Source: Bogoriella caseilytica
GTDB lineage: Bacteria > Actinomycetota > Actinomycetes > Actinomycetales > Actinomycetaceae
Direction of reading: 5' to 3'
DNA: 64,000 nucleotides
NCBI RefSeq assembly: GCF_003752405.1
Contig: NZ_RKHK01000001.1
Location: 2,170,001 to 2,234,000, forward strand
Positions 1 through 64,000 of this stretch are shown here, one piece after another. The notes under the pieces are model-generated. The model had not been told where the DNA came from and searched no databases. It worked only from the letters and a program-made list of their open reading frames with translations. Numbering within the stretch: position 1 is the stretch's first letter; every line of letters begins with the position of its first letter. The position numbers and the translations under genes were made by a program.

Positions 1-1074
1 CAGTCCACCACGGTGCATGCGCGTGCCCTCCGCGATGGTGCGCGAGCGCTCTACGGGGACCACCCCGAGGCGGAGCTGGTGGAGATGAGCCGTCAGGCCC
101 GCGCCGACGACTTCCCCGGCCTGTACGACCGGGCGCTGCACCTCTCCGGCACCGCGGGCGTGCTGACCGACATCCCCGAGATCGACTCCGAGGCCTGGCC
201 GCACCGGCGATACAAGCCGATCGCCCGGATCGACCCGTACCTCTACCCCTTCGGGCATCCGAGGTGGCAGGGCCGTGGCAGCGATACCCCGCGGTTCCGC
301 CGCATCTTCTCGCACGTGCTGGACCGTCAGCTCGAGCGAGCGGGCATCGCGCTCCCCGGCACCCTGGGGGAGTACGAGGACTTCGTGCTCAGCTCTTTGC
401 GGCGGCGGCGGTCGGAGGGGTTCGTCGGGCTCAAGATTGCCTCCGCCTATGTGCGCCCGCTGTCCTTCCAGCGAGTTGGCCGTGCCGAGGCCGAAGCGGC
501 CTGGGCTGCTCTGGCCGGAGGTCCGCGCGAGGTCCCCGAAGCGGCGCATCGTGTGCTCTCGGACCACCTCGTCTTCGCGATCCTGGAGTGGGCCACGGCA
601 GAAGGCATGCCGGTGCAGATCCACACCGGTTTCGGTCACGCCGAGCCTGGCCTGCGCGTGGCCACGGCCGACCCGCTGCTGCTGGAGCCGCTGCTCGCTG
701 ACCCGGCCCTGAACCGGCTCAAGGTCATCCTCATTCATGGCGGTTTCCCCTACAGCTCGCACCTGACGGCACTTGCCCACGCGTACGGCAACGTCCATCT
801 CGATTTCTCCTGGATGCCCTATCTCCATCACCACGTGGTGGGCCGAGTGCTCGAGGAATGGTTGGAGTTCCTCCCGGCGGACCGGGTGATGTACGGAACC
901 GACACCGGCTCGCCCGAGCTGCACGTCTCAGCGACAGAACGAGCGCGCGCAGCACTCGATGGCGTCCTGGCCGAGGGGGTGGGCTCCCGGCTCTGGTCGA
1001 CGTCCCAGGCCTGCTGGCTGGCCGAACGTGTGCTGCACCGGAACCTCTGCGACGTCTACGAGGTCGGACTATGA
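1..1074 (+). CDS. Amidohydrolase (TIM-barrel) family protein, 5' end cut by window
   Basis: The reading frame is open to the left edge, so the N-terminus, which would normally carry the first metal-binding histidines, is missing. The visible part has the amidohydrolase-2 pattern: a GLKIASAYVRP strand with a candidate metal lysine, then PVQIHTGFG (metal His), VILIHGGFPY (second His) and MYGTDTG (catalytic Asp near the C-terminus). Such enzymes are metal-dependent hydrolases or decarboxylases of small carboxylates, lactones or amides. The FluG-like subgroup is a possible home, but the substrate is unknown. The stop overlaps the start of the ABC ATPase (ATGA), so the enzyme is translationally coupled to an importer and probably acts on the imported compound. 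That last point is inference from context. Confidence 0.8.
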   Translation, partial: QSTTVHARALRDGARALYGDHPEAELVEMSRQARADDFPGLYDRALHLSGTAGVLTDIPEIDSEAWPHRRYKPIARIDPYLYPFGHPRWQGRGSDTPRFRRIFSHVLDRQLERAGIALPGTLGEYEDFVLSSLRRRRSEGFVGLKIASAYVRPLSFQRVGRAEAEAAWAALAGGPREVPEAAHRVLSDHLVFAILEWATAEGMPVQIHTGFGHAEPGLRVATADPLLLEPLLADPALNRLKVILIHGGFPYSSHLTALAHAYGNVHLDFSWMPYLHHHVVGRVLEEWLEFLPADRVMYGTDTGSPELHVSATERARAALDGVLAEGVGSRLWSTSQACWLAERVLHRNLCDVYEVGL

Positions 1075-1835
1075 CCGCGCTGGTCGAGCTCGACGGGCTG
1101 AGCAAGTCCTATCGCACCCGTACCGGGGACGTCCTCGCGCTCAGCGGTGTCGACTTGCAGGTCGAGGAAGGAGAGTTCCTCGCCATCGTCGGGCCGTCGG
1201 GCTGCGGGAAGACCACGCTACTGAAGATCCTGGCCGGGCTCGAGACCCACAGTGAGGGTGGCGCCTCCATGCATGGCGCCCCGCTCGGTGATCAATCCAG
1301 CGATGTTGGCATGGTCTTTCAGAAGGCCACCCTGCTGCCCTGGATGGACATTCTCGCCAATGTCATGCTGCCGATCACTCTTCGGCGCCGGGCGAGCAAG
1401 GCCGACCGGCAGACGGCGCTCAGTCTGCTGGAGATGGCCGGCATCGAGGAGTTCGCGGGCAAACGCCCCGGCGAGCTCTCCGGTGGCATGCAGCAGCGTG
1501 CCGCGATCTGCCGTGCCCTTGTGCACGAGCCGTCCCTGCTGCTGCTGGACGAGCCCTTCGGCGCTTTGGACGCGATGACCCGCGACACGCTGAACGTCGA
1601 GGTCAACAGGATCTGGCGGGAAACCCACAAGACGGCGGTGCTGATCACCCACTCCATCCCCGAGGCGGTCTTCCTCGCCGAGCGGGTGATCGTGATGAGC
1701 CCGAGACCGGGAAGGATCATCGACGAGGTCCGCATCCCCTTTGGCCCGGTGCGCACTCCTGACTTGCTGGGCGAACCGGAGTTCGGCGCCCTGTGCGGCC
1801 ACATCCGCGAGCACTTCGAGGTGAGAGGCTCATGA
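1071..1835 (+). CDS. ABC importer ATPase, SsuB/TauB/NrtD type
   Basis: This 254-residue nucleotide-binding subunit starts at ATG 1071, overlapping the previous stop by four bases. It has Walker A GPSGCGKTT, a Q-loop in VGMVFQKATLLPWM, the signature LSGGMQQR, Walker B LLLLDEPFGALD, and an H-loop in LITHS. The FGALDAMTR form after Walker B is typical of the sulfonate/taurine/nitrate importer family. It powers uptake through the permease encoded immediately downstream (another ATGA overlap). No periplasmic-type binding protein is visible; it may lie upstream of the window. Sulfonate, nitrile, pyrimidine precursors and other substrates are all handled by this family, so the solute cannot be named. 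Confidence 0.9.
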   Translation: MTALVELDGLSKSYRTRTGDVLALSGVDLQVEEGEFLAIVGPSGCGKTTLLKILAGLETHSEGGASMHGAPLGDQSSDVGMVFQKATLLPWMDILANVMLPITLRRRASKADRQTALSLLEMAGIEEFAGKRPGELSGGMQQRAAICRALVHEPSLLLLDEPFGALDAMTRDTLNVEVNRIWRETHKTAVLITHSIPEAVFLAERVIVMSPRPGRIIDEVRIPFGPVRTPDLLGEPEFGALCGHIREHFEVRGS

Positions 1836-2698
1836 CCAAGGACTCCCAGCACGACCTCGCCCAGCCGGGCCTGCGCGAGACCGCCCGCCCCACACAGAAG
1901 CCGGGCCGCTCCGGCTCGCGCCGCTCCGGCCGCCTGCTCGGCGGCCGTGGTGGCCAGTACCTCGCCACCTCGGCGGTCCTGCTGGTGGTGCTCCTGGCGT
2001 GGCAGTTCCTGCCGGCATGGCTGAACACCCCGTCCTATGTGATGCCGGTGTTCAGCGATGTGCTCCGGGCGCTCACCGACCCGGCGGCCTTCCCGAGGTA
2101 CGTGTCGAACGCGGCCGTGACGATGACGGAGGTGATGCTCGGTCTCGCCATCGGCGTCTCACTCGGCCTCCTCCTGGCCATCGTGCTCTCGGAAATGCCC
2201 CGCGTCTACGCCGTGGTCTTCCCCTACGTGGTTGCCATCGAGTCGATCCCGAAAGTGGCCGTGGCTCCGCTCTTCGTGATCTGGTTCGGCTTTGGCTTGA
2301 CCTCGAAGGTGATCGTGGTGGTCATGCTCGCCTTCTTCCCGGTGTTGGTGAACACGATTCACGGGCTACGGGCAGTCGAGCGGGACCATATCGACCTGTT
2401 CCGGGTCAATGGCTCCGGTCCGGTGCAGATGCGGCTGCGACTGATGATCCCCTCGGCGCTGCCCCAGATCTTCAGCGGCCTGGAACTCGCGGTCGCCAAC
2501 GCGATGGTGGGGGCGATCGTCGCGGAGTTCGTCGGCGCTCAACAGGGCCTGGGAATGCTGATCCTCCAAGCTCAAGGGCGGATGGAGACGGCTGCGGTGT
2601 TCGCGCTCCTGATCATCCTGTCGGCCCTGGGCATCCTGTTGAACGTCAGCGTCCGGGCGCTGCGCCGGGTGGTGGTCAGCTGGGAGATCACCCGCTGA
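1832..2698 (+). CDS. ABC importer permease, SsuC/TauC type
   Basis: This is a 288-residue integral membrane protein of the BPD_transp_1 fold. After a basic, Arg/Ser/Gly-rich cytoplasmic tail of about 40 residues it shows about six hydrophobic helices. The EAA-type cytoplasmic loop that contacts the ATPase is visible near the C-terminus as VGAIVAEFVGAQQGLGMLI. ATG 1832 is chosen because it overlaps the ATPase stop codon; the upstream in-frame codons belong to the ATPase region. It forms the membrane channel of the importer whose ATPase lies just upstream, and the amidohydrolase is part of the same operon. The gene ends 15 bp from the convergent coaA. Confidence 0.88.
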   Translation: MTKDSQHDLAQPGLRETARPTQKPGRSGSRRSGRLLGGRGGQYLATSAVLLVVLLAWQFLPAWLNTPSYVMPVFSDVLRALTDPAAFPRYVSNAAVTMTEVMLGLAIGVSLGLLLAIVLSEMPRVYAVVFPYVVAIESIPKVAVAPLFVIWFGFGLTSKVIVVVMLAFFPVLVNTIHGLRAVERDHIDLFRVNGSGPVQMRLRLMIPSALPQIFSGLELAVANAMVGAIVAEFVGAQQGLGMLILQAQGRMETAAVFALLIILSALGILLNVSVRALRRVVVSWEITR

Positions 2699-2713
2699 GC
2701 GGCAGCGCAGCGC

Positions 2714-3667
2714 TCACAGTTTGCGCAGACGCATGCGGTGCACGCGGTGCTCGGCGTCCTTGGTCACCACCAGGGTGGCCCGGCCACGGGTGGGTTCGAT
2801 GTTCTCCCGCAGGTTCCTCTCGTTGATCGAGGTCCAAATCTGCTCGGCCCGGGTCACCGCCGCGGCATCGTCCAGTTCGGCGAAGTGACGGAAGTACGAG
2901 CCCGGCTCGGAGAAGGCCGTGGATCGCAGCTTCAGGAATCGATCCACGTACCAGCGCTTGATGTCCCGGCGGCGTGCGTCCACATAGATCGAGAAGTCGA
3001 AGAAGTCGCTCACCGCGATCGACGTCGTGCCGTCAGCGGTGATCCGGGCGGGCTGGAGCACGTTCAGGCCCTCGACGATGAGCACATCGGGCCGGCGCAC
3101 CACCTGGCGACGCTCCGGAACGATGTCGTAGGTGACATGGTCGTACAGCGGTGCGGAGACCTCGGCGGCCCCGCCCTTGACCTCGGCCACGAAGCGCAGC
3201 AGTGCCCGACGGTCGTAAGACTCCGGGAAGCCCTTGCGCTGCAACAGCCCTCGCCGTTCCAACTCGGCATTGGGGTACAGGAAGCCATCGGTGGTCACCA
3301 GATCCACCCGCGGGGTCTGCGGCCAGCGGCGCATGAGTTCGCGCATCAGCCGCGCCGTGGAGGATTTGCCCACCGCGACTGAGCCCGCAATGCCAATCAC
3401 GTAGGGGGTGCGTCGCGGGCGCTCGCCGAGGAAGGAGGAGGTCGCCTCGTGCAGGGCGCCGGTGGCTCCGGCATAGAGCTGCAACAGCGCGGACAGCGGC
3501 CGGTAGACGTCGTCGACCTCGGTGAGGTCGGTGGGGTCGCCGAGCCCGCGCAGCAGCGCGACGTCATCCGAGGTCAGGGGGAGCGGAGTGGTCGCCGCCA
3601 GACGCGACCAGGCCTCGCGGCCGAACTCGACGAAGGGCGTAGGTGGGCTCTGCGGGCTGACCGTCAC
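2714..3667 (-). CDS. coaA: Pantothenate kinase, type I (CoaA)
   Basis: It phosphorylates pantothenate with ATP, the first step of coenzyme A synthesis, in the cytoplasm. The protein is about 317 residues, the usual length for bacterial type I PanK. It carries the P-loop [21 protein letters not shown] and the conserved KGFPESYD and PLYDHVTYD segments; the C-terminus has the family [14 protein letters not shown] stretch. GTG 3667 is chosen because homologs begin just before SPxxPF(V)EF and because a GACAAT box lies 6 nt upstream, suggesting a leaderless mRNA. The longer ATG-started frame would run into glmS. It is divergent from glmS across about 49 bp. Confidence 0.95.
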
Positions 3668-3673
3668 CCCACC

Positions 3674-3679
3674 ATTGTC
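3674..3679 (-). promoter_or_regulatory. Candidate -10 box for coaA (leaderless)
   Basis: On the reverse strand GACAAT is followed by 6 nt (GGTGGG) and then the GTG start of coaA. This spacing places the likely transcription start at or next to the start codon. No convincing -35 box was found. Confidence 0.45.
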
Positions 3680-3703
3680 CCATCGCGCCGGTGGCCGTCT
3701 GCC

Positions 3704-3709
3704 TATGCT
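3704..3709 (+). promoter_or_regulatory. Candidate -10 box for glmS (leaderless)
   Basis: TATGCT is followed by 7 nt and then ATG 3717. No Shine-Dalgarno sequence fits between them, so transcription probably begins at or near the start codon. Both divergent promoters share a 49-bp gap. Confidence 0.5.
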
Positions 3710-3716
3710 GGCGCGC

Positions 3717-5573
3717 ATGTGCGGCATCGTGGGCTACGTCGGCCCCTCTTCCCCCAGCTCTCGCCCCCTCGACCTCACTCTGGAGGGCCTGGCTCGCCTC
3801 GAGTACCGCGGCTATGACTCCGCCGGCGTGGCTGTGGCCGGCGCCGGCGCCCTGGCAGCGGCCAAGAAGGCCGGAAAACTCGCGAACTTGCGCGGTGTGC
3901 TCGAGGAGAGCCCGTTGCCCGAGGGCACTGCTGCGATCGGCCACACCCGGTGGGCCACGCACGGTGGGCCGACCGACATCAATGCCCACCCCCACCTTTC
4001 CGAGGATGGCCGGCTGGCGGTCATCCACAACGGCATCATCGAGAACTTCGCCGCACTCAAGGCGGAGCTGGAGGCCGAGGGAGTCTCGTTCTCCTCCGAG
4101 ACCGACACCGAGGCCGTAGCGCATCTGCTCTCCCGCGCCTACACCGCCTCCGGCGACCTGAGCGCCGCCATGCTGGCCGTCACCGCCCGGCTGGAGGGCG
4201 CCTTCACCCTCCTGGCCCTGCACGCCGAGCAGCCGGGAACAGTCGTCGCCGCACGCCGCAACTCCCCGCTCGTGGTGGGGCTGGGGGAGGGCGAGAACTT
4301 CCTCGGCTCCGACGTCGCCGCCTTCATCTCGGCGACCAAAGAGGCCATGGAAATCGGCCAGGACCAGGTCGTCACCCTCACCGCCGATGCGGTCACCGTG
4401 GTCGACGCCGCCGGGCAGCCGGCCGAGGGCAAGCGATTCACCGTGGACTGGGATGCCGCAGCGGCCGTCAAGGGCGGTTTCGAGACCTTCATGGAGAAGG
4501 AGATCCACGATCAGCCCAAGGCCGTGGCCGACACGCTTCTGGGCCGGCACGACGAAGCCGGGAACCTGGTGCTCGACGAGCTGCGCGTGGACGAGTCCGT
4601 GCTCCGCGGGGTGGACAAGATCGTGGTGGTGGCCTGCGGCACCGCGGCCTACGCCGGCCACGTGGCCAAATACGCCGTCGAGCACTGGTGCCGCATCCCG
4701 GTCGAGGTCGAGCTCGCGCACGAGTTCCGCTACCGCGATCCCGTGGTGAACGTCCGCACCCTGGTGGTGGCGATCTCCCAGTCCGGGGAGACCATGGACA
4801 CCCTGATGGCGGTGCGCCACGCCAGCGAGCAGGGAGCGAAGGTCCTCGCCATCGTGAATACCCATGGCTCGACCATCGCCCGCGAAGCCGACGCCGTGCT
4901 CTACACCCATGCCGGCCCTGAGGTGGCGGTGGCCTCCACCAAGGCCTTCCTGGCGCAGATCACCGCCTGCTACCTGCTCGGGCTCTACCTATCGCAGGTG
5001 CGTGGCTACAAGTACCCCGACGAGGTGGCCGGCTATCTCGAGGAACTCGGCAAGCTGCCGGGCAAGATCGAACAGGTCCTGGAGCAGGAGGAGGACATCA
5101 AGGCGGTGGCCCGGGCCATGCAGAGCAACACCTCGGTGCTGTTCCTGGGCCGCCACGTGGGCTTCCCTGTGGCCATGGAGGGCGCCCTGAAGCTCAAGGA
5201 GCTGGCCTACATCCACGCCGAGGGATTCGCGGCCGGCGAGCTCAAGCACGGCCCGATCGCGCTGATCGAGCCCGGTCAGCCGGTCTTCGTCATCGTCCCC
5301 ACCCCGCGCCGGCCGCTGCTGCACCAGAAGGTGGTCTCCAACATCCAGGAAGTGCGCGCCCGCGGCGCCCGCACCCTGGTCATCGCCGAGGAGGGCGATG
5401 AGTCGGTGGAGGAGTTCGCCGAGGTGATCTTCCGCGTGCCCCGCACGCCCACGCTGATGATGCCGCTGGTCACGGTGGTGCCGCTGCAGATCTTCGCCGC
5501 GGAACTCGCCGCAGCCAAGGGCCTGGACGTGGACCAGCCCCGCAACCTCGCCAAGTCCGTGACGGTGGAGTAG
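3717..5573 (+). CDS. glmS: Glutamine--fructose-6-phosphate aminotransferase (isomerizing)
   Basis: It makes glucosamine-6-phosphate from fructose-6-phosphate and glutamine, the entry step to peptidoglycan amino sugars. It is 618 residues, a normal length. ATG 3717 is certain because maturation must expose the nucleophilic cysteine of MCGIVGYVG. The N-terminal class II glutaminase domain (about 1-240) includes [16 protein letters not shown] and a HNGIIEN loop. Two SIS sugar-isomerase domains follow, with [12 protein letters not shown] (from about 300), SQSGETMDT (about 352) and the C-terminal [13 protein letters not shown] tail that closes the sugar site. It is followed after 22 bp by acpS. 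A longer upstream frame (from 3522) only overlaps coaA and is not used. Confidence 0.97.
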
Positions 5574-5595
5574 TGGCCACGAGGAGGCTGGAACC

Positions 5596-5946
5596 GTGAT
5601 CGTGGCCATCGGCGTCGATCTGTGCGCCGTGCGGCGGCTCGCCGAGCGCCTCGAACGCGCCCCGCGCCTGGCCGAGCGGCTGTTCACCGCGGGCGAGCGC
5701 GGCCTGCCGGTGGAATCCTTGGCGGCCCGCTTCGCCGCCAAGGAGGCGGTGGCCAAGGCTCTGGGTTCCCCTGGTGGTCTGAGCTGGCAGGACTGTGAGG
5801 TGCGGAGCGCGGCCTCCGGTGCGCCGGAGGTGCACCTGCGTGGCGCGGTGGCTGCCCGCGCCGAGGAGCTGGGCATCACCCATTGGCACCTCTCCCTGAG
5901 TCACGACGGCGGCGCTGCCATCGCCATGGTGGTGGCCGAAAGGTAG
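5596..5946 (+). CDS. acpS: Holo-[acyl-carrier-protein] synthase
   Basis: This 116-residue protein transfers the 4'-phosphopantetheine arm from CoA onto acyl carrier protein, activating fatty-acid synthesis. The family signatures are complete: GVDLCAVRR with the metal-binding Asp8, and [14 protein letters not shown] with Glu50. C-terminal [18 protein letters not shown] forms the last strands of the trimer-type AcpS fold. It starts at GTG 5596, 22 bp after glmS, with an AGGAGG ribosome site a few bases upstream. The order glmS-acpS-nnr-alr is a conserved actinobacterial arrangement. Confidence 0.95.
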
Positions 5947-5964
5947 GGGCGGCACCATAGGGAC

Positions 5965-7539
5965 ATGATCACCGCTCACACCGCCGAGGCTGTACGCGAG
6001 GCCGAGGAGCCCCTTCTCGCCGCGGGCGTGCCGCTGATGGAACGCGCCTCCTTTGCCCTGAGTACTGCCATCGCGCGAGAGCTGCGGGCGCGTGAGCAGC
6101 CCGTGAGCGGAGCTCGGGTGCTGCTGCTGGTCGGTGGGGGCAACAACGGCGGAGATGCCCTGCACGCCGGCGCCTACCTCGCCCGGCGCGGCTGCGCGGT
6201 GCGGGCGGCTCTGCTCGCACCCGAAGCGCGGGTCCATCCGGCCGGTCTCAGCGCTGCCCGGCGGGCCGGCGTCCAGGTCGAGCAGGTCGCCGGTGAGGAC
6301 GGGCTGGTCTCGCTCGCCGCATCGCACCCGGTGTGGGTGGACGGCCTCACGGGGATTGGGGCCTCGGGCGGCCTTCGTTCCCCGCTGGCCGAAGCGGTGG
6401 AGGCCCTCACTGATCGCGCCGCAGAACTCCGCAGGGTCGGTTCGCCGCCGTTGATCGTGGCGGTGGACGTCCCCTCGGGGATCGGGGTCGACGACGGCAG
6501 CCTGCCCGGCCCGGTGCTGCCGGCCGATCTCACCGTGACCATGGGCGCGGTGAAAGCCGGGCTGGTGTTGCCGCCCGCCGCGCCACTGGCCGGGCGCATC
6601 GAGGTGGTGGATCTCGGGCTGGAGCTGGGCGAGGCGGAGGCCATGAGCCTGGAGGAGGGCGATGCGGCTGCGCGCTGGCCTGTTCCCGGCACTGCTGATC
6701 ACAAGTACACCCGCGGCGTCCTCGGGGTGGCCGCCGGTTCAGCCACGTACCCGGGGGCCGCCGTCCTCACCGTGGCCGGGGCGCTCGCCACCGGGCCAGG
6801 CATGGTGCGCTACCTCGGCGCGCCCTCGGTCAGCGCCGCCGTCCTGGGGGCCTATCCGGAGGTGGTGGCCGGCTCCGGCCGGGTGCAGGCTTGGGTGCTC
6901 GGCCCTGGTGTGGACCCCGACGACGAGATCCGCTTGGAGGAGCTTGCTGAGTACCGCGACGCCGCTGCGGAGGCAGGCGTGCCCGTGATCTTCGATGCCG
7001 GCGGACTGAGCCTGCTGCACGAACGCGAGGTCAAGGCCGAGGGGCCTACGGTGATCACCCCGCATGCCGGAGAGCTCGCGGCGCTCCTGACCGCCCGGGG
7101 GAACGACGTCGCCCGCGCGGAGGTCGACGCCGCTCCGGCCGCTCACGCCCGGCGCGCAGCGCAGCTCACCGGTGCCGTGGTGCTTCTGAAAGGCAGCGCC
7201 ACGGTGATCGCAGCGCCGGATGGGCCCCGGTATGTCCAGGCCGAGGCCACCGGCTGGTTGGCCACCGCCGGCGCCGGGGATGTCCTCGCCGGCGTGCTCG
7301 GCACCCTGGCCACAGCCGCGCAGAGCACCGCCGAGGCCGGCCATCGCCGCGTCACGGCCCGGGAACTCGCCGACGTCGCCGCCCTGGCGGTCTTCGTTCA
7401 CGGCCGGGCGGCTCGCCGCGCCGCCGGGCTCCCGCCACACGCGCTCCCGGCGGCGGCCGGGGGACCTGCGGGTCACCCCCTGCGCGCCGGGGACGTGGCC
7501 GCAGCACTCCCCGCCGTCATCGGAGAGCTGCTCGGATAG
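5965..7539 (+). CDS. nnr: Bifunctional NAD(P)H-hydrate epimerase / ADP-dependent NAD(P)HX dehydratase
   Basis: This metabolite-repair enzyme restores damaged, hydrated NAD(P)H. The 524-residue fusion has an N-terminal YjeF_N epimerase domain (about 1-210; LLVGGGNNGGDALHAG, VAVDVPSGIGVDDG) and a C-terminal ribokinase-like dehydratase domain (about 225-524; KYTRGVLGVAAGSATYPGA, VITPHAGELAALL, VVLLKGSATVI, TAGAGDVLAGVLGTL). The canonical GTGD phosphate loop reads GAGD here, still with the key Asp. A low-complexity Ala/Pro/Gly loop precedes the last helix. ATG 5965 lies 18 bp after acpS. The gene belongs to the glmS-acpS-nnr-alr-tsaE run. Confidence 0.93.
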   Translation: MITAHTAEAVREAEEPLLAAGVPLMERASFALSTAIARELRAREQPVSGARVLLLVGGGNNGGDALHAGAYLARRGCAVRAALLAPEARVHPAGLSAARRAGVQVEQVAGEDGLVSLAASHPVWVDGLTGIGASGGLRSPLAEAVEALTDRAAELRRVGSPPLIVAVDVPSGIGVDDGSLPGPVLPADLTVTMGAVKAGLVLPPAAPLAGRIEVVDLGLELGEAEAMSLEEGDAAARWPVPGTADHKYTRGVLGVAAGSATYPGAAVLTVAGALATGPGMVRYLGAPSVSAAVLGAYPEVVAGSGRVQAWVLGPGVDPDDEIRLEELAEYRDAAAEAGVPVIFDAGGLSLLHEREVKAEGPTVITPHAGELAALLTARGNDVARAEVDAAPAAHARRAAQLTGAVVLLKGSATVIAAPDGPRYVQAEATGWLATAGAGDVLAGVLGTLATAAQSTAEAGHRRVTARELADVAALAVFVHGRAARRAAGLPPHALPAAAGGPAGHPLRAGDVAAALPAVIGELLG

Positions 7540-7606
7540 CGCGCCACTGCCGCGCGGTCCGCGTTGCTCACGCTCACGCAGCGGGCTCGGGTGGGAGACT
7601 GGGGCC

Positions 7607-8857
7607 ATGACGAGTGCGCCCCGCGGCCCCGTGACTGAGGAGGCCCCCGATCCGGGCTGGGCCGAGCCACACCCGGCACGCGCCCTGGTCGATCTGCAGG
7701 CCATCGCCGAGAACACCCGCCGTCTGAACGAGGTCACGCCCGCCGCCGAGGTCATGGCCGTGGTCAAGGCCGACGCTTACGGGCACGGCCAGCTCCCGGT
7801 GGCGCGCACCGCCCTGCAGGCCGGGGCCAGCTGGCTCGGCACGGCCCAGCTCACCGAGGCCCTGGCGTTGCGCGCCGAACTGGCCGCCGACGGGCTCCAC
7901 CCTCCCATCCTGGCGTGGTTGTACTCGCCCTCGGCTGCGCTCGACGACGGGTTGCTCGCCGACATCGATCTCTCGGTCTCCACCCCGGCGGGCGTGCAGC
8001 AGGTGAGCGCCGCCGCCCACCGCACCGGCCGGACCGCCCGGATCCACCTCAAGGTCGATACCGGGATGGGGCGCGGGGGAGCCCGGGCTGAAGACTTCGG
8101 CGATCTCCTCCACGCCGCGGCGCAGGCGCGCGCGGAGGGGGCGGTGGAGATCACCGGCATCTGGTCGCACCTGGCACGCTCCGATGAACCGGAGCACTCC
8201 TTCACCGCCGAGCAGATCGAGGTCTTCACCTCCGCCCTCGCCCAGGCGGGTCAGGCGGGCATCGATCCGCAGGTGCGTCACCTCGCGAACTCGGCCGGAG
8301 CACTGTTCCACCCCGGGGCACACTTCGATCTGGTGCGCCCCGGGATCGCCACGTACGGCCTGAGCCCCGTGGCGGGGCAGAACCCGGCAGAGGTGGGCCT
8401 GCGCCCGGCCATGCACCTCCAGGCCCGCGTGGTGCTGGTCAAGGACGTGCCGCCCGGCACGCCCGTCTCCTACGGCGGCACCGCCCAGACCAGCACCGAG
8501 ACACGCTTGGCCGTGGTGCCGCTCGGCTACGCCGACGGCCTGCCCCGGGTCGCCTCGGACCTCGGCCCCGTGCTGATCGGGGGCCTGCGCCGCCAGGTCA
8601 CCGGCCGGGTGTGCATGGACCAGCTGGTGGTCGACCTCCAGGGCCGGGATCACTCGATCAGCGAGGGCACCGTGGTCACCCTCTTCGGTGACGGCGCACA
8701 GGGCCACCCCACGGCCGATGACTGGGCTCGGCTCTCCGGCACAATCAGCTACGAGATGGTGTCCCGCATCGGCACCCGAGTGCCGCGCATCTACCTGCCC
8801 GTGCGCGAGTCTGCGCCTGCCGGATCGCCCGTCATCACCCAGGAGGCCACCGCGTGA
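7607..8857 (+). CDS. alr: Alanine racemase
   Basis: It interconverts L- and D-alanine with pyridoxal phosphate, supplying D-Ala for peptidoglycan. The protein is 416 residues with a 20-residue N-terminal extension. Lys54 in VVKADAYGHG binds PLP, KVDTGMGRGG forms the barrel, and VSYGGT in the C-terminal domain supplies the catalytic tyrosine from the second subunit, followed by the conserved PLGYADGLPR and GRVCMDQ. ATG 7607 is chosen because homology begins shortly after it; the longer frame from 7220 overlaps nnr. The stop overlaps the tsaE GTG start (GTGA), so the two genes are coupled. Confidence 0.96.
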   Translation: MTSAPRGPVTEEAPDPGWAEPHPARALVDLQAIAENTRRLNEVTPAAEVMAVVKADAYGHGQLPVARTALQAGASWLGTAQLTEALALRAELAADGLHPPILAWLYSPSAALDDGLLADIDLSVSTPAGVQQVSAAAHRTGRTARIHLKVDTGMGRGGARAEDFGDLLHAAAQARAEGAVEITGIWSHLARSDEPEHSFTAEQIEVFTSALAQAGQAGIDPQVRHLANSAGALFHPGAHFDLVRPGIATYGLSPVAGQNPAEVGLRPAMHLQARVVLVKDVPPGTPVSYGGTAQTSTETRLAVVPLGYADGLPRVASDLGPVLIGGLRRQVTGRVCMDQLVVDLQGRDHSISEGTVVTLFGDGAQGHPTADDWARLSGTISYEMVSRIGTRVPRIYLPVRESAPAGSPVITQEATA

Positions 8858-9399
8858 ACACCATCGAGATCGAGCTCCCCGATGCCGAGGCCACCCGTGA
8901 CTTCGGCGCGCGGCTGGCCGCGGTGCTGCGCCCCGGCGACCTCGTCCTGCTCTCCGGCGGGCTCGGGGCGGGCAAGACCACCCTGACCCAGGGCATCGGC
9001 GCCGGCCTGAACGTGCGCGGCCACGTCGCCTCGCCCACCTTCATCATCGCGCGCGTCCATCACTCCCTCGTTGATGGGCCGGATCTGGTGCACGTCGATG
9101 CCTACCGGCTCAGCTCGCTGGACGAGCTCGACGCGCTCGATCTGGACAGCTCGCTGGAGGAGTCCGTGACCGTCGTGGAGTGGGGGGCCGGCACCGCCGA
9201 GGCACTGTCCGCGGACCGGCTTGAGGTCGAGCTGCAGCGCCCGGAGGGTGCCGCGACGCCGGGTGTGGGAGGAGAGGCCGAGGTGGTCGACGCACCGATC
9301 GATCTGGAGGATCTTGCCGCGCCGGCTGCGCGCCGGGCCACGGTGCGCGCGGTGGGTTCGCGCTGGCGCGACCTCGACGCGGCGGACCTGCAGTCATGA
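8854..9399 (+). CDS. tsaE: tRNA N6-threonylcarbamoyladenosine biosynthesis ATPase TsaE
   Basis: TsaE is the ATPase that works with TsaB-TsaD (also in this window) to put t6A on ANN-decoding tRNAs. Walker A GGLGAGKTT is at residues 35-43, followed by SPTFIIARVH, the conserved HVDAYRL and VVEWG. At 181 residues it is longer than the usual 150 or so. The extra length is an acidic, Gly/Ala-rich insert between ELQRPEG and the last strand RATVRAVGSRW. It starts at GTG 8854 overlapping alr, and its stop overlaps the next gene (ATGA), so a membrane-anchored secreted protein is translated as part of this operon. Confidence 0.93.
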   Translation: MNTIEIELPDAEATRDFGARLAAVLRPGDLVLLSGGLGAGKTTLTQGIGAGLNVRGHVASPTFIIARVHHSLVDGPDLVHVDAYRLSSLDELDALDLDSSLEESVTVVEWGAGTAEALSADRLEVELQRPEGAATPGVGGEAEVVDAPIDLEDLAAPAARRATVRAVGSRWRDLDAADLQS

Positions 9400-10337
9400 A
9401 CGAGCGCCCGGGCACGCGCCTCACTGCCGCACGGGCACGCTGGAGTGGGCGAGGCCTGCGCGCGGCGCTGGCCGGAGCAGTGCTGCTCGCGGTGTGGACC
9501 GCGCCGGCCGTGGCCCAGGAACTCGCGGAGACCGATCCTCCCCGACCGGTCGCGGCGGCCGATGTCCCTGAGGATGTGGTCGAGTGGTTCCTGGACGCCG
9601 GGAGCCAGGTGGTCACCAACCAGGCGATCCAAGTGCTGGGATTGTCCCCGGAGGCCGCCGCAGCCGCGGAACTCGGCCTGATCCGCTCGGTGATGACCTG
9701 GTCTCCCTCCTACATCGAGGCCACTTCACTCGTCGAGCCGGTCGTGCCGGCGGAGCGGTGGATCGCCCCGGTCATGAGCCCGGCGTCGGACGACGGTGAC
9801 GCCGATGACGAACCGGAGGTCGAGCAGACCGGCAGCCCGGAAGACAGCGGCGATGCCGAGAGCGCAGCCGGGCTGGCCGACGAGCGCACGGTTGCCGATC
9901 CGGCCGAGAGTCCGGATCCGGCGACCGAGGAGGAGGAAGCAAACCCTGGCGAGTACCTCGGAATGCTCCATGCCGAGCGGATCGACAATGGCGGTATCCG
10001 CCTGCAGAGTTTCGTGCCGGGTGCCGCACCAGCACGCGATCTCGCCAGCCTGGACAGCGAGGCGATGCTGGTCTTCGACGAGGTGCTCGATGCGTGGTTC
10101 GCGATTGTCGACGGCGAGGTACAGCCGGCAGATGCGGTTGCCCGCGAGAGCCTGGCCGGCTCGATCTCGCTGCGGGATTACCAGTTCTTCGTGGCGGAGC
10201 GGTACGCGGCGGATGGAGACGCCACCGCAGAGGGCGGCGAGGCTGCCAGCGCGGAACCCGCGATCTGGACGGCGGGCATCCTGGGCAGTCTGCTCATGCT
10301 CACGGCGGCCATCGTCTGGCTCCGCAAGGGTGACTGA
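9396..10337 (+). CDS. Secreted, C-terminally membrane-anchored acidic protein of unknown function
   Basis: I do not recognise a family. The 313-residue protein has a signal peptide (Arg-rich start, then LRAALAGAVLLAVWTAPAVAQ, likely cleaved after AVAQ near residue 40). A globular region of about 90 residues (VVEWFLDAGSQVVTNQAI) follows, then a low-complexity Asp/Glu/Ala/Pro linker (about 130-185), a second globular segment, and a C-terminal helix ending WLRKGD that acts as a single membrane anchor facing outwards. There are no cysteines, no LPXTG motif and no repeat. Its ATGA overlap with tsaE makes co-expression likely. Its position between tsaE and tsaB is unusual, since these two genes are normally adjacent or separated by housekeeping genes. 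Confidence 0.75.
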   Translation: MNERPGTRLTAARARWSGRGLRAALAGAVLLAVWTAPAVAQELAETDPPRPVAAADVPEDVVEWFLDAGSQVVTNQAIQVLGLSPEAAAAAELGLIRSVMTWSPSYIEATSLVEPVVPAERWIAPVMSPASDDGDADDEPEVEQTGSPEDSGDAESAAGLADERTVADPAESPDPATEEEEANPGEYLGMLHAERIDNGGIRLQSFVPGAAPARDLASLDSEAMLVFDEVLDAWFAIVDGEVQPADAVARESLAGSISLRDYQFFVAERYAADGDATAEGGEAASAEPAIWTAGILGSLLMLTAAIVWLRKGD

Positions 10338-10537
10338 GCCGCCGGGAGGCGAGGCGTGGTGCCGGCTTCTCCGGCCGTGCGCTCGCCGGGGCGAGAAGAT
10401 CGAAACCGTCCGGTCAGGTCAATCTCGCTGGGCGGAGGTCTGAAGCAGGGAACTGCCGGGAAGCCTGACAGGAAAGCCCCATAAATGTAGGGTCAAGTAT
10501 CCTCTCCCGAGCTTCGCCTGGACATAATGGAGTGCCC
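10338..10537 (+). promoter_or_regulatory. Leader region of the giant surface protein gene
   Basis: This 200-bp gap is noticeably more AT-rich in its second half than its surroundings. A CATAAT box at 10523-10528 followed by GGAG at 10529-10532 precedes the GTG starts at 10532 and 10538. The stretch 10460-10505 has a small CCTG/CAGG hairpin and an ATAAATGTAG patch. I could not match it to a known riboswitch. Confidence 0.35.
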
Positions 10538-13500
10538 GTGACTGCCGCCCTAGAATCTCGCACCCTACCCACGATCACGCGCACAGTAGCGGCCCTCCTG
10601 GCAACCCTGCTGGTCGGCGTGAGCTTTGTGATGGCTGCGCCTGCGGCGCAGGCCGCCCGCATCAGCCCGGTCGTTCCAGAAGGCTCGGGCTACACACAGA
10701 CCTTCACCCAGCCGAACGTCGATCCGGTGGTGGCCACCTACTCCTTCTCCGGGGCAACGGTGGCGAGCGGAACCCAGCAACACCCCGACCGTGGCTCGAG
10801 CGTGGACAACTACTCGGAGCCGATTCCGGCCGGGACGGATGTGGCGTGGTTGCTGACATCGGCGGACTGCCCGGCGCCGGGCGGGGACTTCGATTGCCCG
10901 GGCCGCGGCACCGTGACCATCACCTTCGACCGCCCGGTCGACAACCCGACCGTGCACATCGCGGGACTGGGCGCGGGTCAGGCGAATGCTGCGTTCCACG
11001 CGGTGGGCACGCTCACCTCGGCTCCTGCCGGCGCCACGATGTCGGTCGTGGGCGATGCCACGAATCTTGAGGTGGTCAATGGGGGCACGACCTTCCAGGC
11101 CGGCACCATGAGAGCGAGTCCTTCGTGCAGCACCATTAACACGGGCTACGACGGCCTCGCTGGGTGTGGCAGCCTCCAGGTTGCCGGTACCGGGATCACC
11201 GAGTTGACCTTCGATATCGCTCTGCGCGGCAATAACAGTGGTGCCGCAACGACAGTGTCGTCCGATGAGGGCTGGTCGATGATTGTCACCCTCGAGGATG
11301 AGCCCGATCCCAGCTTGACCGTGCTGAAGTCCGCTGACGTGGAGGAGATCACTGCAGCTGGCCAAGAAATCACCTATTCCTTCGAGGTGACGAACACCGG
11401 CAATGTGGCGCTCTCGGACGTTGCGCCGGTGGAGGGTGACTTCTCGGGTTCGGGCGAGTTGGGGGAGATCAGCCCGGAGAGCGTGACGCTCGCTCCGGGG
11501 GAGAGCGCCGTGTTCAACGCGACCTACGAAGCGACCCAAGAGGACATCGACGCGGGCGGAATCACGAATACCGCGACCGCGACGGGCACACCGCCCGGTG
11601 ATGCGGAGTTGCCGCCGGTGCCACCGTCGGAGGTGACCGTGCCCGCGGCCTCGGAGCCGGGCCTGTCGGTGCTCAAGTCGGCGAGCCCTTCGGACCCCGA
11701 TGCCTATGTCGCTGGCCAAGTCATCGTGTACTCCTTCGAGGTGACGAATACCGGGAACGTCACGATCACGGACGTCGCGCCCGAAGAGGCGGACTTCACG
11801 GGCACGGGCGAGCTGGGTGAGATCACGCCGGAGAGCGTGGCCTTGGCCCCGGGTGAGGAGGCGACGTTCACGGCGAGCTATGTGGTGACTCAGGCGGACA
11901 TTGACGCGGGCGGAGTCACGAATACCGCGACCGCGACGGGTACTCCGCCCGGTGGTGTCGAGTTGCCGCCGGTGCCGCCGTCGGAGGTGACCGTGCCCGC
12001 GGAAGCGGAGCCAGCTCTGTCGGTGGTGAAGTCTGCGGAGCCGGAAGAGGTGTCGGAGGCTGAGCAGGAGATCCTCTATTCCTTCGTGGTGACCAACACT
12101 GGAAACGTGACGATCACCGACGCCGCTCCGGTGGAGGGTGACTTCAGTGGTTCGGGTGAGTTGGGTGAGATCACGCCCGAGAGTGTGACCCTGGCTCCGG
12201 GTGAGGAGGCGACGTTTACGGCGAGCTATGTGGTGACCCAGGCGGACATCGATGCCGGGGGAATCACGAATACGGCCACCGCGACCGGAACGCCCCCCGG
12301 CGATGCGGAGTTGCCGCCGGTGCCGCCCTCGGAGGTCACCGTGCCCGCGGCCTCTGAGCCAGGTCTGTCGGTGGTCAAGTCGGGGAGTCCGTCGGACCCC
12401 GACTCGTATGTGGTCGGCCAGGAGATCGTCTATTCCTTCGAGGTGACGAATACCGGGAATGTGACAATCACGGACGCCGCTCCGGTGGAGGGTGACTTCA
12501 GTGGTTCGGGTGAGTTGGGTGAGATCACGCCCGAGAGTGCGATCCTGGCTCCCGGTGAGAGCGCGACCTTCACCGCGGAATACACCCTCACCCAGGACGA
12601 CATCAACGAGGGCGGAGTCACGAACACCGCGACCGCGACGGGAACGCCTCCGGGCGACGTCGAGTTGCCGCCGGTGCCGCCCTCGGAGGTCGAGATCCCA
12701 GTGGCCTCCGACCCGTCCTTGTCGGTGGTGAAGTCCGCTGATCTGGAGGAGGTCACCGAGGCTGAGCAGGAGATTGTCTATTCCTTTGTGGTGACGAATA
12801 CCGGGAATGTGACAATCACGGACGCCGCTCCGGTGGAGGGTGACTTCAGTGGTTCGGGTGAGTTGGGTGAGATCACGCCGGAGAGCGTGGCCTTGGCCCC
12901 GGGTGAGGAGGCGACGTTCACGGCGAGCTATGTGGTGACTCAGGCGGACATTGACGCGGGCGGAGTCACGAATACCGCGACCGCGACGGGTACTCCGCCC
13001 GGTGGTGTCGAGTTGCCGCCGGTGCCGCCGTCGGAGGTGACCGTGCCCGCGGAAGCGGAGCCAGCTCTGTCGGTGGTGAAGTCTGCGGAGCCGGAAGAGG
13101 TGTCGGAGGCTGAGCAGGAGATCCTCTATTCCTTCGTGGTGACCAACACTGGAAACGTGACAATCACGGACGCCGCTCCGGTGGAGGGTGACTTCAGTGG
13201 TTCGGGTGAGTTGGGTGAGATCACGCCGGAGAGCGTGGCCTTGGCCCCGGGTGAGGAGGCGACGTTCACGGCGAGCTATGTGGTGACTCAGGCGGACATT
13301 GACGCGGGCGGAGTCACGAATACCGCGACCGCGACGGGTACTCCGCCCGGTGGTGTCGAGTTGCCGCCGGTGCCGCCGTCGGAGGTGACCGTGCCCGCGG
13401 AAGCGGAGCCAGCTCTGTCGGTGGTGAAGTCTGCGGAGCCGGAAGAGGTGTCGGAGGCTGAGCAGGAGATCCTCTATTCCTTCGTGGTGACCAACACTGG

Positions 13501-16500
13501 AAACGTGACAATCACGGACGCCGCTCCGGTGGAGGGTGACTTCAGTGGTTCGGGTGAGTTGGGTGAGATCACCCCGGAGAGTGTGACCCTGGCTCCGGGT
13601 GAGGAGGCGACGTTTACGGCGAGCTATGTGGTGACCCAGGCGGACATTGACGCCGGGGGAATCACGAATACCGCGACCGCGACGGGTACTCCGCCCGGTG
13701 GTGTCGAGTTGCCGCCGGTGCCGCCGTCGGAGGTGACCGTGCCCGCGGAAGCCGACCCGAGTCTGACCGTGGTGAAGTCTGCGGAGCCGGAAGAGGTGAC
13801 GGAGGCTGAGCAGGAGATCCTCTACTCCTTCGTGGTGACCAACACCGGAAACGTGACGATCACCGACGCCGCTCCGGTGGAGGGTGACTTCTCCGGCACG
13901 GGTGAGTTGGGTGAGATCACCCCGGAGAGTGTGACGCTCGCTCCGGGTGAGGAGGCGACGTTTACGGCGAGCTATGTGGTGACGCAGGCGGACATTGACG
14001 CCGGGGGAATCACGAATACGGCCACCGCGACGGGTGCTCCGCCCGGTGGTGTCGAGTTGCCGCCGGTGCCGCCGTCGGAGGTGACGGTGCCCGCGGCCTC
14101 TGAGCCGGGTCTGTCGGTGGTGAAGTCTGCGGAGCCGGAAGAGGTGTCGGAGGCTGAGCAGGAGATTGTCTATTCCTTTGTGGTGACGAATACCGGGAAT
14201 GTGACGATCACGGATGCCGCTCCGGTGGAGGGTGAGTTCTCCGGTTCGGGTGAGTTGGGGGAGATTACCCCGGAGAGTGTGACGCTCGCCCCGGGTGAGG
14301 AGGCGACGTTCTCGGCGAGCTATGTGGTGACGCAGGCGGACATCGACGCCGGTGGAATCACGAACACGGCCACTGCGACGGGTACTCCGCCCGGCGGGGT
14401 CGAGCTGCCGCCGGTGCCTCCCTCGGAAGTGACCGTGCCTGCCGAGCCTGATCCCGGGCTCACCGTTGTGAAGTCCTCAACCCCGTCGGACCCCGACTCG
14501 TATGTGGTCGGTCAGGAGATCCTCTATTCCTTCGTAGTGACGAACACCGGGAACGTGACGATCACGGACGCCGCGCCCGTCGAAGGCGACTTCTCCGGGA
14601 CGGGAGATCTCGGTGAGATCACCCCCGAGAGCGTGATCTTGGCTCCCGGTGAGAGTGCGACCTTCACCGCGGAATACACCCTCACCCAAGCCGATGTCGA
14701 CGCCGGCAATGTCACCAACACCGCGTCCGCGACGGGCACACCGCCCGGCGATGCGGAGTTGCCACCGGTCCCGCCGTCAGAGAACGAGCTCCCGATCCTT
14801 GGCGATCCGAGCCTGACCGTGGTGAAGTCGGCTGATCTGGAGGAGGTCACCGAGGCTGAGCAGGAGATTGTCTATTCCTTTGTGGTGACAAACACCGGGA
14901 ATGTGACGGTCACGGATGCCGCTCCGGTGGAGGGTGAGTTCTCCGGGACGGGTGAGTTGGGGGAGATCACGCCGGAGAGCGTGACGCTGATCCCGGGTGA
15001 GGAGGCGACGTTCACGGCGAGCTATGTGGTGACTCAGGCGGACATCGACGCCGGGGGAATCACGAATACCGCGACCGCGACCGGCACACCGCCTGGAGAT
15101 GCGGAGTTGCCGCCGGTGCCTCCCTCGGAAGTGACCGTGCCCGCGGTTCTTGAACCTGGACTAGGTGTCGTCAAGTCTTCGACTCCGTCCGACCCAGACT
15201 CATATCTGGCCGGCCAGGAGGTTGTCTACTCCTTCGTGGTGACGAATACCGGGAACACGACGCTCACGGATGTTGCGCCGGTGGAGGGTGAGTTCAGTGG
15301 TTCGGGTGAGTTGGGGGAGATTGCGCCCGAGAGCGTGACGCTCGCTCCCGGTGAGAGCGCGACCTTCACCGCGGAATACACCCTCACCCAAGCCGATGTC
15401 GACGCCGGTGGCGTGACCAACACTGCCACCGCGACCGGCACGCCGCCCGGAGATGTGGAGCTGCCACCCGTCCCGCCCTCGGAGAACGAATTCCCGGTCG
15501 TCTCCGACCCAAGCCTGACCGTGGTGAAGTCCGCAGAACCGGAAGAGGTGTCGGAGGCCGGTGACGAGATCGTCTACTCCTTCGTGGTGACCAATGCCGG
15601 GAACGTGACGATCACGGATGTCGCTCCGGTGGAGGGTGATTTCACCGGGACAGGTGAGTTGGGGGAGATCACGCCGGAGAGCGTGACGCTGATCCCGGGT
15701 GAGAGTGCGACCTTCACCGCGGACTACACCCTCACCCAGGCGGACATCGACGCGGGCGGAATCACGAACACCGCGACCGCGACGGGCACACCGCCGGGCG
15801 ATGTCGAGTTGCCGCCAGTGCCGCCGTCGGAGGTGACGGTGCCCGCGGAGTCAGATCCGAGCCTGACCGTGGTGAAGTCCGCGGAACCGGAAGAGGTGTC
15901 GGAGGCCGGTGACGAGATCGTCTACTCGTTCGTGGTGACCAATACGGGGAATGTCACCATCACGGACGCGGCTCCGGTGGAGGGTGATTTCACCGGGACA
16001 GGTGAGTTGGGTGAGATCACGCCGGAGAGCGTGACGCTGATCCCGGGTGAGAGTGCGACCTTTACCGCGGACTACACCCTCACCCAGGCAGATATCGACG
16101 CGGGCGGAATCACGAACACCGCGACCGCGACGGGCACACCGCCGGGCGATGTCGAGTTGCCGCCGGTGCCGCCGTCGGAGGTGACGGTGCCCGCGGAGTC
16201 AGATCCGAGCCTCTCGGTGGTGAAGTCTGCTGAACCGGAAGAGGTGTCGGAGGCCGGTGACGAGATCGTCTACTCCTTCGTGGTGACGAACACCGGGAAT
16301 GTGACGATCACGGACGCCGCTCCAGTCGAGGGTGAGTTCACCGGTTCGGGTGAGCTGGGCGCGATCACGCCCGAGAGCGTGAGCTTGGCTCCCGGTGAGA
16401 GTGCGACCTTCACCGCGGAGTACACCCTCACCCAGGCAGACATCGACGCCGGGGGAATCACGAATACCGCGACCGCGACGGGCACACCGCCGGGCGATGT

Positions 16501-17719
16501 CGAGTTGCCGCCGGTGCCGCCGTCCGAGGTGACGGTGCCCGCGGAAGCCGACCCGGGCCTGTCGGTCGTCAAGTCGGCGAGCCCGTCGGACCCTGACTCC
16601 TATGTAGTCGGTCAAGAGATCGTCTACTCCTTCGTGGTGACGAACACCGGAAACGTGACGATCACGGACGCCGCTCCAGTCGAGGGTGAGTTCACCGGGA
16701 CAGGTGAGTTGGGGGAGATCACGCCGGAGAGCGTGACGCTGATCCCGGGTGAGAGTGCGACCTTCACTGCGGAGTACACCCTCACCCAGGCGGACGTCGA
16801 CGCGGGCGGGGTGACGAACACGGCGACCGCGACGGGCACACCGCCCGGAGATGTGGAACTACCGCCGGTCCCGCCGTCGGAGAACGAGCTCCCGGTTCTT
16901 CCGGAGCCGGGCCTCATGGTCATCAAGACCGCTGATGTGCACGAGGTGGCATCCGCCGGGCAGGAGATTCTCTACTCCTTCGTGGTGACCAATACGGGAA
17001 ATGTGACGATCACGGACGCCGCTCCAGTCGAGGGTGAGTTCACCGGGACAGGTGAGTTGGGGGAGATCACGCCGGAGAGCGTGACGCTGATCCCGGGTGA
17101 GAGTGCGACCTTCACCGCGGAGTACACCCTCACCCAGGCGGACATCGACGCGGGCGGGGTGACGAACACGGCGACCGCGACGGGCACACCGCCCGGAGAT
17201 GTGGAACTACCGCCGGTCCCGCCGTCGGAGTACGAGGTGCCTGCTCTCCACGAGCCAGACCTCACGGTCGTGAAGACTGCCGATCTGGACGAGGTCACCG
17301 CATCTGGTGAGGAGATCGTCTATTCGTTCGTGGTCTCCAACACCGGAAACGTGACGCTCACCGATGTCGCCCCGGTGGAGGGTGAGTTCTCCGGGACGGG
17401 TGAGTTGGGGGAGATCGTGCCGGTGAGTGTGACACTCGCTCCCGGTGAGAGTGCGACCTTCACCGCGGAGTACACCGTGACCACGGCTGACCTCACGGCC
17501 GCCACACTGGTGAATACGGCGACCGCGACGGGCACGCCACCACGGGGTGGACCGATGGTCAGCGATCCGTCGTCGACGTCCACGGCCGTGTCGCCTCCGG
17601 ACGACAAGAAGCTCCCGTCCACCGGTGTTCAGCCCTTCGGGTTGATCGGCCTCGCGGCAGCCTTCCTGCTCACCGGAGCGATCGTCGTGCGTGGCACGGG
17701 GCAGCGCCGACGCTCCTGA
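10538..17719 (+). CDS. Giant LPSTG-anchored surface protein with 18 tandem DUF11/DUF7507-like domains
   Basis: This 2393-residue cell-wall protein has four parts. A signal peptide (LLATLLVGVSFVMAAPAAQA) is followed by an N-terminal head of about 215 residues with two likely disulfides (ADCPAPGGDFDCPG; SCSTINTGYDGLAGCG). Then come 18 end-to-end domains of 116 or 118 residues, each beginning D/EPxLxVVKS and running through YSFVVTNTGNVTITD to NTATATGTPPG. A sorting signal, LPSTG (17612-17626), hydrophobic helix and QRRRS tail, ends it. Proteins of this kind are sortase-anchored stalks that hold an adhesive head away from the cell. GTG 10538 is preferred over GTG 10532 because GGAG sits 5 nt upstream. 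No sortase gene is in the window. A terminator-like hairpin follows. Its ligand is unknown. Confidence 0.9.
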   Translation: MTAALESRTLPTITRTVAALLATLLVGVSFVMAAPAAQAARISPVVPEGSGYTQTFTQPNVDPVVATYSFSGATVASGTQQHPDRGSSVDNYSEPIPAGTDVAWLLTSADCPAPGGDFDCPGRGTVTITFDRPVDNPTVHIAGLGAGQANAAFHAVGTLTSAPAGATMSVVGDATNLEVVNGGTTFQAGTMRASPSCSTINTGYDGLAGCGSLQVAGTGITELTFDIALRGNNSGAATTVSSDEGWSMIVTLEDEPDPSLTVLKSADVEEITAAGQEITYSFEVTNTGNVALSDVAPVEGDFSGSGELGEISPESVTLAPGESAVFNATYEATQEDIDAGGITNTATATGTPPGDAELPPVPPSEVTVPAASEPGLSVLKSASPSDPDAYVAGQVIVYSFEVTNTGNVTITDVAPEEADFTGTGELGEITPESVALAPGEEATFTASYVVTQADIDAGGVTNTATATGTPPGGVELPPVPPSEVTVPAEAEPALSVVKSAEPEEVSEAEQEILYSFVVTNTGNVTITDAAPVEGDFSGSGELGEITPESVTLAPGEEATFTASYVVTQADIDAGGITNTATATGTPPGDAELPPVPPSEVTVPAASEPGLSVVKSGSPSDPDSYVVGQEIVYSFEVTNTGNVTITDAAPVEGDFSGSGELGEITPESAILAPGESATFTAEYTLTQDDINEGGVTNTATATGTPPGDVELPPVPPSEVEIPVASDPSLSVVKSADLEEVTEAEQEIVYSFVVTNTGNVTITDAAPVEGDFSGSGELGEITPESVALAPGEEATFTASYVVTQADIDAGGVTNTATATGTPPGGVELPPVPPSEVTVPAEAEPALSVVKSAEPEEVSEAEQEILYSFVVTNTGNVTITDAAPVEGDFSGSGELGEITPESVALAPGEEATFTASYVVTQADIDAGGVTNTATATGTPPGGVELPPVPPSEVTVPAEAEPALSVVKSAEPEEVSEAEQEILYSFVVTNTGNVTITDAAPVEGDFSGSGELGEITPESVTLAPGEEATFTASYVVTQADIDAGGITNTATATGTPPGGVELPPVPPSEVTVPAEADPSLTVVKSAEPEEVTEAEQEILYSFVVTNTGNVTITDAAPVEGDFSGTGELGEITPESVTLAPGEEATFTASYVVTQADIDAGGITNTATATGAPPGGVELPPVPPSEVTVPAASEPGLSVVKSAEPEEVSEAEQEIVYSFVVTNTGNVTITDAAPVEGEFSGSGELGEITPESVTLAPGEEATFSASYVVTQADIDAGGITNTATATGTPPGGVELPPVPPSEVTVPAEPDPGLTVVKSSTPSDPDSYVVGQEILYSFVVTNTGNVTITDAAPVEGDFSGTGDLGEITPESVILAPGESATFTAEYTLTQADVDAGNVTNTASATGTPPGDAELPPVPPSENELPILGDPSLTVVKSADLEEVTEAEQEIVYSFVVTNTGNVTVTDAAPVEGEFSGTGELGEITPESVTLIPGEEATFTASYVVTQADIDAGGITNTATATGTPPGDAELPPVPPSEVTVPAVLEPGLGVVKSSTPSDPDSYLAGQEVVYSFVVTNTGNTTLTDVAPVEGEFSGSGELGEIAPESVTLAPGESATFTAEYTLTQADVDAGGVTNTATATGTPPGDVELPPVPPSENEFPVVSDPSLTVVKSAEPEEVSEAGDEIVYSFVVTNAGNVTITDVAPVEGDFTGTGELGEITPESVTLIPGESATFTADYTLTQADIDAGGITNTATATGTPPGDVELPPVPPSEVTVPAESDPSLTVVKSAEPEEVSEAGDEIVYSFVVTNTGNVTITDAAPVEGDFTGTGELGEITPESVTLIPGESATFTADYTLTQADIDAGGITNTATATGTPPGDVELPPVPPSEVTVPAESDPSLSVVKSAEPEEVSEAGDEIVYSFVVTNTGNVTITDAAPVEGEFTGSGELGAITPESVSLAPGESATFTAEYTLTQADIDAGGITNTATATGTPPGDVELPPVPPSEVTVPAEADPGLSVVKSASPSDPDSYVVGQEIVYSFVVTNTGNVTITDAAPVEGEFTGTGELGEITPESVTLIPGESATFTAEYTLTQADVDAGGVTNTATATGTPPGDVELPPVPPSENELPVLPEPGLMVIKTADVHEVASAGQEILYSFVVTNTGNVTITDAAPVEGEFTGTGELGEITPESVTLIPGESATFTAEYTLTQADIDAGGVTNTATATGTPPGDVELPPVPPSEYEVPALHEPDLTVVKTADLDEVTASGEEIVYSFVVSNTGNVTLTDVAPVEGEFSGTGELGEIVPVSVTLAPGESATFTAEYTVTTADLTAATLVNTATATGTPPRGGPMVSDPSSTSTAVSPPDDKKLPSTGVQPFGLIGLAAAFLLTGAIVVRGTGQRRRS
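11306..17590 (+). repeat. 18 tandem 348/354-bp coding units
   Basis: Units start at 11306, 11654, 12008, 12356, 12710, 13058, 13406, 13754, 14102, 14450, 14804, 15152, 15506, 15854, 16202, 16550, 16904 and 17252. Two kinds alternate irregularly. Thirteen units are 348 bp and begin VVKSAEPEEVSEAEQ-like or VVKSADLEEVT-like. Five (units 2, 4, 10, 12, 16) are 354 bp and carry SPSDPDSYVVGQ or close to it, two residues longer. The final unit is divergent and leads into the LPSTG tail. All lengths are multiples of three, so unit gain or loss keeps the frame. Confidence 0.95.
12811..13506 (+). repeat. Two adjacent identical 348-bp copies within the tandem array
   Basis: Read base by base, 12811-13158 and 13159-13506 appear identical, including synonymous positions. 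Much of the same sequence recurs a third time at about 11814-12105, and partly again from 13507 to about 13572. The edges of identity fall inside a domain (after TNTGNV), not at domain borders, as expected for unequal crossover or gene conversion. Confidence 0.85.
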
Positions 17720-17727
17720 CCGGAAGC

Positions 17728-17763
17728 GTGGCCGCAGGCCTGCAGTCGCAGGCCTGCGGCCAC
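17728..17763 (+). terminator. Strong hairpin after the giant surface protein gene
   Basis: The left arm GTGGCCGCAGGCCTGC (17728-17743) pairs perfectly with 17748-17763 around a 4-nt AGTC loop, 9 bp after the stop codon. There is no T-tract, as is common for actinobacterial terminators. It would insulate tsaB from transcription of the surface gene. Confidence 0.75.
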
Positions 17764-17817
17764 AACCTCGAGGCGAACGCGCGGGCGTGATCGGACGGCT
17801 TGGGTGTGCCCGAGACA

Positions 17818-17823
17818 TAACCT
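17818..17823 (+). promoter_or_regulatory. Candidate -10 box for tsaB (leaderless)
   Basis: TAACCT is followed by 6 nt and the GTG start at 17830. It lies just downstream of the terminator hairpin, so tsaB-rimI appears to have its own promoter. Confidence 0.45.
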
Positions 17824-17829
17824 AGGACT

Positions 17830-18540
17830 GTGCGCATTCTCAGTATCGACAGCTCGGGTGGCTCGACCGTCGCGCTCGTGGAGGTGCTCGACGGCTCGGC
17901 CACGGTCCTTGGGTGCTCCGCCTCGGAGAACCCCCGTCAGCATGCGGAGTCACTGACTCCGATGATCGGCGCCTTGCTCGAGAGCCGTGGCAGCGAGGTG
18001 GATGTGGTGGCCGCAGGGACAGGGCCAGGGCCTTTCACCGGGTTGCGGGCTGGTCTGATGACCGCCCGTGTCTTCGCCCGTGGCCGCGGTATCCCCGTCT
18101 ACGGGGTGTGCTCGCTCGATGTGCTGGCTCGCCAGGCCTTCGATGCCGGTGCCACCGGCGAGGTGCTCGTGGCGACGGATGCGCGCCGCCGTGAGGTCTA
18201 CTGGGCGCGATATCGCGCCGCCGGGAAGCAGGACGTCACCGCGCTGGCCGGCCCTGGCGTCGGCGCGCCGGCCGAGGTTACCGCCGATCAGGCAGGAGTC
18301 TTGGCCAGCGAGGACGGCGCCGTGGTGGGCGCCGGGGCGGCTCTGTACTCCGATCTGCTGCCCCCGCGGCTACCTGAGGGCGCGACGGACCTGGTGCACG
18401 CCGTCGACGCCGCTGTGCTCGCCCGGATCGTGGCCGGGCGCCTGCGCGCCCAGGCCGAAGGTGCCGCGGTGGACCTGAGCCTCGAACCTCGCTATCTGCG
18501 CCGCCCCGACGCCGTGGCAGCACGCTCGGCCACCGTGTGA
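17830..18540 (+). CDS. tsaB: tRNA threonylcarbamoyladenosine biosynthesis protein TsaB
   Basis: TsaB is the ASKHA-fold partner of TsaD in t6A formation; it lacks catalysis itself but scaffolds TsaD and TsaE. The 236-residue protein has the N-terminal ILSIDSSGGSTVALVE strand pair, HAESLTPMI, and the AAGTGPGPFTGLRAGLMTAR helix cap typical of the family. GTG 17830 is chosen because the IDSS motif begins five residues later and a TAACCT box stands 6 nt before. Its stop overlaps the rimI GTG start, so the pair is coupled. It is separated from tsaE by about 8.4 kb of envelope genes. Confidence 0.93.
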   Translation: MRILSIDSSGGSTVALVEVLDGSATVLGCSASENPRQHAESLTPMIGALLESRGSEVDVVAAGTGPGPFTGLRAGLMTARVFARGRGIPVYGVCSLDVLARQAFDAGATGEVLVATDARRREVYWARYRAAGKQDVTALAGPGVGAPAEVTADQAGVLASEDGAVVGAGAALYSDLLPPRLPEGATDLVHAVDAAVLARIVAGRLRAQAEGAAVDLSLEPRYLRRPDAVAARSATV

Positions 18541-19103
18541 GGCGCGACGGAACACCGGGGGAGACTGGGTGGATGGACCAGGGCGGGAACGAGGCCGGTG
18601 CGCCGCAGGCCGCCGTGTCACTGCGGCCCTTGGTCCTGGCCGACCTTGATCGGGTGATGGAACTGGAGGCCGAGCTCTTCGGCGCCGGTGCATGGCCGAG
18701 GGGCACCTACATCGAGGAGCTCACTGAGGCGCCGGATCGCGTCTACGTGGCCGCCGTGGACGAGGACGATCTCGTGGGCTATGCGGGCGTGGTCATCGCC
18801 GACGAAGCCCAGATCATGACCGTCGGGGTGGCGCAGTCGCATCAGGGCCGGGGCATTGGCGCCCGCCTGGTGGACGCGCTGCTGGATGCGGCCCGCGAGG
18901 CCGGTGCTCGCAGCTGCCTCCTGGAGGTGCGCGCCGCAGACGAGGGGGCGCAACGGCTCTACGCGCGTGCCGGATTCACGCCTCTGGGGCTGCGCCGCAG
19001 GTACTACCCCGGGGGAGCGGACGCCGTGGTGATGCGGGCGCGGCTACGGCCTCCTCGCCACACCGGACCGGGGCCGATCGGCGCTGAGGTCACCGGCACC
19101 TAG
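18537..19103 (+). CDS. rimI: Ribosomal protein S18 alanine N-acetyltransferase-like GNAT
   Basis: This is a GNAT-fold acetyltransferase of 188 residues. The acetyl-CoA loop reads VGVAQSHQGRGIGARL, followed by CLLEVRAADEGAQRLYARAGF and a final YYPGGADAVVMR strand, the standard RimI pattern. RimI acetylates the N-terminal alanine of ribosomal protein S18, and in actinobacteria it sits between tsaB and tsaD. GTG 18537 overlaps the tsaB stop; ATG 18573 is an alternative that would remove a non-conserved 12-residue tail. The substrate in this organism is inferred from family and position. Confidence 0.88.
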   Translation: MRRDGTPGETGWMDQGGNEAGAPQAAVSLRPLVLADLDRVMELEAELFGAGAWPRGTYIEELTEAPDRVYVAAVDEDDLVGYAGVVIADEAQIMTVGVAQSHQGRGIGARLVDALLDAAREAGARSCLLEVRAADEGAQRLYARAGFTPLGLRRRYYPGGADAVVMRARLRPPRHTGPGPIGAEVTGT

Positions 19104-19110
19104 TTGACGC

Positions 19111-19755
19111 TCAGAGCACCTGGGCGGCCTGGCTGAACTCCAGGCGGCCGGCGCGCGGGCGCTGCGCCTGCGGATCCTCGGGGTCGGGCGCGTGACCCAC
19201 ATTGAGGACCGCCAAGGTCCTCCACCCGGTCTCGGAATGCACGGCGGAGTCGACACCGTCGGCATCCAGCCCGGTCATCGGACCCACCTGCAGCCCGTGG
19301 GCACGCAGGCCCAGGATGAGGTAGCCGAGCTGGAGCAACCCATTGAAGCGGCCCAGCTCGAGTCGTGCCTCGGACCTGGCCGGGTCGGCGAAGGACTCCC
19401 GCATCCCCGCCCGATGGGGCGCTAAGGTCTCCATGTGCTCGTGCCAGGCCGGATCGAAAGCAGCCACCACCGTCAGCGGCGCGGCGCGCGTCTTGTCACG
19501 GTTGGACTCGCTGAGATGGTCGATCACCGACCCGCGCGCCGTCTCGCCGGCAAGCACCGTCAGGCGCAGGGGTTGGGTGTTCATCGCCGTCGGGGCCCAC
19601 CGCAGGTCCTCGTACACCTGCTGGATGGTGGCCGCGTCCACGGGATCAGCGGTATAGCGGTGGGTGGTGTGGGCTCCGGAGAAGAGTGTCTCCCGGATCT
19701 CGGCGGGCAGAGCTGCGGATGCAGGTGCGGACGTGTGCGAGACGGCAGGGCTCAT
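19111..19755 (-). CDS. Nitroreductase-family protein, RutE-like malonic semialdehyde reductase
   Basis: This FMN-dependent oxidoreductase has 214 residues. The order of motifs matches RutE/HadB-type enzymes: HTTHRYTADPVD, LRWAPTAMNTQPLRL (FMN phosphate site), PLTVVAAFDPAWHEHM, LGRFNGLLQLGYLILGLRAHGLQVGPMTGLDADGVD and a final EFSQAAQVL. RutE reduces malonic semialdehyde to 3-hydroxypropionate during pyrimidine breakdown. No other rut genes are nearby, so the true substrate may differ. ATG 19755 is chosen because homologs start about 12 residues before the first helix; an alternative ATG at 19815 adds 20 residues. It is divergent from sdhC and sits as a single reverse gene in the conserved forward block. 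Confidence 0.85.
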   Translation of the reverse strand: MSPAVSHTSAPASAALPAEIRETLFSGAHTTHRYTADPVDAATIQQVYEDLRWAPTAMNTQPLRLTVLAGETARGSVIDHLSESNRDKTRAAPLTVVAAFDPAWHEHMETLAPHRAGMRESFADPARSEARLELGRFNGLLQLGYLILGLRAHGLQVGPMTGLDADGVDSAVHSETGWRTLAVLNVGHAPDPEDPQAQRPRAGRLEFSQAAQVL

Positions 19756-19988
19756 GTCCGCACGTAACCGCGCAGAAGCGCTCAGCGTTCCATCGGCGAC
19801 GGTGAGATGGGTCACCTAGCTGCCCGTGGTGGGGCGTGGCACGGTGGCCAGGCGGTCCATCCCGGCCTAGCTGACAGCGCGTCATGACGGGCGTCGCGGC
19901 GGTGAACGACCCCTTTCGTCAGGGGAGACGCGCGAAATTCCGCCACTCGCGCCGGACGGATCCGGACAGCGGATCGCCGCTGTCTCGC

Positions 19989-19994
19989 TAGGAT
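19989..19994 (+). promoter_or_regulatory. Candidate -10 box for the sdhCAB operon (leaderless)
   Basis: TAGGAT is followed by 7 nt and then ATG 20002. No ribosome-binding sequence lies between. Confidence 0.45.
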
Positions 19995-20001
19995 CGACCT
20001 C

Positions 20002-20715
20002 ATGGCGACGACCTCCGCACCCCCGGCGCCGACGGTGCCCCGCCGGGCCAGGTACACCACAGTGGCCCTCAAGTGGGCCATGGCAATCTCCGGGCTCCTC
20101 TTCGTGGGCTTCGTGCTGCTGCACATGTACGGCAACTTCAAGGCCTTCGAAGGTCAGGAGAGCTTCGACGCCTACGCGGAGTCCTTGCGCACGCTCGGGA
20201 CGCCGGTGCTGCCCTATTACGGCTTCCTGTGGATCCAGCGTGTGGTGCTGACCGTGGCGCTCGTGGTGCACGTCGTCTCCGCGGTGATGCTGTGGCGGCG
20301 CGCCAGCAAGGCCCGCCCGCGCGCCTACGTGGTGAAGAAGCGCTCAGCCGGAACCTCTTACGCCGCGCGCACCATGCGCTGGGGCGGTGTGATCCTGCTG
20401 CTGTTCATCATCTTCCATATCCTGCAGTTCACCACGGTGAGTTTCGAGGTCGGCGGAAGCTTCGACAGCGAGTACGACCGCCTGGTGGCCGCTTTCCAGC
20501 CCGAGGCCTGGTGGGTCTACACCTTCTACTTCATCGCCAACCTCGCGCTCGCACTCCACGTGCGCCACGGCGTCTTCTCCGCGCTGCAGACCCTGAGCAT
20601 CTCCGACCGCCGCAAGCAGCGGCTGATCAACATCCTGGCGCTCCTGGTGGCCTTGGCTCTGTTCATCGGTTTCATGACGCCGCCGACCGCCATGCTGTTC
20701 GGCATCATCAGCTAA
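20002..20715 (+). CDS. sdhC: Succinate dehydrogenase cytochrome b558 subunit (SdhC)
   Basis: This 237-residue membrane anchor of complex II is of the single-subunit b558 type, so no sdhD is needed. Five hydrophobic helices are visible (starting near LKWAMAISGLLFVGFVLLHM, YYGFLWIQRVVL, WGGVILLLFIIFHILQF, WWVYTFYFIANLAL and LINILALLVALALF). Histidines within helices 1, 2, 3 and 4 (LLHMYG, VVHVV, IFHIL, ALHVRHG) are the likely ligands of two haems. The subunit passes electrons from SdhB to menaquinone. The operon order sdhC-sdhA-sdhB, with 9 bp before sdhA, is the actinobacterial and Bacteroidetes arrangement. Confidence 0.93.
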   Translation: MATTSAPPAPTVPRRARYTTVALKWAMAISGLLFVGFVLLHMYGNFKAFEGQESFDAYAESLRTLGTPVLPYYGFLWIQRVVLTVALVVHVVSAVMLWRRASKARPRAYVVKKRSAGTSYAARTMRWGGVILLLFIIFHILQFTTVSFEVGGSFDSEYDRLVAAFQPEAWWVYTFYFIANLALALHVRHGVFSALQTLSISDRRKQRLINILALLVALALFIGFMTPPTAMLFGIIS

Positions 20716-20724
20716 CGAGGATCC

Positions 20725-22752
20725 ATGACCACCACTGACACTCCCGCACCCGCCGTCAGCGAGGGCCTCGTCAACGGCCTCTACCGCGAGGGCGAGCCCA
20801 TCGCCGATAGCAAGGCTCCCTCCGGCCCGCTGCAGAACCGCTGGGAGGAGCGCAAGTTCTCCGCCCGCCTGGTCAACCCCGCCAACCGCCGCAAGATGAG
20901 CGTGATCATCGTGGGCACCGGGCTTGCCGGCGCCTCGGCCGCGGCCACCCTCGGCGAGGCCGGCTACAACGTCAAGGCCTTCTACTACCAGGACAGCGCC
21001 CGGCGCGCGCACTCCATCGCCGCTCAGGGCGGCATCAACGCCGCCAAGAACTATAAGAACGACAACGACTCGACCTTCCGGCTGTTCTACGACACCGTCA
21101 AGGGCGGTGACTACCGCGCCCGCGAGTCCAATGTGTACCGCCTCGCTGAGGTGTCCGCCGCCATCATCGACCAGGCTGTGGCCCAGGGCGTGCCCTTTGC
21201 CCGCGAGTACGGGGGCTTGCTGGACAACCGCTCCTTCGGTGGCGTGCAGGTCTCCCGCACCTTCTATGCCCGCGGCCAGACCGGCCAGCAGCTCCTCATC
21301 GGCGCCTACCAGGCCTTCCAGCGCCAGGTGGCCGCCGGCACCGTCACCTCCTATGCGCGGCACGAGATGCTCGAGCTGATCGTGGCTGACGGCCGAGCCC
21401 GCGGCATCATCGTGCGCGACATGGTCACCGGGGAGATCGAGACTCACCTGGCCGACGCGGTGGTGCTGGGCACCGGTGGTTACGGCAACGTCTTCTTCCT
21501 CTCCACCAATGCCATGGGATCGAACGTCTCGGCGGCCTGGCGTGCACACCGCAAGGGCGCCTACTTCGGTAACCCCTGCTACACCCAGATTCACCCCACC
21601 TGTATCCCGGTCTCCGGGTCCCACCAGTCCAAGCTGACCCTGATGAGCGAGTCGCTGCGCAACGATGGCCGCATCTGGGTGCCCAAGGACCCGGCCGACT
21701 GCGACAAGGACCCGCGCGAGATTCCTGAGGACGCCCGCGACTACTACCTGGAGCGGATCTACCCGGCATTCGGCAACCTAGTCCCGCGCGACATCGCTTC
21801 ACGCTCGGCCAAGTACCAGTGCGACGACGGTCGCGGGGTGGGCCCGGCGGTGGACGAGGTTCAGCCGGACGGCTCCACCAAGCAGGTGCGCCGCGGCGTG
21901 TACCTCGACTTCGCCGATGCGATCAAGCGCATGGGCAAATCCACCGTCGCCGCCAAGTACGGCAACCTCTTCGATATGTATCAGCGCATCACCGGGGAGG
22001 ACCCCTACGAGGTGCCGATGCGGATCTACCCGGCCGTGCACTACACGATGGGCGGGCTGTGGGTGGACTACGACCTGCAGTCGACCATCCCCGGGCTCTT
22101 CGTGACCGGTGAGGCGAACTTCTCCGACCACGGCGCGAACCGCCTGGGCGCCTCGGCGCTGATGCAGGGACTTTCGGACGGTTACTTCGTTCTCCCCAAC
22201 ACCATCAACGACTACCTCGCGGACGCTCCCTTCGAGGCGCTGCCCGAGGACCACCCGGCGGTGGCTGAGGCGCACGCCTCGGTCAGCGAGCGCGTGCACA
22301 AGCTGCTCTCCGTCAACGGTTCGCGCTCGGTCGATTCCTTCCACCGCGAACTCGGCACGATCATGTGGGAGTACTGCGGGATGGACCGCTCCGAGGAGGG
22401 CCTGAAGTACGCCATCGGGCGCATCCGTGAGCTCCGGGAGGAGTTCTGGCGCGATGTGCGGGTGCTCGGTGAGAACGAGGAGCTCAACCAGGCTCTCGAG
22501 CGGGCCGGCCGCGTGGCCGACTTCCTCGAGTTGGGCGAGCTCATGTGCGTCGATGCCCTGCACCGCCGCGAATCCTGCGGTGGGCACTTCCGCTCGGAGT
22601 CCCAGACCGAGGACGGTGAGGCACTGCGTGACGACGAGAACTTCGCCTACGTCGCAGCCTGGGAATGGGGCGGCGAGGGCGAGGCGCCGGTGCTCCACAA
22701 GGAGGACCTGCAGTACGAATACGTCGAGATGAAGCAGCGGAGCTACAAGTGA
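20725..22752 (+). CDS. sdhA: Succinate dehydrogenase flavoprotein subunit
   Basis: The 675-residue flavoprotein oxidises succinate to fumarate and carries covalent FAD. The dinucleotide fold is [22 protein letters not shown]. The FAD-linked His lies in [16 protein letters not shown]. The substrate-site segments [12 protein letters not shown] and [19 protein letters not shown] are intact, as is the C-terminal [17 protein letters not shown] capping helix. The first 50 residues are an extension typical of the b558-type enzyme. The ATG is preceded by a GAGGA ribosome site, and the stop overlaps the sdhB GTG start (GTGA). It works with SdhC and SdhB in the membrane. Confidence 0.97.
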
Positions 22753-23492
22753 AGATCACGCTCAAGGTCATGCGCCAGACCGGGCCGTCTGCCGAGCCTC
22801 GGCTGGTCCAGTACGAACTCATGGGCATCAGCGGTGACATGTCCTTCCTGGAGATGCTCGACGTGCTCAACGAGGAACTCACCGAGCGCGGTGAGGACCC
22901 GGTCGCCTTCGACTCGGACTGCCGCGAGGGCATCTGCGGCATGTGCGGCATCGTCATCGACGGTGAGGCTCACGGCCCGGAACGCACCACCGTCTGCCAG
23001 CTGCACATGCGCTCCTTCAAGGACGGCGATGTCATCACCTTGGAGCCGTGGCGCGCCTCGGCCTTCCCGGTGATCAAGGACCTCGTGGTCGACCGCTCCT
23101 CCTTCGACCGCATCATCCAGGCCGGCGGCTACATCTCGGTGAACACCGGTGCCGCCCCGGACGCGCACGCCACCCCGGTGCCCAAGGAGGACTCCGACCG
23201 TGCCTTCGAGGCCGCCGCCTGCATCGGCTGCGGCGCCTGCGTGGCGGCCTGCCCGAACGCCTCCTCGATGCTCTTCACTGCCGCGAAGGTCGCGCACCTC
23301 GGCCTGCTGCCCCAGGGCCAGCCCGAGCGTGAGGCGCGCGTGGTCAACATGTTGCAGCAGCAGGACGCCGAGGGCTTCGGTGGCTGCACCAACATCGGCG
23401 AGTGCGCCGCGGTGTGCCCCAAGGAGATCCCGCTGGATGTCATCTCCACCTTGAACCGCGACCTCGGCAAGGCCCTCGCCGGCCGGGGCTGA
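22749..23492 (+). CDS. sdhB: Succinate dehydrogenase iron-sulfur subunit
   Basis: This is a 247-residue electron-transfer subunit. The plant-type 2Fe-2S cluster is bound by [11 protein letters not shown] plus the later VCQLHM cysteine. The second domain has [13 protein letters not shown] and [18 protein letters not shown], which bind the 4Fe-4S and 3Fe-4S clusters. The start is GTG 22749, inside the sdhA stop region; a longer forward frame starting at 22665 only repeats sdhA sequence. The protein links the FAD of SdhA to the haems of SdhC. About 41 bp separates it from tsaD. Confidence 0.96.
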
Positions 23493-23533
23493 GACCTGCG
23501 CTGCCACCGCATCGCCAGTGGGACAATGGACCG

Positions 23534-24582
<1,049 letters not shown>

Positions 24583-24586
<4 letters not shown>

Positions 24587-25140
24587 TCGTCCGTGCCGGG
24601 GCGCAACGCAGGGATCAGCCGCCACAGGCGCGCTCCGAGCACGAAGACCACCAGCGCTATCAGCACCGTCCAGTGCACGCCGCTGATCGATGTCGAGATC
24701 TCGGTGTCGGTGCGCACAACGGCGAACTCGGACCAGAGCAGCTGGGCGCTGGCCCGGCCATGCTCGCCGGCGGACTGCCACAGCGCAGAGGCGAAGAAGG
24801 CGGTGGCGAACATGGCGACGAGCAGCCAGGCGCTGGCCATCCCGACGCCGGTGAGCCACAGCGGCTTGCGGGTACGGGAGAGCGTCTGGCGATAGCTGCG
24901 CGCCAGTTCACGTGCGGGGCCTAGCTCGGCGATGGCCTCGCGCATGGAGGAATCGGCCGCGGCGGCGTCGAGATCGCCGCGCAAGCCTTCAGTGAGGCTC
25001 TTGACCTCGTGGCGCGGGGTCTCGTCGTCAAGCCAGAGCTCCACTTTCGTGACGTACCAGGTGCGGCGGAGCCGGTCGAGCGTGGAGGGGCGCTGGCTCG
25101 GTTCGTGAGCCGAGGTCGGCGGGGCGGGGTGGGTTGTCAT
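24583..25140 (-). CDS. Membrane protein with N-terminal HAAS-like helical domain
   Basis: The 185-residue protein has an N-terminal helical segment ([29 protein letters not shown]) resembling the HAAS/DUF1700 domain usually encoded beside PadR regulators. It then has two membrane helices ([20 protein letters not shown] and [18 protein letters not shown]) separated by an outward loop of about 40 residues. The start overlaps the padR stop by four bases, so the two are one operon. The usual idea is that such proteins tie PadR-type regulation to membrane state, but no function can be shown from the sequence. Its stop codon overlaps that of tsaD. Confidence 0.75.
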
Positions 25141-25487
25141 CGGGCGACCTCCTCAGGATCGGACACGGCATGGACGACGGCGGTGAGGTGCTGCCAGTCC
25201 TGGCGCTGTTGCTCGAGCAGTGCCAGGCCGGCTGGGGTCGTCGAGTAGTACTTGCGGGCGGGGCCGGCGCTGGACTGCACGAGGTAGGACGTCAGCTGCG
25301 CATCGCGCTCGAGCCGGGTGAGCACCGGGTAGACCGAGCCGCCGGAGACCTCCTCGAGCCCGGCCGCGCGCAGCCGGGTGACGAGCTCGTACCCGTAGGA
25401 GTCCTGTTCGTCGAGCAGGACCAGCACCAGCATCGGCAGGACCCCTTTGAGGAGCTGGGGATTAGGTGCTGCAGGTCCATCGGTCAT
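25137..25487 (-). CDS. PadR-family transcriptional regulator
   Basis: This 116-residue winged-helix repressor has the PadR core LLKGVLPMLVLVLLDEQDSYGYELVTRLRAAGLEEVSGGSVYPVLTRLERD, where the GGSVYPVLTRLE recognition helix is diagnostic. It is followed by the wing (RKYYSTTPAGLALL) and a short C-terminal helix. It is a short subfamily-2 PadR without a long effector domain. ATG 25487 is preceded by a TAGTGT box at 6 nt, suggesting leaderless expression. A perfect 7-bp inverted repeat overlaps the promoter, so autorepression is likely. It is in an operon with the HAAS-like membrane protein. The signal is unknown. Confidence 0.92.
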   Translation of the reverse strand: MTDGPAAPNPQLLKGVLPMLVLVLLDEQDSYGYELVTRLRAAGLEEVSGGSVYPVLTRLERDAQLTSYLVQSSAGPARKYYSTTPAGLALLEQQRQDWQHLTAVVHAVSDPEEVAR

Positions 25488-25493
25488 GCCTAC

Positions 25494-25535
25494 ACACTAA
25501 TCACGAGTGCCACTAGTTGGCAAAACCTACTAGTG
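25494..25535 (-). promoter_or_regulatory. padR promoter with palindromic operator
   Basis: CACTAGT (25511-25517) and ACTAGTG (25529-25535) form a perfect 7-bp inverted repeat with an 11-nt spacer, in an AT-rich patch just upstream of padR. On the reverse strand a TAGTGT box (25499-25494) stands 6 nt before the ATG and a TTGCCA lies inside the spacer. PadR proteins commonly bind such dyads over their own promoters. Confidence 0.6.
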
Positions 25536-25560
25536 CTGAAATGGAAGAGTGACAGGATCG

Positions 25561-25644
25561 GTGCTGGTGCTGGTGCTGGTGCTGGTGCTGGTGCTGGTGC
25601 TGGTGCTGGTGCTGGTGCCGGTGCCGGTGCCGGTGCTGGTGCTG
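25561..25644. repeat. Hexanucleotide microsatellite, 14 units of GTGCTG/GTGCCG
   Basis: Nine GTGCTG units are followed by three GTGCCG and two GTGCTG, 84 bp in all, between the 3' end of the GCS2 ligase gene and the padR operator. No convincing gene uses it: translations give only Val-Leu or Ala-Pro runs. Length variation by slippage is plausible and would alter the spacing upstream of padR. Confidence 0.9.
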
Positions 25645-25667
25645 CCCGGTCGAGCCGCCGGGCGCGC

Positions 25668-26852
25668 TCAGGCCTCTGGTTCCAGGGGGTGCCCGGCGCG
25701 CATCTCTGCGGCCAGGTGCAGGGCCACTCCGGTGAGGCCGTGGCGCTCCGCGACCTCGAGCTGGCGCTGGTAGGGGGCCTTCGCACGCAGCAGGGCGGGG
25801 ATCAGGCCGAGCTCATCCAGGCAGCCGAGGTCGGCCGCGATGGGCTCCAGCTCGGTGACCATGCCGGCGAGGGTCTCCGCCACGGCTTCCTGCTCACCGG
25901 ATTCGTCCTTGATCAGCACCGCCTCCATGCCGTACCGGGCCGAGCGCCACTTGTTCTCGGCCACGAACCACCGTGGTGCCTGGGGCAGGTCCCGACCGGC
26001 GTCGAGCATGCGGGAGTAATGCTCCACCAGGCAGTGCGTCAGGGCCACGACAGCGCGGAGCTCCGTGACGTTGGTGGCCGAGTCGCAGACCCGCACCTCG
26101 ATGGTGCCCAGCGCCGGTGACGGGCGGATGTCCCATCGCAGTTCGGAGAAGCTGTCGATCACTCCGGTGCGCGTCATGTCGTGAACGTAGGCCTCCAGGT
26201 CGGTCCAGGAGTCGAACTGGTAGGGCACCCCGGCGGTGGGAAGTTGCTGGAAGATCATCGCCCGGTTGGTGGCGTAGCCGGTGTGCTCGCTGTCCCAGAA
26301 GGGTGAGGCTGCGGCGAGCGACTGCAGGTGGGCGAAGCGGGTGACCAGGGCACGCATGATCGGCAGCACCTTGGCCCGGTCTTCGATGCCCACGTGCACG
26401 TGGGTACCGAAGATCTGCATCTGCCGCCCCCACCAGCGAGTGCGGTCGATCAGCCGTGTGTAGCGGTCATCCTCGGTGACCTGTTGCATGGACGGCCGCG
26501 CGAAGGGGTGGGCGCCGCCCCCGCCGAGTTCGATCCCCAGCTCATCGGTGGCCCGGCGCAGCTCCGCGAGGGTGCCTTGGAGGTCGGAGACGGCGTCGTC
26601 GACGGTGGTGTGCACCCCGGAGACCAGCTCCACGGTATTGCGCAGCAGCTCACGATGGATGTGCGGGTGGTTCTGCTCCGCGCGCCCGGCGCACACGCGC
26701 TCCATGATCAGATCGGCGTCCTGGCGCGCATCGCCGCCAGCGGCATCGAGGAGCTGCAGCTCCCACTCGATGCCGAGCGAGGAGCGCTGTGATCGGGCGA
26801 ATCTCAACTGCCCGGGAGGTGCCGGTGACCCTTCCATCTGCACAGTCTGCAC
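25668..26852 (-). CDS. Carboxylate-amine ligase, GCS2/YbdK family
   Basis: This 394-residue ATP-dependent ligase belongs to the glutamate-cysteine ligase type 2 family. The motifs are SLGIEWELQLLD (substrate Glu), HPHIHRELLRNTVELVSGVH, GGGGAHPFARP, MQIFGTHVHVGIED, and a C-terminal WFVAENKWRSARYGMEAVLI with the conserved NKWRA-like segment. YbdK proteins have weak gamma-glutamylcysteine ligase activity; the true physiological substrate is not settled. In actinobacteria a related enzyme (EgtA) feeds ergothioneine, but no egt genes are seen here, so I keep the general name. The start at 26852 lies 8 bp after the methyltransferase stop, so both are probably one reverse operon. An ATG at 26837 is an alternative. 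Confidence 0.87.
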   Translation of the reverse strand: MQTVQMEGSPAPPGQLRFARSQRSSLGIEWELQLLDAAGGDARQDADLIMERVCAGRAEQNHPHIHRELLRNTVELVSGVHTTVDDAVSDLQGTLAELRRATDELGIELGGGGAHPFARPSMQQVTEDDRYTRLIDRTRWWGRQMQIFGTHVHVGIEDRAKVLPIMRALVTRFAHLQSLAAASPFWDSEHTGYATNRAMIFQQLPTAGVPYQFDSWTDLEAYVHDMTRTGVIDSFSELRWDIRPSPALGTIEVRVCDSATNVTELRAVVALTHCLVEHYSRMLDAGRDLPQAPRWFVAENKWRSARYGMEAVLIKDESGEQEAVAETLAGMVTELEPIAADLGCLDELGLIPALLRAKAPYQRQLEVAERHGLTGVALHLAAEMRAGHPLEPEA

Positions 26853-26860
26853 GCCTGGGC

Positions 26861-28081
26861 TCAGAGTGGCTCCACGAGCACGGCACTGTGCCGGCCAGCG
26901 AGACGGGTCAGCACCACGGTGGCGGCGTTCTCTCCGCGCAGTCCCAGCTGCTTGCGAAGCCGTGCCGGATCGACGTCGACGCCGCGCTTCTTGATCGTCA
27001 CCTGCCCGATCTTGTGCGTGCGCAGGTAGCCCGAGAGCCGCTTGGCCGAGTAGGGGAAGTGATCCAGCACCCGGTATCCGGTGGCGAAGGGCGTCTCTAC
27101 CACTGCCGGCCCGGTGAGGTAGGCGATCGCGTCGCTGACGATCCCGGCGCCCAGGTCCTCGGCAAGCCGGGCCACCAGCCCGGCCCGGATCACCGCGCCG
27201 TCCGGTTCGTAGAGCACGTCGCCGAGCGCACGGACCTCGGCGCTCCGTGCGGGGGAGTTCGGCGCGGAGGCGGCTTCGGTGCCCGAGTCGGACAGGACGT
27301 GCGCCTCATCCCCGCGCAGCACCAGGGCGCTCCGGCCGGGCCCGTCGGGCGCGAGCGGGCCGAACCAGAGCCCCGCCTCGACGACGTCGCCGTCCACGGA
27401 GACCCACTGGGCGTGCGCCTCACCGGGAATGGCGGTGTACGGGATGCCCGGGGCGACCTTCAGGCCCAACGCCGGGACCTGCTCCCGCAGGTCGAGCAGC
27501 CGGTCCAGGGGTGGGGTGTAACCGGCCGGGTCGAAGATCCGCTTGCCCCCCGCAGTGCGCCGGGCCGGGTCCGCGAAGACCGCATCCACGCCCTCGGCCG
27601 CCAGATCGAGCTCGAGGGCATCGCCGTGTCGCACCCGGGCCTTCTCGAAGGGCCGCAGGTTCACCGTGGCCAGTGCCGCAGTGGCCTCGTCCGCCTCGAC
27701 GGCGAGCACCGGCAGACCCAGAGCCGCCAGGGCCATGGAGTCTCCGCCGATCCCGCAGCCGAGGTCGGCCACCAGGCTCGCACCGGCATCGCGGTAGCGC
27801 CGCGCGTGGTGGGCGCCGACCACCAGGCGCGTCGCCTGCTCCAGGCCGGCGCGGGTGAAGAGCATCGAGGCGGCGAAGTCGCCGAATTTCCGTCTGGCCT
27901 GGCCGCGCAGCTGGGACTGCGTCAGCGCCGCGGCCACGAGATCAGGTGCCACCCCTCGTGCGCGCAGGCCTTGGGACAGGGCCATGGCCTTGTCCTGGTC
28001 GTAGGGCGGCAACATCTCCAGCAGCGCCCAGCCCTGTGGGTCGAGGAGCTGCTTCAGTCCGGAGAGTTCGGCGGAGTCCAT
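26861..28081 (-). CDS. Class I SAM-dependent methyltransferase with THUMP-like C-terminal domain
   Basis: The 406-residue protein has an N-terminal helical region (about 1-90), then a Rossmann methyltransferase core with motif I VADLGCGIGGDS, VLAVEADEA, and an active-site-like VDAVFADPARR in place of NPPY. A C-terminal region ends in GYLRTHKIGQVTIKKRGVDVDPARLRKQLGLRG, the usual signature of actinobacterial THUMP-like methyltransferases. The fold suggests modification of RNA, but the target is unknown. ATG 28081 fits the family start. The large forward frame that covers this region on the opposite strand is not a gene. Confidence 0.85.
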   Translation of the reverse strand: MDSAELSGLKQLLDPQGWALLEMLPPYDQDKAMALSQGLRARGVAPDLVAAALTQSQLRGQARRKFGDFAASMLFTRAGLEQATRLVVGAHHARRYRDAGASLVADLGCGIGGDSMALAALGLPVLAVEADEATAALATVNLRPFEKARVRHGDALELDLAAEGVDAVFADPARRTAGGKRIFDPAGYTPPLDRLLDLREQVPALGLKVAPGIPYTAIPGEAHAQWVSVDGDVVEAGLWFGPLAPDGPGRSALVLRGDEAHVLSDSGTEAASAPNSPARSAEVRALGDVLYEPDGAVIRAGLVARLAEDLGAGIVSDAIAYLTGPAVVETPFATGYRVLDHFPYSAKRLSGYLRTHKIGQVTIKKRGVDVDPARLRKQLGLRGENAATVVLTRLAGRHSAVLVEPL

Positions 28082-28222
28082 GGCCCGATCCTCACATGGG
28101 CCGTGCCGCCACCCGTAACGGTCCGGGCGTCACCCCGGCGACATCCGGCGTTCACCGCGCCCTGGTGCACTCCACGGAGCCCCGACGCCGCGCCAGTGCA
28201 TCTGGCACCACCTGGAGGATCC
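28082..28222 (+). promoter_or_regulatory. Upstream region of the LPATG surface protein gene
   Basis: This 141-bp divergent gap holds paired elements TGGTGCACT (about 28161-28169) and, further down, AGTGCA and GCACCA, which could fold or act as an operator. A strong GGAGGA ribosome site at about 28214 precedes ATG 28223. No clear -10/-35 pair was identified. Confidence 0.35.
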
Positions 28223-31018
28223 ATGCGCTCTCGTCCGCGCCGCTTCGCGATGCCAGCAGTCCTGGCTGTCGCCCTCACCTCGGCCGCTCTGGCCGCTCCC
28301 GCGCTCGCAGTCCCCGTAGCGCCTGAGCCCGAGCTGGACCGGATCGCCGTCTCGGTGGTCGGCGATGGCACACGCACGGGCAATGAGGGGGTGCCGGTGA
28401 GCATTCATCTGCTCGAGTCCGATGGCACGTTCATCGGCGAGACGGGAATCCCCTACGCCGGCGATGAGGAGAACTATCGCTTCGTCCTCGGTGCCGATCG
28501 TGACCAGGCGGGGGCGCTCCAGCTCTCCGCCGACGGCACGGAGCTCACGATCGGTGGATACGACGCCGACCTGGGCGCGCAGACCAACGCCTCCACCACC
28601 GTGGACACGCTTCGCGTGGTGGGAGCGGTGGCCCCGGATGGTTCGGTGGACGTGTCCACCTCGCTGGCCGGTGCCTTCTCCGGCAGCCACATCCGGGGCG
28701 TCGTCGCCGATGCCTCCCGGTACTGGGTGGGCGGGCACGGAAACAGTGGTGCGCCCGCACCCTACGACGCCGGAGTGCTCACCATCGAGGCCGGAGGTGA
28801 CGATCCCACCGTGGTCGTTCCGGGATCCAGCGGGCAGCTCCGCAACCACCGCGTCCCGGTGATTCACAAGGGACAGCTCTACGTCTCCTCGGACCGGTCG
28901 GACTACTCCGGCATCGTCCGGGTGGGCGAGGGCCTGCCCGCCGTCCCCATCAGCGAAGCGGAGTTCGAGGTCGTCGCTCGCACACCCGTGGCGGACGGCC
29001 GTGACGTGCCGCACGATTTTGCCTTCGCCGGCGAGCATCTCTACGTCGCCTACACCGGTGGCACCGATCCGGCATTGGTGCGATACGCCCAGCAGGACGG
29101 CGGCTGGGATGCAGACGAGGCGCTGGAGGGCGAGTTCTGGGGGCTGACCGCTCGGGACAGCGAAGCCGGCACCGTGCTCTACGCCACCGCTGGCTCGCAT
29201 TTTGGCAACTCCGTGGTGCGCATCGCGGACGAAGGGGAGTTCGCGGAGGTGGAGCCGGAGGTCCTGGCCGTCGCCGCGGAGAACTTTGCCTTCCGCGGCG
29301 TGGCGCTCGCACCGGGCTTCCAACCTGGCGGGCCGGTGGAGGTCATCGAGGAGGACTATCTCGCCGAGTTCGCGTGGGATCAGCGGACGGCGCACGGTGT
29401 GGGCAACGCCTTGTCGGCGGTGCTCGGTGAGGAGGTCAACGCGGTCGCGACCGGTCGGCTGCTCCCGGTCGACGGCGCGGACCTCACCGGAGCCGAGATC
29501 CAGGTCACCAGCTCCGCGCCCGAGGTGGTGAGCGAGGAGGACATCGACGTGGACTTCGACGGGACGACCTTCCGCATCGCGCCCACACCCGCGGGCACCG
29601 GCACCGTCGATCTGGACGTGCTCGCCGTGCGGGAGGGCGAGGTCCTTGCGAGGAGCACGCTGCGCTACTGGGTCTCGGCTGCCCTACCGACCGCGGACGC
29701 CCGCGCTCACGTGGGCCTGGCCGATGCCTCCACTGCGCAGGATGTGGGCGAGGGCTACCTGCTGGTCGCCGATGACGACACTCTCGGCATCCGGCTCTAC
29801 GGGCCGGCTTCCGGTGAGCCGGTGGCCCACTTCGACATCCACGGGGAGAACCACGAGAACATTCCCTACGTGCGCCAGCCCGGCGAGACCTGGGACACCG
29901 AGGCCTCCGCCCGCCTCCGCGACACGATCTTCTGGATCGGCTCGCTGGGAAACTCCCGCTCCGGCAATGTCCGGCCGGACCGGGACACCATCGCCGCCAC
30001 CACAGTCAGCGGTAGCGGAGCGGGGACGGAACTGGCGTTCGCCGGCTACACCCGCGGTGTCACCGACGCGCTCGTCGCGTGGGACAACGACGGCGGTCAC
30101 GGGCTCGCGCCGGGCGCGCTGCGTTTCGAACGCGCCACGCAGGCCGGGTACTCGGCTGAAGGGCCGAACAGCCTGAACGTCGAGGCTGCGGCGATCGCGC
30201 CCGACGGCGAATCGCTGTGGCTCGGTTTCCGCTCCCCGCTGGTCGGCCCCGACCTCGAGGCGCCGGTGGGCGACAATGAGATTCCCGGCTCCGCGGGGGA
30301 GCGCGCACTGATCGTTGAGATCGGCTCCATCGCGGACGTGGTCCTCGGCGGTGCTGGGATTGAGGTGACCGACTGGTTCACGCTCGACCTGGACGGCAGG
30401 GCGCTCCGGGGAATGACCGAGACCGCGGACGGTCACTACGCGCTCCAGGCCGGCTCCGCCGACGACACCGGGAACTTCGCCATCTACGGCTGGAGCGGGG
30501 ATCGAGACGATGCGCCGGTCGAGTCGGCGAACCCCCTGGGGATGTGGGATCGGGACGGCTCCTACGAGTCCCTGCCACTGGTTCCTTCGCTGGAGGACGG
30601 CACCACGATTCGCGTGCTGCAGGATGTGGGCACGGTCGACCTGTACGGCAACGGCCTGGAAGCGCAGGAGCTGCCACAAGAGCTGCAGAAGTTCTACTCG
30701 CACGACTACACACTCGATTTCGGCGGTGCCTTCGCCGGAGATGACGACGCCGGGCCGGATCCTGAGCCGACGGACCCGCCCACGACCGATCCTGGGCCGG
30801 GTGGCCCGCCGACCGATCCCGGTCCCGTTGATCCGCCGTCCGGTGAGGAGGGTTCCGATGATGGTTCCGGGGGCCCCGGCACGACACCCGGCGCTCTGCC
30901 TGCGACCGGCGCCGCCGCAGCGGGCATGGTGCCGCTCGCGTTGCTCGCGATCCTCGGCGGAGCGGTTCTGGTCTGGTGGAGCGGGGCCCGGCGCGCCGGG
31001 CTGACCGCGCAGCTTTAG
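28223..31018 (+). CDS. LPATG-anchored surface protein with beta-propeller-like body (possible DUF3616 relative)
   Basis: This 931-residue wall protein starts at ATG 28223 behind a strong ribosome site. A signal peptide (MRSRPRRFAMPAVLAVALTS, cleaved near ALAVPVAP) is followed by a beta-rich region (about 35-390) with repeated short strands (HIRGVVADASRYWVGG, HDFAFAGEHLYVAYTGG). An Ig-like domain (about 395-490) comes next, then a second beta-rich region (about 490-850) with VEAAAIAPDGESLWLGFRSPL, which recalls DUF3616-type proteins. A Pro/Asp/Gly spacer leads to LPATG (30896-30910), a hydrophobic helix and a basic tail. It may bind or hydrolyse an extracellular ligand; nothing proves catalysis. 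Its stop codon lies inside the CIRCE operator of groES. Confidence 0.85.
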   Translation: MRSRPRRFAMPAVLAVALTSAALAAPALAVPVAPEPELDRIAVSVVGDGTRTGNEGVPVSIHLLESDGTFIGETGIPYAGDEENYRFVLGADRDQAGALQLSADGTELTIGGYDADLGAQTNASTTVDTLRVVGAVAPDGSVDVSTSLAGAFSGSHIRGVVADASRYWVGGHGNSGAPAPYDAGVLTIEAGGDDPTVVVPGSSGQLRNHRVPVIHKGQLYVSSDRSDYSGIVRVGEGLPAVPISEAEFEVVARTPVADGRDVPHDFAFAGEHLYVAYTGGTDPALVRYAQQDGGWDADEALEGEFWGLTARDSEAGTVLYATAGSHFGNSVVRIADEGEFAEVEPEVLAVAAENFAFRGVALAPGFQPGGPVEVIEEDYLAEFAWDQRTAHGVGNALSAVLGEEVNAVATGRLLPVDGADLTGAEIQVTSSAPEVVSEEDIDVDFDGTTFRIAPTPAGTGTVDLDVLAVREGEVLARSTLRYWVSAALPTADARAHVGLADASTAQDVGEGYLLVADDDTLGIRLYGPASGEPVAHFDIHGENHENIPYVRQPGETWDTEASARLRDTIFWIGSLGNSRSGNVRPDRDTIAATTVSGSGAGTELAFAGYTRGVTDALVAWDNDGGHGLAPGALRFERATQAGYSAEGPNSLNVEAAAIAPDGESLWLGFRSPLVGPDLEAPVGDNEIPGSAGERALIVEIGSIADVVLGGAGIEVTDWFTLDLDGRALRGMTETADGHYALQAGSADDTGNFAIYGWSGDRDDAPVESANPLGMWDRDGSYESLPLVPSLEDGTTIRVLQDVGTVDLYGNGLEAQELPQELQKFYSHDYTLDFGGAFAGDDDAGPDPEPTDPPTTDPGPGGPPTDPGPVDPPSGEEGSDDGSGGPGTTPGALPATGAAAAGMVPLALLAILGGAVLVWWSGARRAGLTAQL

Positions 31019-31041
31019 CACTCACCTTGAGCGAGTGCTAG
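31015..31041 (+). promoter_or_regulatory. CIRCE element (HrcA operator)
   Basis: TTAGCACTC (31015-31023), 9 nt, GAGTGCTAG (31033-31041) matches the CIRCE consensus with one mismatch in the last base. HrcA binds it and represses chaperonin genes until heat stress. It overlaps the last codon and stop (31016-31018) of the upstream surface-protein gene. Confidence 0.93.
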
Positions 31042-31055
31042 CCGTGTTGTAGATT
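31027..31055 (+). promoter_or_regulatory. groES promoter (-35 TTGAGC, -10 TAGATT)
   Basis: TTGAGC (31027-31032), 17 nt, TAGATT (31050-31055) is a good housekeeping-sigma promoter. The -35 box lies inside the CIRCE operator, which explains repression by HrcA. The predicted leader is about 130 nt, ending in the GGGGAGG ribosome site at 31178-31184. Confidence 0.75.
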
Positions 31056-31190
31056 GAAGCGCGCAGGAGCCGCTGAGCGGCTTCTGCTGCATCACCGTAA
31101 GACGAGCGTCCGGCTCCCGCGACGGCGGCCGCACGGCGACGGTGAGAGAACCATTGTCCGTCCCATCTCACGAAGAAGGGGAGGTCCGCA

Positions 31191-31487
31191 GTGTCGGTCT
31201 CCATCAAGCCGCTCGAGGACCGCATCGTTGTGCAGACCCTCGAGGCCGAGCAGACCACCGCATCCGGTCTGGTCATCCCGGACTCCGCCCAGGAGAAGCC
31301 CCAGGAGGGCAAGGTCCTGGCCGTGGGCCCGGGTCGCGTTGACGACAGCGGCAACCGCGTGCCGGTCGACGTCAAGGAAGGCGACGTCGTCATCTACAGC
31401 AAGTACGGCGGCACCGAGGTCAAGTACGCGGGCGAGGAGTACCTCATCCTCTCCGCGCGCGACGTCCTCGCCGTTGTGGACAAGTGA
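31191..31487 (+). CDS. groES: Co-chaperonin GroES
   Basis: The 98-residue protein forms the seven-membered lid of the GroEL chamber. It carries [12 protein letters not shown], the mobile loop (about 17-34, [18 protein letters not shown]), the [10 protein letters not shown] strand, [15 protein letters not shown] and [13 protein letters not shown], all standard. GTG 31191 is 6 nt behind GGGGAGG. It is heat-regulated through CIRCE upstream. No groEL follows: a perfect terminator hairpin begins about 27 bp after the stop and the next gene is on the other strand. In many actinobacteria groEL1 is next to groES, so GroEL must be encoded elsewhere here. Confidence 0.97.
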
Positions 31488-31513
31488 GCACCTAGCCACG
31501 TCGCACGATAGAT

Positions 31514-31550
31514 ACGACACCCCTGGTCCATGACGGACCAGGGGTGTCGT
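31514..31550. terminator. Perfect 16-bp hairpin between groES and the convergent MFS gene
   Basis: ACGACACCCCTGGTCC (31514-31529) pairs with 31535-31550 around a 5-nt ATGAC loop. There is no T-tract. It can serve both converging genes. Confidence 0.85.
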
Positions 31551-31582
31551 GTCTGCGGGGGAGCTCTGACCGCTCCGGACGG

Positions 31583-32779
31583 TTAGCCCCCTGGAGCGGA
31601 AGGGTGGGGGCGGGAGATCCGGCCGATCACCGGGATCGATCCGACGGACGTGATGAGGGCAGCGATGAAGAGCACGGAGTATCTGTTGCCGGACGCGGCG
31701 AGCAGTGACCCGGCCATCAGGGGCGCCACAGTCAACGGCAGCAGTGTCGCCAGTCCGAGCACACTGAGGTCGCGAGCGTGGTTCGTTCCGGAGGGCAGCA
31801 CGTCGATCATGAGCGCGAGCCCGGTTGAGAGGAACGCGCCGCGCGCCATGCCCGCGACGAGGACAAAGGCCACCAGGCCTCCCACGGAGGGCGTTGCCAG
31901 CGGGATCACCAGCGCTGCGGCGTAGACACCGGTGGAGATCATCACGGTCCGCACCCGGTCCCTCTGGCCGATGCGTGCCGCGAGGAGAGTGCCCACGGCC
32001 AGGCAGCCCACGTAGGTGGCGCTGAGTATGCCGACGATCGGTCCGGCCGTGACCTCATCGGTGTTGCTGAAGTCCATGACGATGTAAAGCAGGTAGCCCG
32101 CGACGAACTGGCTACCGAGCGTGAAGAGCGCCCGGCTGAGGAACACCAGCCGGAAGTCGCGGATCGCCCATGCCCGCGACCACGCCTGCGTGGTGCGCGG
32201 TCCCGGCACCTCGCTCCGTTCCGGCTCGACGAGGACGAAGCCCAGCATCGTCACGACGAGGACGATGGCGAGTCCAGCGGTCAGCAGAGCCGGCCGGTCG
32301 AGCAGGAGCCCGGCGCTCGCGGCACCCACAGCGAGCCCGAGCACTGCGCCGAAGGTATAGGACGAGGACACTCGCGAGCGCAGGGAGGGCGAGACGCGAT
32401 CCGCGAGCACCGCCTCCAGCGGCGCTTGGACGAGGTGAAGCAGCGGCTGGACGAGCAGCCATCCGAGGCCGACCGCCAGCACGGTCTCTGCGCGCCCGAG
32501 TGCGGCGACGGCGAGCCCGGAGGCGAGAGCGCCGACGACGATCCACGGCGTCCGCTGGCCCCAGCGGGTCCGGGTCCGGTCCGACCACGCTCCAATGGCG
32601 GGGTAGACCAGCATCGTCGCCAGTGAGGACGCCGCCATGATGAGCGCGAGGTTCGTCTCCTTGGCGTCCTCGTCGGCCTGGGCCACGAGCCCGGGCACGA
32701 TCACCCCGGCGAGAGCACCGAAGATCAGATGAAGGGAAAGGGCAGCCACCAACAGGGACCATGGCAGGGTGCGGTGCAC
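31583..32779 (-). CDS. MFS transporter
   Basis: This is an integral membrane protein of about 398 residues with roughly 12 hydrophobic helices. The loop between helices 2 and 3 reads GAWSDRTRTRWGQRTPW, the classic MFS motif A, close to the GPH/sugar-cation type as well as to general drug or sugar exporters. GTG 32779 is preferred because an AGGA ribosome site lies 7 nt before it; a GTG at 32836 would add a 19-residue hydrophilic start not typical of such carriers. It is divergent from the LAL-type LuxR regulator by under 100 bp, so the regulator may control it. The substrate cannot be told from the sequence. Confidence 0.88.
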   Translation of the reverse strand: MHRTLPWSLLVAALSLHLIFGALAGVIVPGLVAQADEDAKETNLALIMAASSLATMLVYPAIGAWSDRTRTRWGQRTPWIVVGALASGLAVAALGRAETVLAVGLGWLLVQPLLHLVQAPLEAVLADRVSPSLRSRVSSSYTFGAVLGLAVGAASAGLLLDRPALLTAGLAIVLVVTMLGFVLVEPERSEVPGPRTTQAWSRAWAIRDFRLVFLSRALFTLGSQFVAGYLLYIVMDFSNTDEVTAGPIVGILSATYVGCLAVGTLLAARIGQRDRVRTVMISTGVYAAALVIPLATPSVGGLVAFVLVAGMARGAFLSTGLALMIDVLPSGTNHARDLSVLGLATLLPLTVAPLMAGSLLAASGNRYSVLFIAALITSVGSIPVIGRISRPHPSAPGG

Positions 32780-32852
32780 GTGAGCATCCTGCCAGAACGA
32801 CAAGAGGGCCTCGTGCAGCAGGTGGCATTCTCGCACGCTCAGGCAGCGGGCC

Positions 32853-32858
32853 TAGACT
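32853..32858 (+). promoter_or_regulatory. Candidate -10 box for the LuxR-type regulator
   Basis: TAGACT is followed by 8 nt and GTG 32867, again without a ribosome site, which suggests a leaderless or near-leaderless mRNA. Confidence 0.4.
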
Positions 32859-32866
32859 GACGACTC

Positions 32867-35467
32867 GTGGCCGTCCCGATCCTCTATGGCGCTCCGCGCC
32901 TCAGCACCGATCTGATCCGGCGCGATCGGCTGGTGCGCCTCCTCGATGAACGCGCGCCGCTGACGGTCGTGCGAGGGCCGGGCGGTTGTGGCAAGACGGT
33001 CCTCGTCGCCAGCTCGTTGCACGAGGCCGGCGTTGCCGGCGTCTGGGTCAGCGTCGACTCCTCGACCAGCTCGCGGCATGCACTCTGGTCGGCAGTCGGC
33101 AGGCGGCTGACGAGTGCCGGCCTTGCGCCTCCGGGCTCCAGCCTTGACCTGTTGGGCGAGATGGCGACCACCGTCTCCGACCTCCAGCCCTTGCTGCGGA
33201 CTGCCATGAGCGCCCTGCGTGTGCCGGTGATGCTCGTCCTCGATGACTTCCATAGCCTGCAGGAACCCGACACGGTGGCCGAGGACCTCATCGACCTCCT
33301 CGCGGCATGCCCTCAACTGTCGGTCACTGTCACCACCCGGACCCCGAGTTCGCTGGAAGGAAGCCTCGCCGGCGCCAAGCTCGACCGGGTGGTGATCACG
33401 CCACCGTCCATGGCCCTCAGCCTGGAAGAGACGGGCCAGGTGCTCGCCGCGGCGGGTCTCACCGATCCTGCCGAGGTCACAGCGCTCCACCACGCCTCCG
33501 GCGGGAGCGTGCTGCTCCTGCGTGCCCTCCTCCGTGGCCATGGCGCGGGCACGATCACCTACGAGAGCAGCAGGGTGGTCGCCCAGGGACTGGTGAGCGA
33601 TCTGCTCCGCGGCATGCCGGAGGCCCGGCGGCATTTCATGATGCAGACCGCCATCCCAGAAGAGTTCGACCTCTCCCTCGCTCGGGCGCTCGCAGGCAGT
33701 GAGAACGTGGAGGAGCAGCTGGACCATCTGGAGTCCCAAGGCGTGCTCATGCGTTCCGATCGCATAGACGCACCTCTGTACCGATACCACCCTCTGTTGC
33801 GCGAGGCACTGCTGATCGAGGGCGAGACGCAGCTCGGGAGCGAGCTGAGCAGGTTGCACCGGATTGCGGCCCGCTGGTGCGAGGCGCATGACTCCCCGAA
33901 GGCAGCTCTCGGCCACGCCGTCGCGGCACACGACCTCGAGTTCGTCTCCCAAATCTTGCTGGCTCACGGCATCGGCCTCCTTCCTCAGCGGGACGTCTAC
34001 GCGATGCTGTCCCACCTCTCGGCGGCCGCAGTTGCTCGTCATCCGCTCATCGCCCTGATGCTTGCTGTCGGCGCGTACGCACGACGGAACCGGCGTTTCC
34101 GTGCTGTCGAGTACTTCGCGGTGGCGATCGCCGCCTCGCGGGTGATGGGCTCGCGCGCCGGCCCGGCTGAGCGCGCCGCGTTGGCGACCGTCGAGAGCGT
34201 GGCGTTCCGGCTCACCGGACGGCCCGCCCAAGGGGTGAGCTCAGCCCGCCGAGCCCTGCGGTTGTTACGCGGAGATCCTGTGCTGCTCGCGCCCTTGCGT
34301 GACCAGCTCGCCTACCTCCGGTCCCAGAATGCCGTGACGCTCATGCGCGCCGGACGCACCGACGAAGCGCGGGCTGCTCTGCGTGACAACATGGCCGACT
34401 TGGAGTCGATTCCGCTCTCTCCAGCGCTGGCCACTGTGTCACTGCAGGCGGCTCTGCAGGTCTTCGACGGCGATATGAAGTCGGCGGCCGCCTCCGTGGC
34501 TCTTGTCGACGAGGGCCGGTGGCCCGCCGCCATCCGGAATGACTACCCCGGTGCCACCTACCACCTGGCGAAGGCCATTCAGGCGATGGAGGACTTCGAC
34601 GTCGAGGGTGCACGCCGCCATGTGGAGGTGCTCGCCCCGCATATGGCGACCCTCGAGTACCGGCCCTACTTCGTGGCCATCGAGGCCTTGGCCGACCTCG
34701 CCGAGGGGAGCCCGGCACTGGGTCTGCAGCGCCTGGACCGCTTCACCACGGGCGACGTGGGACGCCGTCACCTCGCCCAGCTGGACCAGCGTCTCCTCGG
34801 GCCCGTTCGGGCACTCTTGCACCTCGCGCAGGGCCAGGTCGCCCGGGCCGACCAGGTCCTGAAGTCGCTGCCGGCCAAGAGTGCCGTCGTGATGATTCTC
34901 CGCGCACTGCGGTCGCACCTCACCGGGGACCATGAACGCGCCATCAGTCTGCTGGCACGCACCCACACGCCCGAGACCACACCGCGTATCGCGGCACTGG
35001 CTCACCTGCTCGCGGCGGCCACGGCGCTGCGTGCTGATCGACCGCACCTCGCCGTGGCGCCGCTGGAGAAGATGGCAGCCGTGATGGCCGACTGCGGGCT
35101 GCGCTCGCATCTCGCCCTGGTTCCGCGGAGCGACCTGCTGGCGCTGCGGGTCCTGGCAGAAGAGAAGAACCTCGGTCTCGTCACGCGCTGCCTCGACCTG
35201 GAGGGTGTTCCGGAGGTGCTGCCCGAGGCGGTCTCCGATGTCTCGCTGACCGAGCGTGAGCGCGTGGTGCTCCATGCTCTGGTCGAGCGCAGCAGCCAGG
35301 CCGAGATCGCCGAGTATCTCGTGGTCTCGCCCAACACGGTGAAGAGTCAGCTGCGCTCCCTCTACCGGAAGCTCGAGGCGACAGGGAGGGAAGAGGCCTT
35401 GGCGGTCGCTTTCGCCTCCGGCCTTCTTGAGCGCCCCGGGCCTGCGGAGCATTCCCCGGACCTCTGA
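32867..35467 (+). CDS. Large ATP-binding LuxR-family regulator (MalT/LAL type)
   Basis: This 866-residue STAND-type regulator has an N-terminal NTPase with P-loop VVRGPGGCGKTVLVASSL (about 34-51), Walker B VPVMLVLDDFHSL (about 122-134), and a winged helix (about 280-330). A long helical, TPR-like middle (about 350-760) is followed by a C-terminal LuxR DNA-binding domain, LTERERVVLHALVERSSQAEIAEYLVVSPNTVKSQLRSLYRKL. Family members bind an inducer in the helical region and switch on with ATP, like MalT with maltotriose. It lies between the divergent MFS gene and the surface protein starting at 35724. Both are plausible targets, by position only. GTG 32867 is the first in-frame start compatible with the TAGACT box. 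Confidence 0.9.
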   Translation: MAVPILYGAPRLSTDLIRRDRLVRLLDERAPLTVVRGPGGCGKTVLVASSLHEAGVAGVWVSVDSSTSSRHALWSAVGRRLTSAGLAPPGSSLDLLGEMATTVSDLQPLLRTAMSALRVPVMLVLDDFHSLQEPDTVAEDLIDLLAACPQLSVTVTTRTPSSLEGSLAGAKLDRVVITPPSMALSLEETGQVLAAAGLTDPAEVTALHHASGGSVLLLRALLRGHGAGTITYESSRVVAQGLVSDLLRGMPEARRHFMMQTAIPEEFDLSLARALAGSENVEEQLDHLESQGVLMRSDRIDAPLYRYHPLLREALLIEGETQLGSELSRLHRIAARWCEAHDSPKAALGHAVAAHDLEFVSQILLAHGIGLLPQRDVYAMLSHLSAAAVARHPLIALMLAVGAYARRNRRFRAVEYFAVAIAASRVMGSRAGPAERAALATVESVAFRLTGRPAQGVSSARRALRLLRGDPVLLAPLRDQLAYLRSQNAVTLMRAGRTDEARAALRDNMADLESIPLSPALATVSLQAALQVFDGDMKSAAASVALVDEGRWPAAIRNDYPGATYHLAKAIQAMEDFDVEGARRHVEVLAPHMATLEYRPYFVAIEALADLAEGSPALGLQRLDRFTTGDVGRRHLAQLDQRLLGPVRALLHLAQGQVARADQVLKSLPAKSAVVMILRALRSHLTGDHERAISLLARTHTPETTPRIAALAHLLAAATALRADRPHLAVAPLEKMAAVMADCGLRSHLALVPRSDLLALRVLAEEKNLGLVTRCLDLEGVPEVLPEAVSDVSLTERERVVLHALVERSSQAEIAEYLVVSPNTVKSQLRSLYRKLEATGREEALAVAFASGLLERPGPAEHSPDL

Positions 35468-35723
35468 TCGCGCCGGCATCGGCCGGTGGCCTGATCGTGC
35501 TCGGGCTGAGTCGCGCCCGTTCTGCCCGGCGTGCAACCGAAGCGCCGAGCCACCGGGACACGCTCGGTTGGGGGCGTGGGAGACCGGCAGGGTGAAACCC
35601 AGGGTGAAATTCCCCACGGCGAGAGACCACGTTTAAGGACACCACATGTGTTGCCTGTCATAACTGACCCACTGTTCGTCTCCGTGGCCAGGAGTGGCTG
35701 CATTCATCGTTCTAGGGGTCCCC
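35468..35723 (+). promoter_or_regulatory. Leader region of the third surface-protein gene, with direct repeats and a hairpin
   Basis: AGGGTGAAA occurs twice, 12 bp apart (35589-35597 and 35601-35609), within a possible fold closed by CGTGGG (35575-35580) and CCCACG (35613-35618), with GGGT-GAA-ACCC inside. An AT-rich stretch (about 35629-35680) follows and probably carries the promoter. The direct repeats could bind the adjacent LuxR-type regulator, or the fold could be a cis-acting RNA. It matches no riboswitch I know. Confidence 0.4.
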
Positions 35724-38700
35724 ATGCACCAACGTTCAAGATCTGCGGGCGCTTCAGCGCTCGCCGGTCGTCATCTCGAGGTTGTCGCGCCGCGGTGGAT
35801 CGCCGTGCTCATGGCGGTGTTGATCGGCGTGCTGGGTTCCATGGCCATGGCCGTCCCGGTTGCCGCCGACACTGCACTAGAGCCCGCGATCGAAGCGGAC
35901 TCCGCTGATGCTGATGCTGATGCTGATGCGGATGCCGATGCCGCTGCCGATGCCGCAGCGGAGGCGGACTCTACCGAGGCTGCTGCGGAGGAGGACACCG
36001 AGACGCTCTCGGACACGGCAGACGAAGGCACGCCAGCGACGTCGTCCGATGACGTGTCGACGCTGGCCGAGGTGAGCCCTTTCGCCGAGCCGAGCCCGGT
36101 CTACGAGATCACCGGCGTCTGGCTGGAGCAGCCGGAGGTCACCTCACGGGGGAACCCCGTGGTGGCCGACTGGCGGATCAATGTCAACGACGGCAACAAC
36201 CCGCCGAGCAACGAGCTGGTCGACAATGTGGTCGCCACCTTCGATGTCGGCAACGCAGTCTTCCAGACCATTCCGGACCTCTGCCTCACCACGGGGGTGC
36301 AGCCGGCATCCTCGATCTCGGCCGATGGCTCGCTGCTGACCTGCAACTTCGGCACGGTGGCCCTGGGTCGCTCGATCGCGCTGCAGACCCCGGTGATCAC
36401 CGAAGGTGTCACGGGCACGAACGTCAGCCTGAGCGGCACCAGCCCGGCCGGCGAAACGGTGGAACTGCCCTTGATTCCCATCCAGAACGATTTCCGGATG
36501 GACATGCATTTCGGTCAGAACACCAACCAGCGGGAGTGGGATAGCCTATCGAACCCCACTAACGTCAATCTGGACGTGCAGTGGTCGTTGAGGTTGGGCA
36601 AGGGCTCGGACCCGGGCCCGGCAAACCAGACCTTTCGATTGCGCATCGCCCCGATCTTTCCTGCGGGGTCTACGGTGGAGGTTGGCACACACATCTACAC
36701 CGGCGTGGTGGGTTGCTCACCCTTCGACCTGAGCAACGCCCCCGGCCACCCGTATTCCTCCAACCCTCCGCACCCGCGGCACACGAACTTCGTGGACTCC
36801 TGCACGCTGACTGCGGTGCCGGGCGAGCCCGGCGTCTTCGACCTCACGCTGGAAGGCATCAACTACTCGCTGGTGAACGCGCCGACGAATGACGCCGGCA
36901 CCGCGAACTCCCCGTTGCCGGCGGACTGGGATTACGTGGCTAGTGGATCGCTGTGGTTCCAGGTGAACGCGGGCAGTAACGGGTCGTTGGCGCTGACCAT
37001 GGATCCCGTGACCTACACGGCGACCACCGGACAGACATCAGAGGACCTGGGAACCAACAACCAGACCACCAAGGCCTTCACCCTTCCTGGTGCCTGGAGC
37101 GCCTCCTTCCGTCGATCGGCTACCGGCAGCGGCGGGACCTTCTGGGACGACTCTTACCGCGTCACCCCCGGTGTCACTCTGCGGAACGAGGCCAGAAATG
37201 GCTACAGCGGTGACCGGAACGTGGCACCGACCGCCCAGTACGGCAGTTGCCTGGCGCTCGACACCCGATACGTGATCGTCGACCGCGATTTCGATCTCGC
37301 GGTCGCCACGGGCTTCCTGGCGCGGAACGACTGGCCCGCCTCGGCGGTCCTCGAGTACTACGTGGGCGGTAGTACGCTGCTCGATCCGGCCACCGGCAAT
37401 ACTGCCTACAACCCGGATCAGTTCGAATGCGACAGCGATCCCGGTGGCTGGACCACCGAGCTGCCTGCCGATCTCTCGACGATCCGCGCAGCACGAGTGA
37501 CCTACGATTTCTCCAGTTTCGACGAGGTGGGTCGAGAATTTATCGACCTTGTGGGTTGGACCACTGTTCGCGAGGACGTCCAGCCGGGCCAAGATATTTG
37601 GACGTTCGGCTCCCGCCTGCGTAATGGGGGGTGGTTCGGACCCGCTCAGGAGGAGGTTATTACGCCGACTCCTGACGCTCGGTACCCCCACACGGACGGG
37701 CGGCGCGACATCGCTCGGGTGATCAGCGCGAATCCAGCGATCCAGAAGTCTGCGGAGCGTTCCGTAGTTGTCCCTGGGGTGCCCACGGTGTTCACGCTGC
37801 GCTACTCGGCCAACACCGGGGCGGGCATCCCGGAGAGCGTCGATGGCTACACGGTGGTCGACACTCTGCCCCCGCTGGTCACCTACGAGGTGGGATCCTC
37901 AGATCCTGAGCCGACGGTGACCACGAACGCGAACAACCAGCAGGTGCTGACGTGGACTTTCGACAACGTGCCGACCAATGTGCAGAACGTGCTGACCTAC
38001 GCGGCAGCGGCCGACTCGAGTGTTGCCCCCGGCACTCCGTTGGTCAATACCGCCACGGCCAGTCTCGGCGGAACGACATCCTCACCAGCACGCGCCACGG
38101 TCACCACGGCGAACAACGGGTTCACCACGATTCTGAAGACCTCGGATGTCGAGTTCATCCCGAACCGTCTCGGTGACGGCGTGGGCAGCGGTTCGTGGAC
38201 GGTGACGATCGAGTCACGCGACCCGCAGTCACAGGCCTGGACCGACACCATCGACATCCTCCCGTACAACGGCGATGGTCGGGGGACGTCGTTCTCTGGT
38301 ACTTACACCCTGGGTGACGTGGTGTTGTTCGATGGTGGCACGCTCTACTACACGGACGCTGACCCGGCGACGCTCTCGGACGACCCGGCACATGAGTCGA
38401 ATGGTGCGCCCAACGCTCCCTCGGCGCTGTGGAGCACCGAGAGGCCCGAGAACCCGACCGCTATCCGCGTGATCGGTGGGACGCTGGCGACCGGCGGTTC
38501 CTTCTCCTTCCAGGTGCCGATCACCACGGATGGTGCTGAGGCCCAGGACGTCTTCGTCAACCGGGCGCAAGCGCGCGCCGAGCACACCGAACTGGTGATG
38601 CGGACGTCGGCGGCGCTGGTGGTGACCGACTACCTGGTGGAGAAGTCCGCCAACCCCGAGTCCGGCTCCACCGTTCGCCCGGGCGACGTGGTGGAGTACA

Positions 38701-40754
38701 CGGTGACCGTCTCCCAGATGGGTGATGTGCCTGCTGGTGCATGGTTCTCTGACGACATGTCTGATGTGTTGGACGACGCCGACTACAACGGTGACGTGAC
38801 TGCCAGCCACGGAGAGGTTCTGTCCTTCGAGAACGGCATCCTCGAGTGGGAGGGCGTCGTGCCGGTCGGTGAGATCGCGACGATCACCTACTCGGTGACG
38901 GTGAAGGCCGCCGAGGAGCTGCGCGAAGGTGACAGCAACACGTTCTTGAACAACCAGGTCACCTCGCCTGGTTGCCAGGGAGCCTGCTCCACGGAGCACC
39001 TGGTGGGCTACTACTCAGTGTCGAAGACCGCGGAGCCCGCACCGGGCGAGACGGTGCGCATCGGCGACGTGATCACCTACCACGTGCAGGTGACCCAGCA
39101 CGGCGAAGGTGCGGTCGATAACGCCTTCTTCATTGACGACCTCAGCGAGGTCCTCGATGACGCGATCTGGAACGACGACGCGGCAGCCACCGATGGTGAG
39201 CTGTCCTTCGATGAGCCGATCCTGTCCTGGTCCGCCCCACTGGAGGTTGGTGACGTTGTCGACGTGACCTACTCGGTGACGGTGACCGGAGAGGGTGACT
39301 ACGAGCTGCGCAACGTGGTCAGCTCGGTGTGCGCGGAGGACGACCCCGACTGCCTCGAGGCGATCTGTGTTCCCGCCGCGGATGAGAACCCCGACTGCAC
39401 CACGGAACACATCGTCGGTGACTACCAGGTCACCAAGGTCTCGGACCCCGAGTCCGGGTCGGCGGTCGAGGTCGGCGACGTCATCGACTACACGGTGACC
39501 GTCTCCCACATCGGTCTGGCCGACGTCGAGGCCTCTTTCGTGGACGACCTCTCGGACGTTCTCGATGACGCCATCTGGAACGATGACGTGAGCGCCAGCG
39601 CCGGGGAGTTCAGCTTCGAGGGCGAGACGCTGTCCTGGTGGGGCGCCCTCTCTGAGGGTGATGTCGTCACGGTGACCTACTCGGTGACCGTCACGGCTGA
39701 AGGTGACCGTTACCTGGAGAACGTCGTGACGACCGATGGCTGGTGTGTGCCGGCCGAGGGGCAGGACGAGGCCTGCAGGACCGTGCACATCAACGGTGCC
39801 TACACCTACTCCAAGAGCTCCGAGTCGCCCTCGGGCTCGCTGGTTCGGCCCGGCGAGGTCGTGACCTACACCCTTGAGGTCGAGCACGTGGGTACCGCCC
39901 CCGTCTCTGGGGCGATCGTCACCGACGACCTGTCCCAGGTGCTGCCGTATGCCTCCTGGAATGACGACGCCGAGGCGACAGACGGCACCGTGGTTCGTGA
40001 TGGTGAGACGCTGACGTGGACGGGTGACCTGGCCGTCGGCCAGGTCGTGGAGATCACCTACTCGGTCACCGTGGGTGACCTGGAGGAGATCGCCATGGTC
40101 AACGTGGTGACGAGCCCCGACGAGCGCGCAGTGTGTGTTCCAGCAGCTGACGAGAACGCGGACTGTACGACGGAGCACTACAACGGTGCCTACACCTTCT
40201 CGAAGACCTCGGACCCGGCTTCGGGTTCGGTCGTGGAGGCCGGTGAGGTGGTGACGTACACGGTGGTGGTCGAGCACTACGGCACGGCGGGAGTCCAGGA
40301 CGCGATCGTGGTCGATGACCTCACCGGGGTGCTGGCCTACGCGGAGTGGAACGATGACGCGCAGGCCGATTCGGGCGACCTCGCCTATGCGGATGAGGAG
40401 TTGGTCTGGAGCGGCGATCTGGCTATCGGTCAGGTGGTCGAGATCACCTACTCCGTCACCGTGGGCGACGAGCCCGAGGCCACGCTGCACAATGTGGTCA
40501 CCAGCCCTGACGACCGGGCAGTCTGTGTTCCCGCCGCCGACGGCAACGCCGGCTGCGCCACCGAGCACACCACCCCGCCGGACGCCCCGGGCAAGCCTCC
40601 CGTTCCGGGCCTGCCCAGCACCGGCGCCCTGCTTCCGTGGGGCATGGGGCTGGTCGCGCTTCTGCTCATCGCGTGCGGTGGTGTCTTGACGATCACCGAG
40701 CAGCGCAAGGCCGCAAGCCGGGCCAGGCAGCAGATCGGAACTGACAGGTTCTGA
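35724..40754 (+). CDS. LPSTG-anchored surface protein with five DUF7927-like C-terminal repeats
   Basis: The protein is 1676 residues. A signal peptide (PRWIAVLMAVLIGVLGSMAMAVPVAAD) is followed by an acidic Asp-Ala linker written by a GCTGAT microsatellite. A large beta-rich N-terminal region (about 110-660) has several cysteines that could pair. One DUF11-like domain follows (about 670-790; AIQKSAERSVVVPG to NTATASLGG), and then a further beta domain. Five domains of about 130 residues with the DDLSxVLDDAxWNDDxxA pattern come next. LPSTG (40611-40625), a helix and a basic tail end it. ATG 35724 is preferred over GTG 35694 because AGGGG lies 5 nt before it. It is most likely a stalked adhesin. 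A terminator hairpin follows. Confidence 0.88.
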   Translation: MHQRSRSAGASALAGRHLEVVAPRWIAVLMAVLIGVLGSMAMAVPVAADTALEPAIEADSADADADADADADAAADAAAEADSTEAAAEEDTETLSDTADEGTPATSSDDVSTLAEVSPFAEPSPVYEITGVWLEQPEVTSRGNPVVADWRINVNDGNNPPSNELVDNVVATFDVGNAVFQTIPDLCLTTGVQPASSISADGSLLTCNFGTVALGRSIALQTPVITEGVTGTNVSLSGTSPAGETVELPLIPIQNDFRMDMHFGQNTNQREWDSLSNPTNVNLDVQWSLRLGKGSDPGPANQTFRLRIAPIFPAGSTVEVGTHIYTGVVGCSPFDLSNAPGHPYSSNPPHPRHTNFVDSCTLTAVPGEPGVFDLTLEGINYSLVNAPTNDAGTANSPLPADWDYVASGSLWFQVNAGSNGSLALTMDPVTYTATTGQTSEDLGTNNQTTKAFTLPGAWSASFRRSATGSGGTFWDDSYRVTPGVTLRNEARNGYSGDRNVAPTAQYGSCLALDTRYVIVDRDFDLAVATGFLARNDWPASAVLEYYVGGSTLLDPATGNTAYNPDQFECDSDPGGWTTELPADLSTIRAARVTYDFSSFDEVGREFIDLVGWTTVREDVQPGQDIWTFGSRLRNGGWFGPAQEEVITPTPDARYPHTDGRRDIARVISANPAIQKSAERSVVVPGVPTVFTLRYSANTGAGIPESVDGYTVVDTLPPLVTYEVGSSDPEPTVTTNANNQQVLTWTFDNVPTNVQNVLTYAAAADSSVAPGTPLVNTATASLGGTTSSPARATVTTANNGFTTILKTSDVEFIPNRLGDGVGSGSWTVTIESRDPQSQAWTDTIDILPYNGDGRGTSFSGTYTLGDVVLFDGGTLYYTDADPATLSDDPAHESNGAPNAPSALWSTERPENPTAIRVIGGTLATGGSFSFQVPITTDGAEAQDVFVNRAQARAEHTELVMRTSAALVVTDYLVEKSANPESGSTVRPGDVVEYTVTVSQMGDVPAGAWFSDDMSDVLDDADYNGDVTASHGEVLSFENGILEWEGVVPVGEIATITYSVTVKAAEELREGDSNTFLNNQVTSPGCQGACSTEHLVGYYSVSKTAEPAPGETVRIGDVITYHVQVTQHGEGAVDNAFFIDDLSEVLDDAIWNDDAAATDGELSFDEPILSWSAPLEVGDVVDVTYSVTVTGEGDYELRNVVSSVCAEDDPDCLEAICVPAADENPDCTTEHIVGDYQVTKVSDPESGSAVEVGDVIDYTVTVSHIGLADVEASFVDDLSDVLDDAIWNDDVSASAGEFSFEGETLSWWGALSEGDVVTVTYSVTVTAEGDRYLENVVTTDGWCVPAEGQDEACRTVHINGAYTYSKSSESPSGSLVRPGEVVTYTLEVEHVGTAPVSGAIVTDDLSQVLPYASWNDDAEATDGTVVRDGETLTWTGDLAVGQVVEITYSVTVGDLEEIAMVNVVTSPDERAVCVPAADENADCTTEHYNGAYTFSKTSDPASGSVVEAGEVVTYTVVVEHYGTAGVQDAIVVDDLTGVLAYAEWNDDAQADSGDLAYADEELVWSGDLAIGQVVEITYSVTVGDEPEATLHNVVTSPDDRAVCVPAADGNAGCATEHTTPPDAPGKPPVPGLPSTGALLPWGMGLVALLLIACGGVLTITEQRKAASRARQQIGTDRF
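35904..35939 (+). repeat. In-frame GCTGAT microsatellite (Ala-Asp repeat)
   Basis: Four GCTGAT units, then GCGGAT and GCCGAT, encode an Ala-Asp run just after the signal peptide. Six-base units keep the frame, so slippage would only change linker length. Confidence 0.85.
38631..40572 (+). repeat. Five tandem ~390-bp coding units in the third surface protein
   Basis: Units begin near 38631, 39012, 39423, 39801 and 40191. Each contains a K(T/S)xxPxxGxxVxxGxVxxYTV start, a DDLSxVL turn, and an ITYSVTV strand, ending in a Cys-containing TEHxxG linker. Unlike the giant protein, these units are diverged at DNA level. Confidence 0.85.
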
Positions 40755-40769
40755 TCAGCGCCGACAAGC

Positions 40770-40813
40770 TGGCCCCCGGGTTCCTCGTCTCTGGACGATG
40801 AACCCGGGGGCCA
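40770..40813 (+). terminator. Hairpin after the third surface-protein gene
   Basis: TGGCCCCCGGGTT (40770-40782) pairs with AACCCGGGGGCCA (40801-40813); a smaller CGTC/GACG stem sits inside the loop. It starts 15 bp after the stop codon. Confidence 0.85.
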
Positions 40814-40884
40814 TGCCGCTCGCCTTCGCGACCGGCCACCGCACCAGCCGGTGAATGAAGGAGAGCGGTCAGGTGGCAACTGCC

Positions 40885-41190
40885 TCAGGCGGCTGCGGCC
40901 GGCGGCACTGCTGCAGGGCGGCCGGTGAGGATGTCGGTGCGCTCGTCTTCGCTGAGACCACCCCAGACTCCGTACGGTTCGCGAACGGCGAGGGAGTGCT
41001 CGCGGCACTGTTCGATGACGGGGCAGCCTGCGCAGATGCGCTTGGCCTGCTCGTCACGCCGACGGCGCGTACCGCCTCGCTCGCCCTCCGGGTGGAAGAA
41101 GAGGTCGGGGTCTGCCTCGCGGCAGGAACCCTCGTACTGCCATTCCCATAGGTCCATCACGGGGCCGGGGAGGCGGGATAGTTCGGCCAT
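40885..41190 (-). CDS. WhiB-family iron-sulfur regulator, WhiB3/WhiD type
   Basis: This 101-residue protein binds a 4Fe-4S cluster through Cys23, Cys53, Cys56 and Cys62 and acts with the main sigma factor. The sequence LSRLPGPxMDLWEWQ...CREADPDLFFHPEGERG...CPVIEQC...EPYGVWGGLSEDER matches the WhiB3/WhiD subgroup better than WhiB1 or WhiB2. Its place upstream of guaB is also that of whiD in Streptomyces. WhiD is needed for late sporulation and WhiB3 senses redox state; the role here is unknown. Ribosome site AGAGGA lies 8 nt before ATG 41190. The C-terminus is Ala-rich and lacks a strongly basic tail. Confidence 0.92.
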   Translation of the reverse strand: MAELSRLPGPVMDLWEWQYEGSCREADPDLFFHPEGERGGTRRRRDEQAKRICAGCPVIEQCREHSLAVREPYGVWGGLSEDERTDILTGRPAAVPPAAAA

Positions 41191-41507
41191 GGCTGGTCCT
41201 CTCGTACGGTGTCAAAGCGTTCCCGGGCTGCGTGCCGGAGAACTGCTGAACAAGGCTGTGAACAACTTGTGCCTCAAGCTAGCAGCCGTTGCGGAAGTTG
41301 TTCAACCCCCTCTGGCGACCAATCTGTGAACAACTTCGCGGCGAGCGCCCTCAGGGAGGATCCGGCGGCACGGTGCGGCATCCGTGGAGTGAACAACCCT
41401 GTGCAGTACCTGCGACGAAGGTCGCGAGGCGTTCCTGTGGCGACACCACCAAAGTTGTGCACTACCGGCGGGCCGAGTGGCGCGTGGGCCAAGAAAGGGT
41501 CAAGATC
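41191..41507. promoter_or_regulatory. 317-bp divergent region with clustered TGAACAAC motifs
   Basis: No gene is seen here. TGAACAAC or its complement occurs at 41259-41266, 41297-41304 (inverted), 41327-41334 and 41390-41397. Near matches lie at 41247-41254 (TGAACAAG) and 41454-41461 (GTTGTGCA, inverted). Several are spaced by 63-68 bp, about six helical turns. The motifs stand out as AT-rich islands. A GACAC lies about 20 bp upstream of whiB on its own strand. The cluster is a good candidate for an operator shared by whiB and the MerR-like gene. Confidence 0.65.
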
Positions 41508-42650
41508 GTGGGCATGTCGACACCGCGTGGCGCTCCGCCCCCTGGGGAGAGCGGCGCCGAGCACCGGGAATCGCGGGACCGGGCGCGCCATCCACCGCGA
41601 TCTGCGCAACCGGCTCGGGGGAGCCTGTTGACTGAAGCGACTCCGGGTGAGGTTGATCCCGTGTCAGGGGCCGGTTCTCCGACCGGGAGTGATGCTCCAC
41701 TGACCGTGGCGGGGGTGGCTGGCCGGCTCGGTGTGGCTGCGTCGACGCTACGGACATGGGCCCGCCGCTATGGTCTCGGGCCATCGGCGCATGTCGCCGG
41801 CGCTCACCGGAAGTACACCCGCGACGATGTCGCCCGGCTCGAGCGCATGCGGGCGCTCACCCTGCAAGGGGTGGCTCCTGCAGATGCTGCCCGCGCTGCC
41901 GTGTCCGATGTCCCGCTCACCGGTACGCCGGCGGAAGGCTCGCTCGCCGAGGAGGCACGGGCGAGTGATTCCGCCGAGATCGTCTCGCCGGCACGCTGGC
42001 GCCATGGTGCACCACGAGCGAACAGGCGAGAGCGAGTTCTGGTGGACCCGCTCTCTGTGGCTGCGGCTGCCGTCGAGGCAGATTCGGACCGCGTGGAGAG
42101 CATGCTTGCCCAGGAGATCGGGGACCGAGGTGTGGCGCGCACGTGGACCGAAACGGTCACCGATGCGCTCGCGACCCTGGCCGATCGCAAGAAGCCCAAC
42201 CTGCCCGGGGTGGAGCCGGAGGCAGTCCTGCGGGCGGCGTTCCTGGAAGCGCTCCGCACCAGCACGGCAAAGGCTGCCACGGAGGACAAGCCCGAGGCCG
42301 CGCCCGTGCTGGTCTGCGCCCCGGTGGGTCACCGGCTCTCCGCACACGTCATCGGCGGAGCGCTGGCCGAGGCCGGCGTACCCTCCCGCATCCTCGGAGT
42401 GCCGCGATTCGACGGCTCGGCCCCCGATATGGCGCGCGCCGGTCAGGCGAAGATCCTGGCTGTGCTCGGCGCGCCTGACGGCCTCGAGCAGGTCGTGCGA
42501 TCACTGTCCGAAGGCGGAGAGACCCCGGTCTACCTGCTGGGGGAGGACGCGCCGAAGATGTGGCTCCCGGGCGTGCATCATGTGCGCACGCTCCCCGCCG
42601 CGGTCGAGGAGATTGCCGCAGCGGCGCGCGAGTCGGTTCGAAGCGCATAG
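41508..42650 (+). CDS. MerR-family regulator with B12-binding-like C-terminal domain
   Basis: The protein is about 380 residues. A poorly conserved, disordered N-terminus (about 1-62) is followed by a MerR winged helix (LTVAGVAGRLGVAASTLRTWARRYGLGPSAHVAGAHRKYTRDDVARLERM). A helical bundle (about 175-245) and a Rossmann-like domain (VLVCAPVGHRLSAHVIGGALAEAGVPSRILG) make up the rest. This is the layout of CarH/LitR photoreceptor repressors that bind adenosylcobalamin. However, the Wx9EH motif of the bundle is not visible and the ExH ligand loop reads VGHR, so B12 binding is uncertain. GTG 41508 has AGGG 9 nt upstream; ATG 41514 is an alternative. It is divergent from whiB across the motif cluster. 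Confidence 0.78.
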   Translation: MGMSTPRGAPPPGESGAEHRESRDRARHPPRSAQPARGSLLTEATPGEVDPVSGAGSPTGSDAPLTVAGVAGRLGVAASTLRTWARRYGLGPSAHVAGAHRKYTRDDVARLERMRALTLQGVAPADAARAAVSDVPLTGTPAEGSLAEEARASDSAEIVSPARWRHGAPRANRRERVLVDPLSVAAAAVEADSDRVESMLAQEIGDRGVARTWTETVTDALATLADRKKPNLPGVEPEAVLRAAFLEALRTSTAKAATEDKPEAAPVLVCAPVGHRLSAHVIGGALAEAGVPSRILGVPRFDGSAPDMARAGQAKILAVLGAPDGLEQVVRSLSEGGETPVYLLGEDAPKMWLPGVHHVRTLPAAVEEIAAAARESVRSA

Positions 42651-42716
42651 ACCGGAGGGCATTTCGCTGTGCCCACCGCCACGTCCGGGGCGATGCGCCG
42701 CGGCGTGCTACGCCCC

Positions 42717-44306
<1,590 letters not shown>

Positions 44307-44355
44307 TTCGGACGCCACCGCGCCCTGCCTGGCTCGACCCCGCGCGTGATCCAGC

Positions 44356-44361
44356 TAGCCT
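44356..44361 (+). promoter_or_regulatory. Candidate -10 box for guaB3 (leaderless)
   Basis: TAGCCT is followed by 6 nt and GTG 44368. The same TAGCCT-N6-start arrangement is found at the phosphoketolase and SURF1 genes. Confidence 0.45.
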
Positions 44362-44367
44362 GGTGCT

Positions 44368-45492
44368 GTGAGTATCGAGATTGAGATCGGCCGCGGAAAG
44401 CGTGCCCGGCGCGCCTACAGCTTCGACGACGTCGCCGTCGTGCCCTCCCGGCGCACCCGGGACCCCGAAGACGTTGACGTCTCGTGGCAGATTGACGCTT
44501 ATCACGTGGACATCCCGGTGCTCGCGGCGCCGATGGACTCCGTCATGTCTCCGGCCACCGCCATCGAGCTCGGCCGCCTGGGCGGCATCGGGGTACTGGA
44601 CCTCGAAGGACTGTGGACCCGGTACGAGGACCCCACCTCGGCGCTGGCGGAGGTGGCCGCTGCTCCGGAGGCCGAGGCCACGGCGATGCTGCAGCGCCTC
44701 TACGCCGAGCCCATCAAGCCCGAGCTGATCACCGCGCGTCTGCAGGAGGTGCGCGCCGCCGGCCACACGGTGGCTGGGTCGCTCAGCCCGCAGCGCACGA
44801 ATGAGTTCTGGCGCGTGGTCGTCGAGGCCGGCGTGGACTTGTTCATCATTCGCGGCACCACCGTCTCGGCCGAGCATGTGTCCTCGCGCGCCGAACCGTT
44901 GAACCTCAAGCGCTTCATCTATGAGCTGGACGTGCCCGTGATCGTCGGCGGGGCGGCCACCTACCAGGCGGCGCTGCACCTGATGCGCACCGGTGCGGCC
45001 GGCGTGCTGGTCGGTTTCGGCGGGGGAGCGGCGCTGACCACGCGCCAGGCGCTGGGGATCCACGCTCCGATGGCCTCGGCCGTGGCCGACGTCGCTGCGG
45101 CCCGGCGGGACTACCTGGACGAGTCGGGCGGGCGGTACGTGCACGTGATCGCCGACGGCGGCGTGGGCCGCTCCGGTGATCTGGTCAAGGCCGTGGCGTG
45201 CGGGGCCGACGCGGTCATGCTCGGTGCTGCGCTGGCTCGGGCCGAGGAGGCTCCCGGTCAAGGATGGCACTGGGGTTCCGAGGCGCACCACGCCGAGCTG
45301 CCGCGCGGAGAGCGGGTCAAGGTGTACACCGTCGGCACCCTGGAGCAGATCCTGCACGGCCCCTCGAACTCCGCCGACGGCACCCTGAACCTCATCGGCG
45401 CGCTCCGCCGGACGATGGCCACCACCGGATACTCCGATCTCAAGGAGTTCCAGAGGGTCGAGGTCGTCGTCTCTCCGTACAACCCGGTGTGA
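44368..45492 (+). CDS. guaB3: GuaB3-family IMP dehydrogenase-related protein
   Basis: This 374-residue IMPDH paralogue of the GuaB3 class is found beside guaB in actinobacteria. The barrel is clear ([51 protein letters not shown]) but there are no CBS domains. The catalytic loop, GPGSICTTR in GuaB, reads GFGGGAALTTR here, so the cysteine is replaced. The flap is also altered. It therefore cannot carry out normal IMPDH chemistry; the role of GuaB3 is not settled (GMP-reductase-like or regulatory roles have been considered). It is intact, not a pseudogene: motifs elsewhere are preserved and it has its own promoter-like box. Confidence 0.9.
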   Translation: MSIEIEIGRGKRARRAYSFDDVAVVPSRRTRDPEDVDVSWQIDAYHVDIPVLAAPMDSVMSPATAIELGRLGGIGVLDLEGLWTRYEDPTSALAEVAAAPEAEATAMLQRLYAEPIKPELITARLQEVRAAGHTVAGSLSPQRTNEFWRVVVEAGVDLFIIRGTTVSAEHVSSRAEPLNLKRFIYELDVPVIVGGAATYQAALHLMRTGAAGVLVGFGGGAALTTRQALGIHAPMASAVADVAAARRDYLDESGGRYVHVIADGGVGRSGDLVKAVACGADAVMLGAALARAEEAPGQGWHWGSEAHHAELPRGERVKVYTVGTLEQILHGPSNSADGTLNLIGALRRTMATTGYSDLKEFQRVEVVVSPYNPV

Positions 45493-45578
45493 CCACGGCC
45501 GGGCGAGGCGCTCGCCAGGTGACCTTGGTCCCGCACATTCGGGACGGTGGTTGGGGCTGCGGAGCGGGGAGGATTCCG

Positions 45579-45584
45579 TAGCCT
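45579..45584 (+). promoter_or_regulatory. Candidate -10 box for the phosphoketolase gene (leaderless)
   Basis: TAGCCT is followed by 6 nt and ATG 45591. Confidence 0.45.
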
Positions 45585-45590
45585 GACGGT

Positions 45591-48095
45591 ATGAGTGCAC
45601 CGGACCGCATCACTGCCCCGTCCGCATGGCGTCGCCGCTCCGAGGTCACTGATGTGTCCTTGGATGAAGCCACCTATCAGCGCATTGACGCGTGGTGGCG
45701 GGCTGCCAACTACCTCTCTGTGGGGCAGATCTACCTGCTCGACAATCCGTTGCTGCGTGAAGAACTCACGGCGGAGCACGTGAAGCCGCGCCTGCTCGGG
45801 CACTGGGGAACCACCCCGGGGCTGACCTTCCTGTATGCGCATCTGAACCGGGTCATTGCCGAGCGGGAGCAGAGCGCCTTCTATCTGACCGGCCCCGGCC
45901 ACGGCGGGCCCGGTCTGGTGGCCGGCACCTACCTGGAGGGCACCTACTCCGAGGTCTACCCGGACATCACCGCGGACGCCGAGGGCGTGCGGCGCCTCTT
46001 CCGGCAGTTCTCCTTCCCCGGCGGGATCCCCTCCCACGTGGCCCCGGAGACCCCCGGCTCGATCCACGAGGGCGGCGAGCTCGGCTACGCGCTCTCCCAT
46101 GCCTACGGCGCGATCTTCGACAACCCGGATCTGCTGGCCTTCGCCGTCGTCGGTGACGGCGAGGCTGAGACCGGCCCGCTGGCGACCTCGTGGCACTCCA
46201 ACAAGTGGGTCAACCCCAGCCGTGACGGCGTGGTGCTGCCGGTGCTGCACCTGAACGGCTACAAGATCGCCAACCCCACGATGCTTGCCCGCATCCCGGA
46301 GGAAGAGCTGGCGGCGCTGATGCGCGGCTATGGCCACACGCCCTACTTCTTCACCGCGGGATTCGATGACGAGGAGCCTTCCTCCTTCCACCGCCGCTTC
46401 GCCGAGCTGCTCGACCAAGTCATGGACGAGATCGCCGAGATCAAGGCACGTGCGGCGCAGGGTGAGTTCGATGCCACCGATGACGCCTACCCGCGCTGGC
46501 CGATGATCGTGCTGCGGACGCCCAAGGGCTGGACGGGCCCGAAGAGCATCGATGGCAAACCCACGGAGGGATCGTGGCGTTCCCACCAGGTTCCGCTCGC
46601 CTCCGCGCGGGACACCGAGGAGCACCTGCAGGACCTGAAGTCCTGGTTGAGTTCGTACCGGCCAGAGGAGCTCTTCGATGACACCGGGGCGCTCAAGGGC
46701 GACATCGCCTCCCTCGCGCCGGCCGGAGACCTGCGCCTCGGGGCGAACCCGCACACCAATGGCGGGTTGCTCCTGAAAGACCTTCGCCTGCCGGATTGGC
46801 GCGACTTCGGCGTGGAGGTGGAGGCGCCTGGCGCCCCGCTGAAGGAGGCGACCCGGGTGCTCGGTGAGTACCTCAGCGAGGTGATCCGCCTGAATCCGGA
46901 GCGCTTCCGGATCTTCGGGCCCGACGAGACGGCGTCCAACCGGCTGCAGGCCGTGTACGAGAACACAGCGAAGCAGTGGAATGCGGGCTATCACGCATCC
47001 GATGCGGACGATCACCTGGCGCGTGCCGGCCAGGTGATGGAGGTGCTCAGCGAGCACCAGTGCCAGGGATGGCTGGAGGGGTACCTGCTCACCGGCCGGC
47101 ACGGGATGATGAACTCCTACGAGGCCTTCATCCACATCGTCGACTCCATGGTGAACCAGCACGCCAAGTGGTTGAAGGTCACCAACCACATTCCGTGGCG
47201 CCGGCCGATCGCCTCATTGAACTATCTGCTCTCCTCCCACGTCTGGCGCCAGGACCACAACGGCTTCTCCCATCAGGATCCGGGTTTCATCGATCACGTG
47301 GTGAACAAGAAGGCCGAGATCGTGCGTGTCTACCTGCCGCCGGACGCCAACACCCTGCTGGTCACCTATGACCACGCCTTGCGCTCGCGCCAGCTCATCA
47401 ACGTGGTGGTCGCGGGCAAGCAACCCGGCCCGAGCTTCCTCTCCGTGGAGGAGGCCTCGCGCCACTGCGCCCGGGGGCTCGGCATCTGGGAATGGGCCGG
47501 GAGCGAGGAGGCGGGCGAGGAGCCTGACGTGGTGCTGGCCTGTGCCGGTGACGTGCCCACGCTGGAGACCCTCGCCGCCGCGGACATCTTGCGCCGCGAG
47601 ATCCCCGACCTCCGGGTGCGGGTGGTCAACGTGGTGGACCTGATGCGCCTGCAGGATGAGCGTGAGCATCCGCACGGCCTGACCGACGCCGAGTTCAACG
47701 CCGTGTTCACCACCTCCAAGCCGATCATCTTCGCGTACCACGGCTATCCGTGGCTGATTCACCGGCTGACCTACCGCCGGGCGGGGCATGCGAACCTGCA
47801 CGTGCGTGGCTACAAGGAGGAGGGCACCACGACCACGCCCTTCGACATGGTCATGTTGAACGACCTTGACCGCTATCACCTGGTCATTGACGTGCTGGAC
47901 CGGACGCCGGGCCTGATGCAGCGCCACGGCCTGCTGAAGCAGCGGATGGTGGATGCCCGGTGGGCGGCCCGCGAGTACACCCGGGAGTTCGGCGAGGACA
48001 TCCCCGAGGTGGCCGACTGGGTGTGGCCGGACGCCGGGCAGAGCGGCAGCGAGGCAGCCGGCACCTTGCGCGACACCGGCGGTGACAACGAGTAG
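45591..48095 (+). CDS. xfp: Xylulose-5-phosphate/fructose-6-phosphate phosphoketolase
   Basis: This thiamine-diphosphate enzyme splits xylulose-5-phosphate (and often fructose-6-phosphate) with phosphate to acetyl-phosphate plus glyceraldehyde-3-phosphate (or erythrose-4-phosphate). It is 834 residues, within the family range. Conserved pieces include [69 protein letters not shown] (ThDP-Mg site), [24 protein letters not shown], and [10 protein letters not shown] in the second domain. The acetyl-phosphate can be used by the AckA and Pta proteins encoded 7-8 kb away. The specificity between the two sugars cannot be read from sequence with confidence. Confidence 0.95.
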
Positions 48096-48273
48096 GTCCA
48101 CGACGCCACGAGGGGCGCCGTCGCCGCTCGGGACGCATGCTGCGCCCCGCGGTGCGGCGTCTCCGCGGCGCCGGTGCGCTTGGATGACAGGTGTCTCCCC
48201 GCGTGGTGGGTGCGCGCGGGTGCGAGAATGGCCGCGCCGACTTTTCCGTACCCACAAGGCAAGGACTGACAGC

Positions 48274-49677
48274 GTGAGCGAGACGCCCGAGACCGAGTAC
48301 CGCATCGAGCACGACACCATGGGCGAGGTTCGCGTCCCGCGCGATGCGCTCTACTCCGCGCAGACGCAGCGGGCGGTGGAGAACTTCCCGATCTCCGGTC
48401 GGGGTATCTCCGCGCACCACATCGCGGCGCTCGGTCAGGTCAAGCGGGCCGCGGCCATCGCCAACGCCGAGCTCGGGGTACTGGAGCAGGACGTCTCGGA
48501 GGCCATCGTCTCCGCCGCCGACGAGGTCATCGCCGGCGAGCACAACTCCCACTTCCCGGTGGACGTCTTCCAGACCGGCTCGGGCACCTCCTCGAACATG
48601 AACACCAACGAGGTCATCGCGAATCTCGCCTCGAAGCGCCTGGGGCGTGCGGTGCACCCGAATGACCACGTCAATGCCTCGCAGTCCTCGAACGATGTGT
48701 TCCCCTCCTCGATCCATGTGGCCGCCTACCAGGCAGCGACGCAGGAACTGCTGCCCGGCCTGGAGGTGCTGGCCACCTCTCTGGAGCGCAAGGCCGAGGA
48801 GTTCCGCGATGTGGTGAAGTCGGGGCGCACGCACCTGATGGACGCCACGCCGATCCTGATGGGCCAGGAGTTCTCGGGCTATGTGACCCAGGTGCGCTAC
48901 GGCATCGCGCGGGTGGAGAACACGCTGCCTCGCCTGGCCGAGCTGCCGTTGGGCGGCACCGCGGTGGGTACCGGGATCAACACCCCCGAGGGCTTCTCGG
49001 CCCGCGTGATCGAGCTGATCGCTGAGAACACCGGCCTTCCGCTGGTGGAAGCCTCGAATCACTTCGAGGCGCAGGCCGCGCAGGATTCCCTGGTGGAGAC
49101 CTCCGGCGCACTGCGCACGATCGCGGTCTCGCTGACCAAGATCGCCAATGACCTGCGCTGGATGGGATCGGGCCCGAACACCGGCCTGGGTGAACTGCGC
49201 ATCCCCGACCTGCAGCCGGGCTCCTCGATCATGCCGGGCAAGGTCAACCCAGTGGTTCCCGAGGCGACCGTGATGGTGGCCGCCCAGGTGATCGGCAACG
49301 ACGCCGCGATCGCCTTCGCCGGCGCGCAGGGCAACTTCGACCTGTTGGTGACGCTGCCGGTGATGGCGCGCAACATCTTGGAGTCGATCACCCTGGTGGG
49401 CAACATGTCCCGGGTGCTGGCCACCAAGACCGTGGACGGGCTCGTGGCCGACGCTGAGCAGACGCTGCGGTACGCGGAGTCCTCGCCCTCGATCGTCACT
49501 CCGTTGAACCGTGTGATCGGCTACGAGGCAGCCGCGAAGATCGCCAAGTACGCCGTGGCTGAAGGTGTGACCGTTCGCGAGGCCGTGGAGGCGCTCGGGT
49601 ACGTCGAACGCGGCGAGGTCACTGCGGAGCAGCTCGACGCGGCTCTCGACGTGCGCTCCATGACTGGGGACTTCTGA
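48274..49677 (+). CDS. fumC: Class II fumarate hydratase
   Basis: This 467-residue enzyme interconverts fumarate and malate without an iron-sulfur cluster. Family motifs are [73 protein letters not shown] and the signature loop [15 protein letters not shown], which holds the catalytic serine. The start is GTG 48274 with AAGGA about 10 nt upstream; the longer frame from 47953 overlaps phosphoketolase and is rejected. It follows succinate oxidation by the Sdh complex encoded earlier in the window. The 178 bp before it contain GC-rich sequence and a GAGAAT patch, possibly its promoter. Confidence 0.95.
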
Positions 49678-49815
49678 GCTGCGTCCTCAACCTGCCGGGA
49701 GGTCGCTGACCTGCTGGGTGGGGCCGCTTTCACAAGCCTTCGCGAGAGTGGTACCTGACGTGAGTGTGCCCGCGGTCGTGGGAGAGCCCGCTGTTGCGAG
49801 CGTGGCAGCTGTCGA

Positions 49816-51312
49816 TCAGTAGGGCGGTGGGCCGGCTGACCGCGCCGACTCGTGGTCACGCTTCCCGAGGTGGACCACGGTGCCGTCGGGCGCGCGGCGG
49901 TAGATGTGCCCGGTCGGTGAGGTCCACTCGATGGTGCCGTTGGTCTCTCGGCTGACCCGGAAGTCGCCGCGGGACTTGGCGCGGTGGTCGCTAGGGCACA
50001 GGGCCACCAGGTTGGTCGCCGAGGTGTCCCCGCCGTGCTCCCAGGGCTGGACATGGTCGAGTTCGCAGGCCTCGGCACCCACGCTGCAGCCGGGCCGGCT
50101 GCAGGTGTGATCGCGTGCGCGGACGTAGCGTGCCAGCTCCGCCGGTGGCCGGTAGGAGCGCCGGCCGACATCCAGAACCGTGCCCGTCGGGGCGTCGGTG
50201 ACCAGGCGTCGCCAGATCCCACCGGCGGCCAGACACCTCGCCGTGAGGGGGTCGATGGCGCCGTAGCCGTGGAGTTCAGCTACCGTCTGCGCCTCGGGAA
50301 GGTCTACAGAAGACGGATCGGCGTTGCCCGTGGCATCGACGGTGCCATCGACAAGGGTGCTGACGGGGACGGTGACGTTGATCCGCGGAGCCGTGCTGGC
50401 GGCCGTAGGGAAGGTCAGTGGCGCAGGTGCCGATTGACCTTCCTCGGTGATCGCCCCCTGGCCGGGTAGTTCGACCCGACCGGTGGTCAGGGCGTGGTGG
50501 CCGATGGCAGCGAGGGCGTCAGCGCGCAACTGATCGCTCGTGCGGCCGTCGGCCCGAGTACGCGCGTGGCGTGCTGCGCCATCGAGGCTGAGGTCCAGCG
50601 CCAGTGCGTCTTCCGCGGGCAGGACAGCCGAGATGCGGGCCATGCCGTCGGGCAAGGGGGAAGGCCGGTTCACCCGGCGCTCGGCGCGAGCCGCCTGGTG
50701 ACGGGCACTCGCCCCCTCGGGGTCGGCGGCGATGACGAGCGTGGCGACGTCGCGCCGGAGCTGCGCGGGTGTGCGGCCGGGCGCACGGGGGAGCAGGGCG
50801 TCCTCGACGTCCATGATCAGTGGTTCGGGGAGCCCTTCGAGGCCGCCGGTGAGCGCGCGGGCCTTGGCCCAGCACAGCCGGCCCTCGGCAAGGGCTTCAC
50901 CGGTCGCACTCATCGGACCGTGCCAGGCGCGGCCGGACTTGATGAGGGTGGCGGCAGCGGGACGACTGATGCCCAGCCGCATCGCGATCTCACGGGAGGC
51001 GCGCGGCTCGATCGCGCGCCGGCTCCGGGAATCGCCCGGGCCGTCCGAGGTTGGGTCAGGGCGCCCCACATCACCGGGACCATAGATCGCTGTGACATGT
51101 GCTTCGACCGCGGCTGCGGCCTGGGCTTGCCGTGCTTGAGCCCAGGAGGCCACCCGGCCCCACAGCGCTACGGCATTGAGGGAGTCGAAGGGATCGAGCG
51201 GGCCAGCGACGGCGTCGGCGAGCACAGCGAGCTCCAGTCCGGTCACCTGAGCGGACTGCTCGAGGAGTTCGGAGCCCGACAGATCGGGGATCTCGAAGAC
51301 GCGCTTGGCCAT
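49816..51312 (-). CDS. DUF222 / HNH endonuclease-domain protein
   Basis: The 498-residue protein is of the 13E12-repeat type common in actinobacteria. The N-terminal DUF222 region (about 20-350) includes the LxxGxLCWAKARAL segment (EGRLCWAKARAL). The C-terminal HNH nuclease fold is YVRARDHTCSRPGCSVGAEACELDHVQPWEHGGDTSATNLVALCPSDHRAKSRGDF, with paired Cys for structure and His-Asn-His catalytic residues intact. These genes occur in many copies per genome and are often linked with mobile DNA, but their role is unknown. No intein or intron context is seen. A TATGTT box 6 nt before ATG 51312 suggests leaderless expression. Confidence 0.88.
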   Translation of the reverse strand: MAKRVFEIPDLSGSELLEQSAQVTGLELAVLADAVAGPLDPFDSLNAVALWGRVASWAQARQAQAAAAVEAHVTAIYGPGDVGRPDPTSDGPGDSRSRRAIEPRASREIAMRLGISRPAAATLIKSGRAWHGPMSATGEALAEGRLCWAKARALTGGLEGLPEPLIMDVEDALLPRAPGRTPAQLRRDVATLVIAADPEGASARHQAARAERRVNRPSPLPDGMARISAVLPAEDALALDLSLDGAARHARTRADGRTSDQLRADALAAIGHHALTTGRVELPGQGAITEEGQSAPAPLTFPTAASTAPRINVTVPVSTLVDGTVDATGNADPSSVDLPEAQTVAELHGYGAIDPLTARCLAAGGIWRRLVTDAPTGTVLDVGRRSYRPPAELARYVRARDHTCSRPGCSVGAEACELDHVQPWEHGGDTSATNLVALCPSDHRAKSRGDFRVSRETNGTIEWTSPTGHIYRRAPDGTVVHLGKRDHESARSAGPPPY

Positions 51313-51318
51313 GAATCA

Positions 51319-51324
51319 AACATA
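51319..51324 (-). promoter_or_regulatory. Candidate -10 box for the DUF222/HNH gene (leaderless)
   Basis: On the reverse strand TATGTT is followed by TGATTC and then ATG 51312. It overlaps the palindrome ACATATGT. Confidence 0.45.
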
Positions 51325-51351
51325 TGTACGGCCACTGACATTGCCGTCACG

Positions 51352-51405
51352 GGCTGGGGCGAGAGCCAGCCGGGCGCGGGCCAGATACCCGGCTGCGCCC
51401 CAGCC
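51352..51405 (-). terminator. Two-storey hairpin downstream of the DUF4269 gene
   Basis: The outer stem pairs GGCTGGGGCG (51352-51361) with CGCCCCAGCC (51396-51405). The inner stem pairs CAGCCGGG (51367-51374) with CCCGGCTG (51388-51395). It lies 13 bp after the DUF4269 stop (reverse strand) and before the HNH promoter, so it probably terminates DUF4269 transcription. Confidence 0.7.
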
Positions 51406-51418
51406 GGGCGCACACCAG

Positions 51419-51958
51419 TCACCCGCGCAGGGCCGCCTCGAGCACCTGGGTGTCGAGCAGCGCTAGGTAAGGGTCGCCGTCCTCGCCCAGCTCGAGCCCT
51501 GATGCCTGCGCGAAGGCCGGTTCCGTCTTGATCCCCGCGCGCTTGAGCTCCAGTACGCGCTCGCGGAGCCACACCCCATGAGCCTCGAGCAGGGCGGCCT
51601 CGGCCACCATGTGCCGAAAGGCCCGCTGCTCGGCGACCGGGACGTTCTGGATGAAGAACTCCACCGGCGCCCCGTCCCCGTCGAAGCTCACACACCAGGC
51701 GTTCGCTTCGCGTCCGTGCGGCCAGCTCGCAAAGCCGGGGCGCCCGCCGAACCGCTCCGCCAGCTCATCGCGGGTCGCCGCGGGGTCGTCGGCCCACACC
51801 AGCACGTCAAGGTCCGAGCCATCGATGGCGATATCGATCGGAATCGTGCCGGCCAGCACCCATTCCCGCGCCGTGACCAGAGAGTGCAGCTCCAGGGCGT
51901 CGAGGGTGTGCGCAGCCGCCCGCTGCTGGGCGTTCCCCGTGCGGAGGTAGTCCCTCAT
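51419..51958 (-). CDS. DUF4269 nucleotidyltransferase-like protein
   Basis: The protein of about 179 residues has the DUF4269 hallmark LAGTIPIDIAIDGSDLDVLV, in which the DLD pair sits where nucleotidyltransferases bind metal. VEFFIQNVPVAEQRAFRHM and LLEAHG follow, with a helical C-terminus (VLELKRAGIKTEPAFAQASGL). ATG 51958 gives the usual family length and starts with MRDY, like other members; an upstream start at 52000 would add 14 residues with no support. The biochemical role is unknown, possibly transfer of a nucleotide to a protein or small molecule. A two-storey hairpin follows the stop. Confidence 0.85.
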   Translation of the reverse strand: MRDYLRTGNAQQRAAAHTLDALELHSLVTAREWVLAGTIPIDIAIDGSDLDVLVWADDPAATRDELAERFGGRPGFASWPHGREANAWCVSFDGDGAPVEFFIQNVPVAEQRAFRHMVAEAALLEAHGVWLRERVLELKRAGIKTEPAFAQASGLELGEDGDPYLALLDTQVLEAALRG

Positions 51959-52079
51959 AAGGAAACGCTGCGTAAGACGGCAAGCAGATGTCACGGCCAC
52001 GACGCTACCGGGTGCGCTCGCGACGTCCGGGCACCCAGGCCCTCAGGCACCCACCGCTCCCCGCGAGGGTCGTGCGGAG

Positions 52080-53210
52080 CTACTGGCAGTAGCCCGAGTC
52101 GTCGCTGGCACCTCGGCGGCAGATCGCGATGGCGACCGCCTCGTCGATCTCCCATCCTTGCCCGGTATCGAGGAGGGTGAGCTGATAGCGAGAGCCGCGG
52201 CCAGAATCGTCGGCCATTCCCGTGACGTCGACCCAGTAGTGGGCGCGGCCGCCGTCGTGCTCGGTGTGCACCACAGACCAGCCGGGCTCGCCGAGCGCCG
52301 GAGCGGCCGCACCGCCCTCCGGCCGCTCCCAGCTCGAGGCCACGCGCGTTCCGACCGAGGCAGCGATCTGTGCGGGGTCCGTAGCCGGCGGTACATCGTC
52401 GACCACCGCGGGATCCTCGTCGACGTATCCCAGGTATCCCAAGTAGTAGGTGTGCACCCAGCCGTAACCGTCGTCCAGGCGGATCTCGGCCCACACGCTC
52501 TCCTCCGGCGACCACGCCTCGCCATCCTCGAGCCCGAGGGCCCGCTCGCGGCCGGCAAGAACGACGTGACCGTCGGCCGGCAGCTCTCCGACCACCTCCC
52601 CCTCTGGGCCCGGCACGGCACGCACGTGGAGGACGTCGTCGTGATCGACCATGACGATATCGGCCACTCGATCAGCGTTCGTGACGTGCGATGTGCGGTC
52701 CTGCCCGGGAAGCTCGGAGTCCGCGACACGCTCCGTTCCCCCGTCGGGGAGCTCGGTGAGGCGTTCATCGGGAGCCGCTGAATCAGCGGAACCACTGGGT
52801 TGGTCCGTTGGCTCCGCGTCGGGCTCGTCGGCTGGCTGATCACTCGGTGCCGGTTCCGAGGTGGCGGGTCCCGGCACAGCAGGAGGTACGGCGTCCTCTT
52901 CGCCCGGCCACAGGAGGATCCCGAGTGGGAGACCGATGGCGAGAACCACGCAAGCCACCAGCGCCATCAAGGCGCGATGCGCCCTGGCGGGCCGCTCGTC
53001 ACCTCCGTCGTGTCTCAGCGGCACCATCGTGCTGGCCGCCACCGAAGCAGGTTCGTGCGGTACGTGGCCCTGCGGCCTGGTCTCACCATCCGCAGTTGTG
53101 GTGGTCCCGTCGAGGAGTTCCTTGAGGTCGCGCTCGGCTCGCGGGGTGAGCGGAAGATGGCGATGCCCGCTGGAAGGCCTGGCGCGGCGGATGCGGTCTT
53201 CAAAGCTCAT
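52080..53210 (-). CDS. Membrane protein paired with ECF sigma factor (putative anti-sigma or surface sensor)
   Basis: The 376-residue protein has a cytoplasmic N-terminus of about 75 residues starting MSFEDRIRRARPSSG and containing LTPRAERDLKELLDG. One membrane helix follows (RALMALVACVVLAIGLPLGILLW), then an acidic Pro/Asp/Glu/Ser spacer and an outer domain (about 175-376) with SH3b-like strands (VLHVRAVPGPEGEVVGELPADG, VWAEIRLDDGYGWVHTYYLGYLGY). No canonical ZAS zinc motif (HxxxCxxC) is visible. The start overlaps the sigma gene stop (ATGA), the standard arrangement for a sigma/anti-sigma pair. An SH3b-like domain could bind the cell wall and sense envelope state; this is inference. Confidence 0.72.
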   Translation of the reverse strand: MSFEDRIRRARPSSGHRHLPLTPRAERDLKELLDGTTTTADGETRPQGHVPHEPASVAASTMVPLRHDGGDERPARAHRALMALVACVVLAIGLPLGILLWPGEEDAVPPAVPGPATSEPAPSDQPADEPDAEPTDQPSGSADSAAPDERLTELPDGGTERVADSELPGQDRTSHVTNADRVADIVMVDHDDVLHVRAVPGPEGEVVGELPADGHVVLAGRERALGLEDGEAWSPEESVWAEIRLDDGYGWVHTYYLGYLGYVDEDPAVVDDVPPATDPAQIAASVGTRVASSWERPEGGAAAPALGEPGWSVVHTEHDGGRAHYWVDVTGMADDSGRGSRYQLTLLDTGQGWEIDEAVAIAICRRGASDDSGYCQ

Positions 53211-53755
53211 GACGCCGTCCCTTTCGTCTCGGCACCGATGTCCACGACGCCGGTGTCCCCGGCCAGCAGCGCTTTCAGCCGTCGTCGTGCGCGATGCAGG
53301 CGCACACGGGCGGCCGCAGCGGAGCAGCTCAGGATCCCGGCGATCTCCGCGCCGCTGAGTTCCTCCCAATAGGTCATCCGGATCAGCTCGCGATCCGCCT
53401 CGGGCAGCGCCGCGACACAGCGACGCACATGCAGCGCATCCGCCGGCTCCTCCTCAGTGACCCCCGCCAGTACCGGCCCTGCCCCCTGGACGAACTCCTC
53501 CGAGCGCCGTCGACGCCGGTACTCGTTGCCGATGACGTTTCGGAGCGTGCGGTAGACCCAGGGGAGGCTCAGCTCGGCGCCGTCGCGATGGTGCGCCCAG
53601 GCAATCCGGAAGGTCTCGGCCGTGGCATCCTCAGCGGCGGAGAGTCCGCGCAGACGCTGCTCGGCAACGGTGAGAACCAGCCGATAATGCTCGGTGTAGA
53701 AGGCGCGGAACTCCTCGCGGTGGTCGTCGGCACTCTGCCCTCGTGAGTCCGGCAC
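53207..53755 (-). CDS. ECF-type RNA polymerase sigma factor
   Basis: The 182-residue protein has a region 2 domain (EEFRAFYTEHYRLVLTVAEQRLRGLSAAEDATAETFRIAWAH) and a region 4 domain (VAALPEADRELIRMTYWEELSGAEIAGILSCSAAAARVRLHRARRRL), joined by a spacer of about 35 residues. This is the sigma-70 ECF layout. GTG 53755 has GGAAGGG 6 nt before it. It is co-translated with the membrane protein downstream, which probably holds it inactive. No target promoter motif could be assigned. Confidence 0.92.
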   Translation of the reverse strand: MPDSRGQSADDHREEFRAFYTEHYRLVLTVAEQRLRGLSAAEDATAETFRIAWAHHRDGAELSLPWVYRTLRNVIGNEYRRRRRSEEFVQGAGPVLAGVTEEEPADALHVRRCVAALPEADRELIRMTYWEELSGAEIAGILSCSAAAARVRLHRARRRLKALLAGDTGVVDIGAETKGTAS

Positions 53756-54038
53756 ATGCGCCCTTCCACTCGGATGCCCTGTCGGCAGCTGCGACAGCCT
53801 GCTCTCACCCCGAGTATTTCCGGCGAGCGGGAAGTATTACAGGCCGATGTATGCCCGTCCCCCGTCAGGTCAGTCCAGGCCCGGCATGGACGGGCCGTGC
53901 GGGCCAGATCCAGGATGCCCGTGGTGCGCACCGAAACGCGGGTTCGTCATCATTTCCCCATTCGAGTGCGGCGTGGGCACCGTCTGCGGTGTCGCGGCCA
54001 GGATGACTGCCGGCGCCCGCCGGGTGGTAGAGAGTTCC

Positions 54039-54281
54039 TCACGCCGGTCGCCGCAGCTCCGCCGGAGCGTCGAGGTCGACGAGACCATCGGCGAGGGCAC
54101 TGATCAACGCAGCAGCGTCATCCGGTTCGAGGCGGAGCGTGGCCGTGCAGACGTTCTCCCGCCACACGCTGATCGTCATCAATCCGGCCTCAGGCCTGGC
54201 GGACACCACCACGCCGCGCCCGTGCCCGCGCACGTCCGGGATCCATCGTGCGCCGGGGCTCAGCCGTGGTGCGGGCTCCAT
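54039..54281 (-). CDS. Small conserved-looking protein of unknown function
   Basis: This 80-residue protein has a basic N-terminus and a compact core, ISVWRENVCTATLRLEPDDAAALISALADGLVDL, of a type often seen in small actinobacterial proteins. Codon third positions are strongly G/C and the frame is clean. It sits between the sigma factor and the membrane protein at 54327 on the same strand. The 283 bp between it and the sigma factor hold no gene I can support. No function can be given. Confidence 0.55.
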   Translation of the reverse strand: MEPAPRLSPGARWIPDVRGHGRGVVVSARPEAGLMTISVWRENVCTATLRLEPDDAAALISALADGLVDLDAPAELRRPA

Positions 54282-54326
54282 GAGCTGATCGTTCCTTGTC
54301 AGCGATTCGTCGTCAAGAGGTCAACC

Positions 54327-55220
54327 TCAGGCAAAACCCTGGCGCTGCCCAGCGGCCACGCGCAGACCCTCCACCACCTGCCATTGCGCTGCTGGCACGC
54401 CGTACAAGAGCGACCGCTGGCCACCGCGGCTGACGACGCCGGTGTACTCACCGGCTCCGACCACCTGCTGCACGTCCTGCCACGCGATGGTTCGCGTGGT
54501 CCATGGCAACCGGATGGCGATGCCGCCTGGTGTGAGCGTGGTCCCAGCAATGGCCATCCGCACAGGCGGGATGAGGGAGACCACCAGGGGCACGCTGATG
54601 CTGAGGATGACCCAGACGATGTTCTCCGTGGCGAGACCAACGGCGATGCCGACGACCAGAGCAGTCACCATCGCGCCGACGAGTGCGAGGATCGCGAGCA
54701 CCGCTCCGGGCATCTGGAAGCGTCGCGACGGCTCCACGGGCCACAGTCCACCACGGGCATCGTGGGCCAGCGCCTGCTGCGGTACGTCGGCCCCCCGGTA
54801 GTGCGCCCAGATATGAGTCAGTTCGCCGAGGCGAGACTGCATGACCCCTGGGAGCCGGACGGTCTCGCCATTCCGGGCCGTCGCCGAGATGGCGAGGCGC
54901 TTCCGCCCGATCTGCTCGATCTCGCCCCAGCGCAGCTCGTAATGACGGAGGCCGTTGAACGTGCGCAGTCCGTCACGGTTCGCGGAGGTCCACCCGCCGA
55001 GCACGATGAAGTTCGCGAGAAAGGTGCATGCCGCGAAGAAGGAGATCATCGTCGCGACGCTGACCAACCCACCGCTCGTACTCAGGTTGCTCTGAATCGC
55101 CACATTGACGAGAAAGAGCAATGCGACCACGAGCTGGGCGACCTGCGCCCAGCGTGGGGCAATGCGCCAGCGCAGATCCTCGCCGGGCTTGGCTGCAGCT
55201 GCAGAACCTGAATGCGTCAT
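54327..55220 (-). CDS. PH-domain-like membrane protein of unknown function
   Basis: The 297-residue protein has two membrane helix pairs (QVAQLVVALLFLVNVAI and SVATMISFFAACTFLANFIVLGG; FQMPGAVLAILALVGAMVTALVVGI and IVWVILSISVPLVVSLI). Each pair is followed by a soluble beta-rich segment with PH-like strands (LRHYELRWGEIEQIGRKRLAISA; GIAIRLPWTTRTIAWQDVQQV). This duplicated helix-helix-PH design resembles bacterial bPH2-type proteins. ATG 55220 is chosen because the upstream 11 codons look non-coding. No partner is obvious. Confidence 0.7.
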   Translation of the reverse strand: MTHSGSAAAAKPGEDLRWRIAPRWAQVAQLVVALLFLVNVAIQSNLSTSGGLVSVATMISFFAACTFLANFIVLGGWTSANRDGLRTFNGLRHYELRWGEIEQIGRKRLAISATARNGETVRLPGVMQSRLGELTHIWAHYRGADVPQQALAHDARGGLWPVEPSRRFQMPGAVLAILALVGAMVTALVVGIAVGLATENIVWVILSISVPLVVSLIPPVRMAIAGTTLTPGGIAIRLPWTTRTIAWQDVQQVVGAGEYTGVVSRGGQRSLLYGVPAAQWQVVEGLRVAAGQRQGFA

Positions 55221-55329
55221 CGTTCCTCGATGTCCAATGCTGGGCGGAACCACAGATCACATGCAGGCTACCGCCACTGCCGAGTCACCCCATCGCGCCA
55301 GGTGAACCGCATCCTGACAAGATCACACG

Positions 55330-55518
55330 ATGGACATGGAGCAGTTCTGGACCGGCTGGACCCCTATCACCCACAGTCTCGTGACGGTCGTCGCGGGATA
55401 CATCGCCCTCCAGGTGATCAGCTCCGGTCAGGTCGGGGACGCCTCCAGCATCGTGCCCTTTGTGGAGAACAACGGTGACAGCGGACAGCAGGGGCGGAGT
55501 ACGCCGAACCCGGCATAG
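55330..55518 (+). CDS. Possible small membrane protein (62 residues)
   Basis: A short frame reading MDMEQFWTGWTPITHSLVTV, with one hydrophobic stretch (about 14-30) and a polar, Gly/Asn-rich tail. It has no strong ribosome site and no recognisable family, but it fills an otherwise empty gap and ends just before a hairpin that could terminate it. It may be a genuine small protein or chance. Confidence 0.35.
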   Translation: MDMEQFWTGWTPITHSLVTVVAGYIALQVISSGQVGDASSIVPFVENNGDSGQQGRSTPNPA

Positions 55519-55526
55519 CCGGGCAC

Positions 55527-55556
55527 GCGACCGGGTCTCGAACCCGCCCCGGTCGC
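55527..55556. terminator. Hairpin between the small forward frame and ackA
   Basis: GCGACCGGG (55527-55535) pairs with CCCGGTCGC (55548-55556) around a 12-nt loop, 9 bp after the ackA stop on the reverse strand. It likely ends the pta-ackA transcript. Confidence 0.65.
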
Positions 55557-55564
55557 AAACCCGT

Positions 55565-56758
55565 TCAGATCACCGCGAGCGCCTGCTGGGCGATCGAGAG
55601 CTCCTCGTTGGTCGGGACCACCAGCACCGTGACCTCGGATCCCTCGGCTGAGATGACCTGGATGGATCCATCGCGTTGCACGGCCTCATTGCGATCCTCG
55701 TCCAGCGCCACGCCCAGGAACTCCAGGCCATGGAGCGCACGCCTGCGCACGATGGGGCTGTTCTCGCCGACACCGGCGCTGAAAGCCAGCGCGTCCAGGC
55801 CGCCCATGACCGCCGCGTAGGCACCGACGTACTTGCGCAGCCGGTGCACGTAGACGTCGAGAGCGAGCGAGGCATCCGGCTCGCCCTGCTCAGCGAGCTC
55901 CTCGATCACCCGCATATCGTTGTGGCCGCCCAGGCCCTTGAGCCCCGACTGCTTGTTGTAGAGGTCGTCGATCTCGGCCATCGACAGGCCCGCATTGCGC
56001 ACCAGGTGGAAGGTCACCGCCGGGTCGATGTCGCCGGTGCGGGTGCCCATCACCAAGCCCTCCAGCGGCGTCAGGCCCATGGAGGTGTCCACGGCCCGGC
56101 CTCCCACCACGGCTGAGGCGGAGCATCCGTTGCCCAGGTGCAGCACGATCTGCCGCAAGTCCTCGCGTCCCAGCGTCGCGGAGACCTGCTCGGAGACGTA
56201 CTGGTGCGAGGTGCCGTGCGCACCATAACGCCGGATGCGGTGCGCCTCGGCCACCTCTTTGTTGAGCGCGTAGGTGGCCGCCGCGGTGGGGAGATCGTGG
56301 AAGAAGGCGGTGTCGAAGACCGCCACGTGGGGCACGTCCGGCAGCAGCTCGCGGGCCACCCGGATACCAGCCAGGTTCGGCGGGTTGTGCAACGGTGCGA
56401 CGGGAGAGAGGCGTTCGATCTCCTGCTCCACGGCCTGATCGATGAGCACGGGCGCGCTGTAGCGTCGACCGCCCTGGACCACCCGATGGCCCACCGCCAC
56501 GATGCCGGCCCCCGAGAGATCCGGGCCGATCTGCCCGAAGAGCTCAAGCACCACGCGTAGCCCGGCCTCGTGGTCGGCGATCTCACGAGTCTGCCGCGTG
56601 GTCTCCGCACCGGCGGTGTGCTTGACCTGGGCCTCACCCTCACCGATCTTCTCCACCAGACCAGCGGCAAGCACCACCCCGGAGCGCGGGTCGAGGAGCT
56701 GGTACTTGATGGAGGACGATCCGGAGTTGATGACCAGTACGGTGCCTGCAGCACTCAC
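55565..56758 (-). CDS. ackA: Acetate kinase
   Basis: It interconverts acetyl-phosphate plus ADP with acetate plus ATP. The 397-residue protein has the ASKHA-fold motifs VLVINSGSSSIKYQLLD, VGHRVVQGG, HNPPNLAGI, FDTAFFHDLP, YGAHGTSHQYVS (catalytic His), LHLGNGCSASAV and FSAGVGENSPIVR. GTG 56758 follows the pta stop by 2 bp, so the two are one operon, in the pta-ackA order usual in actinobacteria. A hairpin follows the stop. Together with phosphoketolase it gives ATP from acetyl-phosphate. Confidence 0.96.
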   Translation of the reverse strand: MSAAGTVLVINSGSSSIKYQLLDPRSGVVLAAGLVEKIGEGEAQVKHTAGAETTRQTREIADHEAGLRVVLELFGQIGPDLSGAGIVAVGHRVVQGGRRYSAPVLIDQAVEQEIERLSPVAPLHNPPNLAGIRVARELLPDVPHVAVFDTAFFHDLPTAAATYALNKEVAEAHRIRRYGAHGTSHQYVSEQVSATLGREDLRQIVLHLGNGCSASAVVGGRAVDTSMGLTPLEGLVMGTRTGDIDPAVTFHLVRNAGLSMAEIDDLYNKQSGLKGLGGHNDMRVIEELAEQGEPDASLALDVYVHRLRKYVGAYAAVMGGLDALAFSAGVGENSPIVRRRALHGLEFLGVALDEDRNEAVQRDGSIQVISAEGSEVTVLVVPTNEELSIAQQALAVI

Positions 56759-56760
56759 GT

Positions 56761-58848
56761 TCAGCGTTCTCCCTGGGCTTGGATCGCGGTGATTGCGACG
56801 GTGTTGACGATGTCCTGCACCAGCGCCCCCCGTGAGAGGTCGTTGACTGGCTTGTTCAGGCCCTGCAGCACCGGACCGATGGCCACCGCGCCGGCGGTGC
56901 GCTGCACGGCCTTGTAGGTGTTGTTACCGGTGTTGAGGTCCGGGAAGATGAAGCAGGTGGCCCGGCCCGCGACATCGGACTCGGGCAGCTTCGAGCGTGC
57001 CACCGAGGGCTCGACGGCGGCGTCGTACTGAATCGGCCCTTCGATCACGAGGTCGCTGCGGCGCTCGCGCACCAGAGCCGTGGCCGCACGCACCTTCTCC
57101 ACGTCTGCGCCGGCCCCGGAATCCCCGGTGGAGTACGAGAGCATGGCGATGCGCGGCTCGACGTCGAAGGCCAGGGAGGTCTCGGCCGAGGAGATTGCGA
57201 TGTCCGCGAGCTGCTCGGCGCTCGGATCGGGGTTGACCGCGCAGTCGCCGTAGACCAGCACGCGATCCTCCAGGCACATGAAGAACACCGAGGAGACCAC
57301 TGAGACTCCTGGTTGGGTCTTGATGATCTCGAAGGACGGGCGGATCGTGTGCGCGGTGGTGTGCGCGGCGCCGGAGACCATGCCGTCGGCGTGGCCGGTG
57401 TGCACCATCATGGTGCCGAAGTAGGAGACGTCCTGGATGACTTCCCGCGCACGGTCCACGGTCATGCCCTTGTGGGCGCGCAGCCGGGTGTACTCCTCAG
57501 CGAAGGGCTCCAGTAACTCGGAGGTGGCAGGGTCGATGACGGTGGCGGCGCTGAGATCCAGACCGATCTCCGCAGCCCTGGCCCGCACCTGGGTCTCGTC
57601 CCCGAGCAGCACCAGGTCAGCCACCTGGCGCGAGAGCAGCGTGGAGGCGGCACGGAGGATGCGGTCGTCCTCACTCTCCGGCAACACGATGCGCTGGCGC
57701 TGCGAACGTGCGCGCTCGATCAGACCCGCCTCGAACATCAGCGGGGTCACCACCTCGGAGCGCCGCACCTCGAGCGCGGCGATCAACTCGTCGGGGTCCA
57801 CGTGCTCGTCGAAGAGCGAGAGCGCGACGTCCTGCTTGCGCTGAGTGCCGCGCGAGAAGGCGCCCGGGGTGTTCGCCAGGATCGAGACGGTGGGGTAGGT
57901 GTCGTGCGAGGTGGCGATGACCGGCAGTCGCTGGCCGAGGCCGTCCGCCATCCGCAGGACGTCGTCGGGTACGTCGTGCCCGCCATTGAGCACGATCGCG
58001 GCCAGCGTGGGGAACTCCTGGGAGGCGTGCGCAGCCACCAGGGTGATCAGCACCTCGGGGCGGTCCGAGGCCGCGACGCAGACCTGGCCGTCGTAGAGAC
58101 GTTCCAGGATGTGTTCCGGGCTCATGCCGGCCACCAGCAGGTGTTCAGCCTCGCGGTCGAGCAGGGCGTCGTCCCCCACCAGGAGAGTGCCGTCCACGGC
58201 GTGCATCAGGTCCCGCACCATCGGGGATTGGAGCAGCGGCACTTCCGGGAGCGCCCAGGCCGGGCCGGAGGCAGCCAGGCGCTCGCGGATCGCTTCCAGG
58301 TGCTCGGGGTCGGCGCGGTTGACCACCACGCCGACGGCGGTGGCGTGTTCGTGCGCGATCTCGGCCTTGGCGGACTCGGCCACTCGGGCGATGTCGGACG
58401 GACCCCGGCCGATGCCGGAGAGCACGAGGAGGACCGGCGCCCCGAGGTTTGCGGCCACGCGCGCATTGAAGGCAAGCTCGCCGGGTGTGGCGTCGTCGGT
58501 GTAGTCGGACCCCACCACCACGATGACCTCGTAGCGACGGGCCAGGCGCTGGTGGGCCTCGACGATCCGGCTCAGTGCCGCCTCAGGATCAGCGTGCACA
58601 TCGTCGTAGGTGACGCCGATGGCGCTGGCGTAGTCCTGTTCACTGCCCGCGGTGAGCAGGAGGTCGACGACGCCGTCGCGGTGCGCGCCCTCGGGGTCCT
58701 CGCTCGACGGCACGGCTCCGGCAAGGACCACTGGGCGGAAGACTGCCACGGACTCGACGCGGGCGACCAGGGAGTGGACCAGGCCCAGGGCCACCGCGGA
58801 CTTACCGGTGCTCCCCTCGACCGAGGCGATGTAGATGCTGCGGGCCAC
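56761..58848 (-). CDS. pta: Phosphate acetyltransferase (long form with N-terminal P-loop and DRTGG domains)
   Basis: It interconverts acetyl-CoA and acetyl-phosphate. The protein is about 695 residues, the long Pta form. An N-terminal CobB/AAA-like domain carries IASVEGSTGKSAVALGLV; a DRTGG-type domain follows (about 215-330), then the catalytic PTA domain (about 365-695; RIVLPESEDDRILRAA, YFGTMMVHTGHADGMVSGAAHTTA, LSYSTGDSGAG, CFIFPDLNTGN). GTG 58848 has GAGGAG 6 nt upstream. The longer frame to 59217 overlaps SURF1 and is rejected. It heads the pta-ackA operon; an AT-rich stretch at 58895-58925 probably holds its promoter. Confidence 0.95.
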   Translation of the reverse strand: MARSIYIASVEGSTGKSAVALGLVHSLVARVESVAVFRPVVLAGAVPSSEDPEGAHRDGVVDLLLTAGSEQDYASAIGVTYDDVHADPEAALSRIVEAHQRLARRYEVIVVVGSDYTDDATPGELAFNARVAANLGAPVLLVLSGIGRGPSDIARVAESAKAEIAHEHATAVGVVVNRADPEHLEAIRERLAASGPAWALPEVPLLQSPMVRDLMHAVDGTLLVGDDALLDREAEHLLVAGMSPEHILERLYDGQVCVAASDRPEVLITLVAAHASQEFPTLAAIVLNGGHDVPDDVLRMADGLGQRLPVIATSHDTYPTVSILANTPGAFSRGTQRKQDVALSLFDEHVDPDELIAALEVRRSEVVTPLMFEAGLIERARSQRQRIVLPESEDDRILRAASTLLSRQVADLVLLGDETQVRARAAEIGLDLSAATVIDPATSELLEPFAEEYTRLRAHKGMTVDRAREVIQDVSYFGTMMVHTGHADGMVSGAAHTTAHTIRPSFEIIKTQPGVSVVSSVFFMCLEDRVLVYGDCAVNPDPSAEQLADIAISSAETSLAFDVEPRIAMLSYSTGDSGAGADVEKVRAATALVRERRSDLVIEGPIQYDAAVEPSVARSKLPESDVAGRATCFIFPDLNTGNNTYKAVQRTAGAVAIGPVLQGLNKPVNDLSRGALVQDIVNTVAITAIQAQGER

Positions 58849-58922
58849 GATGCTCCTCGCTGTGTGGACGCGATGGACTGTCCGGAAAAGGTGCATTCCG
58901 GCTCGGCTCCCAAACGAAAACT

Positions 58923-59840
58923 TTACCTGCTGACAGCGGGTTCCGTGACCGGCTCCTGCGCCGCCAGAGCGGCGTCTTCGCGCCGGTTCCGGACCGAGTC
59001 CCGCACCATCCGCACCCACAGTGCCAGGGCGAAACCGCCGAAGATCACCCATTCGATCGCATAGGCGAGGTTCCGGATGTTCAAGCCGCTCTCCTGGGCC
59101 GGGGCCGGCGGGCTCGCATGGGCCAGGCCCGCCGGGGAGCTCGTGCCGATCCGCGCCTCCGGCTCGGCCATCGAAGCGAACTCGACCACATAGCCGGTCC
59201 ACGTCGGGCCGCCCCACAGGCTGGCCAGCTCAGCGGTCGAGACCGAGGAGACGAGCCCGGGGCCTGGCGAGGTCCGGCCCAGCTCACTGTCCTTGAGCCA
59301 GCCGGTCACCGTGGTTTCGCCCTCCGGAGGGGCGAGGGGAGGGGCGCCGGCAGCTTCGTCCAGCTCGGCGGCCAGCAGGCCGGGGTCGTCGGCGTGGCCG
59401 AGATCCTCCGGCGGTACCCAGCCGCGCAACACCGGGATCATGGCTCCGGCGTGCTGCCCGCCGGTCACCCGCAACTCGGCGATCACCAGCACGGCGTCCT
59501 CGCCGTCGATCCGGGCGCCGGGTGCGTAGACCTGTCCACCGAACTCTCCAGTCACCTCGACCGGGACGGCGAGGTGCTCTTCGCGAAAGGAGGTCTGCGG
59601 GCTCAGCACATCCTCAAGCGGGACGATCTCCGCGGCGAGCAGGTCCGCATGCGCGCTCTCGGCCTCCGCAGCTCCGCGGGCTCCGGCACGGTCGAGCTGC
59701 CAGCTCGCAAGCATGACGCAGACCACGGCGGCGAACAGGAAGAAGACCAGCAGGGCGATCATCCGCCCGGTGAGTGCGGCGCGCAGGTAGTCCCGGCGTG
59801 TGCCGTCCACGCCGTGGGAGCCGACAGCCGAGGGGTGCAC
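58923..59840 (-). CDS. SURF1-family cytochrome oxidase assembly protein
   Basis: This 305-residue membrane protein has two helices at its ends (MIALLVFFLFAAVVCVMLASWQLDRA and NLAYAIEWVIFGGFALALWVRMV) enclosing an outside domain of about 200 residues. The SWQLDRA motif after helix 1, VLRGWVP and the terminal RNLAYAIEWxxFG are the SURF1 signature. SURF1 helps insert haem a into cytochrome c oxidase. GTG 59840 is preceded by TAGCCT at 6 nt, a box that lies inside the last codons of the CPBP gene, so it may have its own promoter although it lies only 4 bp from CPBP. Confidence 0.9.
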   Translation of the reverse strand: MHPSAVGSHGVDGTRRDYLRAALTGRMIALLVFFLFAAVVCVMLASWQLDRAGARGAAEAESAHADLLAAEIVPLEDVLSPQTSFREEHLAVPVEVTGEFGGQVYAPGARIDGEDAVLVIAELRVTGGQHAGAMIPVLRGWVPPEDLGHADDPGLLAAELDEAAGAPPLAPPEGETTVTGWLKDSELGRTSPGPGLVSSVSTAELASLWGGPTWTGYVVEFASMAEPEARIGTSSPAGLAHASPPAPAQESGLNIRNLAYAIEWVIFGGFALALWVRMVRDSVRNRREDAALAAQEPVTEPAVSR

Positions 59841-59844
59841 CCGT

Positions 59845-60765
59845 TCAGGCTACGGCGCGCGCGATTTCACGGGTGGCGCTCGGGCGTGATTGGGACCGTC
59901 GCCACATGAGTTCGATCCACACCGCGTAGACGATCGGCACGAGGCTGCCGCTGACGGCCGTGAGCCACCCGACGTCGGTGGAGTTGAGGTTGCTGAGGCC
60001 GATGGCGCCGTGAAGGAGCGCCCAGAGGTTGTTCGCGATGTGCAGCACGATGGCGGCCTCCAGGCCTCCGGTACGCCAGGTGACCCACCCCATCGCGATG
60101 GCGAAGACGCCGACTGAGATCTGCCCGGGGGCGTTGTAAGCATGGCCGAGGATGAACAGTGGCGCGGGCAGCAGAATCGCCCATGCTGGATGCCTGAGCC
60201 ACTGCCCGATCGCTTGCATCAGCGCGCCGCGGAAGGCGTACTCCTCTGCGGCGGCCTGCAGGGGTGTCAGGAGCAGGATCAGCGCGAAGAGCAACCAGGC
60301 CGCCGGCTCGATCTCGATGGGCCCGTCGATCGCGAGGTCCAGGGCGGTCATTGCCCCGAGCACCAGCGTCATGATCACGGCGGCGGGTAGCACGCAGCGC
60401 GCCATCCACCGCCAGCGCAGCCGTCCGGCCACGGAGTGCAGCAGCCCCACCGGTTTCCACCCCACGATCCGGAAGCCCGCCAGCACGCTGGGCAGCAACA
60501 GGATGAGCAGCAGGAAGTTCAGGGCGAAGTTCGCCGGATCGTAGAGATCCAGGAGCGACAGGGGATCCTCCAGGATCGGCGATCCGGCCAGCGCGAAAGT
60601 GGTGATCAGACCGAGCATGCCGATGAGGAAGAAGCCCCCGGAGAGCAGCAGGGCGAGGAGCGGGCGCCACCACCGGGGGCGAGGCACGGCGTGCCCGAGC
60701 CGGTGATAGGGGAGTGACTCCGTCACGGTTTCCGGCACGTCGGATGTGGCCCCTGTGGTGTTCAC
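59845..60765 (-). CDS. CPBP-family intramembrane metalloprotease-like protein
   Basis: The 306-residue protein has about eight hydrophobic helices. The three CPBP/Abi motifs are present: EEYAFRG (EExxxR), FILGHAYN (His), and LHIANN (HxxxN). Such proteins are Rce1-like proteases, some involved in bacteriocin self-immunity or processing of lipid-modified peptides. GTG 60765 is chosen because the next divergent gene starts at 60785; a start at 60804 would overlap it. No bacteriocin precursor is visible nearby, so a general membrane role is as likely. Confidence 0.88.
59847..59852 (-). promoter_or_regulatory. Candidate -10 box for SURF1 (leaderless), inside the CPBP 3' end
   Basis: On the reverse strand TAGCCT is followed by GAACGG and the GTG start at 59840. 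Confidence 0.4.
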
Positions 60766-60771
60766 CCGCAC

Positions 60772-60777
60772 TACGCT
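60772..60777 (+). promoter_or_regulatory. Candidate -10 box for the DUF2200 gene (leaderless)
   Basis: TACGCT is followed by 7 nt and GTG 60785. The whole divergent gap to CPBP is only 19 bp. Confidence 0.4.
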
Positions 60778-60784
60778 GGCAGAT

Positions 60785-61126
60785 GTGAGCCGGATCTTCA
60801 GCATGACGTTCGCCTCGGTGTACCCCCACTACGTGAACAAGGTGGAGCGCAAAGGGCGCACGCGAGCGGAACTCGATGAGGTCATCGAGTGGCTGACCGG
60901 CTTCGACGAGGCGGCGCTCGCCCGCCAGATCGAGGCCGAGACCACGTTCGAGGAGTTCTTCGCCCAGGCGGAGCTCCACCCGCATGCGGAGAAGATCACG
61001 GGCGTCGTTTGCGGGGTGCGGGTCGAGGAGATCGAGGACCCGCTGATGAGGCAGATCCGCTACCTGGACAAACTCGTGGACGAACTGGCCCGGGGCAAGG
61101 CCATGGAGAAGGTGCTGCGCAGCTGA
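60785..61126 (+). CDS. DUF2200 family protein
   Basis: The 113-residue protein has the complete DUF2200 pattern: [94 protein letters not shown]. Its structure is known to be a small mixed fold of the YdhG/DUF1801-like type, but the function is unknown. GTG 60785 is chosen because the family starts with xRIFxMxF; the longer frame from 60746 overlaps the CPBP start. It is followed within 7 bp by a strong hairpin. Confidence 0.9.
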
Positions 61127-61132
61127 ACTGCG

Positions 61133-61166
61133 CCGCCGGGCGCGAGCGATGGCTCACGCCCGGCGG
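61133..61166. terminator. Bidirectional hairpin between DUF2200 and the convergent ABC exporter gene
   Basis: CCGCCGGGCG (61133-61142) pairs with CGCCCGGCGG (61157-61166), with an inner GAGC/GCTC stem (61144-61147/61152-61155) and a 4-nt loop. It sits 6 bp from each of the two gene ends. Confidence 0.85.
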
Positions 61167-61171
61167 GCACG

Positions 61172-62926
61172 TCAGGTCTGCTGCCAGGACTCCCACAGCG
61201 AGGCGTACTCGCCGCCGGCTGCCACCAGTTCATCGTGCGAGCCGAGCTCCACGATGTGCCCGCCGTCCACGACTGCGACTCGGTCGGCGTCGTGCGCGGT
61301 GTGCAGGCGGTGGGCGATGGCGAGCACCGTGCGTCCGTCGAGCACCGCGGAGAGTGAGCGCTCCAGGTGCCGGGCGGCCCGCGGATCGATCAGCGAGGTG
61401 GCTTCGTCCAGGATCAGCGTGTGCGGATCGAGGAGCACCAGGCGAGCCAGGGCGATCTGCTGCGCCTGGCCCGGGGTGAGTTCCCGCGCGCCGGACCCGA
61501 TGGCGGTGCCCATGCCCTCGGGGAGGGCGTCGACCCATTCCAGCGCGTCGACGGCCGCCAGCGCGTCTCGCAGGATCGCGGTCTCGGTGGCCGGGTCCCG
61601 GGTCTCGTCTTTCAGCGCCAGCCGCAGGTTGTCCGCCACCGTGCCGACGAAGACGTGGTGCTCCTGGGTCACCAGGGCCACATGGGAACGCAGATCCTCC
61701 TCCGCGAGGTCCACCAGCGGCACGCCGCCCACGGTCACCGCGCCGCCGGTGGGCGGGTGGATGCCGGCGAGCATCCGCCCCAGCGTGGACTTTCCTGCTC
61801 CCGAGGGACCCACCACGGCGAGCCGCTCGCCCGGGATGAGGTCGAGGTCGATGCCCTTGAGCACCTCGACGCCCTCACGGTAGGCGAAGCGCACGTCGTG
61901 AGCCTCGACGTCCTCGGTGGCGGGTTCCTCGCCGGAGACCTCGCGGTCGGGCTCGACGAGTGAGACCCCGAAGATCCGGGCGAGGGACGCCAGCGCCACC
62001 TGGGCCTCGTCCACCCAGAACATCAGCTCGCCCACCGAGGGGCGCACCTGCATGAGGTACAGCGCCACGGTGGTCACCGCGCCGAGGGTGGTCAACTCGG
62101 CATTGATGAGCCAAGCCCCCCACACCAGCGCAACGGCAACCGGCAGCATGAAGGAGATGCCGAACCAGAAGAACAGGGTGACGCGCATCCGCAAGGTCAC
62201 CACCTCGGTGTCCCAGGCCTCCGCGAGCACCTCATCGGTGCGGCGCCGGCGGCGCGGGCCGAGCGCCAGGGTGTCCGTGGCTCGGGCCTGCTCCACCGAC
62301 TCGGTCAGCGTGCCGTTCATCGCGGCCCAGGCCTGGGAGTTGCGCAGGTAGGCAGGGTTGGCTTTGCGCAGGTAGCGGCGCACCACGAAGACGATGATCG
62401 GGATCCCGACCACCACGGCGATCGCGGTCAGCGGTGAGGCGATGACCGCAGCCACCACGGTGAGCAGGATGGTGGCAACCAGCACCAGCACGCGCGGCAC
62501 CCCGAAACGGATCATCCACTGCACGCGGTCGACGTCGTTCGTGGTGCGGCCGATCAGGTCGCCGGTGCCCGCCTTCTCCACGGTGGACAGGGGCAGGTGG
62601 GTCACGGCGGCCAGGAACTCTTCGCGCAGCTCCGCGAAGATCTCCTCGCCCAGGATCATCGCGTAGCGGTGCGCGTAGCGGATCAGCACGGCCTGGGCCA
62701 GCACGGCGACCAGGAGGCCGATGCCCACGCGGTCGATGACGCTGACGGTGGTGCCCTCACTCACGGCGTCCACCAGGATGCCGAGCAGGTAGGGCACGGC
62801 CAGCGCCGCGATGGCGGCCAAGGCCTGGAGCGTCACCACGCGCACGAGCTGCCCGCGGTAGCCAGCCAGGATCGCGAGGGAGCGCCCCCGGACAGTCGCC
62901 GGATCGGCAATCGGCAGCTGCATCAT
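61172..62926 (-). CDS. ABC exporter half-transporter with intact Walker motifs but altered signature (LTPGQ)
   Basis: The 584-residue protein has six membrane helices (about 25-320) and a C-terminal ATPase. Walker A VVGPSGAGKST (about 372), the Q-loop VALVTQEHH, Walker B TLILDEATSLIDP and the H-loop AIAHRLH are intact. The signature reads ELTPGQAQQ instead of LSGGQ. Multidrug or lipid exporters of the heterodimeric kind (TM287/288, BmrCD) have this sort of asymmetry. ATG 62926 overlaps the stop of its partner (ATGA); an upstream TTG at 62932 is less likely. The partner supplies LSGGQ but lacks Walker A. The substrate is unknown. Confidence 0.92.
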   Translation of the reverse strand: MMQLPIADPATVRGRSLAILAGYRGQLVRVVTLQALAAIAALAVPYLLGILVDAVSEGTTVSVIDRVGIGLLVAVLAQAVLIRYAHRYAMILGEEIFAELREEFLAAVTHLPLSTVEKAGTGDLIGRTTNDVDRVQWMIRFGVPRVLVLVATILLTVVAAVIASPLTAIAVVVGIPIIVFVVRRYLRKANPAYLRNSQAWAAMNGTLTESVEQARATDTLALGPRRRRRTDEVLAEAWDTEVVTLRMRVTLFFWFGISFMLPVAVALVWGAWLINAELTTLGAVTTVALYLMQVRPSVGELMFWVDEAQVALASLARIFGVSLVEPDREVSGEEPATEDVEAHDVRFAYREGVEVLKGIDLDLIPGERLAVVGPSGAGKSTLGRMLAGIHPPTGGAVTVGGVPLVDLAEEDLRSHVALVTQEHHVFVGTVADNLRLALKDETRDPATETAILRDALAAVDALEWVDALPEGMGTAIGSGARELTPGQAQQIALARLVLLDPHTLILDEATSLIDPRAARHLERSLSAVLDGRTVLAIAHRLHTAHDADRVAVVDGGHIVELGSHDELVAAGGEYASLWESWQQT

Positions 62927-64000
62927 CGGCAAGCTCCTTCGGTCTCGTGCTCACGGGTGAGCTGGTCGACAGCGGTGATCTCGTCCTGCTCCTCCTGTTC
63001 CTCCTCGACGTCGCGGGTCACGACGGCGCGGTAACGCGGCACCGTGTCGATCAGCTCGCGGTGGGTCCCGCGGGCGGCCTCATGGCTGACGCCGTCCGGG
63101 CCCGACTCGAGGAAGACCACCTCGTCGGCGTGGTCGAGCACCAGGGGCGAGGCGGTGACCACCACGGTGGTCAGCCCGGCGCGGTGCGCGGTGAGCCGGT
63201 CGGCGATGCGGGCCTCGGAGTGGGCGTCCACGGCCGAGGTGGGTTCGATGAGTACCACCGTCTCCGCACCGGTCAGCACCGCGCGCGCCAGGGCCACGCG
63301 CTGGCGCTGGCCACCGGAGAGCGAGCGGCCCTTCTCGGTGATCTCGCCGTCGAGTCCTTCCGGCATGGACTCGAGCACGTCGTGCGCGGCCGCGACGTCG
63401 ATCGCCTCGAGCAGGCTGGCATCGGTGCCGGTGTCGCGCACATCGAGCTCGTCACGCAGCACGCCGGAGAAGAGCTGCGGCGTGGCATCGGCCACCACGA
63501 TGCGGCGGCGCACCTCTGCCACGGGGAGCTCGCTGAGAAGCACCCCACCGTAGGAGACGTCGCCGTCGTGGTCATCGAGCCGCCCCAGGCGCTGGGCGAG
63601 TGTGGCCGCGTCATCGGGCGTACCCGACACCAGCGCAGTCATGCGCCCGGGGGCGAGGCGCACGCCGGTGGTCAGATCCACCAGCTCGCGGGGGCGCGAG
63701 TCGGTGGCAACCAGCGGTTCGCCGTCGGCCGCCTCGGACTCGGCCAGGCTCCCGGCGGCAGGCTGGGTGGCCAGCACCCGGGTCACCTTCCTAGCGCCCA
63801 CGCGGGCACGGGTGAGGATGGTGAGGAACTGCGTCGCTGCCTGCAGGGGCATCGTCAAGAATGCGGTGAAGCCGTAGAAGGAGACCAGCTGGCCGGGGGT
63901 GATCTCGCCGGTCAGTGTCAGGCGCGCGCCGAACCACACCACGGCGACCACGAGCAGACCGGGGAGGAGCACCTGCAGGCCCTGCAGCAGGGCGGAGGTG
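62923..64000 (-). CDS. ABC exporter half-transporter with degenerate ATP site, 5' end beyond window
   Basis: The frame is open to the right edge; the first helices are missing. The visible part has the last membrane helices (LLPGLLVVAVVWFGARLTL, QLVSFYGFTAFLTMPLQ) and an ATPase domain. The Walker A position reads LVSGTPDDAAT, without the Lys-Ser/Thr; Walker B reads VVLIEPTSAVDA, losing the Asp; the H-loop reads VTASPL without His. The signature LSGGQRQRVALARA is perfect. The C-terminal tail is Glu-rich (VEEEQEEQDE). It therefore cannot bind and hydrolyse ATP on its own, but it can complete the active site of its partner, with which it is co-translated. Confidence 0.9.
   Translation of the reverse strand, partial: TSALLQGLQVLLPGLLVVAVVWFGARLTLTGEITPGQLVSFYGFTAFLTMPLQAATQFLTILTRARVGARKVTRVLATQPAAGSLAESEAADGEPLVATDSRPRELVDLTTGVRLAPGRMTALVSGTPDDAATLAQRLGRLDDHDGDVSYGGVLLSELPVAEVRRRIVVADATPQLFSGVLRDELDVRDTGTDASLLEAIDVAAAHDVLESMPEGLDGEITEKGRSLSGGQRQRVALARAVLTGAETVVLIEPTSAVDAHSEARIADRLTAHRAGLTTVVVTASPLVLDHADEVVFLESGPDGVSHEAARGTHRELIDTVPRYRAVVTRDVEEEQEEQDEITAVDQLTREHETEGACR

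Follow-up and report, generated by a model that had tools for sequence, protein, structure and literature searches.

The window analysed here is a 64,000-nucleotide stretch of the Bogoriella caseilytica genome, in which a gap of 320 bp separates a whiB gene on the minus strand (40885-41190, start codon at 41190) from a MerR-like gene on the plus strand (41511-42650). The 101 aa product of the whiB gene matches the Pfam Whib family (5.2e-26), and in comparison with the PDB it scores far better against WhiB3 (E 9.7e-34) than against WhiB1 (9.5e-14); judged by its sequence it is a WhiB3 orthologue, and it is the presumed target of the regulator next to it. The MerR gene is followed by guaB, encoding IMP dehydrogenase (42729-44306, plus strand; Pfam IMPDH 6e-156), which is a conserved neighbour and adjoins the whiB3/MerR pair in most relatives. 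IMPDH-family genes stand here in tandem (42729-45492, plus strand), with products of 525 and 374 aa. The whiB3 locus of Mycobacterium and the whiD locus of Streptomyces are alike in having the WhiB3 orthologue near guaB; no MerR gene is known between whiB and guaB in mycobacterial and Streptomyces loci. Other plus-strand genes around the locus encode a large LuxR-type regulator with an AAA/NACHT-like ATPase domain at its N-terminus (32867-35467), a surface protein of 1686 aa with DUF7927/DUF11 repeats, a match to a pilin-like Ig domain and a C-terminal LPSTG sorting signal (35694-40754), and a phosphoketolase (XFP; 45591-48095).

The MerR protein (MerR_1, 4.5e-13) is the presumed binder, and the label 'B12-like' given to its gene in an earlier note was apt, as its homology to CarH/LitR extends along the whole protein. 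In a single-sequence search its helix-turn-helix (HTH) was closest to that of CarH, and CarH and LitR proteins were the best PDB sequence matches. A profile built from 21 MerR orthologues matched CarH with an E value of 5.9e-23 over residues 6-275, spanning the HTH, the four-helix bundle and the Rossmann B12-type domain, and the window protein thus shares the three-part architecture of the B12-based photoreceptor repressors CarH (Thermus thermophilus, Bacillus megaterium) and class I LitR. The AlphaFold model (pLDDT 86) has CarH structures as its top Foldseek matches, with whole-chain TM-scores of 0.4-0.5 that are low because the placement of the domains is flexible, and a target TM-score of 0.66 for the C-terminal domain alone. 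The recognition helix reads RTWARRY in the window protein and LRTW[DAE]RRYG in its relatives (family pattern RxWERRY), a further likeness to CarH and class I LitR, which carry RxWxRRY. The start of the gene is uncertain (candidates at 41511, 41517 and 41628), with about 60 poorly conserved residues before the HTH; conservation of the protein begins at approximately 41690.

The cluster of motifs that had been described in the gap is real. Four exact copies of TGAACAAC lie within 41259-41397, three on the plus strand (41259-41266, directly downstream of the predicted whiB3 start; 41327-41334, upstream of the whiB3 -35; and the distal copy at 41390-41397) and one, previously noted as inverted, on the minus strand (41297-41304). 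To these can be added a copy matching at 7 of 8 positions, TGAACAAG, on the plus strand at 41247-41254, 12 bp from the next copy, and two minus-strand near copies of the TGCACA type, TGCACAAC at 41454-41461 and another at 41405. The expected number of the 8-mer is 0.61 for the whole window, and when the gap was shuffled 20,000 times with its dinucleotides preserved, four copies were never reached (mean 0.014, maximum 2). A fifth copy in the window, at 38947, lies inside the gene of the 1686-aa surface protein and is unrelated to the cluster.

It had been suggested that a motif common at random in the genome would count against a regulatory role. The 8-mer itself is indeed common, with 92 copies in 3.24 Mb against 21 for the reversed control, and this excess is partly one of Val-Asn-Asn codons, because many GTGAACAAC matches are in frame within long ORFs. 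On that count alone the cluster could be a coincidence of chance or coding sequence, but the gap is the densest cluster of TGAACAAC genome-wide, with two copies or fewer per 1 kb elsewhere. The extended motif is also unique to it: TTGAACAACTTNTGC, allowing at most one mismatch, occurs twice in the genome and both times in the whiB3–MerR gap, the extended form of the 41259 copy, GTGAACAACTTGTGC, being the genome's other near-perfect match. As shuffles gave at most two copies, no comparable cluster exists in the genome and the motif is conserved in relatives, a chance origin is given practically no weight and can be regarded as excluded.

The arrangement of the copies is a different matter. The spacings of 63 and 68 bp given in the earlier note are correct for the plus-strand copies, but these distances correspond to 6.0 and 6.5 helical turns, so the copies do not all share one face of the helix, and the proposal of cooperative looping on one face is not supported on this ground. 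Nor is a fixed long spacing between extra half-sites conserved in relatives, whose gaps do contain the motif, as had been asked, although usually only once; the multi-copy arrangement of the window is not conserved. Extra half-sites are nevertheless enriched in the gaps of relatives (23 vs 6.8 expected). Since they are enriched with no fixed distance, the plus-strand copies in the window are best seen as auxiliary half-sites, which would probably raise occupancy by the regulator.

De novo motif discovery, with no prior input, on 21 orthologous gaps from relatives with the MerR gene returned CTTGAACAACTTnTGCAnCG, which corresponds in the window to the minus-strand copy at 41297-41304. This copy, an exact match orthologous in relatives, is part of a predicted operator/promoter block on the minus strand (41275-41325) that is conserved in relatives and matches a sequence model, R1, with an E value of 2.1e-7; the next best match in the genome has an E value of 0.3, leaving the block as the sole strong site there. 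Within it lie a predicted whiB3 -35, TTGAAC (41300-41305), overlapping the conserved TGAACAAC copy, and, after a spacer of 18 bp, a predicted -10, TAGCTT (41276-41281). Both elements recur on the whiB strand of 69 related loci, in which the -35 is TTGAAC in 46, TTGACC in 12 and TTGAAT in nine (67/69, in each case within the conserved copy), and TAnnnT follows at 17 or 18 bp in 97% (67/69), vs 1% expected; the spacer is 17 bp long in 65% and 18 bp in 32%. What is conserved here is therefore the core promoter of whiB3, in which the spacer is unusually well preserved, and the suggestion that whiB could be the target agrees with the overlap of the conserved copy with the whiB -35 and spacer.

Because its -35 and -10 are good ones and stand 17-18 bp apart, the block could be conserved for contacts with RNA polymerase only and have no dedicated regulator. 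We consider this unlikely, as the conservation continues through the spacer in related loci, there are further TGAACAAC copies beyond the promoter, with half-sites enriched in such gaps, and the block is absent from whiB3 genes that have no MerR neighbour.

The association between site and MerR gene was determined in two sets of sequences. In the first, 80 named CarH-like loci were collected by an alignment-based scan of genome contigs, on which a single-protein scan gave none; they include Georgenia, Occultella, Bowdeniella, Schaalia, Trueperella, Cellulomonas, Actinotalea, Nanopelagicales, Frankiales, Pseudonocardia and others. In each of the 80, the MerR gene and whiB3 are divergently oriented, and 69 have the site. 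In the second, 198 genomes belonging to the order were scanned with model R1, E < 1e-3 being taken as a strong match. Such a match was found in 56 of the 80 genomes with the MerR gene, leaving 24 MerR-carrying genomes without one, and in none of the 118 genomes lacking the gene; all but one of the 56 matches are found on the strand opposite to the MerR gene and upstream of it. The Fisher value for this co-occurrence is 1.6e-30, which overstates the evidence because approximately 12 of the genomes also supplied training sequences for R1 and because the genomes are related, not independent. More telling is that the site was absent from all 13 whiB3 loci of relatives without the MerR gene (mostly beside guaB); one of these, L061, includes some 0.5 kb of sequence upstream of whiB, which makes the absence of MerR uncertain in that case. 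A guaB tree places three or more gains or losses of the MerR gene on branches with good support (the best tree has seven), each accompanied by the same change in the site, although three such pairs do not by themselves reach significance.

The motif is thus conserved in these actinobacteria only beside a CarH-like gene, and it is therefore very probably the binding site of that regulator; the proposal that the MerR-like neighbour is the binder accords with the co-occurrence in genomes and with the 13 MerR-less loci. Another protein could bind instead, for example WhiB3 itself, whose gene is adjacent and for which autoregulation would be a common arrangement. This is very improbable, because the relatives examined that have WhiB3 and lack the MerR gene do not have the motif.

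The best explanation, to which we assign a probability of about 77%, is that the motif is the operator of the adjacent CarH/LitR-type MerR protein within the whiB3 promoter, probably serving to repress whiB3. The site, the promoter architecture, their conservation, the co-occurrence of gene and site, and the homology of the protein are established computationally; that the MerR protein binds at the motif is inferred from these and very likely, and that it represses whiB3 is somewhat more likely than not. The regulator would bind the conserved copy, which covers the whiB -35 (TTGAAC) and part of the spacer separating it from the TAnnnT -10, and once bound would block RNA polymerase and keep whiB3 repressed, much as CarH represses the promoters under its control. 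Release of the regulator by a signal would then raise WhiB3. Repression is the likelier mode because the spacer is of ordinary length, 17-18 bp, so that it would not have to be untwisted as long spacers are in the classical MerR mechanism, and the site lies over the -35.

MerR regulators are frequently activators, and the gap is common to both genes, so the protein could bind at the motif and either activate whiB3 or mainly control its own gene. A CAAC-N10-GTTG dyad within the spacer, seen with this spacing alone and in 32% of loci, would suit activation, but classical MerR activation uses a dyad in a spacer of 19-20 bp, and with 17-18 bp here it is disfavoured; the CarH relatives are, moreover, repressors (PMC9304148). 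Against control of its own gene stands the lack of a visible promoter in the MerR direction at the motif: in related loci TAnnnT at 14-20 bp in that direction occurred only at chance level, and the idea that the motif also serves as a promoter for the MerR gene was rejected. Activation or self-control is therefore regarded as rather unlikely, though less so than the polymerase-only reading.

The operator reading can be compared with what is known of related systems. CarH repeats have the form nnnnTnnACAn, one of them contains the -35, and CarH binding blocks RNA polymerase (PMC9304148). The core TGAACA of the window motif fits the TnnACA pattern and includes most of the -35, so that, as with CarH and class I LitR, a TnnACA-type site overlaps the -35 of the target promoter. 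For the 11-bp tandem repeats of CarH operators the whiB3 gaps give hints: partial repeats at 11/22-bp offsets stood out in an initial, smaller set of loci but were not unique in the larger set of 69, so that clean CarH-like repeats are suggested by the initial set only. The presumed target also differs, being whiB3 here, whereas CarH targets carotenoid genes.

The use of adenosylcobalamin by CarH requires Wx9EH and an axial His (PMC8156234, PMC9304148). In the window protein, K...EA stands at the Wx9EH positions, a further difference from CarH, and in place of the axial-ligand motif D/ExHx2G/P there is an isolated aligned His (PVGHRLS) without the D/E and G/P. In the nearest relatives, Georgenia and Bowdeniella, this His too is lost. 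As the protein is without Wx9EH, B12-based or light control is doubtful in the window's organism, and the signal in this lineage is, going by these residues, probably not adenosylcobalamin. Members from Nanopelagicales, Frankiales, Pseudonocardia and other lineages retain both Wx9EH and the axial His; loci in which a protein with intact motifs is encoded divergently from whiB3 include L038, L042, L046, L052, L150, L158, L163, L181 and others. From their residues, these are plausible candidates for B12-based light control of the WhiB3 gene.

B12-independent members of the family offer partial parallels. CarA of Myxococcus xanthus, a B12-independent paralogue of CarH, resembles the window protein in having the CarH fold with Wx9EH not intact, and its operator likewise overlaps elements of a promoter (PMC9304148), but it keeps the B12-binding motif, and its action at carotenoid genes involves the antirepressor CarS. 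The class II LitR proteins PplR1 and PmlR2 of Pseudomonas are likewise B12-independent LitR relatives, with sites of the form TGTACA-N12-TGTACA overlapping the -35 or in the leader (PMC9758184), comparable to the window, where TGAACA copies occur both at the -35 and within the leader of whiB. They differ in having no Rossmann B12 domain, which is present in the window protein, and in acting with a LOV protein. Class V LitR proteins occur in Micrococcales, are without the B12 domain and have no known function (PMC9758184). The literature searched, in which few subscription journals were covered, contained no CarH/LitR–WhiB link of this kind and nothing relevant on the motif, or on whiD with MerR and guaB.

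CarH/LitR proteins are known chiefly as light/B12 switches of carotenoid genes. If the whiB3 promoter does carry a conserved operator for them, the family would gain a defined target and a connection to the WhiB3 redox regulator. It is possible, though less likely than not, that this represents an actinobacterial two-gene switch in which a CarH-type regulator directly controls a divergent whiB3, members with the B12 motifs making whiB3 responsive to light and B12 and the lineage of the window having kept the operator and exchanged the signal. MerR proteins with and without the B12 residues adjoin the same predicted operator, and these loci would therefore form a natural series for the loss of its ligand by a B12 photoreceptor.
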